Shown piece after piece: positions 1 through 64,000 of a stretch of 64,000 nucleotides of DNA. The translations under genes were made by a program, and so were the position numbers. Below the pieces are notes generated by a model. It ran no database searches. It was not told the DNA's origin and saw nothing but the letters and a program-made list of their open reading frames with translations. Within the stretch, counting starts at the first letter, position 1. The number at the start of each line of letters is the position of its first letter. This stretch comes from Candidatus Bathyarchaeia archaeon (GTDB lineage Archaea; Thermoproteota; Bathyarchaeia; 40CM-2-53-6): contig DASYWW010000062.1 in the NCBI GenBank assembly GCA_035935655.1, positions 62,001-126,000 on the forward strand, given 5' to 3'.

Positions 1-282
1 ATCTATATCGAGCAATGTCATTACTTCCTCAAGTCCCAAGTCCCGAGTGTCGAAGAAACTCAGATCTCTCTTGGTGCTACCATACATTGGCGCGACAGTC
101 TTAATGAGAAGCTCGACCTCATCCATGAAGGAAGCATCCGACTTCATCCCAGTATTCTCGATTACCAACCTCGCCATCTTGAAGAAATCTTGATTCAATG
201 GGCTCTTGAGGTTCGCAACTTCACTAGTTGACTGAGTATAGTTCCGGGAGGATCCGGCTCCTATTATGTAGACTTGTTTCAG
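1..282 (-). CDS. SIR2-like NAD-binding protein, N-terminal part (runs off window)
   Basis: Only about 94 N-terminal residues are inside the window. They open with a hydrophobic strand and glycine turn (VYIIGAGSSRNY), then PLNQDFF. This pattern is typical of SIR2-like NAD-binding proteins, which are often found in defence loci; the assignment is inference from the motif. No ATG, GTG or TTG lies between the in-frame stop at 289-291 and the glycine turn. The best start is CTG at 280-282, with GGAG just upstream. The gene could instead be 5'-damaged. What follows to the left is unknown. Confidence 0.45.
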   Translation of the reverse strand, partial: MKQVYIIGAGSSRNYTQSTSEVANLKSPLNQDFFKMARLVIENTGMKSDASFMDEVELLIKTVAPMYGSTKRDLSFFDTRDLGLEEVMTLLDID

Positions 283-529
283 GGTCTCCTAGGTCTCCTT
301 TGCTTTTCAGGGGATTCGAGCACCGGTGGTCAAGAGCCGTTGTCTTACATAGCGAAAGGATCGAGTGATTCTCTCGGATTGTTCGTTGTCCTTCATACTA
401 GAAGCGGTTGCAGCTGATCTGAGGGTCAGAAGTGCTTCGTGAAGTCGAGCGTCACAATCTTTGCTGTGCCTTTTAGTTCTATTTCCGTTCCAATTGCATT
501 CTACGGCGGGGAGGGGCCGAAAGTATGGG
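283..529. other. Stretch without a convincing gene
   Basis: A minus-strand frame stays open from about 575 to its stop at 307-309. It lacks a usable start near its beginning, overlaps the next gene, and its only ATG would give 29 residues. It may be the decayed C-terminus of a lost gene. No promoter, repeat or RNA gene stands out. Confidence 0.3.
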
Positions 530-862
530 TCAATATACAGTTGAAGAGCGTCGTCGAGGCTGAGCTTGTCTCAGTTTCTTCGGCAAAACGTAGACATCCT
601 TGATTTCACTCATCCAAAAGCTAGGTAGGGAATCTCTTACAAGCTTGTTTTCAATTCTGATGTAGATATCATGATCCACCCACCTGCGCTGTTTTTTATC
701 GATTAGTTTGGGGGAATAGAGCGAGATAACGGCCCGGCCATCATAATAATATTCGTCAAGCGCTCCACCATATATTCTGCCGTCGAGCAATTCAATGATA
801 GCTGTATCGTCGAACATCTCACCAACCTGGCTTTTCCTTCCCTTGACTCTTTCAAAAGACAT
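530..862 (-). CDS. Hypothetical small protein (110 aa)
   Basis: I do not recognise a named family. The protein is soluble and mixed in charge. Its core is LDGRIY near residue 26, then WVDHDIYIRIE near residue 61. The same core (LDGVY, then WMSDRDVYFKVE) occurs in the 82-residue protein at 55987-56235, so the two look like distant paralogues. The C-terminus is arginine-rich. It starts with ATG and lies alone between the left-edge gene and a divergent small gene. Confidence 0.55.
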   Translation of the reverse strand: MSFERVKGRKSQVGEMFDDTAIIELLDGRIYGGALDEYYYDGRAVISLYSPKLIDKKQRRWVDHDIYIRIENKLVRDSLPSFWMSEIKDVYVLPKKLRQAQPRRRSSTVY

Positions 863-915
863 TGTTTGGAGCAGATCTATCTCTGAGACTCATCTAGTCT
901 TGCGTGTAATCATTT

Positions 916-1218
916 ATGCAATTGTGGCATCATAATTTTGAGCGATATGAGTTGAGCGACGAGGCCGGACCGAAATATCCAGTATCGAAACAGTTCAAGG
1001 TGCTGGAAGGTCACGACATTTATCGAAGCGGGAATCTGATAGTGGCCCTCGTAGCTGTCGAAACCGAGAAAGGAAATGATGTTAGGCTCTACCGCTGGCA
1101 AAACAGGCAGGGCGCTTGGAAGGTCGATCTTTGCAGAATGAGTGTTGCTAGGTGGTCCTGGGACGACTTGGCCGATTCCGCCAAGCGACTAATATCGAAA
1201 TACGGCTCCCGCAAGTGA
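916..1218 (+). CDS. Hypothetical protein (100 aa)
   Basis: A soluble protein with many tryptophans and charged residues and no family I recognise. Residues 35-70 look like beta strands (a SGNLIVALVAVET stretch, then VRLYRWQNR), and the C-terminal third is probably helical (WSWDDLADSAKRLISKYG). No Shine-Dalgarno sequence precedes the ATG, which fits a leaderless transcript. The opposite-strand frame over the same bases has lower coding quality and was not called. Confidence 0.55.
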   Translation: MQLWHHNFERYELSDEAGPKYPVSKQFKVLEGHDIYRSGNLIVALVAVETEKGNDVRLYRWQNRQGAWKVDLCRMSVARWSWDDLADSAKRLISKYGSRK

Positions 1219-1296
1219 TACTGGAAAGAGATTGACGTAATTCCCAATCTCCATTAGCTATCGTCAACTCATGCTTGACTCAATACCCACAACGTT

Positions 1297-2580
1297 TTAC
1301 GCTTTGGACGTCAAAAGGTCTAGGTACGAGTGCGTTAGGATTTTTGTGACGCTCACTAGGTCGTTTATGCGTACGTGTTCGTCTATTCCGTGGATGTTGC
1401 TGTCGTGTCGCGTTGCGCCTATCACGGCTACGGGTATGCCTAGTTGGCTGACAACGGCCATGTCCGTCGACCCCTGACTACCAGCGGGCGATACATCCCG
1501 TCCCAGAACCTTTCTCGCCTGTTTCCTGACGACCTTGACAAGCTTGTGGTCGGGAGGTGTGACCATCGAATCAGTTCCGAGGATCTTCTTCATCGAAAAT
1601 TTCGCTGGACTGTTCTTTGCGAACTCTCTGACCACCCTGCCTATTTCCCTCTCGGCTTCTTCCTTCTTCTCTTCTGGAATGTACCGTCGATCGATAAGGA
1701 CCTCACACGTGTCGGGTATGATGTTGCCCTTCAACCCGCCCTTTATCATGTTCACGTAGAGGCCCGGTCGCATCTTCTTGGTCCCGTAGAACGCCTCCGC
1801 CGGTATCTTGGACCTTCTCTTCCCAATTTCTTTACCGAGAATTTTCAACCTCTCGATCAAACTGGCTGCCTCCTCTATCGCGTTGACACCAGACCAACCC
1901 CGCCCCGAATGAGCCGCCACACCTTTCACAGTAATGACGATGTTGGAATCGCCTAGACTCGCAACAACAAGAGACTCGATCCCACTATCAGTGGATATAC
2001 AATAATCGAAATCCTTCGTAATCACGTGCTTGTCGACTAGATGGTTGACGCCGGAGTACTCTCCCACCTCCTCGTCTGTGGTAAAAGTCAGGGTAATAGA
2101 TCCGGTAAACTTCGCCCCGGTCTCCACCAATGCCTTCAAAGAATAGACGAGACACGCGTCGGACCCCTTCATATCCGCCGCTCCCCGCCCGTAAATCTGC
2201 CCATTCCTTATCGTGGGCTCGAACGGATCATTAGTCCATCCCGTTGGGTTCGCGGGGACAACATCCACATGCCCATTGAGAAGTATCTTCGGGTCCGCAC
2301 TCTCGCCCTTGAGAGTCGCGTACGTATTCGGCCGTGGACCCTTGAGCCCCACATCAGGGCTAAACCTCCGCTTGACGGTTGCTTCCGGCGTAAGGCTTAC
2401 GGTAGGCGTAACGCCCAGGTCTTTGAGTTCCCTCGCAAGAACCTGCGAGATCTTCTGATAGTTCAGACCCGGGGGAACAGTAGTATCAATATTGATGAGA
2501 CGGCAAGTAAGATCGATTAGATCCTTTTTGTGAGCATCAATCCAGCTATCAACCTGTCTAACAACCGGTTGAGAAGGCAA
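1297..2580 (-). CDS. M20 family metallopeptidase/deacylase (ArgE/DapE/ACY1-like)
   Basis: Zinc-dependent amidohydrolase that would cleave an N-acyl amino acid or short peptide in the cytoplasm. At 427 residues it has normal family length. Metal and catalytic motifs are in place: GHVDVVP with H104 and D106, GRGAADMKG with D136, TTDEEVG with the general-base and metal glutamates at 170-171, an aspartate in STDSG near 198, and a final histidine in SNIHGIDEH. A dimerisation domain sits between about 215 and 325. Substrate cannot be told from sequence. The 5' end and the bases just upstream are duplicated near 4.2-4.4 kb next to the Lrp gene, suggesting that regulator and peptidase were once adjacent. 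Confidence 0.9.
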   Translation of the reverse strand: MPSQPVVRQVDSWIDAHKKDLIDLTCRLINIDTTVPPGLNYQKISQVLARELKDLGVTPTVSLTPEATVKRRFSPDVGLKGPRPNTYATLKGESADPKILLNGHVDVVPANPTGWTNDPFEPTIRNGQIYGRGAADMKGSDACLVYSLKALVETGAKFTGSITLTFTTDEEVGEYSGVNHLVDKHVITKDFDYCISTDSGIESLVVASLGDSNIVITVKGVAAHSGRGWSGVNAIEEAASLIERLKILGKEIGKRRSKIPAEAFYGTKKMRPGLYVNMIKGGLKGNIIPDTCEVLIDRRYIPEEKKEEAEREIGRVVREFAKNSPAKFSMKKILGTDSMVTPPDHKLVKVVRKQARKVLGRDVSPAGSQGSTDMAVVSQLGIPVAVIGATRHDSNIHGIDEHVRINDLVSVTKILTHSYLDLLTSKA

Positions 2581-2626
2581 ACAGCATCACGATGAAGCCT
2601 GATAACCATGTTAATTGTTCTTTCGG
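2421..2626. repeat. Left copy of ~206 bp imperfect direct repeat
   Basis: Matches 4225-4428 in the same orientation at an offset of about 1.8 kb, roughly three quarters identical by eye. It covers the first ~55 codons of the M20 gene and about 45 bases upstream. On the minus strand those upstream bases can be read as RLPKEQLT, nearly the C-terminus of the Lrp protein encoded at 4405-5331. Confidence 0.75.
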
Positions 2627-2655
2627 AAGCCGATGGTGCAATTTCGCTTCCTGGT

Positions 2656-3312
2656 CTATGGCCTTCGCACGGTACCTCCCGTACTGGGGACGTATTGAAC
2701 TGTACCTATGACGGGATTGAACCATGATTGAAATTCAGCCGGGTTGCTGATTGTTCTCATCGCGGCGAAAGCCTGTATCTGTGCAAGTGGGAATGCTTCA
2801 GCTAGCTTGTTCGCAGCCCCTAGGGCGGTCGCACCCCGCGTGATGATATCGTCAACCAGTAAGATTTGGGTCGGAGTGTCGGGGATACGCTTCTGAACGC
2901 TCATCGATGCAATATGGTCTTTGGCCTTCGGTCTCTCCGAGGGCCTGCTCCAGGCTGCCTTAGGTACGGGTGTTTCTCTGACAAGAAGCGGGATCGATTC
3001 TTTACCTAAGCCAACTTTCACTAGCGCGGTTGAAATCCGTTCAGGAACCCACAGAGAGTCACGCTGCATCAATGAGCTGCTTGGCAAAGGAACCAAGACA
3101 GAGGCGTCTCTAAAAAATGAAGCGAATGGCAGCCGTTCTCTGAGGTCGCGGACAGTTTCCGCGATCCATTGTGACGTCAGCTTAGGCGGGTTTCCGAAAT
3201 ACCTTTCAGCTTTGATCATCTTCATCAGTTCCCTTGCCTCGTCCATATCTGCCGATTCTCCTCGAGGAACGTAGCTAAGAAGTGACCCGTAATCAAGAAG
3301 CGTTATGCGCAC
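2656..3312 (-). CDS. ComF-like phosphoribosyltransferase
   Basis: Type I phosphoribosyltransferase fold. The PRPP-binding loop is clear near residues 150-165: ILLVDDIITRGATALGAA, with the paired aspartates and TRGAT turn expected of the family. An upstream VLVPLPSSS segment also matches ComF-type proteins. ComF proteins usually carry an N-terminal zinc ribbon, which is missing here. The start overlaps the 3' end of the DprA-like gene by 20 bases, so the two are co-translated. The reaction is unknown. The pairing with DprA suggests DNA uptake, DNA processing or nucleotide-based defence, but that is inference. Confidence 0.8.
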   Translation of the reverse strand: MRITLLDYGSLLSYVPRGESADMDEARELMKMIKAERYFGNPPKLTSQWIAETVRDLRERLPFASFFRDASVLVPLPSSSLMQRDSLWVPERISTALVKVGLGKESIPLLVRETPVPKAAWSRPSERPKAKDHIASMSVQKRIPDTPTQILLVDDIITRGATALGAANKLAEAFPLAQIQAFAAMRTISNPAEFQSWFNPVIGTVQYVPSTGGTVRRP

Positions 3313-4141
3313 GTTTCGGAACTTGCAGGACTACCTCACTTAGACTTTTGGATGATGGTAGTACTTCCAATACCTGTTTGGAGTCGTTGAGCACGGTGGC
3401 ACCGTAACTGATCATTCTCTTGGGCCAGCTCAATGAGGAGTCGTTGATGATGGCTTTCCAAATGAACAATGGTCGGCCCAGTCTCAGGGCTTCCCAACCT
3501 TGATGGAGTGACCCGCTGCTGTCTCCAGCTTCAACTATGATTGAAGCATTCGAAATGAGGGCCATGGTTCTGTTTCGAATGACGAAGTTCTTCCGCTGAA
3601 TGGGGTATCCTATTGGAAACTGCGAGATTGCAAGATGGTTCTTCATTATCTCGTTTTGAAGTTGCAGATTCTTCTGAGGATAGGTACGGTTCAGGGGTGT
3701 TCCAAGGACTGCAATAGTCTTTCCACCCTGCGAGATAGCGGTTTGGTGAGCCATCGTGTCGATGCCTTCAGCAAGACCGCTGACTATCACAACTTCGTGG
3801 TCTGTGAGTGTTTTTGTAATGCGGGCTGCGGCTGCTCGACCACGTTCTGAAGCCTTCCTTGAGCCAATGATGGCTGCTCTTGGTTTCGGAAGCGGGAGCC
3901 TCATTGAGCCGGCCGTGAAGATCTTCGAAGGGGCGTATTTTCTTTCAATATCGTTCAGTGGGCCTAAGAGTTCTAGAGGTGTGACTGCGACAATCTTGTA
4001 ATTTGAAGGGGTAACCATCGCGTTCGACTTAGGGTGATTAATGATTCTCCTATCCCATAAGGCAGTTTCAGTGCTCGTGAACGTTCCCGCTTGGTTACCA
4101 GACCTATTGCGGGCAGATATCACGACGCTTTTCAACTTCAA
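3293..4141 (-). CDS. dprA: DprA/Smf-like DNA-processing protein
   Basis: Rossmann-like DprA core: AAIIGSRKAS near residue 90, VVIVSGLAEGIDTMAHQTA, IAVLGTPLNRTYPQKN, then FVIRNRTMALISNASIIVEAG. In bacteria DprA loads RecA on incoming single strands; related proteins also appear in nucleotide-sensing defence modules. Most archaea lack natural-transformation genes, so the role here is open. The longest frame starts with TTG at 4141, but the probable TATA box at 4154-4163 would start transcription near 4136. GTG at 4123 or ATG at 4018 are then better starts, and 4018 still keeps the whole core. The gene heads a two-gene unit with the phosphoribosyltransferase. Confidence 0.85.
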   Translation of the reverse strand: MKLKSVVISARNRSGNQAGTFTSTETALWDRRIINHPKSNAMVTPSNYKIVAVTPLELLGPLNDIERKYAPSKIFTAGSMRLPLPKPRAAIIGSRKASERGRAAAARITKTLTDHEVVIVSGLAEGIDTMAHQTAISQGGKTIAVLGTPLNRTYPQKNLQLQNEIMKNHLAISQFPIGYPIQRKNFVIRNRTMALISNASIIVEAGDSSGSLHQGWEALRLGRPLFIWKAIINDSSLSWPKRMISYGATVLNDSKQVLEVLPSSKSLSEVVLQVPKRAHNAS

Positions 4142-4153
4142 TTTGGAAAGCTA

Positions 4154-4163
4154 TCATATTTAA
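4154..4163 (-). promoter_or_regulatory. Probable TATA box for the dprA-like gene
   Basis: On the minus strand the bases read CTTAAATATG, a good archaeal TATA element. It lies just outside the right repeat, so the dprA/phosphoribosyltransferase unit carries its own promoter. Confidence 0.5.
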
Positions 4164-4204
4164 GGTGATGAGGAGCCGGAAACCCAGAACGATCCCTGGA
4201 TTGC

Positions 4205-4377
4205 CTCTTGCTTAACACGGAGTTCTTTGAGCTCTCGAGCTAGAACCTGGGAGACCTTCGGACAGTTTAGACCTAGAAGAACAGTGGTATCAATACTAAC
4301 CAGGCGACAGGTAAGATCTACTAGATCCTTCTTGTGAGCATCAATCCAACGGTCAACCTGTCTTAGAACGGCTTAAG
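4205..4377 (-). pseudogene. Truncated N-terminal fragment of an M20 peptidase
   Basis: The minus strand can be read as RWIDAHKKDLVDLTC, then VSIDTTV, then VSQVLARELKEL. Each has an almost identical counterpart in residues 13-54 of the intact M20 protein at 1297-2580. A stop codon lies just upstream of the readable part, there is no start codon, and similarity ends after about 55 codons, before any catalytic residue. It lies directly downstream of the Lrp gene, the place an ancestral lrp-M20 pair would put it. Confidence 0.8.
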
Positions 4378-4428
4378 ACGGCAAAAGCTTCGCATTGAGC
4401 TGGGCTACGGTGTTAGTTGTTCTTTCGG
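4225..4428. repeat. Right copy of ~206 bp imperfect direct repeat
   Basis: Partner of 2421-2626. It contains the M20 pseudogene fragment and the last codons of the Lrp gene (LPKEQLTP then stop at 4405). Together the copies bracket the dprA and phosphoribosyltransferase genes. Confidence 0.75.
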
Positions 4429-5331
4429 TAGATGCTTCCCGATTTCTTCATCGAGCCAACGTCGCACCACCGTGTTGCCTCTCATCATGTCCATCTTCAC
4501 CTTCTCGACGCCGTCAAGCTCCTGGATCCAATTGTGAATGTTTTCCGCTTCGGAAATGTTCAGGCAGAGCATTGCATATATCGAAAATCCTTTAGCGTCA
4601 GTAAACGAGAACACGATCCTATCCGTCTTGGCACGCACAAGTCTGTCGACTTCCACTTTCTTCTTCGAATCGGGGCAGAAAACTAGAAAATCAGAGGCAA
4701 CGCCTGGGTACTTGTCATAGTCAAGCATCGGCAACAGATAGAAAGCCATCCCCTTCGTCAGGCCCGTTAGTCGCCTCTTCACTGTCCGGGTCGAGACCCC
4801 GACCTCTGCTGCTATTTCGGAAGGGCTTCTTCGGGGATCTTTCCTCAATGCCCTGATAATCTCCCAATCTGTCGCTTTGAGGTCCAGACTGGCCGGGGGA
4901 AAACCGCCCTTCCAAACAATCGCCTGATTGGTTTGACATATCGAATTGAATTCTCGAATTTTCCCCGCTAGATCTTGCTCGTCCTTGTGGTAGAATATTA
5001 CTCGCAGACCATTGCCGTGGAAATTGATCATGATCACGACGCCCTCCAACTGTTCAATCTGAGAAATCACCGAGGTCTTCCTGTCTTCCTTGTCTACGGT
5101 CAATTGCGCTCCCGCGGACTCGAGGCCTATTACGTGGGGGTTCAGCACAACCTGCCAGCCTTTGAGGAATCCGGATTCCCGGGCCCGGTTGATTCTCCTC
5201 CTAACAGTCTCCTCGTCAACTCCAATCCTTGCAGCAATGCTGCGGTAGGACTCTCGAATGTCCCATCGAAACGAACTGGGACTAGCCAATTCTTTCATTA
5301 TGCGAATGTCCAGGTCGACCGGGCGCTGCAA
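4405..5331 (-). CDS. Lrp/AsnC-family transcriptional regulator with two DNA-binding domains
   Basis: 308 residues, about twice the length of a simple Lrp protein. It has two winged-helix segments: one in the first 60 residues (DEETVRRRINRARESGFL) and one near 152-190 (SPSEIAAEVGVSTRTVKRRL). Each is followed by a region that could form a ligand-binding sensor. Tandem Lrp-like proteins of this kind are common in mesophilic archaea. It is divergent from the cupredoxin gene with 118 bases between them, so it may control that promoter. The 3' end lies inside the duplicated segment, which links it historically to the M20 peptidase. Confidence 0.85.
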   Translation of the reverse strand: MQRPVDLDIRIMKELASPSSFRWDIRESYRSIAARIGVDEETVRRRINRARESGFLKGWQVVLNPHVIGLESAGAQLTVDKEDRKTSVISQIEQLEGVVIMINFHGNGLRVIFYHKDEQDLAGKIREFNSICQTNQAIVWKGGFPPASLDLKATDWEIIRALRKDPRRSPSEIAAEVGVSTRTVKRRLTGLTKGMAFYLLPMLDYDKYPGVASDFLVFCPDSKKKVEVDRLVRAKTDRIVFSFTDAKGFSIYAMLCLNISEAENIHNWIQELDGVEKVKMDMMRGNTVVRRWLDEEIGKHLPKEQLTP

Positions 5332-5449
5332 GTTTGCAGAACTCGGCCTATGCTCACCTTCTAAAAAGTGTCCGAAAAACGGCCCGGACTTAGGCGTTCA
5401 GCTATGAATCGCTCTGAGCCTGTACTATCCTACAAAGAGAATCAGAACG

Positions 5450-5965
5450 ATGAACCATCTTCAACTATCTTCCAACGTTCAAGACTCTACAAAACCCTCG
5501 TCCCGGAGTCGCAAGAAGCTCTGGATAATAATCGGAGCACTTGCTGTCGTCTTGATTGTAGTCGCAAGTGTAGTCTACGTGGCAAACAGGGCCGGCGCGG
5601 CTCCTCTGCCACCAAACGGTCCCAATGTTACAGTATGGGATACGGGCTTCTGTTCCAACAGCGGAAATTGTGGCTATAGCCCCACAATCAAGAACGTAAC
5701 CTCAGGAATCTCTTTGACATGGACGAACACCGGGAACCAGGCGCATACAGTCACAGAATGTATCAGCACAGATTCTAGCGTCGCGTGTCCTAGTGGTGCG
5801 GGAGCGAACAGTTCTGGATCACGTGGTTTTGACTCGAACACTCAAACTTCATCAGGGTTCGCGAAAAACCAGCAGTACCAGTATGCGATCAACTTGAGCC
5901 CAGGCGCCTACTACTATTATTGCACGCTACATGCTTGGATGCATGGAACCATAGTGGTCTCCTAG
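5450..5965 (+). CDS. Membrane-anchored cupredoxin (plastocyanin-like)
   Basis: Blue-copper electron carrier exposed outside the cell. An N-terminal membrane anchor (about residues 24-50) precedes a single cupredoxin domain. The type I copper ligands are visible: a histidine in QAHTV near residue 103, then YYYCTLHAWMHG at the C-terminus, giving Cys, His and Met. Two extra cysteines (GFCSNSGNCGY) may form a disulfide, and another pair lies between the ligand regions. Proteins of this type are abundant in Thaumarchaeota and usually shuttle electrons in copper-based respiration. Its own partner is not in the window. Confidence 0.9.
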   Translation: MNHLQLSSNVQDSTKPSSRSRKKLWIIIGALAVVLIVVASVVYVANRAGAAPLPPNGPNVTVWDTGFCSNSGNCGYSPTIKNVTSGISLTWTNTGNQAHTVTECISTDSSVACPSGAGANSSGSRGFDSNTQTSSGFAKNQQYQYAINLSPGAYYYYCTLHAWMHGTIVVS

Positions 5966-6011
5966 ACAAACTGTCTTTTCGAAGGAAGATCCTTAAGGCG
6001 AGCGTGGAACG

Positions 6012-6395
6012 ATGCAATTCCTCGAACTGAAAGTAATCATTATTCTTGAGTTGATGGTAGGCCTGATCGTATTTCTCGGCGGTGCGGCTCTAACCTTTCT
6101 TGCAACGGACAAGGTTCTAGGGATCATTCACGTTGTGCTGGGGCTTTTCGCTTTTCCAGTGGCGTACGGGCTCTGGAAGAGAGATAGTTGGGCGTGGATT
6201 GCTGCTCTGTTCCTGAACCTTGCCAGTATTCTCTATAGTACCTTTTCTGAAATAATCGTGGTTAATGGGACCTTACTCCCACCTGGTGCGCTCCAGGGTT
6301 CAATCGGGGGAACAATCGCAGCTGTTATAATGAGTATTACAATAATAGTACTTCTCGCCAGGGAAAGAACCCAGTTCAAAAGGCCAAGAACCTAG
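6012..6395 (+). CDS. Four-helix membrane protein, unknown function
   Basis: 127 residues with about four transmembrane helices separated by short loops and a basic C-terminal tail. A WKRDSWAW loop follows the second helix. No catalytic or ligand motif is visible and I recognise no family. It begins 46 bases after the cupredoxin gene on the same strand and may be transcribed with it. Confidence 0.65.
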   Translation: MQFLELKVIIILELMVGLIVFLGGAALTFLATDKVLGIIHVVLGLFAFPVAYGLWKRDSWAWIAALFLNLASILYSTFSEIIVVNGTLLPPGALQGSIGGTIAAVIMSITIIVLLARERTQFKRPRT

Positions 6396-6520
6396 AGTAG
6401 AGAGCCCAGCCTCAACAGCTTCTCAAGTGTCTCTAGCAAATAGCATAGGGGAGACGTCAAGTTGGTCGTTAAGTATCGCGATTCGCTCTAGATCATCTAT
6501 CTTCCAGAGGGGTCGACGCC

Positions 6521-7276
6521 ATGGTCGAGATATCTGTCGAGAACCTAACCAAGCACTATGACAAGCTGGTGGCCCTGGACAACGTCAGTCTAAAGATAGG
6601 TTCAGGCGAGGTCTTCGGGCTTCTCGGACCCAACGGTGCAGGCAAGAGCACTCTCCTGAAGATTATGGTCGGCATTCTCAGGCCGACAAGCGGGACAATC
6701 CGACTGGACGAGTTTGACATTGTTGCGGAGCCGGAGAAGGCGAAGAAGCTAATCGGGTACTTACCCGAGAATCCCAGCCTCTACACCGGCCTGACAACCC
6801 TAGAGTTTCTCCAGTTTGTCGGAAAGATTCGCGGAGTAGGAGATGATCTTCTTGACCAGGAGATTTCTGATCCGCTCAAGAGTTTCCAGTTGGAAGACAA
6901 GCGTAACAGTCTGGTTGGTAGCTTGTCGAAAGGGATGAAGCAGAAGGTTGCACTGATCGCTACGAGTCTCCATAATCCCAAGATTCTCGTTTTGGATGAG
7001 CCGTTGACGGCGTTGGATCCGAAGACTCGGGTCTCAGTGAAGGACTGGATTGACGGTCAGACGAGCAGAGGTGTGACGACGATCTTGTCAACTCACGACT
7101 TGGATGTTGCTCAGACCCATGCGGGGAGAATAGGCATCATCGATCATGGGAAGATTGTGGCGGTGGGAGATGTTGAGAGCCTTCGAAAAATGGCGAACAC
7201 ATCGAGCGATGCGAGATTGGAGGACGTGTTCTTACGGTTGACTGAGGAAAAGGGGGAGGAGCCGATCAAACACTGA
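6521..7276 (+). CDS. ABC transporter ATP-binding protein (CcmA/NatA type)
   Basis: ATPase subunit of an ABC-2 type exporter. Walker A is GPNGAGKST near residues 37-45, the signature is LSKGMKQK near 135, Walker B is ILVLDEP near 155 and the switch histidine lies in STHDLD. At 251 residues the length is normal. The permease follows 35 bases downstream. The substrate is unknown; such pairs export lipids, drugs or peptides. Confidence 0.93.
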   Translation: MVEISVENLTKHYDKLVALDNVSLKIGSGEVFGLLGPNGAGKSTLLKIMVGILRPTSGTIRLDEFDIVAEPEKAKKLIGYLPENPSLYTGLTTLEFLQFVGKIRGVGDDLLDQEISDPLKSFQLEDKRNSLVGSLSKGMKQKVALIATSLHNPKILVLDEPLTALDPKTRVSVKDWIDGQTSRGVTTILSTHDLDVAQTHAGRIGIIDHGKIVAVGDVESLRKMANTSSDARLEDVFLRLTEEKGEEPIKH

Positions 7277-7311
7277 GCGTCCCTGGCCCACTTGGGACGA
7301 TCGGTATTCTA

Positions 7312-8880
7312 ATGCGCTATTGGGTTAAGGGTCGCTTCACAAAGTCAGCCATTCTAGGCCTCATCATCGGGGAAGCTTTCTCGGTAATTTTCATTCTCTT
7401 CGGCAGCTCCACCTATCTCTCCTTCTCCAACAGAGTTGGCCTGTCGACCGGTCTTTCCGAAGTGGCACTAAGCATTCTCCTCGCACTGTTTCTTGTCGGC
7501 TTGATTCAAAGCGGTTTCAATGGGAGCGGGTTGCCGGTGAGCTCGAGCGACGTAGACTACGTGTTCACTTCCCCTGTTCCCCCGCGTGAGGTCTTCGCGG
7601 CCAAAGTCCTGCTGAACTCCGTAACTACCGTTCTGTTCGGGTTTCCCCCGATCATCGTGCTATACCTGAGATTCGCCGGATACTACCACACTCCATGGCC
7701 TGCCGCGGTATTGGCCGGCCTCGTGACCCTAGTCTTTCTTGTGATAGGACTGTTGCTAAGTGCAGACATCACCCTCTCACTCGGGCATGGGCTGGGGGAG
7801 AGGAAGAAGCTCTGGAGGAACATCTTCATCGTGCTCGTCATCGTCGTCAGCCTGCTCTCCATCACTTTACTCATTCCCGGAATCCCAGCAGGAATAGCAG
7901 ACGTCACTCGTGTCCTGCCGAACGGGCTCGCGGCGACGATAAGCGTTGGTCTCGTCAGCGGGAACGCGGGAGGGCTCACGTATCTCCTGGACCTCCTGCT
8001 ATTGTTCGGCTGGTTCGGAGGGGTCCTTATTTTGGGCGTGAGAATGTCCCGTGGACACTTCTACGACCTACTCGAAGTGCGAGCGCCTACTGGCGAAAAA
8101 TTTGATCACCCGAGTCAAGTCTCTCGGTTGAACCCGAGAGGAAAATCGATCTGGTCGATCGTTAGACTCAAGGAAAAGATCACTATCAGCCGGACCCGGG
8201 AGGCGAGGGCGCAGCTCATCAGCGCCATCTTTCTCTCTGGCTTCATGATCATCTACGCTCTCTCAGGTTCTTTCCAGTCATCGCCAACCTCGTTCCTATT
8301 CATTCTCTTCATAATCGGGTCCTTCGGGTCTGGGACGGCGTCCAGGTGGATAGAGAAGGAACGGCTCTGGATTCTGAAATCCTCCCCTGTAAGCATGCGG
8401 AGGTACGTGAAGGAAGTCTACCGGGCTCGAGCCTTGCCCTTGCTTCTGTATCTGGCTCCAGTAGTCATCGCCGTCGGCGTACCACTGATCCTCGGAGGCC
8501 TATCCCAACCAGCACTCTTGCTAGGCATGATCCTCGAGTTACCAGGAGCACTAGAGATCGCTAGCATCACCATGGCAGGAGGCACGTTCTTCGCATCGAA
8601 ATATGGACAGAGCTCGGCTGACGACATCCTCTCGTCGCAGGCCCAGGAATTGGCAGACCTTCGAAGATTCCTCTTCCAAACAATCATCAACCTCGTAATG
8701 GTCTCTCCGATAATCTTGCTCGTCGTTGTCTCAGAGACACTCGTCGCAAAACTCGGCCCAGGCTATCTTCCAATCCTAGCACTTGGATTGTTATCGATCT
8801 CGATCATGTTCACTGGTCTTTCAATCAACTTTCTCTTGAACAAAGCCGGAGACGCCGTCACTAGGAGAGAAGACCTGTAG
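7312..8880 (+). CDS. ABC-2 type transporter permease
   Basis: 522 residues with about a dozen hydrophobic helices in two halves, joined by a hydrophilic segment at about 255-300. It is the membrane partner of the ATPase just upstream. A SSDVDYVFTSPVPPREVFAAK loop after the early helices is characteristic of a family of large archaeal and actinobacterial exporters. Substrate is unknown. Confidence 0.85.
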   Translation: MRYWVKGRFTKSAILGLIIGEAFSVIFILFGSSTYLSFSNRVGLSTGLSEVALSILLALFLVGLIQSGFNGSGLPVSSSDVDYVFTSPVPPREVFAAKVLLNSVTTVLFGFPPIIVLYLRFAGYYHTPWPAAVLAGLVTLVFLVIGLLLSADITLSLGHGLGERKKLWRNIFIVLVIVVSLLSITLLIPGIPAGIADVTRVLPNGLAATISVGLVSGNAGGLTYLLDLLLLFGWFGGVLILGVRMSRGHFYDLLEVRAPTGEKFDHPSQVSRLNPRGKSIWSIVRLKEKITISRTREARAQLISAIFLSGFMIIYALSGSFQSSPTSFLFILFIIGSFGSGTASRWIEKERLWILKSSPVSMRRYVKEVYRARALPLLLYLAPVVIAVGVPLILGGLSQPALLLGMILELPGALEIASITMAGGTFFASKYGQSSADDILSSQAQELADLRRFLFQTIINLVMVSPIILLVVVSETLVAKLGPGYLPILALGLLSISIMFTGLSINFLLNKAGDAVTRREDL

Positions 8881-8942
8881 CTTCCTTCCAACTTCTGAGT
8901 CGTCGATAAAGCGATAAGCACCAATTCTCCCACCCATGCACT

Positions 8943-10691
8943 ATGAACGCTCAGAGGTTACGCCAAACCCGTCCCAAACGAAATCCAAACACGGATCAAG
9001 GGATCGATTTCTCTTGGGGTGCCAAGATTCCTATGCGAGATGGCGTCCATCTCAACGCCACAGTGTACAAGCCGAAAGGAGAGGCTAAGATCCCAATCGT
9101 ATTCACTCTGACACCGTACGTCGCAGATACCTATCATGAGCGTTCAGTCTTCTTCGCTCGTAACGGCTACGCCTTCGCACTAGTCGACTGTCGTGGCCGA
9201 GGAAACTCTACTGGCATCTTCGAACCTCTCGCAAACGAGGGACGGGACGGCCACGACACAGTAGAATGGCTAGCTCGCCAGCCATGGTCGAACGGCAGTG
9301 TCGCTATGTGGGGCGGCTCGTACGCGGGGTTTGACCAGTGGTCGACGCTGAAGGAGTTCCCACCTCACCTCAAAACGATAGTGCCGGCAGCATCTTGTTA
9401 TCCGGGCGTTGATTTCCCTATCATTGGAAACACATCGTATTCCTACTTGATGCAGTGGCTGACCCTGACGAGTGGTAAGCCGGCGAACAATGCCATCTTC
9501 GGAGATAATGCTTTCTGGAATGAGAAATTCAGGGAACACTACCTAGCGAATCGGCCGTTCCGAGAACTTGACAAGACCATCGGCAACACCTCTACGGTCT
9601 TTCAAGAAATGCTGAAACATCCTGTGCCCGATGCTTACTGGGACGCCATGGTCCCAAGTCCCGAACAGTACGAGAGGATCAAGGTGCCTATCCTGACGAT
9701 CACTGGCCACTACGATGGGGACCAGCGGGGAGCCTTGGAGTTTTACGACCGGCACATGCATTACGGGTCCTCTCGGTCCAAGGATCGTCATTACCTGATT
9801 ATTGGTCCTTGGGATCATCCTGGGACTAGAACTCCGAAGCGGGAGGTTGGCGGCATCACGTTTGGTGAACCAAGCGTCGTCGACCTGAACCAGTTGCACA
9901 AAGAATGGTACGACTGGACGATGAAGAACGGCAAGAAGCCCGCGTTCCTCAAGAAACGAGTCGCCTACTACGTGACGGGAACAGAACAGTGGAAGTACGC
10001 AGACAGCCTCGAAGAAATCGCTAGAAGGAAAGAAACACTGTACTTATCGACAGCATCGAAACCCCTTGGCGCCTTCTCCGCAGGAATAATACAACCACAA
10101 AAACCGGGCAAGTTACCCCCTGACGAATACGTCTACGACCCGCTCGACATTAGCCAGGCGGATCTGGAAAAGGACGAGGTCAAGAATTTCATCACCGACC
10201 AGCGGTACTCGATTAACCTGTCCGGTGACGGCCTCGTCTATCACAGCAAGCCGCTCAAGGAAGAAACAGAGGTCAGCGGCTTCATTCGGCTATTAGCCTG
10301 GATATCCATGGACGTTCCGGACACCGACTTCTGGGTCCGCCTCTACGAGATCAAACACGACGGGACAAGTATCTTCCTCACAGAAGACTGGATGAGAGCC
10401 CGCTACCGAGAGTCAACGACCACAGCCAAGCTCATCAAGCCAGACAAGATAGAACGCTACGAATTCAACAAGTTCTACTTCTTCTCCAGAACCATCGCAA
10501 AGAGAAGCATTTTACGTCTGGTGATAAGGCCCCCGAACTCGATCTACTGGCAGAAAAACTACAACAGTGGCAAAGACGTGTCGGCGGAGTCTGCGACCGA
10601 TGCTCGAACCGCGCACGTGAAAATCTTCCACGACCAAGAACACACCAGCTTTCTCGAAGTCCCGACAGTGAAACCGATCAAATTCGCGTAG
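8943..10691 (+). CDS. CocE/NonD family hydrolase (X-Pro dipeptidyl-peptidase S15 like)
   Basis: Serine alpha/beta hydrolase. The nucleophile is in WGGSYAG (about S125), the aspartate in ITGHYDGDQRG and the histidine in GPWDHPG. The C-terminal third (about 380-580) is the jelly-roll domain typical of CocE, with VSGFIRLLAWISMDVPDTDFWVRL. Family members cleave esters or amides such as cocaine or acylated antibiotics. No signal peptide is visible, so it is probably cytoplasmic. It stands alone. Confidence 0.92.
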   Translation: MNAQRLRQTRPKRNPNTDQGIDFSWGAKIPMRDGVHLNATVYKPKGEAKIPIVFTLTPYVADTYHERSVFFARNGYAFALVDCRGRGNSTGIFEPLANEGRDGHDTVEWLARQPWSNGSVAMWGGSYAGFDQWSTLKEFPPHLKTIVPAASCYPGVDFPIIGNTSYSYLMQWLTLTSGKPANNAIFGDNAFWNEKFREHYLANRPFRELDKTIGNTSTVFQEMLKHPVPDAYWDAMVPSPEQYERIKVPILTITGHYDGDQRGALEFYDRHMHYGSSRSKDRHYLIIGPWDHPGTRTPKREVGGITFGEPSVVDLNQLHKEWYDWTMKNGKKPAFLKKRVAYYVTGTEQWKYADSLEEIARRKETLYLSTASKPLGAFSAGIIQPQKPGKLPPDEYVYDPLDISQADLEKDEVKNFITDQRYSINLSGDGLVYHSKPLKEETEVSGFIRLLAWISMDVPDTDFWVRLYEIKHDGTSIFLTEDWMRARYRESTTTAKLIKPDKIERYEFNKFYFFSRTIAKRSILRLVIRPPNSIYWQKNYNSGKDVSAESATDARTAHVKIFHDQEHTSFLEVPTVKPIKFA

Positions 10692-10710
10692 CTACAACGA
10701 AAATAGACTC

Positions 10711-11913
10711 TCAGGCGAACACCGTTTTCACGCTTGAACAATCGAAGAATCGGCCGAGATCAGATGCCTCTTCCCTCGCTCTTTCCGTTACCTGGGTCGA
10801 GAGCCTCGAAAATGGCGTGATCTTCAATTCTAGATCATTTTTCTTATGAACATGGGACCAGACCCCTTGGGCTCGGCCGTCAACTAGCAAGACAGGAGAG
10901 ACCCATCCCTGGTTCCGATAGATCTTCTTGCGGTTCTTCTCATCAACGATGTTCAGATGAGACTTGTGGCCTAGGAGGAACGAGTCGAAGTAGGGAACGA
11001 GTCGTACAACCGGCTCCTCAATCCTCATTTTCTCCAGTTCAGGAAGATCAGATTCAAGAATACTAGCCTTCGTCCCCTCAATATCGACCTCGACCATATT
11101 CTCAGATTCCCTTGACCAGATGTCCTTCGCGTCCTTCATGTAGAGGCCCTCCCATATCGCAAAGTCGTTGATTGTCGCAGGCCCGTGTGCTTTCAGGTAC
11201 TTTACAAGTAGCTCTCGTTCGGCCCTTTCCTGTGGGACATCTTTCCAGTTCTTGATCCATTTGTCAGCACGCACATAGCTGGCTTCAGTTCCCTGGTTGG
11301 GTCCCGAGCATATGACATCCCGTGCGCGTATTATGTGAAGCAGGAAACCCATGGACAACGATATGTTCCCCACCTTGACGTGAGGCACCTTCCTCTTGTC
11401 TCCCCAGCCTCCAGCAGCCTTCGACTTTGTCTTGTATCCATGCGATTGAGTCAGCATCTGTGCAAGATCCGTTCGGGTACGAGGCTCCTCCAAGATCTCG
11501 GCAACGCGATCCAGAAGCTTGTCAACATCTTCCTTTGATCCCGAGTGTCGGATCGCCCAGTTGAGATTGTACGCCGCCCTCCGAACACTTCCCCTTACAA
11601 ACACCGACAACTCGTCTGAGGGAACAAGAAACATGGTCCCCCTCATACCCCACGCTCTCACAAGCGAATGGTCCTTCCATAACGCAGAATCCACATCCCG
11701 GAGTCTCGCCCCTTTTACTCGGGGCCAGATAGACATCTGACCCGCCAAGAGAACCTGCGCCTGCGCTCCCGCAATATCGCCGGGTACAGAGGATAATTTC
11801 GCAAGAGATGTTCGCTTGGACAAATGGTGCCTGGAAAGTCTGAACGCGGCTACCTGTTTCCAAGAAACCCTAACTGACCTATTCCCAGACACACCGCTCA
11901 CTTTCACTGGCAA
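10711..11913 (-). CDS. Winged-helix DNA-binding protein (HTH_42/YcaQ-like)
   Basis: 400 residues of the YcaQ-like superfamily, recognised from the N-terminal LSRHHLSKR, the RDVDSALWKDHSLVRAWGMRGT region and the late GHKSH loop with QGVWSHV. Characterised bacterial relatives are DNA glycosylases that act on interstrand crosslinks, with three winged-helix modules; others are only described as DNA-binding. The predicted start is TTG at 11913. It converges with the CocE gene, leaving only 19 bases between them. Confidence 0.8.
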   Translation of the reverse strand: MPVKVSGVSGNRSVRVSWKQVAAFRLSRHHLSKRTSLAKLSSVPGDIAGAQAQVLLAGQMSIWPRVKGARLRDVDSALWKDHSLVRAWGMRGTMFLVPSDELSVFVRGSVRRAAYNLNWAIRHSGSKEDVDKLLDRVAEILEEPRTRTDLAQMLTQSHGYKTKSKAAGGWGDKRKVPHVKVGNISLSMGFLLHIIRARDVICSGPNQGTEASYVRADKWIKNWKDVPQERAERELLVKYLKAHGPATINDFAIWEGLYMKDAKDIWSRESENMVEVDIEGTKASILESDLPELEKMRIEEPVVRLVPYFDSFLLGHKSHLNIVDEKNRKKIYRNQGWVSPVLLVDGRAQGVWSHVHKKNDLELKITPFSRLSTQVTERAREEASDLGRFFDCSSVKTVFA

Positions 11914-11971
11914 GCCTATGCTTGTCCAAGATTGATATCAAAGAAGTTTCGCCAACGAAGGAGCGGTAAAA

Positions 11972-12268
11972 ATGGCGCTTTTTGTCGTGATTAACGAGCA
12001 GGGACCAGGATGGGACCCGAAACGCGTGATGCGGGAACAAAAAGGCTGGACCGACCACGCCAAGTTCATGGATGCACTCGAGACAGAACATTTCGTCGTG
12101 TTAGGCGGTCCCCTGAAGTATTCTAAACATCGGGCCATGCTAATCGTCAATGCATCTAGCGAACAAGAACTTCGCAAGAAACTCGCGGACGATCCCTGGA
12201 TGAGCACTGGCATCCTTCGGACCCTCGAGATCTATCCCTGGGAGATACTCCTCGGGAAACTCTCGTAA
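11972..12268 (+). CDS. YciI-like protein
   Basis: Small ferredoxin-like fold protein of 98 residues. A conserved pattern of His near residue 30 (DHAKFMDAL), GGPL in the middle and DDPW near 73 fits the YciI family. These proteins probably act as small isomerases or dehydrochlorinase-like enzymes, but few are characterised. GGAG lies about ten bases before the ATG. Confidence 0.8.
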   Translation: MALFVVINEQGPGWDPKRVMREQKGWTDHAKFMDALETEHFVVLGGPLKYSKHRAMLIVNASSEQELRKKLADDPWMSTGILRTLEIYPWEILLGKLS

Positions 12269-12327
12269 GCAGAATCATTGAACGAGGTAATGTGCTCTAA
12301 ATATGAGATAGAGCAAATGGACACACT

Positions 12328-12819
12328 ATGAACGCGAGAATTTCACTCGACAAGGAGAAGTCGTCCTTCACGACGAAGCTCGTTCGGCCCGAGGGAGTAG
12401 GCACATGGACCTTTGCGCCAATCCCCGCCGATATCTCCGGTCAAGCCGGGTTGAAAGCCAGGATGCGAGTCAGTGGCACCATAGATGGAGTCCCGGTCAA
12501 ATCGTCCCTGGTGGCTGGAAGCGGAGAACTCTTCATTGTGATTGCGAAGGAATTGAGAGACAAGATCGGTAAACAGGCGGGAGATGTTGTCAAAATGACT
12601 TTTGGACTCGACACGTCGAATAGCGCGGTCAAGGTCCCTACTGATCTAAAGAAAGCACTATCGACTAACGAGAAGGCAAAGAACTCGTTCGAGAAAATGG
12701 CCCCCTCGCACAGGAAGGCCTACGTCCAATGGATTACTCAAGCAAAAACAACGGAAACCAGGGCAAACCGGATAGGGAAAGCGATTCAACAGATATCAGT
12801 CGGCAAGAAACTGAAATGA
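12328..12819 (+). CDS. DUF1905/YdeI-like protein
   Basis: The N-terminal half (about 10-100) is a DUF1905 beta-barrel with WTFAPIPADISGQAGL and a GELFIVIAKELRDKIGKQAGD core. The C-terminal 60 residues have the YdeI/OmpD-associated helical motif FEKMAPSHRKAYVQWI. Function is unknown; relatives have been linked to bacteriocin tolerance. A TATA element CTAAATATG at 12297-12305 is about 26 bases before the ATG, so the transcript is probably leaderless. Confidence 0.85.
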   Translation: MNARISLDKEKSSFTTKLVRPEGVGTWTFAPIPADISGQAGLKARMRVSGTIDGVPVKSSLVAGSGELFIVIAKELRDKIGKQAGDVVKMTFGLDTSNSAVKVPTDLKKALSTNEKAKNSFEKMAPSHRKAYVQWITQAKTTETRANRIGKAIQQISVGKKLK

Positions 12820-12840
12820 TGTTGACGAACTCATCAGTTA

Positions 12841-13467
12841 CTAGGATTTTCCTGCGCGCGTCCCTTTTTTAGATCCAGTGGTCGAGGTGAGGAGGCCTCT
12901 CAACAATTTCCTCAATTCCTTCTGCAGTTCCAACCACTCCAGGAACTGTTTGTCAGTCAGGGAGATCATTGAGGCCACGCCTGAAAGTTCTTGTTTGCCG
13001 ATAAAGTCGACATCGTCCAACTTTGAGACTTTATCCTCGATGTCTTGTTTGTGGCCAAAGCTCTCAATTTTTCCTTGAGTCTTGATAATCTGTGCTACAG
13101 TGTCTTCTTCGACTTGGACTTTGATTCCTAGCTTGTCGAGTGACATCAGGGTATCTCTCAAACGTTGCTCGGCTTGAGCCTGGTTTTTGCCGCTTGTTCC
13201 CCAGGAAAGCGAGAAGACTTCTGCAGTTGCTCGGTAGTATGTTTCGATGAAATTGTCAACTCTCTCCTCTCGAGTAACTTCAACCATCTCCGCAGGCAAC
13301 AATTTCTTGATGTGATGGTAGATGGCCTGAGGCGTCATCCTGAGTTCCTCGGCAATCTGGCTGATTGTGAGCTCCCGTGCCCTCAGCAAGTATATGATCC
13401 GTCGCCGCGTGTCGTCCCCTAAGAGTTCCATGGCAGCCGGATCAGTGATCATCTTGACAGGTTTCAT
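12841..13467 (-). CDS. ArsR-like winged-helix transcriptional regulator
   Basis: 208 residues. The first 75 form a winged helix (MELLGDDTRRRIIYLLRARELTISQIAEEL, then TPQAIYHHIKKL and a wing). The rest is helical and charged, possibly a dimer or sensor region, ending in a basic tail. No cysteine metal site is visible. It is divergent from the M29 aminopeptidase gene, and a perfect inverted repeat lies between them at 13538-13555, so it may control itself and the peptidase. Confidence 0.82.
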   Translation of the reverse strand: MKPVKMITDPAAMELLGDDTRRRIIYLLRARELTISQIAEELRMTPQAIYHHIKKLLPAEMVEVTREERVDNFIETYYRATAEVFSLSWGTSGKNQAQAEQRLRDTLMSLDKLGIKVQVEEDTVAQIIKTQGKIESFGHKQDIEDKVSKLDDVDFIGKQELSGVASMISLTDKQFLEWLELQKELRKLLRGLLTSTTGSKKGTRAGKS

Positions 13468-13537
13468 TCTCGGTTACACGACCGTTTGTTTGGGAGTTGA
13501 AATCCCTATTCCTACAACGTGAAGAGATAGCGTTATT

Positions 13538-13555
13538 AGTAAGCCATTGCTTACT
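13538..13555. promoter_or_regulatory. Perfect inverted repeat, candidate operator
   Basis: AGTAAGC-CATT-GCTTACT has seven-base perfect arms, immediately followed by a second short one (CGCTAAAGCG, 13556-13565). They lie between the divergent regulator and peptidase genes and about 20-30 bases before the peptidase start, where a repressor would block initiation. Confidence 0.5.
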
Positions 13556-13570
13556 CGCTAAAGCGAGGAT

Positions 13571-14703
13571 TTGAACGCTAAAATGACCATGACACAACAA
13601 ATCTCTAAACCACAACCAGTAAAACAGGTCGCCAAACGCGTCGTCAACGAATGCCTACAAGTCCAACCGGACGAGCAAGTAACCATATTCTCGTGGGACC
13701 ACACGCTCGACTACGCCAACGCGCTAGCATCAGAAGTCGAACATGCTGCAGGAATATCTACCACCATTCTCCAAGGCAACGACTCCTACTGGGCATACCT
13801 GAAAGAAGTTCCTGTGGCTCAATACACTCGTCAACAGAAAGGACTCCTCTCGCTTCTGGACCACACAGACGCCACGATCCAGCTCGGCGACCCAAAGATC
13901 CATCAATCTACCCGACAATACCAGACGAAAGAGTTAGCAAGTGGATAGAGGGACTGAAGCCCATAGGCGACAAGTTCCTCGAACGAAAAATCCGCGTCCT
14001 AAACCTACCAATCGGATTAGTGACTCCTGAACGCGCAAAAACGTACGGTTTTGACTATGAAAACTGGCAACGCGTAACAACGAACAGTCTCGATGTTGAT
14101 CACGCAAAGATATCGGCCCTAGCCTCGAAGATCGAGTCAAGACTACGAAACGCGACGAACGTCAGAGTAACCGCGTCAAACGGCACCGATCTGCAGCTCA
14201 AACTGAAGAACCGGCCAGTACACGTCCATGATGGCATCATAGACACGACTGATCTTGACAAAGGAACAATGTTCGAAACACTACCTGGTGGAGCTGTCGA
14301 AGTGGCCCCCGACGAGACAAGCGCTCAGGGAACAGTACTCTTCGACAATCCCACTGCATTGGCGGGAAAGATGCTCTCAGGACTCAGGTTGGAATTTGAG
14401 AATGGACATGTGACGAAGTACACTGCGCAATCCAATCTTGACGTCTTCAAGGGACAATACGAGAAAATGTCCGGCGACAAAGACCGCATAGCCAACATCG
14501 TCATCGGTCTTAACCCGAGAGCCGAACTGATAGGCTTCTTCACCGACCGCATCGTCCAAGGCACCGTTAGCATCGGGATAGGCGGCAACAAAGGCATCGG
14601 CGGAACAAACGACACACAATTCGGCCACGAAGAGACCCTCAGAAAACCAACTCTAGAAGTAGACGGCTACTCGCTGGTCAATAACGGCAAGATCCAGCCC
14701 TAG
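13571..14703 (+). pseudogene. M29-type aminopeptidase, interrupted by a one-base shift
   Basis: The two halves of one protein lie in different frames. The first runs from 13571 (TTG; ATG at 13583 and 13589 are alternatives) to a stop at 13948. The second continues from about 13905 to 14703. Joining them near 13890-13925 (IQLGDPKIH to IPDERVSKWIEGL) restores a protein of about 375 residues, as if one base were lost. The C-terminal half carries the M29 features: HVHDGIID, GGAVEVAPDE, SIGIGGNKGIGGTNDTQFGHEE and a final LEVDG. Both halves show good coding character, so the shift is either recent decay or a sequence error. Confidence 0.75.
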
Positions 14704-14735
14704 ACCTCTAATCTCAGAGGCATAAATCCCCCAAT

Positions 14736-14751
14736 CTTCTTTTTTTCTCTC
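14736..14751 (+). terminator. T-rich archaeal terminator
   Basis: A pyrimidine run with seven consecutive T residues follows the aminopeptidase stop by about 35 bases and lies between two convergent genes. Confidence 0.5.
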
Positions 14752-14754
14752 AGT

Positions 14755-15534
14755 CTAACCGGATGCCATGATTGCGTCGACCACGATTGCCATCGCGTCC
14801 GTCCCATTACAATCCACCTGCACGTAGTTCTGTTGCTCAGTAGTTATTGCATAATCGACCTCGAATCTACCGTTCTGGTTTGTTATATTGGTGAATCCTG
14901 GTATTGAGCCACTTGGATAATGAGGTCCGCATGGGCCAGCGTCGTTTATCGGAATGCTGGCTATTACGAAATCATGTGTAGTGGTCTGTATCGAGGCAGA
15001 ACAGGCGCCGTGGGCGAAGTTTGCTGTACAGTCACCACAGTCAGGACCTGGACAGGAAACTGTGGCGGGAACGGAGGGGTCTTGATCAAAAACAGTCGAA
15101 GTGTCCGCACCCGAGACGGCGAGAACCTGCATTCCCCAGACTCTGTAGCAGCACTGATCTGTAACCACCGTAATATTGTCTGACTCCAACCTTGCATTAG
15201 CTACTGCATAGTATTCCCAAATCATTTGTCCTCCACTAGATGTCCGGGACGCATAAGATAGGCGCTCGGAAAACGTTAGACCACTACTATCACTAACTGA
15301 AGAGATTGTAGTGTTACAACATGTTTCAACGATAAGGAGAACCACATCGTTATTCTCAGCCGTGGACAGTAGCTGGGATTGTTGGCAGAACTGTCTATGA
15401 CAATCGTTGACTCCCAAGCCGTCCAGCCGCAACTGTGAGTCTGCTCTGACAGGATTCGTCCCAACACCCACCATGACAACCGAGGAGATCAGGAGGGGAA
15501 GGAGGGAGGAGTAAATCCACTTTCGTGAAGCCAC
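14755..15534 (-). CDS. Secreted cysteine-rich protein, unknown function
   Basis: A typical signal peptide (about 1-31, ending near VRADS) leads into a beta-rich extracellular protein with around 17 cysteines, including NDCHRQFCQQ, VETCCN, DQCCYR and CPGPDCGDC. The repeated pattern VVLLIVETC, SGLTFSERLSY and MIWEYYAVANA resembles a family of secreted archaeal and bacterial proteins of unknown role. Paired cysteines suggest a disulfide-stabilised surface or secreted domain. The start is GTG. Confidence 0.7.
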   Translation of the reverse strand: MASRKWIYSSLLPLLISSVVMVGVGTNPVRADSQLRLDGLGVNDCHRQFCQQSQLLSTAENNDVVLLIVETCCNTTISSVSDSSGLTFSERLSYASRTSSGGQMIWEYYAVANARLESDNITVVTDQCCYRVWGMQVLAVSGADTSTVFDQDPSVPATVSCPGPDCGDCTANFAHGACSASIQTTTHDFVIASIPINDAGPCGPHYPSGSIPGFTNITNQNGRFEVDYAITTEQQNYVQVDCNGTDAMAIVVDAIMASG

Positions 15535-15583
15535 GAGAACAAGACTCCCGGTTGATAGCTAGTAAGGCCACCGTAATACTTCA

Positions 15584-16621
15584 ATGGGCCGTTTACAAGT
15601 GACCACAATTGAGGAATCGCAAGACAATCGGACGTTTATCCCGCAACTTTATGTTTCGATAACAAGATCAGTCTTCCTAGCTTTGTCGGCCGTCTCATAT
15701 CGGAAGGCGCGAGTGGAAGACTTCCCAGGAATGCTCAGTCTCATCAGAACCTCTTTTGACGGTGTCTTGCGAGAGCACGGATTCTTCGACGCGTCACCCT
15801 TCGCCTCCTCGAAAATGCCCGCGATTCCTCAGCAAGGCTTTCCCTGGTTCGAAATGGGCCTGAAAGAGGATAGCGAGGGATTCTGGGTCGCAGAAGTCGA
15901 AGGGAAAATGGCCGGACTGACATTGAGCTGGGTCCGAGGATCGCTTTGGTATCTAGCCCATCTGTTCGTATCTCCTGAGCACCAGGGCCTCAACATCGGA
16001 CAGAACCTCATGGAGAAAGCGATGAAACACCACAAGAACTCCGCCATCACGAATAGAGCGTTGGTGACCTTCGCCTACAACCCTGTGTCCATTTCCCTTT
16101 ACGCGCGTCACGGAATCTATCCCCGCGAACCGCTCTACTGGATGGAGGGTCCAAGCCAGAATGTGAAGACCAATGCTTCGAGTACGAAATTGCGAAGCGA
16201 GAAAGTCGTCGACTTTGAGAAAAGCAGACGCATTCTTTCGAAAATAGATGAGCTCAGTCTCGGTTATCCTCGAGAGAAGAACCACGAGTTTCTGCAGAGC
16301 CTTCCAACTGTTCAATGCCACCTATTTTCAATTGGGAACGAACCCATCGGATACGCGTACGTCTGGAAGAATGGAAGGGTAGGTCCATTAGCGTCCGTCA
16401 TGCATGAAATATTTCGCGATGTCTTGAAGTCAGCTTTCAAGCTCGCCGCAGCCGAAGGAGCAGCGACCGTGGGTATCGCAGCGACAGGCTCGAATGAACA
16501 ATTGATGCAGGTCGCTTTGGAACAGAAGATGAGAATCCTGGACAACTATCTCTTCATGTCGTCTAAACCCTTCTCTAACTTTTCCAACTACGTGTTGTAC
16601 CCAACAGGCGCGATGCTCTAG
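15584..16621 (+). CDS. GNAT acetyltransferase with two domains
   Basis: 345 residues. The first GNAT domain begins at YRKARVEDFPGMLSLI (about residue 40) and has an acetyl-CoA loop in VSPEHQGLNIGQNLME near 130. The second half (about 205-345) looks like a degenerate GNAT domain without a clear acetyl-CoA loop. The first ~35 residues fit no domain, so a downstream start is possible. Such proteins acetylate small amines or protein N-termini; the substrate here is unknown. Confidence 0.82.
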   Translation: MGRLQVTTIEESQDNRTFIPQLYVSITRSVFLALSAVSYRKARVEDFPGMLSLIRTSFDGVLREHGFFDASPFASSKMPAIPQQGFPWFEMGLKEDSEGFWVAEVEGKMAGLTLSWVRGSLWYLAHLFVSPEHQGLNIGQNLMEKAMKHHKNSAITNRALVTFAYNPVSISLYARHGIYPREPLYWMEGPSQNVKTNASSTKLRSEKVVDFEKSRRILSKIDELSLGYPREKNHEFLQSLPTVQCHLFSIGNEPIGYAYVWKNGRVGPLASVMHEIFRDVLKSAFKLAAAEGAATVGIAATGSNEQLMQVALEQKMRILDNYLFMSSKPFSNFSNYVLYPTGAML

Positions 16622-16633
16622 GATCGAAGCGTC

Positions 16634-17593
16634 TCAGCTTGAAATGAGAGCGTCCCGAAATTCTGCTTCTACTTGAGCGAGCTGTTCCAGCGAGTCTGCT
16701 ACCCTCGCCCATTTCTTCAGAACGGCGAAGGTTTGCGAAGCACCGAAAAGCTCAGCCTGCTTCTCCTTCATCCGCGCTAGTTCTGGATTCTTAGAGCCGA
16801 AGAAGTTGGCGAAGTCTAGCGCTCTCCTGGCTCCCAGTTTGAGCGAGAAGAACACCATAAAGCCCCGCTCAGCTGGTGAGACCTTGTCCTGTTTCACATG
16901 TTTCGCAAGTGTCATGATGGCATTCGAGTCTATGGTCCAGTTTTGCTTCGCCGCCAGGCTCTCAGCCTCTGAGTATACTTCTTTGAAGGATCTGAGGGTC
17001 GAGTCGTAAAGTTCATTCTGGCTCGGGCGATGGATCCGTCGCGGATAAGTCCAGTAGCGATAGTGTCCCCGATGGTAAGGTATACTGTCCGCTCGCCAGG
17101 CCAGCTCCAACTGCCGAAACGGAAGAAGAACACTTGGGAAGCCCTCTGGGTCATGAATCATAACGCCGTCTTTCTCAAATCGGTAGGCCAGAACGAAATG
17201 GTCGGCGCCCATCATTCTCTTGTGCAACGGGTTATGAGTAAGGAATCCCATGTCTAGCGGTCCAAGAACAGCCGCTGAGGTGGCAAGGTCGGATCTCAAT
17301 TGTTCAGTGGGAGGTTGGCCTGGGTCGCTGGTCATCTTCTCCTCGAAGCCAAAGCCTAGCAGGTGAAGAGCGCGGGTTATTCCTAGATCTGGCGGGTTGG
17401 ATATGCTGCTGAAGAATAGAAGTTTCTCTTTGGGCAGCCAGAACGCTCCAAGGCCGACCCCTGTGTAGGCTTCCATTTCGCGGGGGGAAACTTGTTCTCC
17501 GATCGTCGAGAGCAGCATGGAGGCTGTGTTAGAGTAGCAGTATGGGCCATTCCCGTAGAACGGGATCAGTTTCGTTTCTGCTTTCAACATCAT
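16634..17593 (-). CDS. BtrH-like papain-fold protein
   Basis: Matches the N-terminal domain of butirosin-biosynthesis protein BtrH: an early nucleophile motif GPYCYSNTASMLL near residue 16 and a later ADHFVLAYRFEKDGVMIHDPEG near 130-150 that would supply His and Asp. BtrH transfers an acyl group between a carrier protein and an aminoglycoside. Here there is no antibiotic cluster nearby. The C-terminal 130 residues are helical and belong to no family I know. A free-standing acyltransferase or peptidase is likely. Confidence 0.7.
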   Translation of the reverse strand: MMLKAETKLIPFYGNGPYCYSNTASMLLSTIGEQVSPREMEAYTGVGLGAFWLPKEKLLFFSSISNPPDLGITRALHLLGFGFEEKMTSDPGQPPTEQLRSDLATSAAVLGPLDMGFLTHNPLHKRMMGADHFVLAYRFEKDGVMIHDPEGFPSVLLPFRQLELAWRADSIPYHRGHYRYWTYPRRIHRPSQNELYDSTLRSFKEVYSEAESLAAKQNWTIDSNAIMTLAKHVKQDKVSPAERGFMVFFSLKLGARRALDFANFFGSKNPELARMKEKQAELFGASQTFAVLKKWARVADSLEQLAQVEAEFRDALISS

Positions 17594-17628
17594 ACCCGCC
17601 TATAACCGGTCTGTTCGTATTATGTTTG

Positions 17629-18111
17629 ATGAGTTCAAGTTATAGCGGTAGAAACGAGGCTGGCCGGTCGACCTTGGACGATCTTCTCAACAACCTGATC
17701 GGTCGCTGGTCCCTAACTGGAAAGATGGGTGACACAGCTCTCTACCAAGAGGTCAACGCAAAGTGGGTGCTTCGGGAATTGTTCGTGGAGATGCGCTGCT
17801 CCCCCCTTAGAGTCGGCGAGAAAGGAAACCCCGACTATGAGGCTCTCTATCTGATGGGGTATGACAAGAAGACCGGTGAATACATTCTGCATCTTTTCGA
17901 TACGTTCGGTGTGACCTCGAAACCCGTTCCAGGAATCGGCGTGCGCAAGGACAACTCCATTCGCTTCAAGTTCGACTACACAGTTGGGCCGTGGTTTAAC
18001 ACATTCACCTGGGATCCTGACAGGAGATCTTGGAAGAACATCATCACATACGAACAGAAAGATGGACCCAAGGGAACGTTTGCAGAAAAAGAACTGATTG
18101 CTATCAGATGA
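17629..18111 (+). CDS. DUF1579-like lipocalin-fold protein
   Basis: A beta-barrel type protein with NLIGRWSLTGKMG near the start, RELFVEMRC, YEALYLMGYDKKTGEY and a final ITYEQKDGPKGTF. This order of strands fits DUF1579 and related lipocalin-like proteins that may bind small hydrophobic ligands. I chose ATG 17629 because CTATAACC at 17600-17607 sits about 26 bases upstream, giving a leaderless transcript. The longer frame back to 17542 overlaps the divergent gene. Confidence 0.72.
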   Translation: MSSSYSGRNEAGRSTLDDLLNNLIGRWSLTGKMGDTALYQEVNAKWVLRELFVEMRCSPLRVGEKGNPDYEALYLMGYDKKTGEYILHLFDTFGVTSKPVPGIGVRKDNSIRFKFDYTVGPWFNTFTWDPDRRSWKNIITYEQKDGPKGTFAEKELIAIR

Positions 18112-18135
18112 GCCATACGGATGAGATTGGTGCTG

Positions 18136-18303
18136 TTAACAGTCCGAGCATCCAGACCTTAGCGGTTCGAAGACTGTTTCGCCGCAGTGTTCGCAGACAA
18201 GAATTTTTCCGATGAACTCGTTGTCAGAACGATATCTTGTTTCATGAACTGTTGATGCGCTACACGTCTGACAGAACAGTTGAGGTTCGAGACCGCGATC
18301 CAT
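18136..18303 (-). CDS. Small zinc-ribbon protein (55 aa)
   Basis: Reading from ATG at 18301-18303 to TAA at 18136-18138 gives a 55-residue protein with three cysteine pairs: LFCQTCSAS, LVCEHCGETVF and GCSDC at the very end. The first two pairs form a classic zinc ribbon. Proteins of this size and pattern in archaea act as transcription- or translation-linked adaptors, but the role here is unknown. The surrounding bases on the other strand contain no gene. Confidence 0.7.
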   Translation of the reverse strand: MDRGLEPQLFCQTCSASTVHETRYRSDNEFIGKILVCEHCGETVFEPLRSGCSDC

Positions 18304-18426
18304 GAAGACAGGTTATCATTGCCCACGAGAATAAACGAGAGAGTGCAGCAAATCTAATGTCCGTTTGCTCCATGCGAATTCATCGGCAGACCGGTAATAA
18401 TTAGCTGTTAAGCCTGTTCTGATTTT

Positions 18427-18933
18427 CTATCGCCCTTGTAATATTCCTCCTTCATCTCTGAACTTTTGAGCGCCCGGAGCCATGAAGACGTAGACTCCCA
18501 ATCTCCTGTAGTTCTTCCGTATCCAGCGGTTTATCGACTCGAACCAGTTTCTGAATTCCGCAGGCTTCTTTGCAAGATCCTGCCTCTGGTTGTCGATGTA
18601 GTTCATGTCGGCCTGAATTCCTCCCGGCAGCATGACTCGTGACACCATCCAAGAGCGCCAATACTCGATGACAGGCGACTGAAACCCGTCAACTACATAG
18701 TAGCCCTTCTCAGGGACCTGTTCAGTAACAAGTGGCATCCCAGCCTCAGCATACTGCAACCAAAATCTCCGGGTCGACTCGTCCTGCGACGCCTCGGGAA
18801 AACTGTCTACAGGCGAAAAATCGGACCTAGGCGAGGTAGCGGGCAGAATCAGCAGGTTACCAAGGGACCGAAGATACTCCAGGAAGCGATCTTCGTCTTC
18901 TCTAGACATGTAGAGAACCAGCAGCTTAGGCAA
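18427..18933 (-). CDS. Hypothetical protein (168 aa)
   Basis: A soluble alpha/beta protein. An N-terminal strand (KLLVLYMSREDEDRFLEYL) leads to a central region with TRRFWLQYAEAGMPLVTEQV, GYYVVDGFQSPVIEY and a final NRWIRKNYRRLGVYVF. Aromatic residues are abundant. I do not recognise the family. The start is TTG at 18933. The overall look of paired strands and a tail-end WIRKNYR helix is reminiscent of proteins near toxin or defence genes, but no partner is visible. Confidence 0.6.
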   Translation of the reverse strand: MPKLLVLYMSREDEDRFLEYLRSLGNLLILPATSPRSDFSPVDSFPEASQDESTRRFWLQYAEAGMPLVTEQVPEKGYYVVDGFQSPVIEYWRSWMVSRVMLPGGIQADMNYIDNQRQDLAKKPAEFRNWFESINRWIRKNYRRLGVYVFMAPGAQKFRDEGGILQGR

Positions 18934-19248
18934 AGTCTAGATCGCTCGGTGTGATCCAAGCCCTTCGAAGCCGGCCGATACATGGCTTACTGCCGTTCTT
19001 GAAGCCGCCTCGTCGGATCCGCCCCGGAAAAGGAGGGGAGCGAAATCGCCAAGAATCAGCCCTGAACTCGGATCTTGAAAATGCCCCGATTCTCGCCTTC
19101 GAATCATTCGAGAATAGTGGCTGATTTCCCCTATCTTTCCCCCGTCATCCAAGCCCGATCGTGCCTTGAATCAACTGTCTCCCCGAGAAATCTTGCCAGA
19201 TGGAAATTTTCTCCAAAAAGAGGGGTAGGGGGTCTTAGCGATCGGGTC
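18934..19248. other. Intergenic region with a conserved hairpin element at its right end
   Basis: No gene was found in these 315 bases on either strand. On the minus strand, the last bases before the membrane-protein stop hold a hairpin followed by CTCTTTTTGG, so that end acts as a likely terminator. The remainder shows no clear promoter or repeat. Confidence 0.45.
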
Positions 19249-19263
19249 TCACGACGCAAGTCC
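19226..19263 (-). repeat. Copy A of a 38-base repeated hairpin element
   Basis: Matches 30968-31005 at 31 of 38 positions, with GTCTTAGCGA and CGACGCAAG identical in both. Arms CTTGCG and CGC(T)AAG can pair on the minus strand. The element overlaps the stop codon of the VTT-domain gene and is followed by a T run on the minus strand, as in a terminator or 3' UTR structure. Confidence 0.55.
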
Positions 19264-19881
19264 GGTAGTCCGACTGGAATCGGCGCTTGTGAATCCGCGT
19301 TTCAGTCTTGAAATGAGTCTCTCCATGTCAACCTTGTACAGGACTATCCCCAACACGACGAACACCATGGAGAATAGAATGGAGGCTTCGATACGCGACA
19401 GTCCGGTCAGACCAGTGGCCGTGTACAATCTTCCAAGCCCGACATACTCAAGGCCGATTTCGAGGAAACTCTTCAGAACCTTCGCGACGAAGGTGATGAT
19501 GAAAATCCCGGTGAGCTTTGAACTGCTTGCCCCTGCCCCCAAGTACACGTAATCGTCGAGTGGGAGACCTGGGATCAGCGCGGTTACAAAAACCACCGCC
19601 CGACCTGTCTTCCGTTCGAGCATTCTTCCAAGGAACATCACACTCTTGTTACGTCCCAATCGCCCGCTGAACCCCTTTCCACCAGCATAAAGTACCAGTT
19701 TTCCCAGGGAAGCTCCAGCTGCGGTGGCTAGAACGATCAGTGCAAAATTTCCAACTGAGAACCCGGCGGCAAGAAGTGCAGTGGTAGCAATCAGAGTGTA
19801 AGACGCTCCAAAGAAAGGAGTCGCGTTTGACCCCAGAGACACTAGGAAAAGAATGAGGATCGAAAGTAAGCCTAGAGCCAA
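19249..19881 (-). CDS. VTT-domain (DedA/SNARE-associated-like) membrane protein
   Basis: 210 residues with about five hydrophobic helices. The central GKLVLYAGGKGFSG, then AVVFVTALIPGLPLDDYVYLGAGAS, is the conserved re-entrant loop region of VTT/DedA proteins, with the proline and acidic residues expected. Relatives are undecaprenyl-phosphate or phospholipid transporters and scramblases. The predicted start is TTG. Its stop codon lies inside a repeated hairpin element. Confidence 0.8.
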   Translation of the reverse strand: MALGLLSILILFLVSLGSNATPFFGASYTLIATTALLAAGFSVGNFALIVLATAAGASLGKLVLYAGGKGFSGRLGRNKSVMFLGRMLERKTGRAVVFVTALIPGLPLDDYVYLGAGASSSKLTGIFIITFVAKVLKSFLEIGLEYVGLGRLYTATGLTGLSRIEASILFSMVFVVLGIVLYKVDMERLISRLKRGFTSADSSRTTGLAS

Positions 19882-19914
19882 TTCTTCACAACTAGAACTT
19901 TCGGCTTGATCCCT

Positions 19915-22404
19915 CTAAGGATTTGCGGATCGTGGCTCTTCTTTCTTGTCAAATTTGACTCTTCTCAAGCGGTTGGGACCCCACCAAGCCCTCTGACCCA
20001 GAACAGACATGATCGCTCGGACAAGATAGGTGCGAACAACCATCGCGTCCAGAACCACAGCCAGAGCGATCGCGAAACCGAACCCTTCCAGCAAACGATT
20101 AGATGACAACAAGAGCGATCCAAGAGCACCGGCAAGAATCAGCGCCAGAGCGGTAATTATTCCCCCAGTTCGATCAACCGCGTCAACCACCGCCTGACGA
20201 GTTTCCTTGCCCTTCTGCGCCTCCTCCCTAATTCGCGTTAGAATGAAGATGTTGTAATCCATCCCGATACCGTAAAGCAATAGAAACAGCACAAGAGGGA
20301 TGATGAACAAGACCCCTGACTGCAGTACATTGTTGAAAAAGAGAAGAGTAGCCGCGTAAGCCCAGGTGATACTCAATCCAATCGAGAGAATCCCAGTTAC
20401 CGCAAGAGGATACGACCCAAGCACCACCAGCAAAACAACGAAAATCGCCGCGACCGTTAGAACTCTCATTGTATTGAACTGGTTGACCGTCTCGCCTGCA
20501 AAGTCTAGAGTAGAAGCGGAAGCACCCCCGACCAATATCATGTCCTGCGCTAGTGAAGCGTCGGATCGCTGAAGGCTCGTGACAACGCTTCGGATCCGGC
20601 TAACCGAGTCGAGAGACTTCGGAGTGAAGGGCTCGTCAAAAAATAGAACCGTTACCAACGCGGTTCGATTATCTTTTCCGATATTCCCTAGGACCGCAGA
20701 TCTCGTTAGTGGGTCCAGAGCTCTGATATTGGTCGCGTTCACGGGGACACCACTGGGACGAGTGGGTCCAATAACCTCCTTCACATTCGACAAGGCGGTA
20801 ATATTCTGACTCAGTTTTTCCAGGCTAGCTTGTGCACTAGCCGTGAGGTTCCCATTTGTAAGAATCGATGTGGGAAACTGCACGAGCACTTGTGTGGGGC
20901 CTATCTGGCCAGCACCGAAACTTTTCTCCAAGACTGCAAGACCATCAACACTCTCAGCATGAGTGAGTCCCGCCGTAAAGTCGTACGAGGTCGCACCTGT
21001 TAGTGATATGTATATAGCAGGGACCGAGACCAGCAAAGTCAACACCAGAACTAATGCCGGTCGTCTAACGCTGAAACTTGCCGCCCGCCGGAAATATCCC
21101 GGCCGCTCAGCTCTCTTCTTCCTCGCCTTGATCGCGTAGCTCTCGAATCTCTTCCCTGACCTCGGCCAGAATATTCTGTCACCTGCAAGAAGGATGAAGG
21201 ATGGTATCAGTGTTAGGCTCACGAGCAGAGCGATTAGGACGCCGAAGCCGAGGCCGACACCAATCGATCGAAGCAGTGTGAAGCTGCTTATCGTCATTGC
21301 TCCGAACGCTATGATGACAGTAGTCGCACTGGTGGCGATGCTCTCTCCGGACCAGGTTACAGAAGTGTGGACTGCATCAGTCTTGGCGTGACCCTCGACG
21401 CGTTCTTCCCGGTAGCGCGCCATCAAGAAGATGGAGTAATCAGTTCCTACTCCGAGCATTATTGTGAACAAGAACGTTGTGGTCGTGTCCTGAATGGGAA
21501 TGATGTACTTGCCGATGAGATACAATCCTCCTTCAGTGATCATTAGTGCCATTCCGACGATGGTCAGAGGCACGAGGGGAGTAGCTATTGCAAAGAAGAA
21601 CAGTCCCGCCAGAATCAGTATTGCGCCTATAGTGACGGGTTCGATAAGGCTCAGATCCCTTTGGCTTCCAAGGGAAGAATCAGCGGTGGTAGCCAGATCT
21701 CCAGTGACGTAGGTCCGCGAAGGGCCGCCGTCGCTGGTCTTCAGCTGAGAGATAATATCCCGCATAGTCACTACATTCTTCAAGATCGGGTCAGTGTCGG
21801 CAGAGCCGAACGAGCCAGGGGATTTCGAGAAGCTCACTAGAACAATTATGACCTTGTTGTCCGGGCTGATGAAATTCTGGCGAATCGTCTGTGGGACAGG
21901 TACTGGATAGTTGGCGAGAGTGTGGTTCAATAAGATCTGATTAGCGGTTGACTGTGCGGCTGCGAAACTGTAGCCTTGTTGCAGGTAGTAACCAGTTAGG
22001 TACGCTCTTTCTATGCTGTAGATCGAGGTGACGTTCTCGACGCTGTTCAGAGTTCCCGGCACTAAAAGCCTCGTCTCTAGATCCAGGGTGAATCGCTTTG
22101 TCGCGTTGTTAGTAACATCGTTTCCTTCGAGCAGAATTATGGCGCTGGTGTTGGCTTGTGGATGGGGGAACTCTTGAGCCATTAGGCTCTGGGCCCTTGC
22201 AGACTCGGAGTTGCCTGATTGGCCGCCACTAGTGCTTGAGGTGACAACCGAGTTGAGTTGTTGAGATAAGGGGAGACTTACAGCAAAGAGCAGAATCCAA
22301 AAGACGATTATCAGCTTGTATCTTCTACCCACGAACGAGCCGATTCTCGCGAAAACCGGAACGCGAGATCCTTGAGTTGCTTGGGACGAATCGGGCCTGT
22401 TCAT
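19915..22404 (-). CDS. MMPL-family RND transporter (829 aa)
   Basis: Large exporter with two similar halves. Each has one helix, an extracellular domain (about 40-250 and 470-620) and five more helices. MMPL signature patterns are present: LGVGTDYSIFLMARYREE near residue 320 and LLYGIGMDYNIFILTRIREE near 715, with the proton-relay aspartates. Mycobacterial and haloarchaeal relatives export lipids or carotenoid-type molecules. It is one of two such genes here; the second (39630-43094) is longer. The gene starts with ATG and is divergent from the EamA gene. Confidence 0.92.
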   Translation of the reverse strand: MNRPDSSQATQGSRVPVFARIGSFVGRRYKLIIVFWILLFAVSLPLSQQLNSVVTSSTSGGQSGNSESARAQSLMAQEFPHPQANTSAIILLEGNDVTNNATKRFTLDLETRLLVPGTLNSVENVTSIYSIERAYLTGYYLQQGYSFAAAQSTANQILLNHTLANYPVPVPQTIRQNFISPDNKVIIVLVSFSKSPGSFGSADTDPILKNVVTMRDIISQLKTSDGGPSRTYVTGDLATTADSSLGSQRDLSLIEPVTIGAILILAGLFFFAIATPLVPLTIVGMALMITEGGLYLIGKYIIPIQDTTTTFLFTIMLGVGTDYSIFLMARYREERVEGHAKTDAVHTSVTWSGESIATSATTVIIAFGAMTISSFTLLRSIGVGLGFGVLIALLVSLTLIPSFILLAGDRIFWPRSGKRFESYAIKARKKRAERPGYFRRAASFSVRRPALVLVLTLLVSVPAIYISLTGATSYDFTAGLTHAESVDGLAVLEKSFGAGQIGPTQVLVQFPTSILTNGNLTASAQASLEKLSQNITALSNVKEVIGPTRPSGVPVNATNIRALDPLTRSAVLGNIGKDNRTALVTVLFFDEPFTPKSLDSVSRIRSVVTSLQRSDASLAQDMILVGGASASTLDFAGETVNQFNTMRVLTVAAIFVVLLVVLGSYPLAVTGILSIGLSITWAYAATLLFFNNVLQSGVLFIIPLVLFLLLYGIGMDYNIFILTRIREEAQKGKETRQAVVDAVDRTGGIITALALILAGALGSLLLSSNRLLEGFGFAIALAVVLDAMVVRTYLVRAIMSVLGQRAWWGPNRLRRVKFDKKEEPRSANP

Positions 22405-22541
22405 TCAATACATGCACTCATGGCCGTCGAGAGATGGCGATGCTGGCTTTCTAGGCTATTTACGCGTGATCATCAAAATTGTTTCAGATATTTGGCGCAA
22501 GATTCGGAGTCAAACTACTTAGGTCTAAGTTTGAATCCAGT

Positions 22542-23525
22542 ATGATCGTAGTCTTGACAGAAAAAACCCGTCTAGTCGTGGCCATTCCAGCTCGCTCGAC
22601 AAAGGTCCAGACGGAGCGTCAGAACTGGGCGGTTTACGGCGGACTCATCCTCACGATGTTTCTCTGGGGACTCGCATGGCCTGTTGGAAGACTCCTCGCA
22701 ACAAGCCTCCCACCCGTTTCTATCGCCGCGATTAGATATGCAATCGTCGTCCCAGTACTATTTGCTATCCTCTGGTTTAGAGAGCACTCTTTCAGAATCG
22801 AGAAGTCATGGATTCCAACTCTCGTCGTAATGGGAATTCTCAACACAACACTCTATCAGATCTTCTTTCTCTACGGCGTCAAGTACGCAGCTGCCAGCGA
22901 CGATTCTCTCGTCATCGGGATAGGGCCCGTGCTGATCGCAGTCATGGCCAGCTTCATTCTCAAAGAACGACTCACATGGATCAAGATTCTCGGCTTCGCT
23001 TCGGGGCTCGCGGGCATCCTCACAATCTCTATACTCTCTCCTAACACCCAAGTGATCAATAGACCGCTAGGCGTGACCCTTGTATTCGGTGGCGCAACAG
23101 TGTATGCACTCTACACTGTCTTACTGAGAAGATTCTTCTCAAAGAACCGTGCAGACAATCTCGGGCCTCAACAATCATCGCTTTCTATCCTATCGTGGAT
23201 CAGTCTGTTCGGCTGGTTCTTCCTAATTCCCTTCTCGCTGCTTGAAGCACCTGGGACTTACGCTTGGGACGCTGGGTCATGGCTCGGAATTGTCTACCTC
23301 GCTATTCTCTCGACCATAGTCGGATACTTCCTATACATCGAAGGCGTGTCGAAGATCGGAGCTGGGAGATCAGGAATCTTCGGCAACCTCGTACCAGTCT
23401 TCGGTGTGCTAACCTCCTTTCTCTTCTTCGCTGAAAACCTGAGCCCTTGGACCGCGGTCAGCTTCCTACTCATTTTGGCTGGAGTGCTCCTGGTCAACCG
23501 GCGAGTGAAGACCTCCGGTTCCTGA
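22542..23525 (+). CDS. EamA-family (DMT) transporter
   Basis: Ten predicted helices in two EamA repeats. The first begins NWAVYGGLILTMFLWGLAWPVGR and ends near the LKERLTWIKILGFASGLAGI loop; the second ends with FFAENLSPWTAVSFLLILAGVLLVN. Family members export amino acids, sugars or metabolites. ATG 22542 is preferred; an upstream TTG at 22479 would add 21 basic residues with no obvious role. Confidence 0.88.
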   Translation: MIVVLTEKTRLVVAIPARSTKVQTERQNWAVYGGLILTMFLWGLAWPVGRLLATSLPPVSIAAIRYAIVVPVLFAILWFREHSFRIEKSWIPTLVVMGILNTTLYQIFFLYGVKYAAASDDSLVIGIGPVLIAVMASFILKERLTWIKILGFASGLAGILTISILSPNTQVINRPLGVTLVFGGATVYALYTVLLRRFFSKNRADNLGPQQSSLSILSWISLFGWFFLIPFSLLEAPGTYAWDAGSWLGIVYLAILSTIVGYFLYIEGVSKIGAGRSGIFGNLVPVFGVLTSFLFFAENLSPWTAVSFLLILAGVLLVNRRVKTSGS

Positions 23526-23578
23526 GCCCATTTCTAATACCCCTGACCTCAAGGGAGCACTAGGAGCCCTGCCCCCGA

Positions 23579-24484
23579 ATGGGTCTCGACCCTTCAATAT
23601 CGTCGCGGAAGGTGGAGAAGCGGCTCTGGATTGCTCTCATCGTATCATTGGTGATCGCCATTGTAGAGTTCACCGGAGGCTTTCTAGGCCAGAGTCTCGC
23701 CTTGATCAGTGACTCCGGTCATGTACTAACTGATGTTCTAGCCGTGGGAGTGGGAATTCTAACTCTTCGACTAGGTCGGAAGCGTCATACCGCGAGACGG
23801 ACGTTTGGGTATCACAGAGCCGAGATATTCGCCGCGTTGATCAACGGCTCGACCCTGATAGCTATCGCCGTTATAATAATCTACGAAGCCTTCCTCAGAC
23901 TCCAGCAGCCCCCAGCCGTCCAAGGCCCACTAGTTCTGGTAATCGCATCAATCGGCCTCCTAGGGAACCTCAGTATTGCCGGGTTGCTGTCCCGCTCTGA
24001 AGGGACCAACCTCAATGTTCGAGGAGTGTTCCTGCATACTCTCGGAGATGCCCTATCATCCGTAGCCGTGGTCGTAAGCAGCCTCATCGTCATACTCACC
24101 GGCTACCAGGGAATAGACCCGCTAGCAGCAGCCATAATCGGAGTTCTCATCATGCTCAGTGCCTACCGCCTTGTAAGAGACTCGACAAACATCCTGTTGG
24201 AAGCCACTCCTAGACAGATGAATCTAGAAACTATCGCCAAGACGATTAGCAGTGTTGATGGGGTAAAGGGAGTTCACGACCTTCATGTCTGGACGATCAC
24301 TTCCGGCCTCTACGCGCTAAGCGGACACATCACTGTAGACGCAGACATGATCAGCGATGGGTCAAAGATATTGGGGAAGGTAGCATCTCGGTTGAAGGAG
24401 TCGTTTGGAATAGAACACGTTACCCTTCAAGTCGAGAAAGAGACACTTGAGAATATTCAGGGACACGAAACGTCTTCGATTTGA
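23579..24484 (+). CDS. Cation diffusion facilitator (zinc/cobalt efflux)
   Basis: CDF family protein of 301 residues. Six helices occupy about 15-205, and a C-terminal cytoplasmic domain holds the conserved GVHDLHVWTI motif. Metal-site residues are visible in helix 2 (SGHVLTD) and helix 5 (HTLGDALSS), giving the HxxxD pattern of zinc or cobalt exporters. The family acts as dimeric proton-metal antiporters. It lies 53 bases after the EamA gene. Confidence 0.93.
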   Translation: MGLDPSISSRKVEKRLWIALIVSLVIAIVEFTGGFLGQSLALISDSGHVLTDVLAVGVGILTLRLGRKRHTARRTFGYHRAEIFAALINGSTLIAIAVIIIYEAFLRLQQPPAVQGPLVLVIASIGLLGNLSIAGLLSRSEGTNLNVRGVFLHTLGDALSSVAVVVSSLIVILTGYQGIDPLAAAIIGVLIMLSAYRLVRDSTNILLEATPRQMNLETIAKTISSVDGVKGVHDLHVWTITSGLYALSGHITVDADMISDGSKILGKVASRLKESFGIEHVTLQVEKETLENIQGHETSSI

Positions 24485-24502
24485 TTCCACGCACGTCAGC
24501 GT

Positions 24503-25381
24503 CTAGCGACGACCAGAGCCATCGGCCCTTGGGACAGCGAGCGCGTTCAACTCATCAAATGTTATCGCGCTCTCGGTCAGGTTCTCGTAGGTTCCTTTCT
24601 CGACCACCTCCCTGGCAGCCCGTTTGAGTAGGCCCATCGCTGCGTAAGATGGGCTGGGACCGAAGCTCACACGTGCGACGCCGAGCCTCTGTAGCTCACT
24701 GATTTCCGGCAGACCCTTTCTCACCATGACGTTAACCGGAAAATCCAGGGCCAAGACGAAGGCCGCGATTGAAGCTTGGTCTACGAGACCCATGGGGTAG
24801 ACGCAGTCAGCTCCTGCGTCTCGGTAGGCTGTGGCTCGACGAACCGTCTCCTTGAATTTCGCTCCCTCGTCGCCCTCAGCGAATCTCAGTGCGTCGGTCC
24901 GAGCATTGATCACGAGAGGAATCCCTGTGGTCTCGCCGAGTTTTCTGATCGCCTTGACGTTTTCTACCTGTCTCTCAATCGGATAGAGTTTCTTCGTGGC
25001 ATGGGCAAAGTCTTCGATGTTTATTCCGACAGCTCCGTTCTTCAGAATCGCCTTAACCGTCACGAGAACTTCTCTCGTCGTCCTTCCAAAGCCAGCGACA
25101 ATGTCAGCGGAGAGTGGAACAGACAAGACCTTGGAAATTCTCCCAACCGCTGAGACAAACTCTTCCCTACCAATCACTTCACCGTCAGGATAACCTAGGG
25201 AGACTAACATCCCCGCGCTGGAAGTCGCGACAGCAGGGAACCCGGCATCTTCAAACACTCGTGCGCTTGGAACGTCCCATCCGTTCGGAAGGATCAGTAT
25301 CTGTTTTCCTTGGTGGAGTTCACGGAAGTCTTCTGCTTTCCTTTTCTGAGTCTTCGCTGTGAATTTGGGCAAGACTGTCAT
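24503..25381 (-). CDS. Isocitrate lyase/PEP mutase family protein
   Basis: TIM-barrel enzyme of the ICL/PEPM superfamily. The start is LPNGWDVPSARVFEDAGFPAVATSS, with the conserved pattern of a substrate-binding SSA loop near residue 54. A metal-site ADIVAGFG segment lies near 93, followed by GINIEDF and INARTDA. The KKCGH catalytic loop of true isocitrate lyases is missing, so a lyase acting on a 2,3-dimethylmalate- or oxaloacetate-like acid is more likely. It starts with ATG and stands alone. Confidence 0.87.
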   Translation of the reverse strand: MTVLPKFTAKTQKRKAEDFRELHQGKQILILPNGWDVPSARVFEDAGFPAVATSSAGMLVSLGYPDGEVIGREEFVSAVGRISKVLSVPLSADIVAGFGRTTREVLVTVKAILKNGAVGINIEDFAHATKKLYPIERQVENVKAIRKLGETTGIPLVINARTDALRFAEGDEGAKFKETVRRATAYRDAGADCVYPMGLVDQASIAAFVLALDFPVNVMVRKGLPEISELQRLGVARVSFGPSPSYAAMGLLKRAAREVVEKGTYENLTESAITFDELNALAVPRADGSGRR

Positions 25382-25470
25382 GCCGTGTTGGCTTGTCGGT
25401 TTTGTAAGCTTATCTAGGTTCCTTCAAGGATCGCTCTCAGAAAATTCCGAAAATGGATTGAAGCGGGGAT

Positions 25471-26397
25471 TCACGCGGTTCTAATCATTTCTCTGGGAAC
25501 AATTCTGACTGCTTCTGGGTGAGGGTTCTCTGGGAACAGTTCGGGATGGATTATGTGAGCTAGGATCTCAAGTCCGGCCACCACTCTCGGGCCTGACCTG
25601 CTGAAATATGCGGACGCGTTGACCGCATAGATTCTCGAAGATTCGAACGCTGGAATCTTCTCCCATGATAGGTACGATCCAAGTACATGGGCTTCTTCCA
25701 TGACTTGGTTAGCATCGAACCCGCATGGAGAGAGCACGATAATCTCAGGCTGGTACTCGACAATCTTTTCCCATCCTATTCTGTGGGAAGGTTCGCCGAG
25801 ACGGCCAAGTCCGTCGATTCCTCCAGCGTAGTCGATCATCTGAGGAATCCAGTGTCCACCAGTCCAAGGAGGTTGGAGCCATTCCATGAAGAAGACCCGC
25901 GGCCGATTTCGCACCGTGCGCGTTTTCTCCTTAACTGTGTTTATTCTCTGCAGCATTTGTGAGGCCAATTTTCCGGCCTCTCCTATCTTCCCAGTCATCC
26001 TGCCAACCAGCAGGATGTTGTCGACGATCTCTTCCAGATTAGTAGGCTCCAGCGAGACGATCTTCGTGTCCGCATCCAAGACTCGGGCCGCTTCCTTGAC
26101 CTTCGTGTAGGAAATGGCGCAAACGTGGCAGAGTTCCTGCGTCAGAATGAGATCCGGCTTCAATTTCTGGAGAAGCTCCTCGTTAATCTCGTAAATGTCG
26201 CCTCCACGTTTTTCGACTTCCCGGTCAACCTCAAGACTACGATGGATCTTCTGATGAATCGCAGACTTCGTCAAGATACGTCGCTTAGACGCTTCAGGAG
26301 GATAATCACACTCGTGGGACACAGCGACAACTTGGTCCCCGAGCCCTAAGGCAAATGCGATCTCCGTGGCACTGGGGAGTAGCGAACAGATTCTCAT
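25471..26397 (-). CDS. BtuF-like periplasmic-binding-fold protein (putative cobalamin binding)
   Basis: COG0614-type protein: RICSLLPSATEIAFALGLGDQVVAVSHECDYPPEA at the N-terminus (the conserved PSATE and cysteine-aspartate patterns), then a linking helix and a second lobe with FFMEWLQPPWTGGHWIPQMIDYAGG. Archaeal proteins annotated as cobalamin-binding share these motifs. There is no signal peptide, so it may act in the cytoplasm, or be exported by another route. It shares a 73-base promoter region with the divergent ECF S-component. One AT element (26431-26438) could serve both directions. Confidence 0.82.
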   Translation of the reverse strand: MRICSLLPSATEIAFALGLGDQVVAVSHECDYPPEASKRRILTKSAIHQKIHRSLEVDREVEKRGGDIYEINEELLQKLKPDLILTQELCHVCAISYTKVKEAARVLDADTKIVSLEPTNLEEIVDNILLVGRMTGKIGEAGKLASQMLQRINTVKEKTRTVRNRPRVFFMEWLQPPWTGGHWIPQMIDYAGGIDGLGRLGEPSHRIGWEKIVEYQPEIIVLSPCGFDANQVMEEAHVLGSYLSWEKIPAFESSRIYAVNASAYFSRSGPRVVAGLEILAHIIHPELFPENPHPEAVRIVPREMIRTA

Positions 26398-26430
26398 TGC
26401 ATGCCTTGCTCTTGTTTGTTTAGCGAAAGG

Positions 26431-26459
26431 ATATTTAACCGGCGGGTAACTTTGCCCGC
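26431..26459. promoter_or_regulatory. Shared TATA element plus inverted-repeat operator
   Basis: ATATTTAA (26431-26438) is near-symmetrical, so it can act as the TATA box for both divergent genes. Right after it lies GCGGG-TAACTTTG-CCCGC (26442-26459), ending near the expected start of transcription of the S-component gene. The same 18 bases recur at 29760-29777 before the toroid gene. The position suggests a repressor site; a short leader hairpin is the alternative. Confidence 0.7.
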
Positions 26460-26470
26460 TTCATCAGATA

Positions 26471-27076
26471 ATGACCGTCACGACAGTCACCACGAACGGC
26501 GCATCTGTGTTCGACAGACCCTCGACTAAGGTTTTGGTCGTAGCGGTCTTCACGTCTCTTTCGCTCGCAACAGACTATGCAATGAGTGGTTTTCAAAACA
26601 TCAAGATGATGGACACTCTTGTTTTCCTCTCAGCGTTTCTTTTTGGCTTTCGCCCGGGAATAGGGGTTGCATTATTGACTCGCTTTGTCTTCGGGTTGGT
26701 CAATCCCATTGGTCCGGCTGATCCCATTACTCTCTTGTTTATCATGACTGGAGAGTGTTTTTTTGCAATCGCTGGAGCCATGCTGCGAAGAACCGTCGCA
26801 GTTTCAAGTTTTCCGAGAGGAAGTCGGGACTATGGGCGGTTAAGTCTCGTATTGTCTTCGGTTGGGCTATTGGCGACCTTTGCTTTCGATATTCTCACAA
26901 ATTTTGGGAGTTGGCTGTTCGAAACGAACTCTCTGTATCAAGCTCTTCTTATTGGAAACATTGTTGGAGCGCCTTTTTCAATCGCACACGAGGCTAGCAA
27001 CGTTGTTTTCTTCGCAACGATTGCCCCTGCTGTAGTCGTTGCAGCGACACGACTAGGCCTTCGAACGCCGCAATGA
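26471..27076 (+). CDS. ECF transporter S-component-like membrane protein
   Basis: 201 residues with about six helices. The pattern of a short N-terminus, a helix with ATDYAM, the loop FQNIKMMDTLVFLSAFLFGFRPGIG and a later helix with FDILTNFGSWLF is typical of ECF vitamin-uptake S-components. Substrate specificity is inferred only: the divergent BtuF-like gene and the downstream DUF4430 gene point to cobalamin or a related corrinoid. The energising EcfA and EcfT genes are not in the window. ATG lies about ten bases after the predicted transcription start. Confidence 0.75.
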   Translation: MTVTTVTTNGASVFDRPSTKVLVVAVFTSLSLATDYAMSGFQNIKMMDTLVFLSAFLFGFRPGIGVALLTRFVFGLVNPIGPADPITLLFIMTGECFFAIAGAMLRRTVAVSSFPRGSRDYGRLSLVLSSVGLLATFAFDILTNFGSWLFETNSLYQALLIGNIVGAPFSIAHEASNVVFFATIAPAVVVAATRLGLRTPQ

Positions 27077-27087
27077 TGTGAGGTGGA

Positions 27088-27609
27088 TTGGGACTCAACA
27101 TTCTCGGCGAACGCAAAGTGTTCTTCGCTGTCCTGTTGCTAGTCGGGGCAGGTATCGCTGCTTTCCAGGCAGGCGCCTACTATTACTATCAGCGATCTAG
27201 CGCTTGTCCAAGTCCCTGTAGGGGGTCCATGGTATCAGTCGAGACTCTGATAAATTATGGCAACACGACAATTCAGTGGATCAACAAGACGGATGTACCT
27301 TCGGATTGGAATTTCTATCAGCTGACGAATTCCATCACGAGACTTGAGGCCACATATTATGGTCCTCCCACATCTGAGCACTTGATCACAGGGTTAAACG
27401 GAGTCCAGAGTAACCAGTACTACTTCTGGAGTCTGTGGGGGGTATGCGAGAAGTCCAAGGCATGGGTGGCCACCAGCGTTGGTGCTGACGCAATTCACTT
27501 TACACGATATCATACACTTGCTTGGTACTATCAGGCGTCAAACCCGCAAGACTCGTCCTCTTGGAACCCGCCAGTCCTAGGAGCGGCGAAGGTAACAATG
27601 TGCAGTTGA
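27088..27609 (+). CDS. Secreted/anchored DUF4430-like protein
   Basis: Begins with one N-terminal membrane helix (about 9-30) and continues outside the cell. The exported part has SVETLINYGNTTIQWINKT, a middle SEHLITGLNGVQ, then a NQYYFWSLWGVC segment and a final AIHFTRYHTLAWYYQ. This order (ligand-side turn, tryptophan-rich strand, GAD-type loop, final W-x-Y strand) is that of DUF4430, the domain that forms the C-terminal beta half of animal intrinsic factor and transcobalamin. The start is TTG 11 bases after the S-component stop, with GAGGTG just before it, so the two form an operon. Confidence 0.7.
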   Translation: MGLNILGERKVFFAVLLLVGAGIAAFQAGAYYYYQRSSACPSPCRGSMVSVETLINYGNTTIQWINKTDVPSDWNFYQLTNSITRLEATYYGPPTSEHLITGLNGVQSNQYYFWSLWGVCEKSKAWVATSVGADAIHFTRYHTLAWYYQASNPQDSSSWNPPVLGAAKVTMCS

Positions 27610-27612
27610 GAC

Positions 27613-29238
27613 TCAGGCCTTCCCATTGGCTCTATCCTGCCGGATTCTGTCGCTCGCTCTTTGGCTGGGTGTGCCGTAGCCACCACCTCCCGGTGTTGTC
27701 ACGTTTAGAATGTCTCCAATGTTTGCGGAAAGCGAGGTCTTGGAAGACAGAGTTGTGATCTTCTCACCTCGAGCAATGCCATACTTCCCCGGCGCTCCAG
27801 ATTTCCCTTCCATGAGTCCCCAGGGTCCATGCCGTTGTCGTTCACCCATCAAGGAGATAGTTGATCCCTGAGCTAGGATCTCTGTTTCTCTTCTAATCCC
27901 CAATCCTCCTCGAAATCTTCCTCGTCCACCGGACCCTCGCACCAGTTCGTATCTTTTGACTCTGAGAGGGTAAGCAGATTCCAACGCCTCAACAGGTGTG
28001 TTCAACGTATTCGTCATGTGACTATGAATTCCGTCGATACCGTCCTTGTTGTATCGTGCGCCGAACCCGCCAGCGATGGTCTCGTAATAGGTGAAATATT
28101 TCCCGGTCCGGGGGTCCACTCCTCCAATCGTTACATTGTTCATTGTTCCTTGGCAAGCAGCGCAGACGCTCTCCGGAATAATATTGGAGAAGGCCTTAAG
28201 GGTGACATCAACGACTCGTGTCGAAGTTTCCACATTTCCTCCGGCGACCGGTGCTGGTGGCTTCGCGTTGACGATTGTTCCGGATGGAGCTTTGGCCTGA
28301 ATGGGTTTGAAGCATCCAGCGTTTGCTGGAATCGAGGGATCCGTCACGCATCTTACCACGTAGTAGACTGCTGAGAGGGTGACGCTGTAGACTGCGTTCA
28401 CGGGTCCCTGAACCTGCTTTGCACTGCCAGAGAAGTCAAAGGCTATGGAATCTTGACCGACTGTGACTTTGACCTTGATCGGGATGTCGGTTGTGCCTAG
28501 GCCATCGTCATCAAGATAGTCAATGGCTGTGGACGACTTTCTAGGTAGCTCGCGAATCCTCTTGATCATCAGCTCTTCCGAGTAGTCGATCAATTGTTTC
28601 ATTCCTGACTCAACGGTGGATACGTTCGATTTTTTCAGCAGCTCGGTTAGACGTTTCGCAGCGACAAGGTTCGCGGCTCGTTGGGCTCTAAGATCTCCCA
28701 GCCTTTCTTCAGGAGTTCGAACATTGGTCAGTACGAAGTCGAGTAGTTGCCGGTTCGGCTTGCCCTCGGCCCAGAGTTTGATGGGAGGGATTCTGATTCC
28801 TTCTTGGTTGACATCTCTCGAAAGAGCCGACATGCTTCCAGGCGCAAGTCCTCCAACATCAGAGTGATGAGCGCGATTAGCAGCAAACCCGATCAGTCGT
28901 TCTTTGAGGAAGATCGGTGAGACCATGGTAATGTCGGGAAGATGGGTCCCACCGCGGTATGGATCATTGAGAATGATGTCGTCTCCTTCCGAAAAATCAT
29001 CTTCAAACTCTTTGAGAACAGCCTGGACAGAGTATGGCATCGCGCCAAGATGGACGGGTATGTGCTCAGCTTGAGCTACCAGTTGTCCTGACGCATCGAA
29101 TAGCGAGCAGGAGAAATCTCTCCTCTCCTTGATGTTCGGAGAGAAGCTCGATTTACGAAGAACGACTCCCATCTCCTCTGCAATCGAGATTAGCGAGTTC
29201 TTGAGGATCTCAAACGAAACCGGGTCAGGCAATTCCAA
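27613..29238 (-). CDS. hyuB: Hydantoinase B/oxoprolinase family protein
   Basis: Beta subunit of an ATP-dependent hydantoinase, oxoprolinase or acetophenone-carboxylase type enzyme. Family patterns are GEHIPVHLGAMP-like (AEHIPVHLGAMPYS near residue 58), DIILNDPYRGGTHLPDITMVSPIF and a C-terminal GGRGRFRGGLGIRRE plus TPGGGGYG. 541 residues is normal. Its usual partner, hydantoinase A, is on the same strand but 2.5 kb away at 31738-33816. The predicted start is TTG. Confidence 0.92.
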   Translation of the reverse strand: MELPDPVSFEILKNSLISIAEEMGVVLRKSSFSPNIKERRDFSCSLFDASGQLVAQAEHIPVHLGAMPYSVQAVLKEFEDDFSEGDDIILNDPYRGGTHLPDITMVSPIFLKERLIGFAANRAHHSDVGGLAPGSMSALSRDVNQEGIRIPPIKLWAEGKPNRQLLDFVLTNVRTPEERLGDLRAQRAANLVAAKRLTELLKKSNVSTVESGMKQLIDYSEELMIKRIRELPRKSSTAIDYLDDDGLGTTDIPIKVKVTVGQDSIAFDFSGSAKQVQGPVNAVYSVTLSAVYYVVRCVTDPSIPANAGCFKPIQAKAPSGTIVNAKPPAPVAGGNVETSTRVVDVTLKAFSNIIPESVCAACQGTMNNVTIGGVDPRTGKYFTYYETIAGGFGARYNKDGIDGIHSHMTNTLNTPVEALESAYPLRVKRYELVRGSGGRGRFRGGLGIRRETEILAQGSTISLMGERQRHGPWGLMEGKSGAPGKYGIARGEKITTLSSKTSLSANIGDILNVTTPGGGGYGTPSQRASDRIRQDRANGKA

Positions 29239-29258
29239 TCTTTCTCTACGCTAAATCC

Positions 29259-29698
29259 TCACGCGATGTCACTTGGATCTCCATCGCCTTTGATATGCCC
29301 GGCGTATTTTGTCAGCTGTTCGGTCAAGTTCCTCTCGGGAGGGTCTGGAGCCATGGTCCGCTGGTATTCGAAAATCGTCTCCGTGGAACTTGGAATTACG
29401 TGCATGTGGAGGTGAATCTCCTTTGCGGTTCTCCATCTGCTAGGAAAAGATTGATTCCATCACATCTCAAGCCCGACTTGCGGACGGCATCAGCTACACG
29501 CGTTGTGATCTTGAAGAGATACATGCCCATTTTCTCCTCCATACTTGCTAGAGCTGGAAAGTGTTTCTTCGTAATGACCAGAACATGGCCCAGGTCTGCT
29601 GGAGCTATCGTCATCAACGCCATGATCTTCTTGTCCTCATACACGAGACTAGCAGGTGCTTTGCCGCTCACTATTTTGCAGAATACGCAGTTCTTCAT
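29259..29698 (-). pseudogene. HIT-family nucleotide hydrolase, interrupted by a one-base loss
   Basis: The N-terminal part (29698 to about 29430) is a normal HIT protein: MKNCVFCKIVSGKAPASLVYED with the zinc-linked cysteines, then APADLGHVLVITKKHFP. The first frame stops at 29396. In the neighbouring frame the sequence continues as KEIHLHMHVIPSS, which is the HxHxH active site, and runs to TGA at 29259-29261. One missing base near 29425-29432 (ADGEP then KEIHLH) explains it. The full protein would be about 146 residues, the usual HIT length. The break is either recent or a sequence error. Confidence 0.82.
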
Positions 29699-29736
29699 GG
29701 GCGGAAGATCCGATTCTTTGCTTTGGCTGCATCGAG

Positions 29737-29779
29737 CTTATATGGCACCTAAGCGTAGAGCGGGTAACTTTGCCCGCTC
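29737..29779 (+). promoter_or_regulatory. TATA element and operator of the toroid gene
   Basis: CTTATATGG (29737-29745) is followed by an inverted repeat with seven-base arms (GAGCGGG at 29758-29764, CCCGCTC at 29773-29779) around TAACTTTG. Its inner 18 bases are identical to the operator at 26442-26459. The predicted transcription start, about 29766, falls inside the repeat. Confidence 0.7.
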
Positions 29780-30900
29780 CAAAATATCCTATCAAAGCCG
29801 CAATCTGGATCGCTCTTCTCGTGACTCTCAGCCTGGTTGCGCCACTTCACTATGCCAGTGCTGCATCCTCTCAAAGTTCCGCTGCAAGATCCGCTCTGAG
29901 CTGGCTGTCGAATAACGAGAGAGCTGACGGGTCTTTCGGGGATTATTCTCAACTCCCGACTCCTGGCGCGGCTTTTGCACTTTGGCTGAATGACTCGCAC
30001 TCGCAGCAGGCTGCGAAGTCTTTCGCCTGGCTTGCTGCTCAGCTTGACGACTCCTCTAGCTTTGCATGGGGAGAAGCTGACATTCCAGGCGCTATGCTTC
30101 ACGTGATTACTGCAAGTTCCAATATTGGTTTGATCCATAATCAGTCGGATTTTTCCAACCTTTTGAGCTATCAACAGTCCAGTGGGGGATTCGCCGGCTA
30201 TTCTCCAGGACCATCATATGTGGCGGTTGCAAGTAGTGTGGATACCGACATGGCATTGTGGGGTTTGGCCAGCACTCCTCACATAACGGGGCAACAGCGG
30301 ACAACTGCGGTCAACTTTCTTTTCTCGCTTCAGAACCGCGACGGTAGTTTCAATCTGACTTCCGCGGTTTCCTCGGATCCTCTTAACGCGTTCGGACCTG
30401 AGCCGATCAGCGTTACTGCATTGACTGTTCTAGCTTTGAAAGAAGCTGGCTATACTGCGAACGATAATCATGTTGCGAAGGCTTTGGATTTCTTAGCCAA
30501 TACTGTTTCTAAGAACTTCACGTCTGCAAGCGATCACAAAGGGCACGTTTATGGTGCTTCATTGTCCGCACTGGCGTTCGATTTGTATGGCAGGAGCGGC
30601 CAAGCTCTGGCGTCAATCTCTTTCGTCTTGTCCCAGCAGAATTCAGATGGCAGTTTTCATGATGTTGTGCGGGGTTCTGCTCAGAAGACTCTTGATACGG
30701 GCTGGGTGACTGTTGCCTTGGAGCAGGTTCAGCCTGGTCCGTTGCTCAGTTCCTTTCTGCCTCCGCTCGTTTTCGTCGGAGTCATCATCCTGGTAGGAGT
30801 CGTAGCGGTTGTCGGGGTTGTCGTCGCCTACATTCTGTTAAGGCGGCGGGCTCTCAAGCGAACCCTGACCTCTGGAGCATCAACCATTTCTATCTTTTAG
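29770..30900 (+). CDS. Secreted alpha/alpha-toroid protein, transcobalamin-like
   Basis: About 376 residues: a signal peptide (to about SASA), a domain of four or more alpha/alpha-hairpin repeats, and a C-terminal membrane helix with a basic tail. The repeats show the SQQNSDGSF-type turns of the squalene-cyclase/prenyltransferase superfamily (ERADGSFG, SSGGFAG, NRDGSFNL, NSDGSFHD), but the catalytic DxDD motif is missing, so it is probably a binder rather than a cyclase. In animals the cobalamin carriers join such a barrel to a DUF4430 domain; here DUF4430 is a separate gene under the same operator. I chose TTG 29770 because the TATA box predicts a leaderless start there; a longer frame back to 29656 lies upstream of the promoter. 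Confidence 0.75.
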   Translation: MPAPKYPIKAAIWIALLVTLSLVAPLHYASAASSQSSAARSALSWLSNNERADGSFGDYSQLPTPGAAFALWLNDSHSQQAAKSFAWLAAQLDDSSSFAWGEADIPGAMLHVITASSNIGLIHNQSDFSNLLSYQQSSGGFAGYSPGPSYVAVASSVDTDMALWGLASTPHITGQQRTTAVNFLFSLQNRDGSFNLTSAVSSDPLNAFGPEPISVTALTVLALKEAGYTANDNHVAKALDFLANTVSKNFTSASDHKGHVYGASLSALAFDLYGRSGQALASISFVLSQQNSDGSFHDVVRGSAQKTLDTGWVTVALEQVQPGPLLSSFLPPLVFVGVIILVGVVAVVGVVVAYILLRRRALKRTLTSGASTISIF

Positions 30901-30967
30901 AGTAGAAAAGATGAACTCGTAAAAATCGCCTATTATCAGTGCCAGACAGGAAACGATTTCTGGAAAA

Positions 30968-31005
30968 TAGGGAGTCTTAGCGACCGACCCTCGCGACGCA
31001 AGACC
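30968..31005 (-). repeat. Copy B of a 38-base repeated hairpin element
   Basis: Partner of 19226-19263. Here GTCTT-A-GCG and CGC-AAGAC can pair with one bulged base, and the outer base pairs differ from copy A in a way that keeps part of the stem. It lies between the 3' ends of two convergent genes. Confidence 0.55.
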
Positions 31006-31049
31006 AGTCTCTCCGAGAATTTCCCGCGGAGGCCTTCATGGTCTAGGAA

Positions 31050-31136
31050 AGAAAAAAAATTCTATGGGTTCCCAAAAAAGTGGGGGCTATGAGCCTAGAG
31101 CTTTGAGGACTCTAGGGGTTTGTTTTTCAGGCTCGT
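31050..31136 (-). terminator. Hairpin with T runs between convergent genes
   Basis: CCTAGAG (31094-31100) pairs perfectly with CTCTAGG (31110-31116). On the minus strand two T runs follow (complement of the A runs at 31074-31079 and 31052-31059). This suits termination of the membrane-protein gene at 31147. GAGCCT and AGGCTC form an outer pair. A TTTGTTTTTC stretch at 31120-31129 could stop transcripts from the other side. Confidence 0.5.
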
Positions 31137-31146
31137 ATTAGCGTTC

Positions 31147-31638
31147 TTAGTTGTTTGTGGAGTGCTTTGGTGTTGATGATCCTTCGAGCGCGTGGACAAT
31201 GTTGACGACTACCTTCAGCGTTGGGATCAGCGCGATCAAAAGGAAGATCAGTGGGTAAGCCCAGGGCTGGCTGGCAAAGGATGGAGCAGCAAGACCACTA
31301 GACACGTTGTATAGTATGACGATGGCGATGATCTGGAAGATGTACGCGAGCAATGGCACCCACGTCTGGTAATTCTTGTAGGCGTCTGAGACCGCATTGG
31401 AGAGTTGTGTTCCGAACTTGAAGACGATCAGGGCGACGATGAGCCCGATGCAGAACACGGCCACGTTCGCGATCGATATGGTGCTTCCTGAGATATTTTG
31501 TCCGATTCCTGGAAAGCCGAGAACAACTGCCTCGATGATCACGAGCACAATAACACCGGCGATCAGTCGTATGAACGCTGGCATCACTGGAGTGAACGCT
31601 CCCCAAGAGCTGTTCGAGCCGCTTGACGTATTGGTCAT
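31147..31638 (-). CDS. Four-helix membrane protein, unknown function
   Basis: 163 residues, an N-terminal serine/asparagine-rich tail, four hydrophobic helices and a short polar C-terminus. The middle loop NAVSDAYKNYQTWVP separates two helix pairs. No catalytic motif is visible. It is minus-strand, as are the hydantoinase genes on either side, but nothing shows that it takes part in their work. Confidence 0.68.
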   Translation of the reverse strand: MTNTSSGSNSSWGAFTPVMPAFIRLIAGVIVLVIIEAVVLGFPGIGQNISGSTISIANVAVFCIGLIVALIVFKFGTQLSNAVSDAYKNYQTWVPLLAYIFQIIAIVILYNVSSGLAAPSFASQPWAYPLIFLLIALIPTLKVVVNIVHALEGSSTPKHSTNN

Positions 31639-31737
31639 TTTTTATCTCACTATTAGAGAAGCTATGCCTAGCACGACTGGATATTGCAGTGTTGAAACCG
31701 GACCCCTAGCTTTCGAGTAACAAGCTTCTTCATCAGG

Positions 31738-33816
31738 TCATATCGTAATAGACACTGAGCCATTCCGGTCAATCACATATCTTGCTCTGGGCGGAACAAC
31801 CAAGGTCGAATCATAGTCCTCTATCACACACGGTCCTCTTCCCTTGCTTCCAGGAAGCAAGCTGTTTCTCTGGAAGACTTGACATCGGATACTATGTCCA
31901 TTCGTGAACCAGACTCCCCTCCCTTCCGTCAACTTCTGGCTTCGTTCGAAAGTACCCGCTACTCTCGGAACCATTCCAGCCTTACCTCTACAGTAGCTGC
32001 GAACATTAACGATCTCAACAGGCTTGTCCGTCTGAGAATATCCATATTTCATCTGATGTCTCTGGTGGAAGTCTCGAATAGCGGATCGAATGGCACTTCC
32101 AGAAACCATCCCGCCTCTAAGAGAGATTGATAATTCGTAAGATTGGCCTTGATACCGCATGTCAACGAATCTCTGATAATTGACGGCTCTCTCTTCTACT
32201 CCTTCCGCTCCCAGCAGCCTTCTCGCTCTCTCTTCCATTTCGCGAAAGATCTTCTCAAGCTCCTTACCATTCGCACCCTCTGCGATTCTCAGAACTGTCT
32301 GGACAGAATCGTGCAATGGCTCTGCGAGAAGAAGACCCAGACTCGATAGCAAGCCCGCGGCAGGGGGCACGACTATCCTCTCCATTTCTAGTTCTCCAGC
32401 AACCTCGCACGCAAACATGGGTCCAGCTCCTCCAAACGCTACGAGAACCATTTCACGCGGGTCGAGACCCTTTTCGACCGTCGCAGCTCGTAATGCCTCC
32501 GCGATTTTCGCGATTGCAATTCTCAAAACACCGATGGCACCATTGATCGCATTTGTCCTCAGCGGCTTCGCCACTCTCTCAGCAATCGCTTCGTTAGCAA
32601 GCCGTGGTTTCAAGGGCAGATCTCCCCCAAGCAGGAAGCCTGGACTCAACCGGCCAAGAACGAGAGACACATCCGTTAGTGTCGGCAACGTTCCCCCATT
32701 TCCGTAGCAAGCTGGACCCGGCGATGCCCCCGCACTCTGAGGCCCAACATGTAGAACACTTGCATCATCAACCCAGGCGATACTACCTCCACCAATTCCA
32801 ACCTCGACAAGATCTACGACTGGAAATCTGACCGGGTATCCTGATCCTTCAACCCGTCGGCTTCCATGCAAGCGGCCGCCAACCTCATACTCGTTAGTCA
32901 CCTCGAACCCATAACCAGACCATACTCCCGCCTTTGACGTCGTCCCGCCGACATCAAGAGAGACAAAGCTCTCAGATCTCCCAGAATAGAATTTGGACGC
33001 GACTGCCCCGGCAACAGGTCCGGACTCAATGAGCCGCGCAGGCTCCAACGCAGCTTGGGGAGAGAGCACCGTTCCACTGTTGGATTGCATCACAAATAGA
33101 GGCGCGCGAACACCAAGCTCTTCCAATCCGTTCTCGAGTTTTTCCAGATAGTCTGCGAATAACCGCTGAAGACACGTATTAACCACGGTCGTGCTGGTTC
33201 TTTCATATTCTCGAAACTCGGGAAGAAGCTCCGAAGACAATGACAGCCTCGCCTGTGGATGCTCCCTCCTGAAAATCTCGCCAGCTTCCTTCTCATGCTT
33301 CGGGTTAGCGTAAGAATGGAGAAAACAGATGGCAACTGATCCGATCCCGAGTCTCCGAATTCTTCTTGCAACCCGAACAACCTGTGAGGCATCAAGTGGT
33401 TCCAAGACCTTCCCGTCATACGTGATCCTCTCCGTAACCTCGAACCTGTATCGTCTAGGGACTAATGGAGGAAGACGTTCGACCTGAAGATTGTAGAGTT
33501 CAGGCCTGTTCTGCCGCCCGATCTCCAGAACGTCTCGAAAGCCTAAGGTCGTGACAAGGGCGGTTTCGGGAATGTTTCCGGTCAGTAGAGCGTTCGAGGC
33601 GAGTGTCGTTGCATGAATAACAACCCTTACGTGGCTAGGGTCAGTATTCTCTAGGTCCAACAATCTTCGAACGGCATCCAGCGCTCCTATCGATGGATCC
33701 ACAGGCGTGCTCAGGACCTTGATCTTCCGGACCCCGCGCTTCCCGTGGGTTGCCACTAGGTCCGTAAAGGTCCCACCGATGTCGATTCCCACCCTGATCT
33801 TGTTGTCAGCAACCAT
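31738..33816 (-). CDS. hyuA: Hydantoinase A/oxoprolinase family protein
   Basis: Alpha, ATP-binding subunit. The first phosphate loop is VGIDIGGTFTDLVA at residues 8-21, and the second is VSLDVGGTTSKAGV near 290, as expected for the ASKHA-like fold. VGIGGGSIAWVD and FGGAGPMFACEVAGELEMERIVVPP near 455 are typical of HyuA. With HyuB it would hydrolyse a cyclic amide (hydantoin or 5-oxoproline) or carboxylate a ketone, using ATP. 692 residues is normal. Confidence 0.93.
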   Translation of the reverse strand: MVADNKIRVGIDIGGTFTDLVATHGKRGVRKIKVLSTPVDPSIGALDAVRRLLDLENTDPSHVRVVIHATTLASNALLTGNIPETALVTTLGFRDVLEIGRQNRPELYNLQVERLPPLVPRRYRFEVTERITYDGKVLEPLDASQVVRVARRIRRLGIGSVAICFLHSYANPKHEKEAGEIFRREHPQARLSLSSELLPEFREYERTSTTVVNTCLQRLFADYLEKLENGLEELGVRAPLFVMQSNSGTVLSPQAALEPARLIESGPVAGAVASKFYSGRSESFVSLDVGGTTSKAGVWSGYGFEVTNEYEVGGRLHGSRRVEGSGYPVRFPVVDLVEVGIGGGSIAWVDDASVLHVGPQSAGASPGPACYGNGGTLPTLTDVSLVLGRLSPGFLLGGDLPLKPRLANEAIAERVAKPLRTNAINGAIGVLRIAIAKIAEALRAATVEKGLDPREMVLVAFGGAGPMFACEVAGELEMERIVVPPAAGLLSSLGLLLAEPLHDSVQTVLRIAEGANGKELEKIFREMEERARRLLGAEGVEERAVNYQRFVDMRYQGQSYELSISLRGGMVSGSAIRSAIRDFHQRHQMKYGYSQTDKPVEIVNVRSYCRGKAGMVPRVAGTFERSQKLTEGRGVWFTNGHSIRCQVFQRNSLLPGSKGRGPCVIEDYDSTLVVPPRARYVIDRNGSVSITI

Positions 33817-33954
33817 TTTCTTTCTCTTGGCCTCGGAAGTATCTCACGCCTGTTTGTGTCCAGGATCTTGACAGGGTCACGTTCGGCTATCTCCAACTCT
33901 TAATATCGTTCCAGTTCATCCAAAGATATTCCGTTTGAATTCGGTATCTGAACC

Positions 33955-35106
33955 ATGACAATTCACGTTCTTCTCACCGCCGACAACCATCTAGACCCCT
34001 CAGCTGTCCAGTACGGACCCCGACGATTCGAGCGCAAGCGCGACTTCCAGCGCTGCTTCGAAACACTAGTCAACTTCGCCTTGGAGAACAAGCCCGATCT
34101 TCTCCTAATTGGTGGAGACTTCTATGACGGCATCCTTCCCGGCAACCCCACCCGAGCGTTCGTGGCAGAACAGTTCAAATGCCTCCATGAGAGAAACATC
34201 AAAACCGTTCTAGTAAGCGGCCACCACGACACTCCACGTAGCGCAGAACAAGGCGCCTCCCCCCTCGCAGTCCACGCCAGAACCGGACACATCTACTTCC
34301 TACAAGAACAACACCCAACAACCAAGAAGTTCAATTTCGGACACGAAATAGTCAACGTCATAGGGATGAGCCTCAATCCAACCCTACCCGCAGACACAGA
34401 TCCCCTCTCTGGTCAAGAGGTCAACCGAGATGCAGACATCAACATTTTCCTGACACACTATCCGATCGAGAGCTTCGACGGCTACTTCGGCCAAGAAACT
34501 CATATCCAGAAATCCTCTATCCCGAGAGATCTACAGCTCTTCGCCTCAGGACACCTGCATAAGCATCAAAGAAAAATAATCAACGGGACCCCGGTCATCT
34601 ATCCTGGAAGCACCGAGAAGGCTTCGTTCAACGAAGAGGGTGAAAAGAAAGGATTCGTCTGGCTCGAACTCGACAAGACAGGAATAGTTCAGCAAGAGTT
34701 CCATCCAACCCCTGCTCGGCCAATGGAAACTCTTGATCTTCGACTGGCAGGAGATAGAAGCCTCACCCGACAAGTAGAGGGAGGGTTGGAGAAGAGAATC
34801 GACAACGAGAAAATACTTCGCGTCCGGGTTTCTGGGAAAGTTACTCTAGATCAACTCTCAACCTACAAGCGATCAGCACTCTACACATACGCACAGGACA
34901 AATTCTTCCACATCGAATTTGATGAGGAACAACTGAACGTTCTGACGATGGTTCCTTTGGAATCGCTTCCAAAAACCACTCCCCTCGAAGAACTAAACCG
35001 GACATTCCAGAACCTTCTAGAGAGAGCCGGTGATCAAGGAAGGCCTCTCGTCCAAGAGGCATGGAAACTTACTGTTGCAAAGCTTCAGGAGGAAGGAGTC
35101 GACTGA
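33955..35106 (+). CDS. Mre11/SbcD-like metallophosphatase (YhaO type)
   Basis: Calcineurin-like phosphoesterase. Metal-site motifs are ADNHLD (where most Mre11 proteins have DxH), GGDFYDG, SGHHDTP, THYPIES and SGHLHKHQ. The C-terminal 140 residues would form the capping and ATPase-binding region. It overlaps the next gene by four bases, which encodes a Rad50-like ATPase, so the two should form a nuclease/ATPase complex acting on DNA ends. The partner's membrane segment suggests a YhaO-like rather than a free Mre11 role. Confidence 0.87.
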   Translation: MTIHVLLTADNHLDPSAVQYGPRRFERKRDFQRCFETLVNFALENKPDLLLIGGDFYDGILPGNPTRAFVAEQFKCLHERNIKTVLVSGHHDTPRSAEQGASPLAVHARTGHIYFLQEQHPTTKKFNFGHEIVNVIGMSLNPTLPADTDPLSGQEVNRDADINIFLTHYPIESFDGYFGQETHIQKSSIPRDLQLFASGHLHKHQRKIINGTPVIYPGSTEKASFNEEGEKKGFVWLELDKTGIVQQEFHPTPARPMETLDLRLAGDRSLTRQVEGGLEKRIDNEKILRVRVSGKVTLDQLSTYKRSALYTYAQDKFFHIEFDEEQLNVLTMVPLESLPKTTPLEELNRTFQNLLERAGDQGRPLVQEAWKLTVAKLQEEGVD

Positions 35107-37469
35107 AACTTCTAAGCCTCTACGCTCACAACTTCAAGAAACTGAAATTCACGCAGCCGTTACTCTTCTCAGAAGGCATCTCGGTCATTGCAGGACTGAA
35201 TGAGAGCGGAAAATCAACAATCCTCGACGCGATTCTCTTCGCCCTGTTCGGCAAGATGATGAGACCTAGTCAGCGACCAAGCAATGAAGAAATTCTCAGT
35301 TACGGGACCGGCGAAGCTCAAGTAAAACTCGACTTCGCTATCGGTGACCTGAAGTATAGAATCGTGAGAGAGGTTCACAAAACAAGAGCCAACAGGGCAC
35401 AGCTATACGAATTGGCCGGTGACGGTCGACAAAAGACACTCGCCACATCGGCGATGGACACAACGAGCGAGGTTGAGAAGCTCCTCGGTGGCATCACTTA
35501 CAATGAAATTGTCGCCAGTAGCGTGGTTGCGCAGAAAGATCTCGAACGATTAATCAATCAAAAACTTGACGACCGCAGAAAAGTTGTCAATGTATTCCTC
35601 AATTTGGACAGCTTCAATAAGGTTCAGGAACAATTTGATACCGAGAGAACTCGAATTGAGGGCACAAATCGAAATCCGGGGCAGCTAACGGTCGAACGTG
35701 AGCGTCTCCAGTCTCTTCAAGAACAACTGAAAAAATTCAGAGAGGCGCAAACCCAACTTTCAACCCTCGCAGAAAAAGTCGAGAAGCTAAAGTCTGAACT
35801 TTTGGACTTGGAGAAGAAATTCGCAGATACAGATTTTTTCCACAAAACCCTGAACAGATACGGGGAAGCTTTGAAGCTCCAACGATCTCTGCACCAGGAG
35901 ATTCAGGATAAGTCCCGGCTTGCGGAGAGCCTCCAACAACAGTTAACCCGGATTTCCGCCCAGAGAAACGAACTGGAGAATGCTCGTTTGGAAATTGACA
36001 ATTACTCAGGACTTTCCGAAATAGAATCCCAGCTCTCCCAAGCATCGAACATGCTTGACGGGCTTCAGTCTGCTGAAATCCGCAGAGTTCAATTGGAAGA
36101 GTCGAAAGACAATCTACATGCTAAAATTGTCGAGAAGACGAAGGAAGGCACAGGCCTTGGAATTACGAAACCGTTTGACTCCAAGCCAAGACGGGTCTGG
36201 ACCTACCTAATCTCGACGTCGGCCCTCGGCGCAGGCGCCATTCTCTCATTCTTTCTTGCGCTCCCACAAGTGGCCGTTGCATTCGGGTCGTTGACCATAG
36301 TCTCGCTTCTATTACTGTCCAGACAAATCGTCTCGCTTTCCCAACAAGCAGCTAGCTCAAGATACGATCAGGAGCAATTAGCCAGAGCACATCTCGTTCA
36401 GTCATGGGAAACCGAGCTTGTAGAGAATGAACAAGATCTGACGAAGGTCCAACAGGACATTGCCGTAAGGTCAGAGAATCTGTTTGGAATACTTGGGTCA
36501 ATCACGAGATACTCGACCGAGATTGAAGCGGCAAAGGACCCTAAGATTGCTTTTGAGACGATCTTCTCCCGATTCGACAACGACAGGCAATCGCGCCAGT
36601 CTATGGAAGAGAAGGTCAAATTTCTGGATCAGCAATTGAAAGAAGAACCCCAGATCAAAGAACACTTGGATCACATCCAGACTGAGATCGAACAGGTCGA
36701 AGAGAAATTCAGCAAGGCTCAGTTACCAGGTCTTCCCGAAGGCCTACTCTTCTCCGAGACATTGCTTGAGGAAACTGCCAATTCGAGAGATAGGCTGAAG
36801 GAATCCGTTTCAAGAAATAAGGCCCAAATTGAAGAATCAATTTCGCGACAACTTGAGTTACGCCAGCTACTAGAAAAGAACGGCGATATCGAAGACCAGG
36901 TTCAGACGCAAGTGAAGAAGGTGATGCTGTTAGAGAAAGACTGCGCAGTTGTGAAGCTATCTATCAAAGGACTTGAGCAGACGTCTGAGTCCTTGAGAAA
37001 CCGTGTCAAGCCTCAAGTCGAACGTTACATGGGGCTCATCCTTCCCGTAATAACTTCTGGAAGATACAAGGCCGTCCAACTGGATGAGGACTACACAGTC
37101 AGAGTCTTCGATCCTGAGGCGGGAGAGTTCAAGGCAAAGGAGGTTTTCTCTGGAGGCACAGAAGACCAGCTCTTACTCGCGATGAGGCTGGCCTTTGCCC
37201 TCGCCTTGATACCTCAAGCCAAAGGCCATAATCCGGAATTTCTATTCCTCGACGAGCCTCTGGGCAGTTCAGACAGAGTGCGGCGAGAGGGAATTCTCGC
37301 ATTGCTTCGTAGAGAACTATCGCAGAATTTCAAGCAGATTTTCCTCATTAGCCATGTTGGAGATCTTGAAGCAGAAGCCGACACGATAATCCAAATGGAC
37401 AACGGGGCCGTGCGTGAAGTCGTCGGGCGAAAATCTCCAGCGCGCCAACCAGTCGCGGTTCCCGCCTGA
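35103..37469 (+). CDS. Rad50/SbcC-like ATPase with central membrane hairpin (YhaN type)
   Basis: About 788 residues. Walker A is AGLNESGKST near residue 32, the signature FSGGTEDQLLLAMRLAF near 682, and Walker B LFLDEPLGSSD near 712. Long coiled coils lie on both sides of the centre. At the tip, where Rad50 carries the CxxC zinc hook, there is instead a pair of hydrophobic segments (about 365-410: TYLISTSALGAGAILSFFLA and VAFGSLTIVSLLLLS), which would tether it to the membrane, as in bacterial YhaN. I chose CTG 35103 because a strong GGAGGA (35088-35093) lies nine bases upstream and it overlaps the preceding stop. ATG 35061 would overlap the upstream gene by 46 bases. Confidence 0.85.
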   Translation: MKLLSLYAHNFKKLKFTQPLLFSEGISVIAGLNESGKSTILDAILFALFGKMMRPSQRPSNEEILSYGTGEAQVKLDFAIGDLKYRIVREVHKTRANRAQLYELAGDGRQKTLATSAMDTTSEVEKLLGGITYNEIVASSVVAQKDLERLINQKLDDRRKVVNVFLNLDSFNKVQEQFDTERTRIEGTNRNPGQLTVERERLQSLQEQLKKFREAQTQLSTLAEKVEKLKSELLDLEKKFADTDFFHKTLNRYGEALKLQRSLHQEIQDKSRLAESLQQQLTRISAQRNELENARLEIDNYSGLSEIESQLSQASNMLDGLQSAEIRRVQLEESKDNLHAKIVEKTKEGTGLGITKPFDSKPRRVWTYLISTSALGAGAILSFFLALPQVAVAFGSLTIVSLLLLSRQIVSLSQQAASSRYDQEQLARAHLVQSWETELVENEQDLTKVQQDIAVRSENLFGILGSITRYSTEIEAAKDPKIAFETIFSRFDNDRQSRQSMEEKVKFLDQQLKEEPQIKEHLDHIQTEIEQVEEKFSKAQLPGLPEGLLFSETLLEETANSRDRLKESVSRNKAQIEESISRQLELRQLLEKNGDIEDQVQTQVKKVMLLEKDCAVVKLSIKGLEQTSESLRNRVKPQVERYMGLILPVITSGRYKAVQLDEDYTVRVFDPEAGEFKAKEVFSGGTEDQLLLAMRLAFALALIPQAKGHNPEFLFLDEPLGSSDRVRREGILALLRRELSQNFKQIFLISHVGDLEAEADTIIQMDNGAVREVVGRKSPARQPVAVPA

Positions 37470-37488
37470 GTTTTCTAAAATCGTTGGA

Positions 37489-37875
37489 CTAGCTGATGTA
37501 TGGTGAAACCGAAGGCACCTGAAGGGCTTTCAAGGCTTGTAAGAGAGTCTGTTCAGCATTAGTTCTAACATCGCCAACTTCTGAGAGGAGAGATGTCCAG
37601 AGCATGTAGATGCTACCTTCGTTCTCTGTTGCTTGGAAGAATCCGAGTCTTTCGAGGGAAGATGTCAGTTGGTGGAAGCGGGCTGATCTTGATGAGAGCC
37701 CAACGGTTATGGTCCAGTCGCCTAGCTTGTCAAGGCTGACGCCTACGGTTGCATCGGTGAGCGTAATTGAGAGACCGGACCCACGCTTCAATGAACTGTC
37801 AATCATTGTTGCCACCGACCTTTGGTTTGCGAAACCAAGGTCTAATCCGGACTCGCGCTTCTGGGTCTCTGTCAT
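37489..37875 (-). CDS. Hypothetical protein (128 aa)
   Basis: A soluble alpha/beta protein with SGLSITLTDATVGVSLDKLGDWTITVGLSS, then RFHQLTSSLERLGFFQ and a final helix. A possible role as a small ligand- or protein-binding adaptor is a guess. No family is recognised. It starts with ATG and converges with the YhaN-like gene. Confidence 0.6.
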   Translation of the reverse strand: MTETQKRESGLDLGFANQRSVATMIDSSLKRGSGLSITLTDATVGVSLDKLGDWTITVGLSSRSARFHQLTSSLERLGFFQATENEGSIYMLWTSLLSEVGDVRTNAEQTLLQALKALQVPSVSPYIS

Positions 37876-37961
37876 AGCCTCAGCCCACCCTCAACAATGA
37901 GCTTAACAATCATGTTACCTGACAGGCTATTGCAATGGAAATCATGTGAGTTTCTCGGGTG

Positions 37962-37969
37962 TTTATATT
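37962..37969 (+). promoter_or_regulatory. TATA box for dph2
   Basis: TTTATATT is centred about 45 bases before the dph2 ATG. Transcription would start near 37992 with a leader of about 19 bases. Confidence 0.55.
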
Positions 37970-38010
37970 GGGCTCCGCCCTTCTGGTAGCTTCTCCCCGG
38001 CGAAATTGCC

Positions 38011-39018
38011 ATGTCGATGTTTGACCTCGAAGAGGACAAGCTCCTAGCTGAAATAACAGGGAGAGGTGCCCGAAGGATACTGATTCAACTTCCGGACGGT
38101 CTGAAGAACGAAGGCACTCGGCTCGCGAAACTGGTTCGAGAGAAAACGGGAGTGGACGTGTTTGTCTCCGCTGTTTCTGCATGGGGTGCATGCGACCTTT
38201 CTCTGGATGCCGCTGCCCGTCTCAAAGCAGACCTACTAGTCCACTACGGGCATAACGAGTTCCTTCGCGACGGTTCGAATGAAGTGCCAGTAGTGTATAT
38301 TCCGGCGAAAAGTAATCATGAGATTATTCCTGTCGTCGAAAGATCCATTTCCCTTCTCCAAGGCAAGAAAGTTGGCTTAGCCACTGCGATTCAACACTTA
38401 CACAAGCTCCCCGAAGCCGCAAAGGTCCTTGAGACGAAGGGATTCAACGTTCAGACACCGGGACGCGGCCCTTGGGCGCATGAGACCGGCCAAGTTCTAG
38501 GATGCGACTACTTCGGACTCAGGAGGATTCAGCCCCAAGTAGACTCCTTCCTCATCGTCGGTAGCTATTTCCACGGTCTCGGTGCGGCTCTCTCAGTAGA
38601 GAAACCAACGATTCTTGCCGATCCCTACGATGGAACAGTCAAGGTCCTAGACCAAGACAGAGATCGAATCGTGCGCCAAAGATACGCAATGGTCGACAAA
38701 GCTAGGAGAGCTAACAGTTTCGGAATAATTGTATCGACAAAACCAGGACAGAGCAACCCAACGATCGCGCTCTCAATTCAGAAGCAGGTCGAAGAAGCAG
38801 GCAAGAAAGCGGTAATTCTCTACGCGGATGAAATTGTGCCACAGAAACTACTCGACTTCATCGATATTGATGTCTTCGTTGATACCGCATGTCCTCGTCT
38901 TGCTCTAGACGACCCAGAAAGGTTTCCGAAACCGATCATTACTAGAGACGAGATCATGGTTGCAATCGGAGCCTGGACTTGGGAACAGCTTTTGGAACGT
39001 GGACTGGTCCGCCTATAA
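38011..39018 (+). CDS. dph2: Dph2, diphthamide biosynthesis radical enzyme
   Basis: Makes the first step of diphthamide on elongation factor 2, moving the 3-amino-3-carboxypropyl group from S-adenosylmethionine with a [4Fe-4S] cluster. The three cluster cysteines are visible: WGACDLS (about C60), LGCDYFG (about C165) and DTACPRLA (about C294). 335 residues is normal for archaeal homodimeric Dph2. The gene is found only in archaea and eukaryotes. It is followed with no gap by the methyltransferase gene. Confidence 0.95.
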   Translation: MSMFDLEEDKLLAEITGRGARRILIQLPDGLKNEGTRLAKLVREKTGVDVFVSAVSAWGACDLSLDAAARLKADLLVHYGHNEFLRDGSNEVPVVYIPAKSNHEIIPVVERSISLLQGKKVGLATAIQHLHKLPEAAKVLETKGFNVQTPGRGPWAHETGQVLGCDYFGLRRIQPQVDSFLIVGSYFHGLGAALSVEKPTILADPYDGTVKVLDQDRDRIVRQRYAMVDKARRANSFGIIVSTKPGQSNPTIALSIQKQVEEAGKKAVILYADEIVPQKLLDFIDIDVFVDTACPRLALDDPERFPKPIITRDEIMVAIGAWTWEQLLERGLVRL

Positions 39019-39633
39019 TTGGTCGAAGAACAAACAATTTCTAAACGGGGACTGGAAATTCAGCTAGCAAAGCTGAAGACTCTTCAGACTTCCCGACTAG
39101 GACTCGAACAATATCCTGTATCTCCCGAAGTAGCCGCTGAACTTCTCTATATGGCCGGGTTTGAACACCACGATCTTGAAGGACACATCATCGATCTCGG
39201 AACCGGAACCGGGCGTCTGGCTATTGGAGCTGCACTGATGGGCCCAAAGAAAATCGTTGGCGTAGATATTGACGAGAGATCAATTGCCCTGGCAAAGGAG
39301 AATGCGTTGGCCACGGGAGTCAAAGTCGAATGGGTGCTCTCAGATATCAATCAGATCACGGGAAGATGTGATACCGTGATCATGAATCCCCCCTATGGAA
39401 CACGGACGCCTCATCTTGATGTTCGGTTTCTCGAGCGGGCCTTCGAACTTGCGCCAATTTCGTATTCTATTCACAAGAGCTCGACCAGAGAATTTCTCAA
39501 ACGCGTCATTGCAAGAAAGGGTCGGAGAGTGGATGAAGTGCGCAGTATGAGTTTGGATATTCCCCATCTGTTCTCTTTTCATCAGAAACGATCAGAAATG
39601 GTCGAAGTAGACCTTTACCGCATTCTAGCCTAG
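39019..39633 (+). CDS. METTL5-like RNA N6-adenosine methyltransferase
   Basis: Class I methyltransferase. The SAM-binding loop is DLGTGTGRLAIGA near residue 55, and the NPPYGTRTPHLD catalytic motif near 115 is the N6-adenine form. Length (204) and motif match COG2263; the eukaryotic relative METTL5 modifies 18S rRNA. In archaea an rRNA target is likely but not shown. It starts with TTG immediately after the dph2 stop. Confidence 0.9.
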   Translation: MVEEQTISKRGLEIQLAKLKTLQTSRLGLEQYPVSPEVAAELLYMAGFEHHDLEGHIIDLGTGTGRLAIGAALMGPKKIVGVDIDERSIALAKENALATGVKVEWVLSDINQITGRCDTVIMNPPYGTRTPHLDVRFLERAFELAPISYSIHKSSTREFLKRVIARKGRRVDEVRSMSLDIPHLFSFHQKRSEMVEVDLYRILA

Positions 39634-42600
39634 GGCTCCGATTTCTTCTCTCCACTTGAAAGAGGAGGTGGCGTGGCAGTCTGTTTTTTGTTTTCAAGCG
39701 ATGGTTTCAGTATTGTCTCCGTTGAGCTTGTTGCACCCAGTGGCGGAGCGCTAATCGAGGGACTGGAAACGACCGCGACCATTGGAATTTTCGCGCGTCT
39801 TGGGCGAAGTTTCGTCAATTGTTTGCCCGCGTTGCGGAATATGGCTAGTTTGCCAGCACCGTGCGTCTCGGGCTTTCCTCGGAGTAGAATGTAGGTTGTC
39901 AAGAATGATGTTACGCCAAGTATCACTCCGGTCCAGACATTGATTCCAGCCAGAATCTTCGAATTTGTCTGCTTCACGAAGCCTTGTAGGTATTGGTTGT
40001 TGATGTAATCGAGATAGAGTGTGAGTCCAAGCCCCACAATCGCTATAGTCTCCATGGTAACTGTTAGCTTTGTTTTCATTGGGATTGGAGGTATGAGCTT
40101 CTCTTCTGGGGTGATTGGCACTCGTCTGATGCGTCCTGGGGCCCACCAGTTGAGTCGCTTCATGTGCCTCATGATCGAAGGTACAAGGTAGACTCGTGTC
40201 AGGGTGGCGTCGAGAAGCACGACTATGAAGAATGCTAGTCCGAGCTGCTGGAGCATGGGAATCTGGGAGATCATCATTGTTCCGAAGGCGCCCGCCGTCA
40301 CTAGACCTGTGGCGGTGATTATGCTTCCAGTGTGTTCTACTGCTGATTCGATGGCCTCATCATCTTTCGCACCGCCTACCACATATTCTCTGATCCTAGT
40401 TACTAGGAATATGTCGTAGTCAAGTCCCAGTCCAAGCATTATTACTAGGAGCATGATTGGTAGTATCCAGATCAGTTCCATTCCAAAATAGGCGTGGAAG
40501 ACGTAGATGACCGCGGCCATCGCCCACGAAATGCTGAGAAGAATTGTGAAGATCAATCTCAACGGAGTGAAGATTGAGCCTAAGGCGATCATCAGAACCA
40601 CGAAGACTCCCACTAGAACTAGCGCGGTCATATTGAAGTAGTCAGCAGCACTTGAGTTGGCGAGATCAGCGACAGAAGCAGTTTCTCCCCCTACAAGCAT
40701 TGATGATGCAGCAAGTAGTTTGTCATTGCTCCGGAGACCGTTGACGTTCTGCCTAATTTTCGCAAGAGTGGAAATCGCCTGGTCCGTATAGGGCTCATTC
40801 GACAAATTAGCCCAGACCATTGCGGATTTTCCATCACTGCCGAGGAAAGGCTTCATGCTCCTGATCATTGTTTGTTGCTGCGCCGCGTTCAGTTGCATGA
40901 ACGACGAGTAGGGAATGGGATCACCTGATGGGTGCGTAAGCCCGTATACTTTCGATACACCAGGGACGGACAGTGTCGAGTTTTCAGCGTAGGATAGAGA
41001 TCGTAGAGCGGTGATATTGATCCAGTTGTCGGTTGCGAGCAGCACTGGCGTCTGGACGATCGTGTATGTGGGGGTGATTGTGCCAGGTCCGAATCCTTGG
41101 ACCATACTGTTGTAACCTGCCCTGCTCTCAAGGGAGATCGGAACTTGAGAAATGAGGTCGTGACTCGTCTGGGAGGAAAGAACAGTGCTCGTTGCCGGCA
41201 GACTTACGGCTAGGGCGACTATGAGGATTAGTTTCGAATGTTTTGCGGTGAATCTAGCGGCACGTGCGTAGTAGCTGTTTCCTTTACTCTTCTTCTTTCT
41301 CCATAGGCCAAGTCCGCCGGGCCAGAACATTCTGTCTCCGAACATTGACAAAATGGCCGGGACTAGAGTGAGGGCCACTAACAGAGCTATGGATATTCCC
41401 ATCATCACGGCGATTCCGATGGATCGGAGCATGCCGAATCCGGCGATGGCTAGGCTTCCAAACGCGATGACTACTGTTGCTCCGCTCGTGGCGATGCTTT
41501 CGCCCGCCCATGTTACTGCTCGTTCGACGGAGTCTTTCTTTCCTCGCCCCATTCGTCTTTCTTCGGCATATCTGCTGACTAGGAATATGCAGTAGTCTGA
41601 TCCGGCTCCGAACATGGCAACGGGCAGTAGTGTCAGAATCAGGAAGTGTACGCTAGTGAAGAAGGTGCCGATTACATAGACGAGGCCGAAAGCTATGCCT
41701 ACGGATATTCCGATTGCGGAGACCGGGATTAGTGGCGCTGCTAGGGATGCGAAGAATATGCCGACTATGACCAGAATCAGGATGATTGTGATGGGGTCTA
41801 TTCGTTCGACGTCTCTGATCGATTCATTTTCAATATCGAAGTTGAACGCTGGTGCGCCAGTGACGTACACTAGGAGGTTTGTGTTGCTGAAGACGTTCGC
41901 ATGCTGAACGTCTGTCCTTATGCTAGCTATACTGTTCTTAGGGTCCGGTCCTGTTGTCCTAAAGTCGAGTATGACAAGCATCGTGTCGTTGGAGCCTGAG
42001 ACGAACTGGGTGTAGACGTCTCTGCTCGGCTGGACAGGGTAAGTGTTGACATTATAGTTTCTGAGGAGCGTGCCCGCGAGGCCTGTGAGGTCCCCGAAGC
42101 TTGCCGAGGGGCCGAGCAAGTAGATCTCGCTAATGATGAACTTCTGGGTTGGGGTTGCATTGAACGCTTTCGAGAAACTGTCGATAACGAAGGTCTGGAT
42201 TGCGACAGGGTCGGTCCAATAATTGTTGGGACATGTATTAGGACAGAAGTTGTATAGGTTGAAGAATCTGGCAGATTCGATGAAGAGAGCGCGCGTAGTA
42301 GCGTCCATGATGCTGGACTGAAAGAATGGGATGGTGATGTTGTAGTAAGCTGGCTGAGTCGCCAGTAAGGGGCTTCCTCTAGTCACATTTTGAGCGCGCG
42401 CAAGTGGAGGGGCGACTATCGTGAGTTGTGTTTGAGTGTAGGTTGCCGCAGTGAACGTCTGATTCCATGATTGGTAGAAGATGTTTTCGTAGGCCAGAGC
42501 GATTGGGAGGTAGGCTTGAGGGGTTTGCGAGGATATGCTTAGCCACGCGGACTGGTTAGCTTTCTGGTTGTAAACCGCGACTTGTGTTTGGCTTACGTTG

Positions 42601-43094
42601 AAGGGCCCAGAGTTTACGAGGGTCGTCCATTGGCTCACGTAGGTCGAAGGTATTCCGAACTCGAGAGAGGTTGCAAGGCTCGTCAAATTCTTCTCCTGAT
42701 AGAGCTGAAGATGAACCACGCTGTTATAGCCGACAAGGAGTTGGTAGTAGATGTCGTAGATGCTCGTGATGTTGCTGATGTTTGTGATGGTGCGGTCATT
42801 ATGGAGGGTTTTGTTGAGAGTGAGGGTAAAATCGCGAACGTCGTTGCCTCGGACGTCCTTTGACGTAATTACCACGACGACGCTGCTTCCCTGGCTGATG
42901 CTGAACTCTTTGCTGACAATGGATTGGGCAAGGCTGGACTCTGAGTTCTTGGGGTTGTATGCTGTCTCGGTGTAGACGATGACACTCTGAACCTGGAGAA
43001 TCGCAGGGACGCTCAGCGCGAGAGCTACTAGCCAAATTACGAAGACTGCCCGGTTGTGTTTGATGATGGTACGAGCTAGCCTTGTGAACAGCAA
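39630..43094 (-). CDS. Large MMPL-family RND transporter (1154 aa)
   Basis: A longer version of the gene at 19915-22404. The two halves keep the MMPL pattern (MFGAGSDYCIFLVSRYAEE near residue 510; LGLGLDYDIFLVTRIREY near 890). It has a larger first extracellular domain (about 35-440) with many tyrosines, asparagines and threonines. Two additional C-terminal helices (about 1010-1075) and a basic, proline-rich cytoplasmic tail follow. The extra exposed domain suggests a surface or lipid role. The start is TTG. It is divergent from the nitrilase. Confidence 0.9.
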   Translation of the reverse strand: MLFTRLARTIIKHNRAVFVIWLVALALSVPAILQVQSVIVYTETAYNPKNSESSLAQSIVSKEFSISQGSSVVVVITSKDVRGNDVRDFTLTLNKTLHNDRTITNISNITSIYDIYYQLLVGYNSVVHLQLYQEKNLTSLATSLEFGIPSTYVSQWTTLVNSGPFNVSQTQVAVYNQKANQSAWLSISSQTPQAYLPIALAYENIFYQSWNQTFTAATYTQTQLTIVAPPLARAQNVTRGSPLLATQPAYYNITIPFFQSSIMDATTRALFIESARFFNLYNFCPNTCPNNYWTDPVAIQTFVIDSFSKAFNATPTQKFIISEIYLLGPSASFGDLTGLAGTLLRNYNVNTYPVQPSRDVYTQFVSGSNDTMLVILDFRTTGPDPKNSIASIRTDVQHANVFSNTNLLVYVTGAPAFNFDIENESIRDVERIDPITIILILVIVGIFFASLAAPLIPVSAIGISVGIAFGLVYVIGTFFTSVHFLILTLLPVAMFGAGSDYCIFLVSRYAEERRMGRGKKDSVERAVTWAGESIATSGATVVIAFGSLAIAGFGMLRSIGIAVMMGISIALLVALTLVPAILSMFGDRMFWPGGLGLWRKKKSKGNSYYARAARFTAKHSKLILIVALAVSLPATSTVLSSQTSHDLISQVPISLESRAGYNSMVQGFGPGTITPTYTIVQTPVLLATDNWINITALRSLSYAENSTLSVPGVSKVYGLTHPSGDPIPYSSFMQLNAAQQQTMIRSMKPFLGSDGKSAMVWANLSNEPYTDQAISTLAKIRQNVNGLRSNDKLLAASSMLVGGETASVADLANSSAADYFNMTALVLVGVFVVLMIALGSIFTPLRLIFTILLSISWAMAAVIYVFHAYFGMELIWILPIMLLVIMLGLGLDYDIFLVTRIREYVVGGAKDDEAIESAVEHTGSIITATGLVTAGAFGTMMISQIPMLQQLGLAFFIVVLLDATLTRVYLVPSIMRHMKRLNWWAPGRIRRVPITPEEKLIPPIPMKTKLTVTMETIAIVGLGLTLYLDYINNQYLQGFVKQTNSKILAGINVWTGVILGVTSFLTTYILLRGKPETHGAGKLAIFRNAGKQLTKLRPRRAKIPMVAVVSSPSISAPPLGATSSTETILKPSLENKKQTATPPPLSSGEKKSEP

Positions 43095-43169
43095 TTCATT
43101 CCCTCTTCGGGGGTGTGAAACGAGCCGGAAACGGGCTGAGCGTCATAAAGCGGTACTGTAACCCTAAAC

Positions 43170-43210
43170 GCTAACCCGAGGCTAAACCGAGGCGTAGAGT
43201 ATGTCTATAT
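43170..43210. promoter_or_regulatory. Tandem 11-base repeat and TATA box between divergent genes
   Basis: GCTAACCCGAG (43170-43180) is followed directly by GCTAAACCGAG (43181-43191). TATAT at 43206-43210 then lies about 40 bases before the nitrilase ATG. The repeat could be a regulator site for the nitrilase, the MMPL gene, or both. Confidence 0.4.
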
Positions 43211-43248
43211 GGCGAAACTGAGCCAGAATCTAGCTAAGGCGAGCGTGG

Positions 43249-44076
43249 ATGAAGCCGGTAAGCCTCCTACTAGCCCAAACTGGTCCCAGAGTCGGTAACA
43301 AGGAGCGAAATCTCAACCAGATCTCAGAACAAGCATCTAAGGCTAGAAAAAAGAACGTTGACCTGCTAATCTTTCCTGAGCTTCACCTAACGGGCTACAC
43401 GATGCGGGACGAGGTGTCCCATTGGGCAGAGGCCGTTCCAGGTCCTAGCACTCGGAAGGTCGAAGCCATCGCGAAGGAGCACAGTGTCCACGTCATTTTC
43501 GGAATGCCTGAGGAGAGCGAGGTCAAGGGAGTAATCCACAACACCGCAGTGTTCGTTGGTCCGAAGGGTTTGATCGGGAGGTATCGGAAAATCCATCTCC
43601 CAACGCACTCTGTTTTCGAGGAACGTCGGTACTATCGTCCGGGACAAGAAGCACCGGTTTTCAAGACCGACATCGGAACCATAGCTCTGAGCATCTGCTA
43701 CGATCTCTACTTTCCCGAGCTGACTCGCTTGCAGGCGTTGCAAGGCGCAGAGCTAGTTGTCTGTATCTCTGCAAGTCCGGGGTTGAGGCGTAGATTTTTT
43801 GAGGGATTCTGTCTGAGCCGTGCTATGGAGAATGCCGTCTATCTAGCCTATGTTAACCGGGTTGGGGTCGAAGAGGGCCTGCAATTTTGGGGTGGAAGCC
43901 GGGTTGTAGCGCCTAGCGGTTCAGTTCTAGCCCAATGTAAGTATGATGTGGAGGAGTTTAAGATCTGCAAAGTTGACCTTGATGAAGTTTCTCGAGCAAG
44001 GGCATTCATACCAACGATAAAGGACCTTGAGCCAGCACTTTTTGACCAGCTAAGAACCAAGAGCCGGGAAGCGTAG
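43249..44076 (+). CDS. Carbon-nitrogen hydrolase (nitrilase superfamily)
   Basis: The catalytic triad is visible: glutamate in IFPELHLTGY (about E44), lysine in RYRKIHLP (about K114) and cysteine in LSICYDLYFPE (about C150). Length 275 is typical of omega-amidase and carbamoylputrescine-type branches rather than true nitrilases. The substrate amide or carbamoyl compound is unknown. The gene starts with ATG with a short leader. Confidence 0.92.
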   Translation: MKPVSLLLAQTGPRVGNKERNLNQISEQASKARKKNVDLLIFPELHLTGYTMRDEVSHWAEAVPGPSTRKVEAIAKEHSVHVIFGMPEESEVKGVIHNTAVFVGPKGLIGRYRKIHLPTHSVFEERRYYRPGQEAPVFKTDIGTIALSICYDLYFPELTRLQALQGAELVVCISASPGLRRRFFEGFCLSRAMENAVYLAYVNRVGVEEGLQFWGGSRVVAPSGSVLAQCKYDVEEFKICKVDLDEVSRARAFIPTIKDLEPALFDQLRTKSREA

Positions 44077-44262
44077 AATCAGACTTCGTGAAGGGCGGGA
44101 GCGAGATCGCCTCCCTGAGGAACTAGCCAAAAAGAAGCTGCTTCGCACGCGATAAATCATGAACAAAATGGTACAAAACGCAATCCATGGCATCCTTTCA
44201 GCCTACGACATCGTAAAAACCCTCATTAGCACCCTCAACTATTGCCCCTATTGAATTTACTG

Positions 44263-44784
44263 ATGAAGGGTCGTAACTATCGTTCCCCATCGGGCCAGGC
44301 TTTCACTCGGATGAAATACATCCGCGGGTCCCCCGCACCTAAGGTTTCCAAGTTCAACATGGGAGACCTATCCACCCAGTTCGCTCGAAAGATCCATCTT
44401 GTCTCCAAGGAACACGTGCAGATCCGACATAACGCCCTAGAATCGGCCCGTGTATCCGCGAACAAGATCCTAACCGACAGGTGGGGAGAAACAGGATATC
44501 GATTACAGCTTTGCGTGTACCCGCACATTATCCTCCGAGAAAACAAGATGATCGCCACCGCCGGAGCCGACAGGCTTCAGGAGGGAATGCGCCGAGCCTT
44601 CGGCAAACCCACCGGCCGAGCAGCCAGAGTCGAAAACGACCAGGACATCTTCATCATCTACGTTCCTGAGGATGGCGTCGAAACTGCCAAGAAAGCAATG
44701 GAAGTCGCGGGAACAAAACTCCCGATGAAAACCCGGATCATAGTCGAAGAACCAGTCGCCCCCCAGATGCCAGCAGGAGCCTAA
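44263..44784 (+). CDS. rpl10e: Ribosomal protein L10e (uL16)
   Basis: Archaeal/eukaryotic form of the large-subunit protein that lies near the peptidyl-transferase centre. RSPSGQAFTRMKYIRGSPAPKVSKFNMG opens the protein, and VSKEHVQIRHNALESARVSANK with LQLCVYPHIILRENKM follows. ATG 44263 is the right start; the frame stays open a little further upstream but adds nothing conserved. It is the first gene of a tight run with PEP synthase and UPF0146, an unusual neighbour set for L10e. Confidence 0.96.
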   Translation: MKGRNYRSPSGQAFTRMKYIRGSPAPKVSKFNMGDLSTQFARKIHLVSKEHVQIRHNALESARVSANKILTDRWGETGYRLQLCVYPHIILRENKMIATAGADRLQEGMRRAFGKPTGRAARVENDQDIFIIYVPEDGVETAKKAMEVAGTKLPMKTRIIVEEPVAPQMPAGA

Positions 44785-44788
44785 CTCT

Positions 44789-47176
44789 TTGCCCAGGCCT
44801 GACGCCATAGTTGTCCGGCTTGAAGACGTAAGAAAAGACGACATTCCACTAGTAGGTGGAAAATGCGCTAACCTTGGGGAACTAACAGCCAAGGGAGTGC
44901 ATGTTCCTCCCGGGTTCGCTGTCACTGCTGAAGCGTTCCGCCAATTTCTGGAGGAGACGAAGATCGGCGAGATTATTCACAAGACCCTTGGAAGCTCCAA
45001 CGGTTCCAAAGACCCGAAACAATACGAGGAAGCGTCCGAGGAAATTCGCAAGATTCTAGAATCCGCCCCCATGCCCCAGGACATCGCGAGCAAGGTCAGG
45101 AGCGCTTACCGGGATCTCTGCGAGAAAACAGGTGACAAAAATGTAACCGTGGCCGTCAGGTCCTCCGCTACAAGCGAGGATTTGCCCGACGCATCGTTCG
45201 CCGGGCAACAGGACACTTACCTCAACGTTCGGGGCGAGGACCAACTCGTACACTACGTGCAGAAATGCTGGGGCAGCCTCTACACACCCAGGGCGATATT
45301 CTACCGGGAAGAGAAAGGTTTCCCCCACGAAAAGGTCCTCATCAGCGTCGGGGTTCAGAAAATGGTAAGGTCAAAATCCTCAGGCGTAGCCTTTACCCTG
45401 GACCCGATCAACGGCGACCCATCGAAGATCGTTATCGAATCAACATGGGGACTCGGAGAGGCTCTAGTCGCCGGAATCGTCCGCCCTGACAGATTCATCG
45501 TCGACAAGGGCACAATGCAGCTAATCCACAAGGAGATCGTCCCAAAAATGATCGAACATGTTCCAAACGAAAAGACTGGGCTGACGATGCAAAGCGAGGT
45601 TCCTATAGAGCGCCGTAACGTCTCAAGCCTAACCGACGAGGAAGTTATTGAAATTGCAAAGACCGCTGTGGACATTGAGGATCACTACCGAAGCGCACAG
45701 GACGTCGAGTTTGCAGTCGAGCAAGGGTCTGCCGGACGCTCACTCTACATTGTCCAGACCAGGCCTGAGACGTTCTGGAGCAAAATGAAGAGTCCAACAG
45801 ACGAAACCGATTCGCACATCGTTCACAGGGTTGCAGTCGTGCACGGTCTCCCCGCGAGCCCAGGATTGCACGCGGGAAGAGCCAAGATCGTCCCGACCAC
45901 CGTTGAAGCGGGACGCCTAATGAAAAACAAGGACATTCTCGTCACTCGAATGACGAACCCCGACTGGGTTCCCTACATGAAAATCGCAGGCGCAATCGTC
46001 ACGGAAGACGGGGGGACAACATGTCATGCCGCCATTGTCTCACGGGAGATGGGTATCCCATGCATCGTAGGAGCAAGGAACGCGACGAAACTGATGCAGA
46101 CGGGACAAGAATACACTGTTGACGCGAAATCAGGAGTCGTATACAATGGTCTAGTCGAAGAAATTCTCAGGGCAACGCAACCCCAACACGAGATTCCCAC
46201 TGTTATCCCAATAACCGCGACAAAGATCTACGTAAACATCTCACTCCCAGAACTCGCCGAAAAGGTCGAACGGGAGACGCACGCAGATGGTGTAGGTCTC
46301 TTGCGAGCAGAGCATATGATGCTCTCCGTCGGAAAACATCCCCGCTTACTAATAGAAGAGGGAGGCGCCAAGAAGATGGTTGATGCTTTCGCAGAGGGCG
46401 TCAGAAGAGTCGCGACCCCCTTCGCTCCAAGACCCGTCGTATACAGATGCCTAGACTTCAAGCCCGACGAGTTTCTCGGACTTCCAGGCGGCGAAAAATA
46501 CGAACACGAAGCTGGACACGTCGGACCCAACCCGTTGCTAGGATACCGTGGCTGCTTCCGATACACCAAAGAGCCCGACATTTTCCGATTAGAGTGTCAA
46601 GCTATAAGAAAAGTCAGAGAGGAGTACAAGCTCACCAACGTCCACGTGATGCTACCCTTCGTCCGGACGTTAGAGGATTTCAAGAACGCGAAGAAGATCC
46701 TCGAGGAAGAGGGATTGAAGAGAGGCCCCGACTTCAAGCTCTGGATAATGGTAGAAGTCCCTGCTACAGTGTTGTTGATTGACAAATTTGTCGACGAAGG
46801 AATTGACGGCATTTCTTTCGGAACCAACGACTTGACGATGCTGATTCTTGGCATTGATCGGGATGATGCTTCGATACAGGAGATTTACGATGAGCGCAAT
46901 CTCGCAGTGCTGCGGGCTATGAGTCATGTCATCAGGATTTGCAATGAAAAGGGCGTGACAACATCAATATGCGGTCAAGCCCCCTCAAACTATCCGGAGG
47001 TTGTTGAGTTCTTGGTCCGAGAAGGTGCCGTCAGCATGAGTGTCAACCCTGACAAGGTTATCGAGACGAAACTGCTGGTAGCGGCCATCGAACAGAAATT
47101 GATGCTTGAAGGGATGAGAAAAATGCGTCAGGCCAACGGAGACCAGGGAGCAATGCAGCCCCGCTGGCCAAAGTGA
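44789..47176 (+). CDS. ppsA: Phosphoenolpyruvate synthase
   Basis: Converts pyruvate and ATP to PEP, AMP and phosphate, the entry to gluconeogenesis. The domains are in order: ATP-binding domain (about 15-330, with RSSATSEDLPDASFAGQQDT), swivelling phosphohistidine domain (GGTTCHAAIVSREMG, catalytic His near 413) and a PEP/pyruvate barrel (IMVEVPA, SFGTNDLTMLILGIDRD and CGQAPSN with the catalytic Cys near 731). 795 residues is normal. It starts with TTG four bases after the L10e stop. Confidence 0.96.
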   Translation: MPRPDAIVVRLEDVRKDDIPLVGGKCANLGELTAKGVHVPPGFAVTAEAFRQFLEETKIGEIIHKTLGSSNGSKDPKQYEEASEEIRKILESAPMPQDIASKVRSAYRDLCEKTGDKNVTVAVRSSATSEDLPDASFAGQQDTYLNVRGEDQLVHYVQKCWGSLYTPRAIFYREEKGFPHEKVLISVGVQKMVRSKSSGVAFTLDPINGDPSKIVIESTWGLGEALVAGIVRPDRFIVDKGTMQLIHKEIVPKMIEHVPNEKTGLTMQSEVPIERRNVSSLTDEEVIEIAKTAVDIEDHYRSAQDVEFAVEQGSAGRSLYIVQTRPETFWSKMKSPTDETDSHIVHRVAVVHGLPASPGLHAGRAKIVPTTVEAGRLMKNKDILVTRMTNPDWVPYMKIAGAIVTEDGGTTCHAAIVSREMGIPCIVGARNATKLMQTGQEYTVDAKSGVVYNGLVEEILRATQPQHEIPTVIPITATKIYVNISLPELAEKVERETHADGVGLLRAEHMMLSVGKHPRLLIEEGGAKKMVDAFAEGVRRVATPFAPRPVVYRCLDFKPDEFLGLPGGEKYEHEAGHVGPNPLLGYRGCFRYTKEPDIFRLECQAIRKVREEYKLTNVHVMLPFVRTLEDFKNAKKILEEEGLKRGPDFKLWIMVEVPATVLLIDKFVDEGIDGISFGTNDLTMLILGIDRDDASIQEIYDERNLAVLRAMSHVIRICNEKGVTTSICGQAPSNYPEVVEFLVREGAVSMSVNPDKVIETKLLVAAIEQKLMLEGMRKMRQANGDQGAMQPRWPK

Positions 47177-47622
47177 TCCGGAATTCACCTAGAATTTTGT
47201 TCGAGCAGCTCGTAGACTGGATCAAACAGAACTATAGCGACGCCAGAAAAATTATCGAGGTTGGGGTAGGCCACAGGATAGATGTGGCGGAACAGATAGC
47301 CGAAGCTCTTCCTCGAACAGAAATTCTTGTGACCGACAAGGACGAGTCGTGGGTCCGCACAAGGAAAGGTGGCCGAATCAGAGGTATCTCTGATGATGTG
47401 ATGTTTCCTCGCCTCAACCTGTACCAGGGCGCCTCCCTCGTCTACAGTTTGCACCCACCCGTGGAGATCTTCCCTGCCCTGGAGAGGTTGGCGAATGGAG
47501 TCGGTGCAGATCTCCTGATCGTTCCGATAAGCGATGAACGACACGAGTTTCAACGGGCTATGTGGCGAGAACTCATCATTCAGGGGAGAATGGTCGGCTG
47601 GTTTCTCGACAAGCGCTCATGA
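47173..47622 (+). CDS. UPF0146 family protein
   Basis: 149 residues with a Rossmann-like pattern: KIIEVGVGHRIDVAEQIAEALP, ILVTDKDE, and ASLVYSLHPPVEIFPALERLA, the family's hallmark YS-x-RPP-like motif. UPF0146 proteins look like methyltransferases but lack a proven activity, and they are restricted to archaea. The GTG start overlaps the PEP synthase stop, so the two are translationally coupled. Confidence 0.85.
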   Translation: MIRNSPRILFEQLVDWIKQNYSDARKIIEVGVGHRIDVAEQIAEALPRTEILVTDKDESWVRTRKGGRIRGISDDVMFPRLNLYQGASLVYSLHPPVEIFPALERLANGVGADLLIVPISDERHEFQRAMWRELIIQGRMVGWFLDKRS

Positions 47623-47723
47623 TCACAAAGAGGCATTCTGACTAGTAACGCAAACACGCTCTCCCCGGTATTAGACGGCTAATACCGAAGACCCTTCATC
47701 TCACCTGCGCCGAGAAGTTTCGC

Positions 47724-48803
47724 TTGAGCATGGTCTCCCCATCAACTGCCGAAAGAAAGGGACGGGTCGCCCGGATAATCAGTTACCTGAAGGCACATCC
47801 ACTACTTTGCTTGCTCATTCTAACACCTGGAATTCCAGAGTATCTTTCAGGGTCAAGCAACATGGCCTTTCTGATTCTGAATCCTCCAGTGTTCTTCCTA
47901 TTTCTCGCTGCGAATCTTGCCCTGTATGGGCCAGGCGTTATTCTGATCCGCGAAGCTAAGATTCGATGGAACAAGGGCTGGGCGTCGGTCTTCCTCATGG
48001 GAGCCGCCTACGGAATCGTAGAAGAAGGACTGGCACTTCGAACACTGTTCAACCCTACGTCCTCGGTCGTAGGAAATCTCGGTGTCTACGGGCACTGGCT
48101 CGGAGTGAACTGGGTCTGGACCGTTGGACTGGTAATTTTTCACTCGGTTTTCAGCATCGGCCTACCGATCTTCATCTTCGGACTGGCCTTTCCAGATCTG
48201 AAGTCAAAGAGTCTCGTTTCGACAAAGGGAATGCGAATCAGCATCCTCACATTGGCCGCCGATTCTGTTCTCCTGTCGTTACTCGTAAACTATTGGCCCG
48301 CCGAGATATGGGGTCTACTGATATTTTCAAGCATCGTGGTCACACTGCTAGTTGTTGCTGCGAAGAAATTGCCCCTTGACTTTCTTAGGTCTGTTAGAGC
48401 AGAGCCTAGGTGGAGGCCTCGATCCTTCTTTCTACTCGGAGCCGCGTTCTTTCCTATCTGGCTCCTTGCAGGAGGTTTTGCAGCAGGCGCCAACCTTTTT
48501 CCACCGATCGTTATTGTTTTCGATATTGTCGTCTCACTCTGGGTTCTTCGGCTTGTCTTCAGGTCTATGGGAACACAGCTCAACCAGCCCCACAAAGTTG
48601 CATTCGCTTTCGGACTTATCTCTCCGATTATCATCTTCGGAGTCGCAGCAAGCGCATCCTTCCCCCTCATCCTCTTGAACGATCTACTGGTTGTTCTCTT
48701 CTCCAAGAAGATGTGGAGAAAATGGAAATCATGGACCTTCACACAGCATTATTCGCTGATGCAGACTCTGCCAAAATTTGGCGACGGAAGCCCACTGGCC
48801 TAG
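47724..48803 (+). CDS. Multi-spanning membrane protein (CPBP-protease-like)
   Basis: 359 residues and about nine or ten helices. GIVEEGLALRTLFNP (residue about 97) resembles the paired glutamates of CPBP intramembrane proteases, and an FHSVFS histidine lies further on, though the spacing to the arginine is not exact. CPBP enzymes process lipid-modified or bacteriocin peptides. I hold this as a possibility only; it may be an unrelated transporter or permease-like protein. Confidence 0.65.
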   Translation: MSMVSPSTAERKGRVARIISYLKAHPLLCLLILTPGIPEYLSGSSNMAFLILNPPVFFLFLAANLALYGPGVILIREAKIRWNKGWASVFLMGAAYGIVEEGLALRTLFNPTSSVVGNLGVYGHWLGVNWVWTVGLVIFHSVFSIGLPIFIFGLAFPDLKSKSLVSTKGMRISILTLAADSVLLSLLVNYWPAEIWGLLIFSSIVVTLLVVAAKKLPLDFLRSVRAEPRWRPRSFFLLGAAFFPIWLLAGGFAAGANLFPPIVIVFDIVVSLWVLRLVFRSMGTQLNQPHKVAFAFGLISPIIIFGVAASASFPLILLNDLLVVLFSKKMWRKWKSWTFTQHYSLMQTLPKFGDGSPLA

Positions 48804-48860
48804 CCTGACCAAATTCCCGACAGGATATCCGACCTAGCGAGACAACAAAAAAAGAGAGTT

Positions 48861-48887
48861 GATGCTTGACCCCTTGGGTTCAGCATC
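48861..48887. promoter_or_regulatory. Hairpin just before the winged-helix gene
   Basis: GATGCT (48861-48866) and AGCATC (48882-48887) pair, with further pairing inside (CCC with GGG) around a CTT loop. It ends nine bases before the ATG at 48896 and could be an operator or an RNA structure affecting translation; a terminator is less likely since no T run follows. Confidence 0.45.
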
Positions 48888-48895
48888 AGTAAGTT

Positions 48896-49651
48896 ATGGT
48901 TCCGGTCGTGGTGGCTGTGAAGGTTCCTGATATCATTGAGCTCATAGTGGCAGAAATGTTCACAGACCCTATGCGTGAAGCATGCTCAAAGCGGCCAGTG
49001 CCACCTGTAATAGTCAACGGGCCTGGGGAGTCCCGGTTCCACCCTAGAACACTCACAAATCATCTTCAGCATCTCGAAGACCTACTCCTCGTACGCATCG
49101 AGCGTGTAAAGAATTCAGATCGTTGCAGCCTAACAGGCTCTGGTGAAAAGGTTGCGGCTATGGTAATTGCGAACGAGACTGGAATCCCGGTTGGCCCTAC
49201 AAAAGAGAAGCTGGATCTTCTCTTCGATGAAGCCAATTCAAATCCGCCCATCCTTGACGACTTCGCTGTCAACATAGCCCTTCCCTCATATTTTCCAGCA
49301 CATACATCCGGAGCTCATACAGAGCAAATCAAATTTCACAGGCGCAGACGACTTCGGGAACTAGATTGGTACGGCAAGGGACCCAACACAACTGGGATTG
49401 AGATTCTCTCAATTATGGAGAACCTAGCTAATCTCTCGAGCACCAGCGTCCAATTCGCAAGCGCTGACCTCAGAACGAATCAAAGCCCGGGATGGCAAAC
49501 AATCTCCTAAAGAACTGCGAAACATCTGCCTCCAATTGCCGATCCCGGTCTCAATCCGAACGATTGGCAACAAATAGCGAGAAGAAAGTTCGAACTCGAA
49601 TCCGTATTCAAAGAGGTTCTGATCGTAAAGCTCCCTCAATGGTTCGAGTAG
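48896..49651 (+). pseudogene. Winged-helix-like protein with in-frame stop
   Basis: A recognisable reading helix (FHPRTLTNHLQHLEDLLLVRIERV) is followed by a wing-like SLTGSGEKVAAMVI, suggesting a DNA-binding regulator. The frame stops at TAA 49508-49510, but the same frame continues with LPPIADPGLNPNDWQQIARR and ends KLPQWFE at 49651. Either the last 47 codons were cut off by a nonsense change, or the protein truly ends at 49510. No family is recognised for the C-terminal part. Regulation by the preceding hairpin is possible. Confidence 0.5.
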
Positions 49652-49676
49652 TGAGCACTAAATCTTAGGGGGATTT

Positions 49677-50813
49677 TCAATTCGGCCAACCTTTGGCCAT
49701 AATCTCTTTGGTGTGTTGTCCCAGTCGTGGGGCTGGTGTTGTCTTCTTTGGTTTTGTCTTGCGGAATCTTATTGGGGACCCTAGACGTGGAATGTCTCCT
49801 TCCGACTTAACAATCATTTTTCGATAGCGAGCGTGGGCATCGTGCACTAGGTCACGAATGCTGAAGGCTGGTGTAGCCGGGACCTTAACTTGATCAAGGA
49901 TCATCTGCCATTCCTTGGCATCTTTGCGGCGAAACATTCGCTGTAAGACAGGAATTAGGAGATGTCTGTTCTTGACTCTCGCCGGGTTGGTGGAGAATCT
50001 TCTATCCGCGATCAACTTCTCCTGACCGGTGGCGTGGCAGAAATTGGTCCACTGGTGGTCGTTTCCTATCGCTAGGACCATCTCTTTGTCTTTGCATCTG
50101 AATGCCTGGTATGGGACGATGCTTGGGTGGGCGGAGCCTAGGCGTCGGGGTTCTTTGCCTGTGGCGAAGTAGTAGTTGGCCTGGTAAGTGAGCCATGATA
50201 CGATAGAGTCGTGCAGTGAGAGGTCGATGTAATCTCCTCTTCCCGTTACTAGTCTTCTGGAGAGCGCGGCTAGTATTGCGGTGGAGGTGTAGTGTCCTGC
50301 AGCGAGGTCGGCAACAGGAACGCTCATCCTGATTGGCGGTCGTCCCTGTTCCCCGGTTGAAGCCATGATTCCACTCATCGCGAACGCGATGAGATCATAA
50401 CCTAGTCGGTCGCGGTAGGGTCCTGTCTGGCCGAAGCTAGAGATAGAGGCGTAGACCAGCGCGTTGTTTATTCTCCGTAACCTTGCATAGTCGAGGTTGA
50501 ACCGTGCCATTCTTCCTGGTTGTGAGCTCTCAACAAAAATATCCGCGTCAACAACTAGTTTTCTGACTTTTTTTTGGTCCTCAGGCTTCTTGAGGTCTAG
50601 AACAACCGATTTCTTTCCGCGGTTGAGCGCTTGGAAATAGTAGCTTGTCCCGTTGATCCAGGGAGGTCCCCAGGAACGGGTCTCGTCCCCACCGTCAGGC
50701 TTCTCTATCTTGACTACTTCCGCTCCGAGATCCGAGAGCATCATGGTGCAGAAGGGACCCGCAAAATCCTGGGTCAGATCGATTACTCGAAGACCCTCTA
50801 AGGGAAGACCCAT
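49677..50813 (-). CDS. CaiB/BaiF family CoA transferase
   Basis: Class III CoA transferase, moving CoA between carboxylic acids. The start LEGLRVIDLTQDFAGPFCTMMLSDLGAEVVKIEKPDGGD and PFRCKDKEMVLAIGNDHQW are typical. The catalytic aspartate is expected in VPVADLAAGHYTSTAIL near residue 168. 378 residues is normal. The acid substrates are unknown; such enzymes are common in degradation of aromatic and other organic acids. Confidence 0.93.
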   Translation of the reverse strand: MGLPLEGLRVIDLTQDFAGPFCTMMLSDLGAEVVKIEKPDGGDETRSWGPPWINGTSYYFQALNRGKKSVVLDLKKPEDQKKVRKLVVDADIFVESSQPGRMARFNLDYARLRRINNALVYASISSFGQTGPYRDRLGYDLIAFAMSGIMASTGEQGRPPIRMSVPVADLAAGHYTSTAILAALSRRLVTGRGDYIDLSLHDSIVSWLTYQANYYFATGKEPRRLGSAHPSIVPYQAFRCKDKEMVLAIGNDHQWTNFCHATGQEKLIADRRFSTNPARVKNRHLLIPVLQRMFRRKDAKEWQMILDQVKVPATPAFSIRDLVHDAHARYRKMIVKSEGDIPRLGSPIRFRKTKPKKTTPAPRLGQHTKEIMAKGWPN

Positions 50814-50893
50814 GTTCTGGGGGAGAGTATTGTGACGCAGTTATGAGTTTGGACTGGGGAAAGGTGGAAATAGATTCGTCTAACTAGTGAGTT

Positions 50894-51268
50894 GTGACTG
50901 GCATAGAAGTCGTTCGTCGTGGTAAGCTGCGGACGGGAGACTCTACAAAGGGGATCCTTAGAGACAGGGCGTTCGAATCTGAAGAGGTCTTGCTCGGCCA
51001 GTCAAAGATAGCAACTGGGACCCTGTCCGGTTGGCATCATCATGGAACACGCCACCTCTACGGATACATCGTGTCTGGAAGGCTCCGATTCGATTGTGTC
51101 ACGGCCAAGATAGAGTCGATCGAGGTTAGCCCTGGCGACTTTTTCCATATCCCCGTTGGGCTGGTCCATAGGGATGTGAATCCGGATCAGACCATGGAAG
51201 CGATCGTGGTGAACATTCTTCTAGGCAAAGGACCGGCAGTGGTCAATGTGCCAGACCCATCTGTGTGA
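50894..51268 (+). CDS. Cupin-domain protein
   Basis: Small beta-barrel with the usual two cupin motifs: GWHHHGTRHLYGYIVSGRLRF gives the first histidine cluster and glutamate-like position, and GDFFHIPVGLVHRDVNP gives the second histidine. It would bind a divalent metal. The role may be an isomerase, dioxygenase or sensor. The start is GTG. It is divergent from the CoA transferase gene, with 80 bases between them. Confidence 0.85.
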   Translation: MTGIEVVRRGKLRTGDSTKGILRDRAFESEEVLLGQSKIATGTLSGWHHHGTRHLYGYIVSGRLRFDCVTAKIESIEVSPGDFFHIPVGLVHRDVNPDQTMEAIVVNILLGKGPAVVNVPDPSV

Positions 51269-51585
51269 GAGCATCCACCAGTCCATCCAAGGATAACCAA
51301 GACAATAGCGAGCTTGGAAAGTCCCTGACTGAACTCTCTGGAAGTACCGCCATCTCAGACCCCCTGGACAGCTCCGCTTACATTAGACACTGACTAGCTT
51401 CCCTCCGTCGGGTCTTTGAGCAAACCTAAGATCGTCAGTTGGAGTGAGAAGATTGGTTGTGGTTGTGTTCTTGTTTTTTCGAAGGATCGTAAGGGACATG
51501 TGGAGCTTGTGGAGCGCAAACCCTGCAGCCGCCATAGGTAGTCTCTGAGACAAGTTCTTCTTCCTCTCTGATACAATGCTCAGTT
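51269..51585. other. Intergenic region without a convincing gene
   Basis: Several overlapping minus-strand frames run through these 317 bases. They overlap the start of the next gene and show poor composition. One ends in a cysteine pair and a His/Asn-rich tail (GGCRVCAPQAP, then EHNHNQ), but no good start fits. No repeat or hairpin is clear. Confidence 0.35.
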
Positions 51586-52161
51586 GTGTCGAACGTTTTT
51601 CCGAATCCCGTTTTGGTTGCTGGCAAACCCGTGGCGGAGATCCTTGTCGAGGGTGAGTTGTCACCGTTTGAGCATGAGGCATTGTACAAGCTTCTCAAGA
51701 AACACTTCCAGCTAGAACAGCCTTCCTACTCTGAAATTCTTGATGAGGCCATCGGGACCCGGGTCAACCTCATCTTCCATCATCCTTACGACCGGAGCTT
51801 CTTCACCGGCATCCTTCAGGAGGACTGGCGCGGTCTCAAGGAACTGTTCAAGCAGATTAGATACCGGCGGGGTCGGCTGGGTGCAGCGTTCAGCCTGACC
51901 TTTGACGATCAAAAAACGCGTCTCGTTTTTTCTATGGGACTTCTGGGCGATGAGCAACTGGGCTCGGCACTGGACCAGTTATCCCATCTGACTGGCGTTG
52001 TCGGGCTGATGATGCGTCCCGATACGATGGTCGAGTCGATGGAACGAGTGGAAACTACCTACGATAAGAAGACGGATAGGTGGCAGGATTTTCGTGGGGT
52101 TGGGAAAGACAGGGTGTATGTTTTCGACGAGTCTTCATTTCGATGGACGCCGGTCTCTTAG
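51586..52161 (+). CDS. Hypothetical protein with decayed paralogue nearby (191 aa)
   Basis: A soluble alpha/beta protein. After a short N-terminus it has EILVEGELSPFEHEALYKLLKKHFQL, then NLIFHHPYDRSFFTGIL, an RRGRLGAAFSLTFDDQKTRLVFSMGLL core and a final VYVFDESSFRWTP. No family is recognised. The start is GTG. The C-terminal motif recurs as a decayed fragment at 54500-54564, beyond the large secreted-protein gene, so this gene was probably once duplicated. Confidence 0.65.
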   Translation: MSNVFPNPVLVAGKPVAEILVEGELSPFEHEALYKLLKKHFQLEQPSYSEILDEAIGTRVNLIFHHPYDRSFFTGILQEDWRGLKELFKQIRYRRGRLGAAFSLTFDDQKTRLVFSMGLLGDEQLGSALDQLSHLTGVVGLMMRPDTMVESMERVETTYDKKTDRWQDFRGVGKDRVYVFDESSFRWTPVS

Positions 52162-52236
52162 GAGACGAGGGACAAGACAGAGGGAGGACCTGTCTGCTAT
52201 GAAAAAGAAAGAATGGGAAGTTAGGGAATCGTCGTT

Positions 52237-54441
52237 CTAGTGTTTGGTTATTGTTAGTGTTATTGTTGTCGAGTGCGTGAGGCTGCCGCTTGTTCCTGTT
52301 ATGGTGATGGTGAATGTTCCTCTAGATGCGCCGCTGCTAGTGAAGGTCAGCGTGGAGGTTCCGCTTCCTGTTACGCTCGTCGGGTTGAAGCTTGCCGAAA
52401 CACCTGCTGGTAGCGAGCCGGTTGAGAGTGAGACTGTGCCAGTGAAGCCGTTCAGCGATGTTATTGTGACTGTCGTTGACCCAGAACCTGTCCGGTGTAT
52501 TGTCAGGCTGGAGGGTGATGCGCTGATGCTGAAATCCCCGGTTACCGGTCCGATGACTGTGAGACTGTAGGTTGCGCTGTGCGACAATGACCCGCTTGTA
52601 CCTGTGACTGCTATTGTGTAAGTTCCTGTCGGAGTATTCGTCGCGGTTGAGATCGTCAAGGTGCTGGTGTAGGTGGGGGTTCCGCTTGTCGGATTCACAC
52701 TGGCGGTAAGGCCGGTTGCTGTTGGACTGATGCTTGTGGTGAGTGAGACTGTTTGACTGGTTCCACTGACGAGACCGACTGTTACGGTTGAGGTGGTGCC
52801 TGATCCCTGGACGACGGATCCGCTTGACGGGTTGAGGCTGACGCTATAGTCGAAGGTTGTTGATGTGCTGAACGAGGCGACCTGTCCGATGACTGTGTTC
52901 CAGTCTTGGAAGGTGGTGGATTTACGGTATTCGCCTGCGACCCAGAAGGTTGAGGACGAGGTCGGGGTCGGGTCTGTGGCCGCGCCGAAATAATCGCCGT
53001 AACGTGTGCTGGTGTCAGCGGTTGTGCCTGCTCTGACTACGGCGGGGGCTTGTAACGTGTTGAGGGGGTCGCTAGAGGCGCGTCCGGTGGCCATGGCTGA
53101 TGGAAAGATGCTGCTGGATGATCTGCCGAAGGAGACGACTAGCTGTCCTTGGTAGCTTGAGACGGCGGGGTAGAAGTAGTACTGGCCGCTGGCTGAGAAA
53201 TCGAAATCCTGAGCCTTCGTTGCTGTTGCGCCAGAGGTTGTGGCCTGGACGAGGCGTAGACAGGTTCTGGTTGATGAGTCGCCGCTGGGAACGCACGCGT
53301 CGTTCCATGAGGCCCATAGGCTGTTTGATTCCCAGACAACGCTCTCGACACGGTTATCGTTCGTGGTCAGTGTCGTACTGGTGCCTGGCTGTGCAGCGTT
53401 CGGTCCAATCACGCTGGTCGCGATTGAGAAGCTGCTGGTGCTGACTGTTACGGTTGCGGGAGGTAGACCTGTGAGTGATACTACGGTCTCGGTGGTTGTA
53501 GTGCTAGCTGGGTCGGGCACACATGATCCAGTGCAGTCGGTTACCATGTAGAAGGTGGTGGAGGAGGAGAGGTGTTGTGCGGGGTGCAGTGAGAACATGT
53601 TCGGGTCCGGGGTATTTGTTGCAAAGTGGATGGTAGTGGCTCCGGCTACGAGCTCTGACTTGTTCACGGCCCAGTAGTGGACACCAACGTATGAGGTGCC
53701 GGCAGAGTTGAAGTCGTTCACCGAGATTACGTACTTGTCATCGTTGGTTCCTGTGACAGGCTGGTCAGGAAGATGACCCGAGTCAGAGACAGAGTACAGG
53801 TTGAAGGTCCCTGTGGGGTCATTGCTTGTCGAGACGGCGAAGACGACTCGAGCGTTAGGAATGTCAATGATCGATGCGAACCATCTGCCGCTACTCGAGT
53901 CATAAGAGACTTGCGGGTCAGACATTGACGAGGCGGGGAGGCCGAAGAAGCTGTCCAGTCCGAAAGTCGCCTTGGCAACAGCTCCAGTTTTTGTGTAGAT
54001 TATGCCGGCGAGGTTGACCATTTCGAAAACATGGTTTGGCCCTGCGCCGACGATCACGTCGGGAGGCGAACAGCCACAGGGATTCGGTGATCCGCCTGGA
54101 GCTCCCTCGAGGATGAGACCCACGGTCACGGTCTGTGGTGTGGGAGTGCTCGGTGCGGTTGCAACTGTCTTTGCGGCTTCACCTGTTGGGACGTATCCTG
54201 TCTGTTCGGCCTGTGTCTTGGCTTGATCGTAGGCTTGGAGGCCCTGCGAGTGCAAGGGCGATTGGTTAGTGTTTGTTGTTGACTGTCCTGTCTGCTGGAG
54301 ACTGCTCACATCCACAGTGCCGATGAGACTGGTTGTTCCCGGTGTTAGCGTAGTTGAAACGGTTGATTGTGCTCTTGCTGCGGTTGGGAGGAGTAGGAGA
54401 AAGCTGGCGAAGAGGAGGAGTAGTACGCGACTATTTTTCAT
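52237..54441 (-). CDS. Large secreted protein with beta-propeller-like and Ig-like domains
   Basis: About 734 residues. A clear signal peptide starts at ATG 54441 (LLLLFASFLLLLPTAARAQS); the frame stays open upstream but adds nothing signal-like. A broad N-terminal domain (about 95-510) has a CGCSPPD motif, then SSGRWFASIIDI and DDKYVISVND strands typical of exported beta-propeller or glycan-binding proteins. The C-terminal 220 residues are two related Ig-like repeats (SVSLNPSSGSVVQGSGTT and SISASPSSLTIHRTGSGST), rich in threonine and serine. Likely attached to or released from the cell surface; binding partner unknown. Confidence 0.8.
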   Translation of the reverse strand: MKNSRVLLLLFASFLLLLPTAARAQSTVSTTLTPGTTSLIGTVDVSSLQQTGQSTTNTNQSPLHSQGLQAYDQAKTQAEQTGYVPTGEAAKTVATAPSTPTPQTVTVGLILEGAPGGSPNPCGCSPPDVIVGAGPNHVFEMVNLAGIIYTKTGAVAKATFGLDSFFGLPASSMSDPQVSYDSSSGRWFASIIDIPNARVVFAVSTSNDPTGTFNLYSVSDSGHLPDQPVTGTNDDKYVISVNDFNSAGTSYVGVHYWAVNKSELVAGATTIHFATNTPDPNMFSLHPAQHLSSSTTFYMVTDCTGSCVPDPASTTTTETVVSLTGLPPATVTVSTSSFSIATSVIGPNAAQPGTSTTLTTNDNRVESVVWESNSLWASWNDACVPSGDSSTRTCLRLVQATTSGATATKAQDFDFSASGQYYFYPAVSSYQGQLVVSFGRSSSSIFPSAMATGRASSDPLNTLQAPAVVRAGTTADTSTRYGDYFGAATDPTPTSSSTFWVAGEYRKSTTFQDWNTVIGQVASFSTSTTFDYSVSLNPSSGSVVQGSGTTSTVTVGLVSGTSQTVSLTTSISPTATGLTASVNPTSGTPTYTSTLTISTATNTPTGTYTIAVTGTSGSLSHSATYSLTVIGPVTGDFSISASPSSLTIHRTGSGSTTVTITSLNGFTGTVSLSTGSLPAGVSASFNPTSVTGSGTSTLTFTSSGASRGTFTITITGTSGSLTHSTTITLTITKH

Positions 54442-54499
54442 GAAAAACACCGGGGCTACCGGTTTTGAATATAACAGTTTCCGGAAAGAGTGTGTGTGT

Positions 54500-54564
54500 C
54501 GAGGATAGTGCGCGGCCGGCAAGAAATGTACGTGTTCGACGAGACGCTCTTTCGATGGCATTAA
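54500..54564 (+). pseudogene. C-terminal remnant of a paralogue of the gene at 51586
   Basis: The frame ending at TAA 54562-54564 reads RGRQEMYVFDETLFRWH, matching RGVGKDRVYVFDESSFRW at the end of the 191-residue protein. Similarity fades upstream and no start is near. It sits on the same strand as the intact copy, on the opposite side of the large secreted-protein gene. Confidence 0.7.
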
Positions 54565-54597
54565 ACGCCACCAATTCTTGCTCTCGGTGATTCGACA

Positions 54598-55242
54598 ATG
54601 ATGCCGTTCGAGGAGGAGCATTTCATCGGAGGAGTTGCAAGCACGGGGATGGCTCGAAGAACTCGGAGTTTCAAGTCTGCCTACTACATTAGCACTGGTG
54701 GCCCTGTAGGCTACGGAATCTACTTGACTGACAAACGCCGAGTAGGCGTTTCATACAACAGAATAGTCTCTAGGTCTTTTTACCCGGCCTACGCGCTTTT
54801 CCTCATCTGGATTATCTCTCTCATCGGCCTCATTGCCTATGCGAGACTGACAGGCTCTCAGGAACTTTTGCCACTCCCGTTTGTGATGGGCTTGGCTGTG
54901 GTAGCCTTGGTGTTTCTCGTCTACTGGAGTCCAAAACAAGCATTAAAGAGAGTCGAGCATAGTACCATTGCCTCGATTGAAGGACTTAGGAACGCGACCT
55001 CTGACATTGCGCTGAATAGAGCCGATATCTCCAAAGTGACGGCTCGACCGGGCTTAACCATGATCACTATGAAATCCGGAGAAACACACGCGTTCCTCAG
55101 CGGCCTTAGAGGAAACAAACCCAAACGTTTCCTCAGCCTGTTAAAGGCGTTCTGTTCATTGACTCCATCAATTGAGATGACCTTGTCCGATTCTTCAGGA
55201 AAGAACATGCAGGAGGTCGTAGGACCGATCCGACACGCCTAA
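54598..55242 (+). CDS. Membrane protein with PH-like cytoplasmic region
   Basis: 214 residues. A hydrophilic N-terminus (about 1-60) has YYISTGGPVGYGIYLTDKRRVGVSYN, two helices follow (about 62-83 and 92-112), then a soluble tail rich in short strands (STIASIEGLRNATSDIALNRADISKVTAR, then LTMITMKSGETHAFL). The tail resembles the bacterial PH-like domains of membrane proteins. Role is unknown. It starts with ATG soon after the decayed fragment. Confidence 0.65.
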   Translation: MMPFEEEHFIGGVASTGMARRTRSFKSAYYISTGGPVGYGIYLTDKRRVGVSYNRIVSRSFYPAYALFLIWIISLIGLIAYARLTGSQELLPLPFVMGLAVVALVFLVYWSPKQALKRVEHSTIASIEGLRNATSDIALNRADISKVTARPGLTMITMKSGETHAFLSGLRGNKPKRFLSLLKAFCSLTPSIEMTLSDSSGKNMQEVVGPIRHA

Positions 55243-55399
55243 CTACCGGCAGCGAAGCGCGGCTTCATTCTGACGAAGTCGTTCATCCATCCTGCGTGAT
55301 TCGCTGAGGTTGGCTGATACAAGGCTCCAGGCGGAAAACTCGTCAGGGTCCGAACTATCTTTCCTATGGTGGTTGCTATGCGAGCAAACTCTATTGAGG

Positions 55400-55687
55400 T
55401 TATGAATTTCCTGGGGGCGTAGTATCATTGTCCGAAATCATACTCTTCTTGGCGACGATGCGCTCGGTTTTCTCGATGACCTTCCGGACTATGCCCAGAT
55501 ATGTTAGAGCTTCATGGATTCCTGTTGCCGCGAATCCGACACCTTGAGCAATTTCCTTATTCGAGAATTTCTTCGACATGCGGCTAAGATCCCTCTCCAC
55601 ACCTTCCAAGTAGCTCTTGAACTCCTTTATGGCAAGCAAGGTCTTTTCTGCCCTTTCACTCTGGGTCTGTTCAGACTCCCTTCCCAA
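55400..55687 (-). CDS. Hypothetical small helical protein (95 aa)
   Basis: A mostly helical, charged protein (AEKTLLAIKEFKSYLEGVERDLSRMSKKFSNKEIAQGVGFAATGIHEALTYLG) that could be a coiled-coil or four-helix adaptor. The start is TTG at 55687, 17 bases after the gene at 55705-55983, so it is probably the last of a three-gene unit. No family recognised. Confidence 0.55.
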   Translation of the reverse strand: MGRESEQTQSERAEKTLLAIKEFKSYLEGVERDLSRMSKKFSNKEIAQGVGFAATGIHEALTYLGIVRKVIEKTERIVAKKSMISDNDTTPPGNS

Positions 55688-55704
55688 CCTAGTTGCCTTT
55701 CTAA

Positions 55705-55983
55705 TCAGGGTCGTAGCCGGTTAATGGGGGTCTGAAATATTTGGTCCCGTTGACCGGGATAGATTGACTGGCGCATCATGTCCGGTGCGATTTCTCTGCG
55801 CTCTAGGGAACGAAGGTTCATCCGCGATGCCATCGAGGACGGATTTGTCTGAAGGTTCCCGCTTACCCATTCCGGGACAATGACTGCTCTGAGGAGTTGT
55901 TGCACTGTGACGTCTCTTCTCCTAGCTTCAGAGGCTAGGACCTTGAACGTGCCGTCTCCGACAGATAGGATAAACTTGGCCAT
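55705..55983 (-). CDS. Small ribbon-helix-helix-like protein (paralogue of 63466)
   Basis: The first 40 residues (FILSVGDGTFKVLASEARRRDVTVQQLLRAVIVPEWV) have a strand-helix-helix outline and match the protein at 63466-63723 (QTFDLLDSEAKERGVTVQELLRAVIIPDWF) closely. That match supports the gene being real. A short strand and two helices would fit a DNA-binding ribbon-helix-helix dimer, but this is inferred from the outline only. The C-terminal half is arginine-rich and variable. It lies three bases after the upstream gene. Confidence 0.7.
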   Translation of the reverse strand: MAKFILSVGDGTFKVLASEARRRDVTVQQLLRAVIVPEWVSGNLQTNPSSMASRMNLRSLERREIAPDMMRQSIYPGQRDQIFQTPINRLRP

Positions 55984-55986
55984 CTA

Positions 55987-56235
55987 TTAAGCACCCGACC
56001 ATTGTCGGTCAACCCCAGCCTTAGCGTCTGATCCGTTCTTCTTGTCTACTCTTCCCTCGACTTTGAAATAGACATCTCGATCACTCATCCAGTCTCCGTG
56101 GACTTGTTCGTCACCGATATCAGTGTACACCCCGTCAAGCCAGACCCTAACGTCCAGTGCTTCTGAAGAGTCGATGAGGTCGGCTAGTAGGTCTTTCAGA
56201 CGGCCGTTTTCATTGTTCGAGAGAGTCGCAACCAT
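55987..56235 (-). CDS. Small protein related to the 530-862 protein (82 aa)
   Basis: 82 residues with LDVRVWLDGVYTDIGDEQV and WMSDRDVYFKVEGRV, the same core as the 110-residue protein at 530-862. First of the three-gene minus-strand unit. A TATA element at 56268-56275 is about 35 bases before the ATG, so the leader is short. Function unknown; its company with a ribbon-helix-helix-like partner suggests a toxin-antitoxin-like or regulatory pair, but nothing proves it. Confidence 0.6.
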   Translation of the reverse strand: MVATLSNNENGRLKDLLADLIDSSEALDVRVWLDGVYTDIGDEQVHGDWMSDRDVYFKVEGRVDKKNGSDAKAGVDRQWSGA

Positions 56236-56267
56236 TCTCCATCAATCGTTATCTTTCTCTACTTTTC

Positions 56268-56275
56268 TATATAAC
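56268..56275 (-). promoter_or_regulatory. TATA box of the three-gene small-protein unit
   Basis: TTATATAG on the minus strand; transcription would begin near 56245, ten bases before the first ATG. Confidence 0.55.
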
Positions 56276-56420
56276 CACGATGTTTACAACTTAACACAGT
56301 GTGGACACCCAGCTCGTGTCTAAGTTCCTAATGTTGGTTCTTCGCAAATACGTGGCCAGGAATCGCAGGATATTTTTCCTGTAGCTTCAGATGGTATTCG
56401 ACACAGAAGCTTATCGCAAA

Positions 56421-57134
56421 TCATAATCGAATTCTAGGATTGTTCTTCTTCCTGTACATTGAGGCTATCGCGCCTATCGTACCGATTGCTGCAATCACGT
56501 TGCCCGCAACTATGATCCCAACAGGGTCGAAGACTGTTTGCGAGCCCTGACCCTTTGGCGTCGAAGGGCCCTTTGGATTGGAACCAGACGTGGTCATCGA
56601 TGGTTGATTATTGTTGGAACCCGACGGGCCTTGCGGATTAGGAGATCCAGAAGGCGGAGATTGTGGCGGACCTTGTGCGCCTGTCACTTGGACCGTTACG
56701 ATAAGCGATTGCGAAGCTGCCAACGGAGCGGAGCCAGTTACGTTGATCTTGTATTCCCCAAGCTGAGCAGAGGTCGCGTTTATCTCAAGAGTGGAGGCCG
56801 CGTTTCCTCCAGGCAATACGGCAATCGTCGAAGGGTCCGCTATAGCTTGAACCCCAGAGCTCGGGGAAACTGAGGCGGTGAGAGATACTGGCCCGGTTAG
56901 ACCCTGACTGGTTACAAGGATGGCACCGTTTGCGCTAGTGCCGTTGTGAATGTTGAACGTGCTGGGTGTCACAGAGAGATTGAATCCGACTAGAGACGCT
57001 TGCGTTGTGCTCAGCGTTTGGCCTGCGACACGAGCCGGTGAAATTGGGATGACGAGGGCCATAAAAATTAGGATGACAAGTGAGATCCGCAATTCTGACC
57101 ACGATTTGGTTGTCTTTAGTAGCTCCTTGCTCAT
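56421..57134 (-). CDS. Secreted, C-terminally anchored Ig-like protein
   Basis: 237 residues: a signal peptide (about 15-40, ending near RVAGQT), one Ig-like repeat (FNLSVTPSTFNIHNGTSANGAILV to about residue 150), a Pro/Gly/Ser/Asn-rich stalk (about 153-203), then a C-terminal helix and a basic tail. The repeat resembles those at the C-terminus of the 734-residue protein at 52237. It would sit on the cell surface through its last helix. Partner unknown. Confidence 0.75.
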   Translation of the reverse strand: MSKELLKTTKSWSELRISLVILIFMALVIPISPARVAGQTLSTTQASLVGFNLSVTPSTFNIHNGTSANGAILVTSQGLTGPVSLTASVSPSSGVQAIADPSTIAVLPGGNAASTLEINATSAQLGEYKINVTGSAPLAASQSLIVTVQVTGAQGPPQSPPSGSPNPQGPSGSNNNQPSMTTSGSNPKGPSTPKGQGSQTVFDPVGIIVAGNVIAAIGTIGAIASMYRKKNNPRIRL

Positions 57135-57190
57135 TGGAGCATATTAGCTCGAAGTGTATAGGTGAACGCATCTGAACACAATGAAACACT

Positions 57191-57445
57191 GTGATCGCGG
57201 AACTCAATATCTACCTGTCAGACTGGACAGGGGTAATCGGAACAATAGTTGGATACAGTGTCGGTTTTCGCGATCGTCTACGTCATGGGCAGTTTCGTCA
57301 GGATTCTAGGTTCGACATGCTGGCCGCTTTCAGACCTGAGAGCTCTGAGGAGCCTCTGGAAAAGTCTGTTGAGAAAATAACCAGCATCAATGGAATCACA
57401 GCCAGCGAGACCCTCATATCATTCAGCCTTCCCGAAAACCTCTAG
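57191..57445 (+). CDS. Hypothetical small protein (84 aa)
   Basis: A short frame with GTG start, an early AELNIYLSDWTGVIGTIVGYSVGFRD and a final EKITSINGITASETLISFSLPE. It has some coding look but no homologue I know, and may be spurious. Confidence 0.35.
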   Translation: MIAELNIYLSDWTGVIGTIVGYSVGFRDRLRHGQFRQDSRFDMLAAFRPESSEEPLEKSVEKITSINGITASETLISFSLPENL

Positions 57446-57629
57446 ATTCGAGCCATCGGACTCTCCAAAATCCACCTTTTTCTCGCGACCGAGACCGGCG
57501 AAGACTCTGCGCATATCTACCTAAAGTGTTCGAAAGTAATCAGTTCTGGGACTCTGTGGACTGACCACTCAAATACATCGGCAGAGAGGGTTACCTTGGG
57601 GACCCGTCAAGAGATTGCTATCGAAGAAC

Positions 57630-59732
57630 ATGATAGCTGTTCGCATTCTCCCTGTCACACTCATCGTCCTAGCGGGAACCATAGGAATATTTGGCGTGTC
57701 ACAAATGGTCAATCAGGTTGGCGCCGCTGCAACCGTGCGCGGCACTTACTTCGATCATGTCGTGATCGTTGTCATGGAGGATCATGGCATGATGGAGATT
57801 TGTGCGCAAAACCCACCCCCTTGTTCCAGTTCAAATGGAGACCCTTACATTTCCGGTCTAGCGAATACCTACTCGATAGGAACCCAATACATCGGAGTTT
57901 CTCACTTCAGCCAGGCAGATTATATCGCGCTTTTGGGGGGAGGAACCTACGGTTGCGTCAGCTATCCATGCCAACCATCATCACACTTGAACCTTGTAGA
58001 CCGTCTTGAAACAGCGCGGTTGCCCTGGAAGGGCTACATGGAGAACCAGGGTGCGGCGAGTGGTTGCGATCTCAATTACAATCAGCCATATACCCCAGAA
58101 CATAATCCGTTTGTCTTCTTCAAAGATATCACATCCAACGCTGCACGATGTTCCAAAATTGTCCTAGCAAATCCAACCGGCTGCTCCGCGACTGACTGCG
58201 CGTTGATCAATGATCTGAACTCTGCCACCGCGCCCAGCTTCATGTGGCTCACACCGAACAATTGTAACAACATGCATGGCTATCCCAGTGGATGTGCTTC
58301 CTCAGTTCCGACGGGGGACAACTACCTTAGCAGTCTGGTTCCCAACATTCTCGGAAGCCAGACATTCAAGACAAAACGTTCTGCTCTTTTCCTCGTCTTC
58401 GACGAGGGAAACGGCTACTGTCCCCTTGACGGCAGCTCTAAAGACTGTGTCTACGCCGTCTGGGCCGGCCACGAAGTCAAGGCCAATTTCGTCACGAACA
58501 AGTCCTACGACCACTACTCGTTCACACGGACGATCGAAGACAACTGGAAGCTGGCTAGCTTGGGATCTAAGGATGTCTCCGCAACTCCCATGACAGAGTT
58601 CTTCTCAAGCACACCACCGCCGAGCAATCTAGCTACGGGTTTCACCTATAGCCCATCCTCACCACAAGTGAATCAACAGGTTACTTTCACAGGCTCGGCG
58701 ACAGGTGGAACTGAACCATACACTTTCACCTGGGCCTTTGGCGATGGTTCAACAGGGACAGGAAATACCGCAACCCACGCCTACCAGTCAACAGGAAACT
58801 TCAACGTAGTCCTAACTGTGAACGACAATGGGTCGCCGAAACAAACCGCAAACTCACAGCACTTGGTCACAGTATCCAGCCCTCCTCCTCCACCACCTTC
58901 TACCCTGACAACTAGCTTCAACTACAATCCACCATCACCGACTGCTGGCCAACAGATCACGTTTACGAGTTCCGCCGGCGGTGGAACTGCTCCCTACGTC
59001 TTCAACTGGAGTTTCGGCGATGGATCAACCTCGACAGGCTCCACCGCGACACACACTTATCCCACTGCGGGATCATACACGATTGTCCTCAAGGCAACTG
59101 ATAGCGGATCTCCCAAGCAGACAGCGTCTTCTCAACAAACCATGACCGTCACCAGCCCACCCCCACCACCTCCCCCGCCATCCACTCTCACAGTGAGCTT
59201 CACCTACAGTCCATCCTCGCCTCAAACAGGACAACAAGTAACATTTATCGCCACAACATCAGGCGGCACAACGCCATACTCTTACGCCTGGGATTTCGGC
59301 GACGGCTCGACAGGAACAGGTCCTTCACCAACCAACACTTACTCGTCGGGGGGAACTTTCACAATCATCCTGACCGTCCGAGACAGCGGGTCGCCGCAAC
59401 AGTCGGCCACCTCTCAGCAATCAGTCACGGTCACCACTCCGCCACCTCCCCCTCCTCCGCCCACGCCGTTGACCGCTAGTTTCACCTACACCTCGTCAAA
59501 CCCCACCGCGCTGGAACTCGTACAGTTTACAGGAATCGCTTCTGGAGGGACGCAACCTTACACCTTTAGTTGGGACTTTGGCGACGGATCCTCAGCCACC
59601 GGTGCCTCGGTCAGCCACTCCTATCTCCTCCCCGGAACCTACACGGTAACGCTGACCGTGTCGGATGCGAACGGCCAGACAGCTACACTATCGAAAACCA
59701 TCACCGTCAGCGTTCCTCTTATTGGCCCCTAG
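57630..59732 (+). CDS. Secreted phosphoesterase with four PKD domains
   Basis: About 700 residues: a signal peptide from ATG 57630 (a TTG at 57615 is possible), then an alkaline-phosphatase-superfamily phosphoesterase domain (about 35-330) with FDHVVIVVMEDHGMMEIC at the start, GVSHFSQADYIALLGG and a metal-site FLVFDEGNGYC. Four PKD domains (each about 85 residues, with YTFTWAFGDGS-type cores) follow, joined by proline runs. Such enzymes release phosphate or cleave phosphodiesters such as phospholipids outside the cell; PKD domains usually bind the surface or a polymer. Confidence 0.88.
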   Translation: MIAVRILPVTLIVLAGTIGIFGVSQMVNQVGAAATVRGTYFDHVVIVVMEDHGMMEICAQNPPPCSSSNGDPYISGLANTYSIGTQYIGVSHFSQADYIALLGGGTYGCVSYPCQPSSHLNLVDRLETARLPWKGYMENQGAASGCDLNYNQPYTPEHNPFVFFKDITSNAARCSKIVLANPTGCSATDCALINDLNSATAPSFMWLTPNNCNNMHGYPSGCASSVPTGDNYLSSLVPNILGSQTFKTKRSALFLVFDEGNGYCPLDGSSKDCVYAVWAGHEVKANFVTNKSYDHYSFTRTIEDNWKLASLGSKDVSATPMTEFFSSTPPPSNLATGFTYSPSSPQVNQQVTFTGSATGGTEPYTFTWAFGDGSTGTGNTATHAYQSTGNFNVVLTVNDNGSPKQTANSQHLVTVSSPPPPPPSTLTTSFNYNPPSPTAGQQITFTSSAGGGTAPYVFNWSFGDGSTSTGSTATHTYPTAGSYTIVLKATDSGSPKQTASSQQTMTVTSPPPPPPPPSTLTVSFTYSPSSPQTGQQVTFIATTSGGTTPYSYAWDFGDGSTGTGPSPTNTYSSGGTFTIILTVRDSGSPQQSATSQQSVTVTTPPPPPPPPTPLTASFTYTSSNPTALELVQFTGIASGGTQPYTFSWDFGDGSSATGASVSHSYLLPGTYTVTLTVSDANGQTATLSKTITVSVPLIGP

Positions 59733-59867
59733 TCCCGCGATCCTAGGTGGATACTGCAAAGGCAGGAGCGATGAAGCTGCAAATCTACGCGGTCCGAAGA
59801 GATTAGACGCGTGCAATCGAGGGAACCTAGTCCTCAGCCTCCAATTGTTCTCTTTCAGAATCGCGCC

Positions 59868-59926
59868 GAACACAGGTGTTCGCTTGTGTTCGATGGTGTT
59901 CCATTGTGGACAACTCGGACGTGTTC
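59868..59926. promoter_or_regulatory. Phased GTGTTC repeats upstream of the GvpD-like gene
   Basis: GTGTTC occurs at 59876, 59886 and 59896, exactly ten bases apart, and again at 59921. The first is also one arm of the inverted repeat GAACAC-AG-GTGTTC (59868-59881). Ten-base spacing places all on one DNA face, as for cooperative regulator binding, about 60-115 bases before the start at 59984. Confidence 0.5.
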
Positions 59927-59983
59927 TGTCAAGTTACGGAATGTTTCTCCCAGAAAGACAACTCTTTCTGACAGGAGTGTCCC

Positions 59984-61468
59984 ATGTTCGTCAAAAATGA
60001 TCTCGTAGCAGACGAAACCGCGATAGAACAGGAAACCGAAACAGAAAGGGCCGGCATCGAGCCAACAGGGCCAGACGACCTGCTGAGTCTATTGTCGAAG
60101 TTCCTCGAGTCTCCCGGTAATGTATTGCTTGTCAGAGGACCACCGGGCGCCGGAAAGACCACCCTGGCATTCGAACTGCTCAAGAAGACGAAAGGGCCTC
60201 GAATTGGCCGTCACATGATTCCTCCCAACAAGGTCTACGTGTCCAGTCGAGTCTCGCCGACAAAGCTGCGGAAACATTTTCCCTGGATAAACGAGGTAGT
60301 CGACTCAATGTCCGGCAGAGTCGCAAGACAAAACTGGACAGAGTCATCGCAAGATCTACTGGTCACAGAGACGGACAACATCCTAAGCAAGGTTGTCGCT
60401 GCAAAGCGCTCAAAACAGAGAGGGCTCCTCGTAATTGACAGTTGGGAGGGAGCACTCCGGAACACTCCAGAATCCGGGCGCCTAGCTCTCGAGTCAAACA
60501 TCCTGTCAGAACCTGGCGAGAGCATGGTGGGAGTGATACTCGTCAGTGAAGACGGGGAACTCGGACTCGCTCACCTCGTCGACGGCATTGTCACACTATC
60601 CTCATCCCTGCTGGAAGGAAAAAGAATCCGGACAATCTCTATCAATAAGCTTCGGGGACTGCGAGTCCAGACACATCAAGCGCTCTTCTCCCTAGACGAA
60701 GGTCGATTCAATATTCTGCCCCAGGCAGAATTCCTAGTCCCCGCGGCGTCAAGCCCTAGAATTCTTGCGGCAATTCCCGACTCCGAGCACTCCTTCTCCA
60801 CAGGAAATTCGGATCTCGACAAGATGCTGAGCGGCGGAATCAAAAAAGGCTCATCCCTCCTGATTGACATTGACAACAGCGTATCGCCTGAAGCGGTAAG
60901 ACTCCTTCTCAATATGTTCAGGGCCAACTTCGTTAATCAAGGAGGCGCATGCTTCATTATTCCCCTCGGCACATTCAGCTCAGAGAGCGAGGCAGAATCC
61001 CTCATACCGCTCGTTGGAAACAAATCGTTCGGGGAAAGAGTCCGAACCGGAGAGTACAACCAAGAACTTCCAGCAGCAGAGTGGAGAGTTCACCTCAAGG
61101 GCAAACTCATCGAGGACCTCTCTCAGTTTGACAGTTCCTGGAAGGAGCTCGGAACGATCTCGCAATCAAGGATGCTGACCGCCGATATCGACAAGGTCGT
61201 ACAAGTCTATGGAGAAGACCTAACACTTCCAGGCCTCAGTGAGATCGGGGCGAGCGTTCGTGATTCAAGGGCCCTCAGTATCGGTGTAGCCTCCCGGCCG
61301 ACCAAAGTCCGAGAGGACTTTCTAAGAATAGCAGACTATCACTTGAAGCTAAAGAGCATCGATGGTTCCCTTGTTATGTACGGGATGAAACCTTCCACAA
61401 ACATTCACGGGATCTCATTCTCCTTTGAGAAAGGATTGCCACTAGTCAAATTGACCGAGGTGGTCTAA
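59984..61468 (+). CDS. GvpD-like RecA-fold ATPase
   Basis: 494 residues. The N-terminal half carries the P-loop (LLVRGPPGAGKTTLAFELL near residue 45), then KVYVSSRVSPTKLRKHFPWIN, the conserved region of GvpD-type ATPases, and a Walker-B-like LLVIDSWEGA. The second half begins with STGNSDLDKMLSGGIKKGSSLLIDIDN, a KaiC-like unit whose own P-loop is degenerate. In haloarchaea GvpD represses gas-vesicle genes, but the family is wide in archaea without gas vesicles. GGAG (59974-59977) lies before the ATG. Confidence 0.82.
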   Translation: MFVKNDLVADETAIEQETETERAGIEPTGPDDLLSLLSKFLESPGNVLLVRGPPGAGKTTLAFELLKKTKGPRIGRHMIPPNKVYVSSRVSPTKLRKHFPWINEVVDSMSGRVARQNWTESSQDLLVTETDNILSKVVAAKRSKQRGLLVIDSWEGALRNTPESGRLALESNILSEPGESMVGVILVSEDGELGLAHLVDGIVTLSSSLLEGKRIRTISINKLRGLRVQTHQALFSLDEGRFNILPQAEFLVPAASSPRILAAIPDSEHSFSTGNSDLDKMLSGGIKKGSSLLIDIDNSVSPEAVRLLLNMFRANFVNQGGACFIIPLGTFSSESEAESLIPLVGNKSFGERVRTGEYNQELPAAEWRVHLKGKLIEDLSQFDSSWKELGTISQSRMLTADIDKVVQVYGEDLTLPGLSEIGASVRDSRALSIGVASRPTKVREDFLRIADYHLKLKSIDGSLVMYGMKPSTNIHGISFSFEKGLPLVKLTEVV

Positions 61469-61498
61469 CCCCGAGATGAAAGATTCTGGTCTAAGACC

Positions 61499-62290
61499 AT
61501 GACTCCAGAACCTGAGAAACCGAGCTTCTTCGTTAACGAAAAGGAAACCGTCGATCCCAATGTGGAAAGTATGCATGAAAGGCCCAGTAACAATACCTTT
61601 AGGGGAACGATTCCAAATGCTCCTTGCAGGCGGAGAAGAAAGCTAATAGTAGCTCACAAAAGAGACAAGTCAAGCAACACCATCGTTCTTGGACTAGGCA
61701 CGGCACCTCAAAAAGGACGACCGTCACAAAATCACTCTTTCAGACTAGATCAGGATACGATTGATGGGTTGCATGCCATTTCAGAAAAGGAGAGAGTCAA
61801 CGTCAATGCTCTGGCCAACAAGGCGCTTAGGAGATACGTAGAGTATGATGTTCTAGCCGAGAAATTCGGACTCATAACCATATCCAAGGCATTGTTGAGA
61901 ACTCTCTTTGCTTTAATGACTGAACAGCAGGCTAGAGATTTAGGCCGGAAGTCAGGGCATGAAGCAGGCCCAGGATTCGTAACTTTCTGGTACAAGAAGT
62001 TCGATGTTGAGAACACGATCAAGGCCATTGGGAAAGTGACGTCTGAGTATGGGAGAAACTTTAGTTTCGACTCATCTTTCGACGGCAAGACACATGTTCT
62101 CGTTATGCGGCATGAAAGCGGGAAGAATGCTTCTGCGTACTATGGAGAGTCTGTGAAAGCTGTGTTCGCGATGCTCGGACTTGATTGCAAAGTAGAAGAG
62201 AATGAAGACCAAGTCACGGCACACGTTGACATTCTTCCCTCAATCAAACTACCCCCATCTACGCCGAAAGTTGTAACGACTTCCACCTGA
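61499..62290 (+). CDS. Hypothetical protein with ribbon-helix-helix-like segment (263 aa)
   Basis: After a basic, low-complexity start (about 1-75) comes a segment that looks like ribbon-helix-helix: QNHSFRLDQDTIDGLHAISEKERVNVNALANKALRRYVEYD (about 80-120). The remaining 140 residues are alpha/beta and match nothing I know (YKKFDVENTIKAIGKVTSEYGRNFSFD, SVKAVFAMLGLDCKVEENEDQVTAHVDI). The second part could be a sensor. It begins 30 bases after the GvpD-like gene, so the two may be co-transcribed. Confidence 0.65.
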   Translation: MTPEPEKPSFFVNEKETVDPNVESMHERPSNNTFRGTIPNAPCRRRRKLIVAHKRDKSSNTIVLGLGTAPQKGRPSQNHSFRLDQDTIDGLHAISEKERVNVNALANKALRRYVEYDVLAEKFGLITISKALLRTLFALMTEQQARDLGRKSGHEAGPGFVTFWYKKFDVENTIKAIGKVTSEYGRNFSFDSSFDGKTHVLVMRHESGKNASAYYGESVKAVFAMLGLDCKVEENEDQVTAHVDILPSIKLPPSTPKVVTTST

Positions 62291-62452
62291 CCGTGCCCGA
62301 GTCGCGGGGATCGAACCCAGACGTTTGTGGGCCAATTCACGCTTTTTCTTGCTTGAATGAAACTACGGGAGCCGGCAGCCCCTAACCCGAATGATGCAGG
62401 GTGTGCCTGGATTTAAAACCGGGCCCCACATCGTTCTCCTCCAACACGAAAG
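62291..62452. other. Intergenic region with a tRNA T-arm-like stretch and a TATA box
   Basis: On the minus strand the bases near 62305-62320 contain GGGTTCGATCCC, as in a tRNA T-arm and internal promoter. No matching acceptor stem or standard anticodon arm could be folded, even allowing an intron, so no tRNA is called. GGATTTAAAACC (about 62408-62420) is a plus-strand TATA element for the lipoate ligase genes, with transcription starting near 62439. Confidence 0.4.
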
Positions 62453-62737
62453 ATGGAAAGATCCGCAGACTACAAGGCCTCAGGGGGAAAGTTGGTCCGG
62501 ATCAGACTGAAAGAAGAACACGGCCTAATCAGAACGATCAAGATTACCGGAGATTTTTTTCTGATCCCTGAGGAGAGTTTGCGGAAGCTTGAGAGGATGT
62601 TGGAGGATGCGCCGTTGCGGGAGCCGGAATTGCGTCTTCTTGTCAATCGTTTTTTCCGTGGGACTCAGGCCCGGGGGCTAGGTGTTTCTTCTGATGATTT
62701 TGTGAAAGCAATTCTCTCAGCGAAGGAGACGATTTAG
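62453..62737 (+). CDS. lplB: Lipoate-protein ligase C-terminal domain protein (LplB)
   Basis: 94-residue accessory domain of bipartite lipoate ligase. GGKLVRIRLKEEHGLIRTIKITGDFFLIPEESLRKLERMLEDAPL is the typical start of the C-terminal domain, as in Thermoplasma, where this domain is a separate protein needed for lipoate activation. It begins with ATG and is followed four bases later by the catalytic subunit, in the order seen for split archaeal systems. Confidence 0.9.
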   Translation: MERSADYKASGGKLVRIRLKEEHGLIRTIKITGDFFLIPEESLRKLERMLEDAPLREPELRLLVNRFFRGTQARGLGVSSDDFVKAILSAKETI

Positions 62738-62740
62738 ATC

Positions 62741-63508
62741 TTGGAAACTTGGCGGCTGGTTGATCTAGAGTATCGGGATAATCCGTTCATGAACCTGGCT
62801 GTTGAAGAGGCGATACCGCGAATGGTCGGGGAGGGAAAGGCTCCAAGCACGGTCCGTTTCTGGCATAACTCCAACACGATCGTCATCGGCTGTTTCCAGT
62901 CTGCAAAGTTGGAGGTGAACATGGAGGCTTGCAAAGAGACCGGGACCGAGATTGTTAGGAGGTTCACGGGTGGAGGTGCGGTCTATCATGATAGTGGGAA
63001 TTTGAATTATGCGATATCGTTGCGAAAAGGTGATCCCATCGTCCCGGATCAGAATCTACAATCTGTATTCCAGAGATTATCTGAAGGCGCGGTCGATGGC
63101 TTGCGAAAACTGGGCGTAAGGGCAGAGTTTCAACCGGTCAACGATATCCAAGTTGACGGGAAGAAGGTTTCTGGGGCTGCGGGAAGCATTCGGTGGAACA
63201 CAGTCTTCCATCACGGATGCATTCTTGTCAATTCCGATCTCAGCATTCTTGGAAAGGTCCTGAATGTTCCCCGAGTGAAGTTGGAGGAAAAACATGTTGC
63301 GAGTGTGCTGAAACGAGTGACGACTGTGCGAGATGAACTGGGCCGGGATGTATCCACTCGTGAGGTTCGGGACGCTATTGTGGATGGGATAGAGAATTGT
63401 TATGGGGTTAGAGTGGAGCCTGGTGACTTGAAGAAAGAAGAATTGGGGTTGGCGAAGGAGTTGTATCAGACCAAGTATAGCCGGTTGGAATGGAACTTGG
63501 AGCCCTGA
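62741..63508 (+). CDS. lplA: Lipoate-protein ligase A catalytic subunit
   Basis: 255 residues with VRFWHNSNTIVIGCFQ, the RRFTGGGAVYHDSGNLNYAI lipoyl-binding loop and DIQVDGKKVSGAAG with the catalytic lysine. Activates lipoate with ATP and attaches it to 2-oxoacid dehydrogenase or glycine-cleavage proteins, with the 94-residue partner just upstream. The start is TTG. The 3' end overlaps a convergent small gene by 43 bases. Confidence 0.92.
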   Translation: METWRLVDLEYRDNPFMNLAVEEAIPRMVGEGKAPSTVRFWHNSNTIVIGCFQSAKLEVNMEACKETGTEIVRRFTGGGAVYHDSGNLNYAISLRKGDPIVPDQNLQSVFQRLSEGAVDGLRKLGVRAEFQPVNDIQVDGKKVSGAAGSIRWNTVFHHGCILVNSDLSILGKVLNVPRVKLEEKHVASVLKRVTTVRDELGRDVSTREVRDAIVDGIENCYGVRVEPGDLKKEELGLAKELYQTKYSRLEWNLEP

Positions 63509-63723
63509 TCAAGACTCGGCTCCGGCTTCGTCAAAGGCTGTATTCTAGCTCTAGCTTCAGGCATCGTGATCTTTGTCAGAAGCTCGCCGTGTGTTCTGAA
63601 CCAGTCCGGTATTATGACCGCGCGCAATAGCTCCTGGACTGTTACTCCGCGCTCTTTTGCTTCACTGTCTAGGAGGTCGAAAGTTTGCTGTCCGAACGCT
63701 ACCATCACTTTTATCGAGGACAC
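63466..63723 (-). CDS. Small ribbon-helix-helix-like protein (paralogue of 55705)
   Basis: Core residues VAFGQQTFDLLDSEAKERGVTVQELLRAVIIPDWF match the protein at 55705-55983. GTG 63723 gives the same N-terminus as the paralogue. An upstream ATG at 63792 is also possible: CTTATATCAA (about 63817-63826) lies some 30 bases before it, which would give a leaderless start. The basic C-terminus overlaps the end of lplA. Confidence 0.65.
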   Translation of the reverse strand: MSSIKVMVAFGQQTFDLLDSEAKERGVTVQELLRAVIIPDWFRTHGELLTKITMPEARARIQPLTKPEPSLDQGSKFHSNRLYLV

Positions 63724-63816
63724 TTTTCCGTTTTCACACCATTTTCGCGAGTATCCCTGAGGTCCTACAAAATGGACCCGAGAGATGTTCACACTATCGA
63801 CTACGCTTACCAGCTA

Positions 63817-63826
63817 GAATTGATAT
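63817..63826 (-). promoter_or_regulatory. Probable TATA box for the 63466 gene
   Basis: On the minus strand the bases read CTTATATCAA; transcription would begin near 63796, next to an ATG at 63792. The remaining bases to the window end show no gene I can support. Confidence 0.4.
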
Positions 63827-64000
63827 AAGTCTGCCGGAAATAATCCTATCAGGAAACCGAAAGAGCGACTCCTAATTGGCGACAAGGGCTCGGCTTATAG
63901 ACTCGATTGCTGGATGAGGAGAGAACTACCACTAGTACAGCTACTGGAATGGTGGCGCGAGAGGACCCACACCCGACCACCTACTGCGCAATGAGTCTTG

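Follow-up and report, generated by a model that had tools for sequence, protein, structure and literature searches.

A ShosTA-like gene pair at the 5' end of an M20 peptidase gene in a Bathyarchaeia archaeon, probably passed between species by homologous recombination

How did a DprA-like gene and a phosphoribosyltransferase (PRT) gene come to lie between the two copies of a direct repeat, with an M20 peptidase gene on one side and an lrp gene on the other? The window analyzed here, a stretch of 64,000 nucleotides (GCA_035935655.1, DASYWW010000062.1:62001-126000; positions are counted from its first letter), comes from a soil archaeon related to Bathyarchaeota that is apparently uncultured. 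All on the minus strand are an intact M20 (ArgE/DapE-type) peptidase gene with a TTG start (1297-2580; PF01546, E = 8e-37; TIGR01910 above cut-off), orthologues of which are present in 13 relatives, the PRT gene (2656-3312), the dprA gene (3293-4141; PF02481, E = 3.6e-52), which overlaps the PRT gene by 20 nt, an M20 stub (4215-4428) and the gene of an Lrp/AsnC-type double-HTH regulator (4405-5331; PF13404, E = 3.5e-17). An ABC-transporter ATPase gene on the plus strand (6521-7276; PF00005) marks the right flank of the site. This agrees with the original prediction, which had placed DprA-like and phosphoribosyltransferase genes between an intact M20 on the left and a truncated M20 with an intact lrp on the right.

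The direct repeats of about 206 bp that the prediction described are real, although their content is the duplicated 5' end of M20 and not, as had been claimed, an lrp-M20 junction. They occupy 2406-2629 and 4210-4431, lie 1,804 nt apart and are matched by blastn at E of about 1e-39. The ungapped core (2406-2581 versus 4210-4385) shows 78% identity over 176 nt, and the similarity extends to 2629 and 4431. The duplicated part consists of the M20 promoter and about 58 M20 codons. In the left copy (2406-2629, minus strand), these are the promoter, the leader and the first ~58 codons of the intact M20; the lrp tail that had been seen there is roughly 20 nt of M20 promoter, and no lrp sequence exists in this copy. 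The right copy (4215-4428, minus strand; about 210 nt) is a dead stub of the resident M20, comprising the promoter and ~58 codons that are now non-coding, with an early TAA. The same M20-stub/dprA arrangement is found in two relatives, G014 and G009.

M20 upstream regions were aligned from eleven other genomes, and in most of them, exactly or with few changes, M20 is preceded by the element CCGAAAGAACAATTAA (2611-2626, minus strand, in the window; the second copy, CCGAAAGAACAACTAA, is at 4413-4428, minus strand). The element is kept in G005, G015, G012 and G014 and has few changes in G001, G016 and G008. Because it is conserved 5' of M20 even in genomes without an lrp neighbor, as most of those aligned are, CCGAAAGAACAATTAA is best read as the M20 promoter. 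When up to two mismatches were allowed, the 16-mer occurred at only two sites in the whole home genome, namely the two repeat copies. A duplicated lrp-M20 junction is ruled out by the alignment, and lrp touches M20 in none of the relatives examined. The last codons of the right-hand lrp (PKEQLTP-stop) read through the promoter of the stub; in G009, the final codons of a small gene unrelated to lrp likewise run through the M20 promoter (KEQLTR).

The ends of lrp in G012 and G014 have the form LPKRT(M/I)NIVT, encoded by CCGAAAAGAACAAT..., which is one base off the promoter sequence; the more distant lrp of G018 is without this tail. The nucleotide sequence at the lrp 3' end is CCGAAAAGAACAAT(T/G)AACAT (L043 8655-8694 in G012 and L044 10757-10796 in G014), nearly that of the M20 promoter, and the promoter adjoining M20 (or the stub) sits about 500 nt beyond it. 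A small orf region separates lrp from the M20 promoter in both genomes. The CCGAAAAGAACAAT stretch at the lrp end may have been left behind by an earlier insertion at this position, and two such short, near-identical stretches could explain why the window genome no longer has the small orf region between lrp and the M20 promoter.

As predicted, the two inserted genes have their own promoter. The segment joining the end of M20 homology to dprA (4142-4214, minus strand), which is common to the window genome (G000), G009 and G014, contains a TATA-like box, TTAAATATG, just 5' of dprA (4155-4163, minus strand). This box is kept in G014 and G009 and also stands, as CACCCTTAAATA, before the distant copy in G003, which is located elsewhere and not beside M20. 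Because the cassette has a TATA-like box of its own, the stub promoter need not drive it.

ShosTA, a toxin-antitoxin and anti-phage system, consists of a DprA protein and a PRTase (Rousset et al. 2022, PMC9122126). Against the PADLOC profiles, the DprA-family Rossmann protein of the window matched ShosA (E = 6.7e-73) with 244 bits, versus 177 bits for Pfam DprA and 151 bits for TIGR00732 (below the cut-off of 191), and its match to PsyrA was far poorer. The PRT matched ShosT (E = 2.2e-22, 78 bits) over residues 14-197, corresponding to profile positions 30-221 of 237. As controls, E. coli K-12 Smf scored in the reverse order (195 bits for ShosA, less than the 237 for Pfam DprA), E. coli YhgH, a ComF homologue, reached 27 bits on ShosT versus 78 for the PRT, and the plasmid DprA-PRT pairs of Paracoccus and Chryseobacterium (n = 2) scored like the archaeal pair. 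The PRPP-binding motif LVDDI(I/V)TRG was recognized in all six aligned PRT sequences (LVDDIITRG in the window). AlphaFold modeled the PRT with low confidence (pLDDT 61); the sole structural match of this model below E 0.001, H. pylori ComF (7p0h, prob 1.00), supports a PRTase fold and no more, and a PDB sequence search with the PRT alignment gave nothing below E 0.1. Wherever the PRT was found, at 21 loci in Bathyarchaeota, Nitrososphaerota and a few bacteria, the gene immediately upstream of it is dprA. The dN/dS ratios of the cassette genes (0.30 and 0.15) suggest that both are still under purifying selection. In short, the cassette resembles a two-gene module of the ShosTA type, in which the match of the PRT is modest and the function in archaea is assigned by homology only: from this we infer a toxin candidate or effector (PRT), an antitoxin or sensor candidate (DprA-like protein) and an antiviral role of the pair. 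The link to immunity that had been proposed for the two genes is borne out by the ShosA and ShosT matches, controls included.

The link to DNA uptake, also proposed, fared worse. According to this reading, dprA and the PRT gene would be an uptake module gained by insertion, in which DprA loads single-stranded DNA on a recombinase together with a ComFC-like partner, as the Pfam DprA match and the position of H. pylori ComF as the best structural neighbor of the PRT model would allow. However, ComEC (PF03772) was found in none of 41 genomes (the home genome and 40 relatives), versus 10 of 14 controls, and the competence reading is disfavored because of this absence. The PRT outscores the E. coli ComF homologue on ShosT by far and has no zinc-ribbon match, whereas YhgH gives weak double zinc-ribbon matches; the DprA protein fits ShosA better than the DprA profiles and, unlike Smf, matches neither a SAM nor a winged-helix domain; and the pair is found on bacterial plasmids. 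An uptake module is thus improbable. Among the papers searched, none dealt with DprA in Bathyarchaeota.

The site between M20 and the ABC-transporter gene differs widely among the relatives. In G017, M20 adjoins the transporter gene with nothing between. G012 has M20, a small orf, lrp, two small genes and the transporter, and the window genome has M20, PRT, dprA, the M20 stub, lrp, two small genes and the transporter. In G014, M20, PRT, dprA and the M20 stub are followed by a small orf region, a shortened lrp and the transporter, and G009 has dprA (the contig ends inside the gene), the M20 stub, another small gene, a small orf and the transporter. G004 has M20, an inverted dprA-PRT pair, a small orf region and the transporter. 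Because of these differing layouts, the M20-transporter spot must be regarded as variable; it therefore took in a dprA-PRT pair on two or more occasions, unless a single arrival was followed by an inversion and a long period of divergence. The pair of G004 (L045 2933-4309), at the same spot and in the opposite orientation, is divergent, with only 58-66% protein identity. The predicted insertion of two genes is supported by G012 (M20 and lrp with the same flanks) and G017, both of which are without dprA-PRT, and by a cassette far more similar than its flanks.

The PRT was recognized by its profile in 23 of the 398 genomes of the phylum (6%), and dprA in nine of 61 genomes (its own and relatives). 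In the DprA protein tree, the window genome, G009 and G014 group together (96/99), whereas G004, G003 and G018 form a second group (95/85); different lineages of the module are thus carried within one genus. At three of the 21 loci, the PRT is split over two frames (L078 2725-3356, L080 4405-5050 and L083 8010-8610), but the adjoining dprA is matched in one piece at every locus; this is the picture expected if the toxin half were being lost, and sequencing errors are also possible. In G018, a relative of dprA that is frameshifted in its middle part and stands without a PRT (L051 6398-7096) is apparently decaying. The modules of G003 (L046 4046-5221) and G007 (L047 7063-8241) lie a few kb from a gene for an AlkZ-like DNA glycosylase. 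A Pfam search for defense-island neighbors among ten proteins, eight of them neighbors of other copies, returned AlkZ-like glycosylases and a translation GTPase, the rest being unremarkable or unknown.

Divergence at synonymous sites indicates that the cassette has a history of its own. Between the window genome and G014, dS is 0.18 for dprA (bootstrap 0.13-0.24) and 0.31 for PRT (0.21-0.39), versus 0.75, 0.63, 1.00, 0.57, 0.86 and 0.91 for six neighboring genes, and between the window genome and G009 it is 0.14 for dprA versus 0.73 and 0.96 for the transporter genes. In three-segment fits, the window and G014 share a block of high identity from 4197 to 2745 (0.92; 0.77 and 0.79 outside it), and between G014 and G009 the identity is 0.53 up to the point where the coding part of the stub begins, and 0.92 from there on. 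G012, which is near G014 by its flanks, is without the cassette. With dS so far below that of the neighbors, the cassette appears to have moved horizontally between species by recombination rather than to have been inherited with them.

In the window genome, G009 and G014 alike, the stub has the same M20 breakpoint and continues with the same sequence into dprA (92-94% identity from this joint onward), whereas the stub leaders of the three show 54-60% mutual identity, no better than background. That the joint is shared and the sequence 5' of the stub is not argues that the 5' end of M20 served as a homology arm; homologous recombination inside the 5' coding part of M20 would let each recipient keep its own upstream sequence. 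The leader of the G014 stub, in contrast, has 93% identity with the leader of the intact M20 in G012. Leaders are non-coding and diverge fast, so the contrast in leaders depends mainly on this match of G014 with G012. The downstream M20 leaders of the window genome and G014 are just 70% alike, and other pairs 39-63%, except for 71% between the window stub and G001.

The transfer is not betrayed by base composition, as is expected between close relatives: inside and outside the repeats the overall GC content is alike (50.5% in the insert, 51.3% in the window), and only the GC3 of the cassette is lower (0.52-0.53 versus 0.61-0.66). An insert of foreign base composition was thus rejected. On the other side of the site, lrp of G012 and G014 (L043 8655-9587 and L044 10757-11491) has a dS of 0.13, versus 0.43-0.50 in M20, R7, R17 and R18, so that the lrp side, too, was exchanged recently.

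We consider it likely that a ShosTA-type cassette entered the 5' end of M20 and that homologous recombination later carried it from species to species. The cassette (promoter, shosA/dprA and shosT/PRT) would have entered M20 in this archaeal genus, leaving the promoter and a 58-codon M20 stub upstream of it and, on its downstream side, an intact M20 that has a promoter of its own. When the cassette was transferred again, the M20 coding sequence of the stub (about 170 bp) on one side and the downstream M20 gene on the other would act as homology arms, and recipients would keep their own sequence upstream of the stub. By homology, ShosT would be a PRPP-binding phosphoribosyltransferase toxin that is checked by the DprA-like sensor ShosA and freed on viral infection. 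The later movement of the cassette is best explained by homologous exchange; the direction of transfer and the type of the first crossover we infer.

For that first event, none of the genomes sampled has the layout expected of a donor, in which the PRT lies upstream of M20 and no stub is present, so the event itself is unseen. The predicted integration of a circle by a single crossover can stand for this step, and insertion of linear DNA fits equally well. A circle carrying the M20 5' end and dprA-PRT, integrated in the manner of Campbell and followed by the same later history, produces precisely the layout observed, in which the cassette lies between direct repeats of the M20 5' end and M20 is intact. 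However, the 1.6 kb between the copies holds two genes only and no plasmid or viral gene, the PRT is absent from viral contigs and phage records, and homology-facilitated illegitimate insertion, with one homologous and one illegitimate joint, explains the layout equally well; integration of a circle is therefore possible but on the doubtful side. An origin from a virus or phage was rejected for want of any PRT match in viral contigs or phage records, and none of the PRT relatives on plasmids reaches 60% identity. The layout of stub, cassette and intact gene is also what a tandem duplication of M20 in an ancestor would leave, had dprA-PRT replaced most of one copy and been inherited vertically since; but the cassette dS is about two to five times below that of the neighbors in the same genomes, the near relative of G014 has no cassette, and the stub leaders are not common to the three genomes, all of which makes such a history very improbable. 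An assembly artefact in this metagenome-assembled genome (65 contigs, 4.5% estimated contamination) can be given almost no weight, as the repeat copies differ by 22% and the same M20-stub/dprA joint exists in the independent assemblies of G014 and G009.

If a ShosTA-type cassette was passed on in this way, the locus would be a well-resolved example of a small defense module moving between species without a mobility gene, by ordinary recombination at a housekeeping gene. We suggest only tentatively, and rate as rather unlikely, that the cassette is a passively mobile defense unit that spreads by cell-to-cell homologous recombination alone, the M20 repeats being both its entry arms and a means of clean excision that restores M20; if true, defense would be gained and lost without any transposase or integrase. 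The analysis also places ShosTA-like pairs in both Bathyarchaeota and Nitrososphaerota, two groups in which a DprA homologue might otherwise be mistaken for a competence gene.

Among known systems, DprA and ComFC of natural transformation (PMC9005727) belong to the same two superfamilies, whereas the host of the window pair has no ComEC, its PRT has no zinc-ribbon match and profile scores favor ShosTA. RqlHI and PsyrTA likewise pair a DprA-like protein with a PRTase-domain protein that it restrains; in RqlHI, however, a RecQ-like helicase carries the PRTase as its C-terminal domain (PMC4670107), unlike the free-standing PRT of 218 aa in the window, and PsyrTA differs in that PsyrA is matched far worse than ShosA. 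A related PRTase domain is genotoxic when its DprA-like partner does not hold it back (PMC4670107). ShosTA protects E. coli against phages T7 and lambda, with DprA proposed as a sensor of phage DNA that switches on the PRTase effector (PMC9122126); activation by a phage single-stranded-DNA-binding protein has also been reported (PMC10732053). The window pair is like ShosTA in its adjacent DprA-like and phosphoribosyltransferase genes, its patchy occurrence at a variable chromosomal spot and its PADLOC ShosA/ShosT matches, and differs in belonging to the Bathyarchaeota/Nitrososphaerota group, in its archaeal promoter and in its site at the M20 5' end. Because ShosTA is already listed for Asgard archaea (PMC11291487), its occurrence in archaea as such is not new; what is new is an archaeal member of a known defense family with an unusually clear history of transfer.

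Follow-up and report, generated by a model that had tools for sequence, protein, structure and literature searches.

What is taken up by the products of a compact gene group in a soil Bathyarchaeia genome of 2.5 Mb, and do these genes encode a vitamin B12 importer? The stretch of DNA analysed here, called the window, comprises 64,000 nt (contig DASYWW010000062.1 of assembly GCA_035935655.1, positions 62,001 to 126,000, forward strand). A first-pass annotation had proposed that four open reading frames, at 25471-26397, 26471-27076, 27088-27609 and 29770-30900, form one vitamin uptake route, and all four are present at these positions. The observation as a whole, a B12-uptake-like gene group in a Bathyarchaeia window, is confirmed, and we consider it likely that the locus serves corrinoid (vitamin B12) uptake in a B12-auxotrophic soil Bathyarchaeia archaeon through an S-component, a DUF4430 protein and a co-regulated toroid. 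The earlier interpretation is supported in part. No cyclase motif in the toroid, no lack of DUF4430 relationship and no non-corrinoid grouping of the S-component were found. The role given to the BtuF-like protein in surface capture is unlikely, and a joint clamp of toroid and DUF4430 protein is a tentative reading.

In the following, family counts refer to 21 genomes, neighbourhood counts to 18 family loci and class-wide counts to 257 Bathyarchaeia genomes. The contig L114, labelled Verrucomicrobia, was handled as a mis-binned archaeal contig.

The S-component and its probable energy source

The gene at 26471..27076 (forward strand), present in 19 of the 21 family genomes, encodes an ECF transporter S-component. 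Taken alone, the protein gives a weak match to ECF_trnsprt in Pfam (E 0.0097), which is clear at the family level, where 26 of 37 members match. As a single query it finds no significant relative of solved structure, the narrow family profile reaches CbrT in the PDB at E 0.21 only, and the narrow profiles A1 and A2, as well as A7, give nothing significant there. The class-wide profile A6, built from 37 sequences, matches CbrT (6fnp_A) over the whole length with E 1.6e-11. The runner-up is RibU with E 0.13, such that CbrT is the sole significant match, and no S-components besides these two are among the A6 matches listed. The broad profile thus places the S-component with the corrinoid type, as had been suggested, and indicates that the family is kin to CbrT, the characterised B12 S-component; its substrate would then be a corrinoid.

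In S-components, the first helix carries a small-residue motif of the AxxxA type for contact with EcfT. The window protein has AVFTS at this location and most close relatives have AVFTA, small residues being found at both places in 23 of the 37 sequences. EcfA and EcfT had been reported as lying outside the window, and their genes were indeed located on another contig of the same genome, where EcfA1-EcfA2-EcfT form a stand-alone module (L104 8216-10678); a second ECF module lies on L105. The S-component would draw on an ECF module encoded elsewhere in the genome.

As to whether cobalamin synthesis is missing, which the first-pass annotation had raised, CbiC, a single marker, is absent from the window genome and from all others of the family (0/21). 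The genome encodes the B12 subunit of methylmalonyl-CoA mutase (E 1.9e-46) and other B12-binding proteins, and the archaeon appears unable to build B12. In the class, CbiC occurs in 49 of the 257 genomes and the DUF4430 family in 116, with an overlap of 3 where 22 are expected (p 6e-11). By genus the anticorrelation has a p of only 0.09, since a single genus supplies the majority of the genomes with CbiC.

The DUF4430, toroid and BtuF-like proteins

Directly downstream, at 27088..27609 (forward strand), lies the gene for a membrane-anchored protein, found in 19/21 family genomes, with an N-terminal helix (residues 5-37) followed by a beta-grasp-like ectodomain that would face the extracellular side. 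The AlphaFold2 model (pLDDT 81) has as its best 19 PDB fold matches exclusively transcobalamin, intrinsic factor, haptocorrin or 3u7z of R. gnavus, among them 5np4, an isolated beta domain in complex with cyanocobalamin. The E values go down to 5e-5, and the TM scores against isolated domains are 0.63-0.73. The protein is thus predicted to have the fold of the cobalamin-binding beta domain of transcobalamin. As a single query against Pfam it matches no family, PF14478 (DUF4430) included, the sequence being too divergent, while the orthologue in G010 exceeds the PF14478 cut-off (24.4 vs 23.8) and 24 of 33 relatives match this profile at E<0.01. The proposed DUF4430 identity is therefore supported by the predicted fold, the orthologue and the relatives, with the profile failing for the window protein itself.

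The S-component and DUF4430 genes adjoin each other at 18/18 family loci, and at essentially every Bathyarchaeia locus inspected. The S-component, DUF4430 and toroid genes form a single cluster in G004, G005, G009, G010 and G014. In other Bathyarchaeia the toroid and DUF4430 domains are fused, beside genes for the S-component or EcfT/EcfA; examples are L163:5821-7023 and L167:4951-7179, next to S-component/DUF4430 or ECF genes. Outside the family, a toroid is absent beside most of the inspected S-component/DUF4430 pairs.

The toroid gene, at 29770..30900 (forward strand), is present in 17/21 family genomes. The protein is a putative surface alpha/alpha-toroid with a hydrophobic, signal-like segment at the N-terminus and a membrane helix as C-terminal anchor; in some aligned relatives a PKD-like extension precedes the anchor. 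Its Pfam matches are limited to toroid families of the TED, cyclase and prenyltransferase types, with TED_complement at E 1.5e-10 and SQHop at E 8.6e-6. The fold matches of the predicted structure (model m07409e2e0a68) are terpene cyclases and the alpha2-macroglobulin TED, and transcobalamin is absent from the best 50. A particular likeness to the transcobalamin barrel is thus not borne out. One could instead think of a membrane-tethered terpene cyclase or prenyltransferase having no vitamin link, since squalene-hopene cyclases are among the best Pfam, NCBIfam and PDB matches. However, the DxDD cyclase motif is missing from the toroid domain in 14/14 orthologues, as had been claimed for the window protein, and the only DxDD among them, at residue 367 in L044, lies within the PKD-like extension. 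The scores are also far under the curated NCBIfam cut-offs, and the signal-like segment and the anchor imply that the toroid faces outside. We have rejected the cyclase for want of the motif and regard this reading as highly improbable.

On the other side of the S-component operon, a divergent gene at 25471..26397 (reverse strand) encodes a protein matching Peripla_BP_2 (PF01497, E 8e-23), whose nearest solved relative in the PDB is BtuF. The proposed identity is thereby sound. The proposed capture role is unlikely, since no signal peptide, membrane segment or anchor was found in the protein, the 21 in-frame upstream codons are not signal-like, and only 10 of the 18 neighbouring family loci have the gene. 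We have therefore rejected it as a surface receptor and regard it as an uncertain member of the system.

An element at two promoters

The element GCGGGTAACTTTGCCCGC stands before the S-component operon, between it and the divergent BtuF-like gene (26442..26459, forward strand), and a second exact copy is placed at the toroid gene start (29760..29777, forward strand), where it contains the TTG start codon. The window should contain 0.06 such matches by chance, and a search of the whole genome (2.5 Mb) that allowed up to 3 mismatches gave no further copies. Across the family, a 16-18-bp element precedes both the S-component operon and the toroid gene, always in the same orientation relative to the gene. 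The suggestion of a common operator for the two is thus well founded. A wider regulon was considered and rejected in view of the two genome copies only. No other gene, B12-dependent ones included, is preceded by the element, which means that no known B12 regulon is shown, and a search of 398 phylum genomes gave one stray match, which is the chance level.

A putative TATA-like box, ATATTTAA (26431..26438, forward strand), with a like arrangement in relatives, lies 3 nt upstream of the element at the S-component operon. As it is nearly palindromic, it may serve both this operon and the divergent BtuF-like gene. At the toroid gene the candidate box is CTTATAT (29737..29743, forward strand), which is kept in relatives and lies 16 nt upstream of the element. 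From the transcription starts that these boxes suggest, the element would be mostly untranscribed at the S-component promoter, which favours a DNA site. A known RNA such as a riboswitch was rejected, there being no Rfam match in the window. The element folds as a hairpin (-10.8 kcal/mol), and this, together with its constant orientation to the gene, indicates that it may have an RNA or directional role. Repression would respond to corrinoid status.

Possible mechanisms and known systems

We propose that the CbrT-like S-component would bind the corrinoid in the membrane, powered by EcfT-EcfA1-EcfA2, while the tethered DUF4430 protein outside the cell would capture the corrinoid or pass it to the S-component. 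The toroid, made under the same conserved DNA element, would probably aid the capture, and may do so by closing on the ligand in the manner of the transcobalamin toroid. How far the toroid takes part can be read in different ways. The two surface proteins may be the split halves of an intrinsic factor, forming one clamp around the corrinoid that delivers it to the S-component. This reading, by analogy with the animal proteins, is a tentative one. It is consistent with GCGGGTAACTTTGCCCGC before both genes, their adjacency in the family, the fusions in other Bathyarchaeia, the missing cyclase motif and the membrane anchoring of both proteins, but the fold matches of the toroid speak against it, as does its absence at most inspected pairs outside the family, which also means that a clamp is not obligatory. 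It is likewise conceivable, without being the expected outcome, that the toroid is co-regulated and makes no contact with the DUF4430 protein, acting as an adhesin-like protein or a scavenger of corrinoid complexes, and that the transporter consists of the S-component and the DUF4430 protein only. The core pair is toroid-free in many genomes, the PKD-like extension of some relatives is of the kind seen in adhesive surface proteins, and the specific likeness to the transcobalamin barrel is weak; the fusions in related archaea and the dedicated element common to both genes argue against this separation. The most complete version of the clamp, in which two tethered halves close on the corrinoid and feed a CbrT-type ECF transporter under a dedicated B12-responsive operator serving only these promoters, we hold to be rather doubtful.

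The ligand itself could also be different, for instance a riboflavin- or folate-like vitamin or heme, with the likeness to transcobalamin being one of fold only. Some S-component members do weakly match the ECF-ribofla_trS and FolT models, and according to a survey from 2007, archaea carrying these domains are often able to make B12 themselves and might be scavenging a different compound (PMC1796856). However, CbrT is the only significant solved relative, CbiC is absent in the family and rarely co-occurs with DUF4430 in the class, and B12-dependent proteins are present in the genome. Another ligand is thus unlikely, and corrinoid uptake is the explanation that we retain.

CbrT is a demonstrated B12/cobinamide transporter of Lactobacillus delbrueckii (PDB 6FNP), encoded in the order nrdJ-cbrS-cbrT-pduO, with cbrS as its neighbour (PMC5997447). 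In L. rhamnosus a DUF4430 gene adjoins rtpR (PMC9963975). Taken together, these arrangements make a DUF4430 partner likely for CbrT as well. The Bathyarchaeia system would share with ECF-CbrT the S-component family and the common use of a stand-alone ECF module. It differs in being archaeal and far diverged in sequence, in having a partner with an N-terminal membrane anchor and a toroid that is encoded separately behind the same element, and in that its substrate is a predicted one. Bacterial operons combining DUF4430, toroid and ECF genes were described already in 2007, in a survey of beta-grasp SLBB domains with predicted surface B12 scavenging, CbiO/CbiQ operons and toroid domains (PMC1796856). 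The beta-grasp domain is the same as in the Bathyarchaeia protein. The members listed in that survey came from Gram-positives, planctomycetes and euryarchaea, and the toroid is described there as fused to SLBB (PMC1796856), whereas the Bathyarchaeia locus encodes the toroid and DUF4430 proteins by one gene each, tied to a CbrT-type S-component.

The animal proteins intrinsic factor, transcobalamin and haptocorrin likewise combine the beta-domain fold with an alpha/alpha-toroid partner. They are single soluble fused proteins, while in the window the toroid and the beta domain are encoded by two separate genes, for two tethered proteins with a cyclase-like toroid and a putative clamp. The surface B12-binding lipoproteins of Bacteroides are different proteins that belong to an outer-membrane system, and we know of no homology between them and the Bathyarchaeia proteins. 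Their working is similar, with a surface-tethered B12 binder feeding a transporter (PMC6143338).

No earlier description of a Bathyarchaeia B12 importer was found in our literature search. Bathyarchaeia are an abundant archaeal class in which most genomes examined are without CbiC, and the locus is a candidate B12 importer for them. It links DUF4430 with transporters of the CbrT type across the archaea and provides parts of the animal B12 carriers with a counterpart in prokaryotes. With the DUF4430 fold and a separate, probably co-regulated toroid, the parts of the human B12 carriers may exist as separate archaeal pieces, and the conserved two-site element would be an entry point to an archaeal B12 regulator.

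Gene order and the S-component

The window comes from contig C62. The genome, of 2.5 Mb and 96% complete, has soil Bathyarchaeota MAGs as its named relatives. All four reading frames that the first-pass annotation had assigned to a vitamin uptake route were found in place. In the family of 21 genomes, the S-component (26471-27076, plus strand) occurs in 19, the DUF4430-like protein (27088-27609, plus strand) in 19 and the toroid (29770-30900, plus strand) in 17. The adjacency of the first two genes, pointed out in that annotation, is kept with constant order and strand at 18 of 18 neighbouring family loci. The toroid gene adjoins the pair, or lies one HyuB-like gene further on, at 14 of the 18, and most remaining loci without a nearby toroid stop at a contig edge, one exception being L036, on an 8 kb contig. 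Five genomes (G004, G005, G009, G010 and G014) have S-DUF4430-toroid with no gene in between, and G019 has the order toroid-S-DUF4430. The HyuB-type hydantoinase/oxoprolinase gene of the window (27613-29238, opposite strand) lies in the DUF4430/toroid gap, where such a gene is present in the window's clade and absent in several relatives. One archaeal S/DUF4430 locus (L114, QHOM01000314.1) is on a contig labelled Verrucomicrobia, probably through a binning error.

For the S-component, the Pfam match to ECF S-components is below threshold, and no solved structure is significantly related to the protein when it is searched by itself. When 37 S-components found class-wide next to DUF4430 proteins were combined into a profile, one solved sequence matched significantly, 6fnp_A (E 1.6e-11, whole length), with RibU second at E 0.13. 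The 6FNP structure is ECF-CbrT, for which transport of B12 and cobinamide has been shown (PMC5997447), and its 182-residue "membrane protein" chain would, from its size, be CbrT itself. This sole significant match agrees with the corrinoid grouping suggested earlier. Most close relatives have an AxxxA-type motif in the first helix, which in the window reads AVFTS.

Predicted surface proteins and the BtuF-like protein

The window's 27088-27609 protein alone has no Pfam match. An AlphaFold2 model built from an alignment has a mean pLDDT of 81, with most of the ectodomain around 90, and predicts an N-terminal membrane helix followed by a beta-grasp-like domain. Against all PDB structures, the best 19 fold matches are transcobalamin, intrinsic factor, haptocorrin, the isolated human transcobalamin beta domain, both with and without cyanocobalamin, and 3u7z, a Ruminococcus protein of unknown function; unrelated folds start only at E ~0.01. 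The G010 orthologue is above the Pfam DUF4430 cut-off, and DUF4430 is matched by 24 of the 33 proteins in the family. Together with the predicted fold, this upholds the proposed identity; the fold also bears out the likeness to intrinsic factor. In longer DUF4430 proteins of 266-278 residues (L217:2859-3662, L218:2447-3262, L219, L220, L221 and L231), in every case with an adjacent S-component gene, an added stretch, stalk-like and possibly coiled-coil, sets the DUF4430 domain off from the membrane helix. In another Bathyarchaeia genome, which has CbiC, a frame of 2654 residues that matches DUF4430 several times (L174:8070-16034) adjoins EcfT/EcfA-like genes.

The 29770-30900 protein matches alpha/alpha-toroid families in Pfam, and in its model the chain forms a helical toroid and, at the C terminus, a membrane helix; several orthologues have a PKD-like stretch ahead of the anchor. 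The DxDD motif is absent from the toroid domain in 14 of 14 aligned orthologues, as expected of the surface toroid without cyclase motif that had been proposed. By fold the protein matches terpene cyclases, AprG and the alpha2-macroglobulin TED, and transcobalamin is not among the top 50; the toroid shape was recovered and a specific likeness to the transcobalamin barrel was not. Toroid-DUF4430 fusions, as in transcobalamin, occur in other Bathyarchaeia, at L163 and weakly L162, where they adjoin S/DUF4430 pairs, and at L167, beside EcfT and EcfA. Many S/DUF4430 pairs outside the family nevertheless have no toroid nearby, and the toroid is therefore best regarded as an accessory linked to the uptake system. 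It is plausible that toroid and DUF4430 protein would act as a clamp.

The BtuF-like protein (25471-26397, minus strand) belongs to Peripla_BP_2 by Pfam, which agrees with its naming as BtuF-like. It has no hydrophobic segment, the 21 upstream in-frame codons contain no signal-like stretch, and the gene is divergent to S at only 10 of 18 family loci, where the intergenic region with the element described below is common to both. Judged from its sequence, the protein is probably cytoplasmic; a corrinoid-handling role is conceivable.

A shared upstream element

The element GCGGGTAACTTTGCCCGC is found before the S-component operon (26442-26459) and the toroid gene (29760-29777), with 0.06 chance matches expected in the window and no further copy in the 2.5-Mb genome, up to 3 mismatches allowed, in accord with the shared operator suggested before. 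Family-wide, 33 copies, window included, lie upstream of S and toroid genes, all pointing the same way with respect to the gene. Constancy of the inner 16 bases follows from the search pattern itself; the flanks are G in 91% and C in 100% of the copies, and adjacent positions vary freely. Among 398 genomes sampled from the phylum, the own genome and three relatives have two copies each, and one further copy elsewhere corresponds to chance level.

The element starts 3 nt past a TATA-like box at the S promoter and 16 nt past one at the toroid promoter. Given the usual archaeal spacing, it would lie between TATA and transcription start in the former and over the start in the latter, positions that would suit a repressor site. 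The element is near-palindromic, and a symmetric repressor does not require constant orientation. The toroid TTG start codon falls within it. No Rfam family matches within the window.

Energy module, probable need for B12 and relation to known systems

EcfA and EcfT had been noted as lying outside the window, and a stand-alone EcfA1-EcfA2-EcfT set was located on contig C12 of the own genome. A second ECF set, on C57 (L105:2668-5803), has its own S-like membrane protein, which has no Pfam match. As to whether cobalamin synthesis genes are missing, none of the 21 family genomes has CbiC, one marker for making corrin de novo, in a search that did detect its positive controls. The own genome encodes a B12 subunit of methylmalonyl-CoA mutase (E 1.9e-46), as well as a corrinoid-protein homologue and a radical-SAM protein of the B12-binding type. 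The mutase subunit gene has a NicO-type nickel/cobalt transporter gene as its direct neighbour (L214:5847-7136 and 5050-5496). Among 257 Bathyarchaeia genomes, the DUF4430 family is present in 116 and CbiC in 49, and they occur together in 3, compared to 22 expected (p 6e-11). With genera as the unit of counting, p rises to 0.09, since few genera account for most of the CbiC genomes, and the anticorrelation is therefore supportive, not proof.

Burroughs et al. 2007 (PMC1796856) defined a transcobalamin-like SLBB clade, with SLBB-toroid fusions and bacterial operons containing CbiO/CbiQ, and proposed B12 scavenging. The L. delbrueckii CbrT cluster has the order nrdJ-cbrS-cbrT-pduO (PMC5997447), and in L. 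rhamnosus a DUF4430 gene adjoins rtpR (PMC9963975). The principle is thus already known as a prediction in bacteria. The toroids are described as fused in the 2007 systems, whereas toroid and DUF4430 are separate genes in the window. New compared to the openly licensed literature are the profile-based link to CbrT, the S-DUF4430 unit found class-wide in Bathyarchaeia, the toroid/DUF4430 separation and the two-site element; earlier reports elsewhere are possible. A split two-part toroid/DUF4430 clamp is a tentative and rather doubtful reading. It is likely that an ECF transporter of the CbrT type takes up corrinoid together with a transcobalamin-like partner at the surface.
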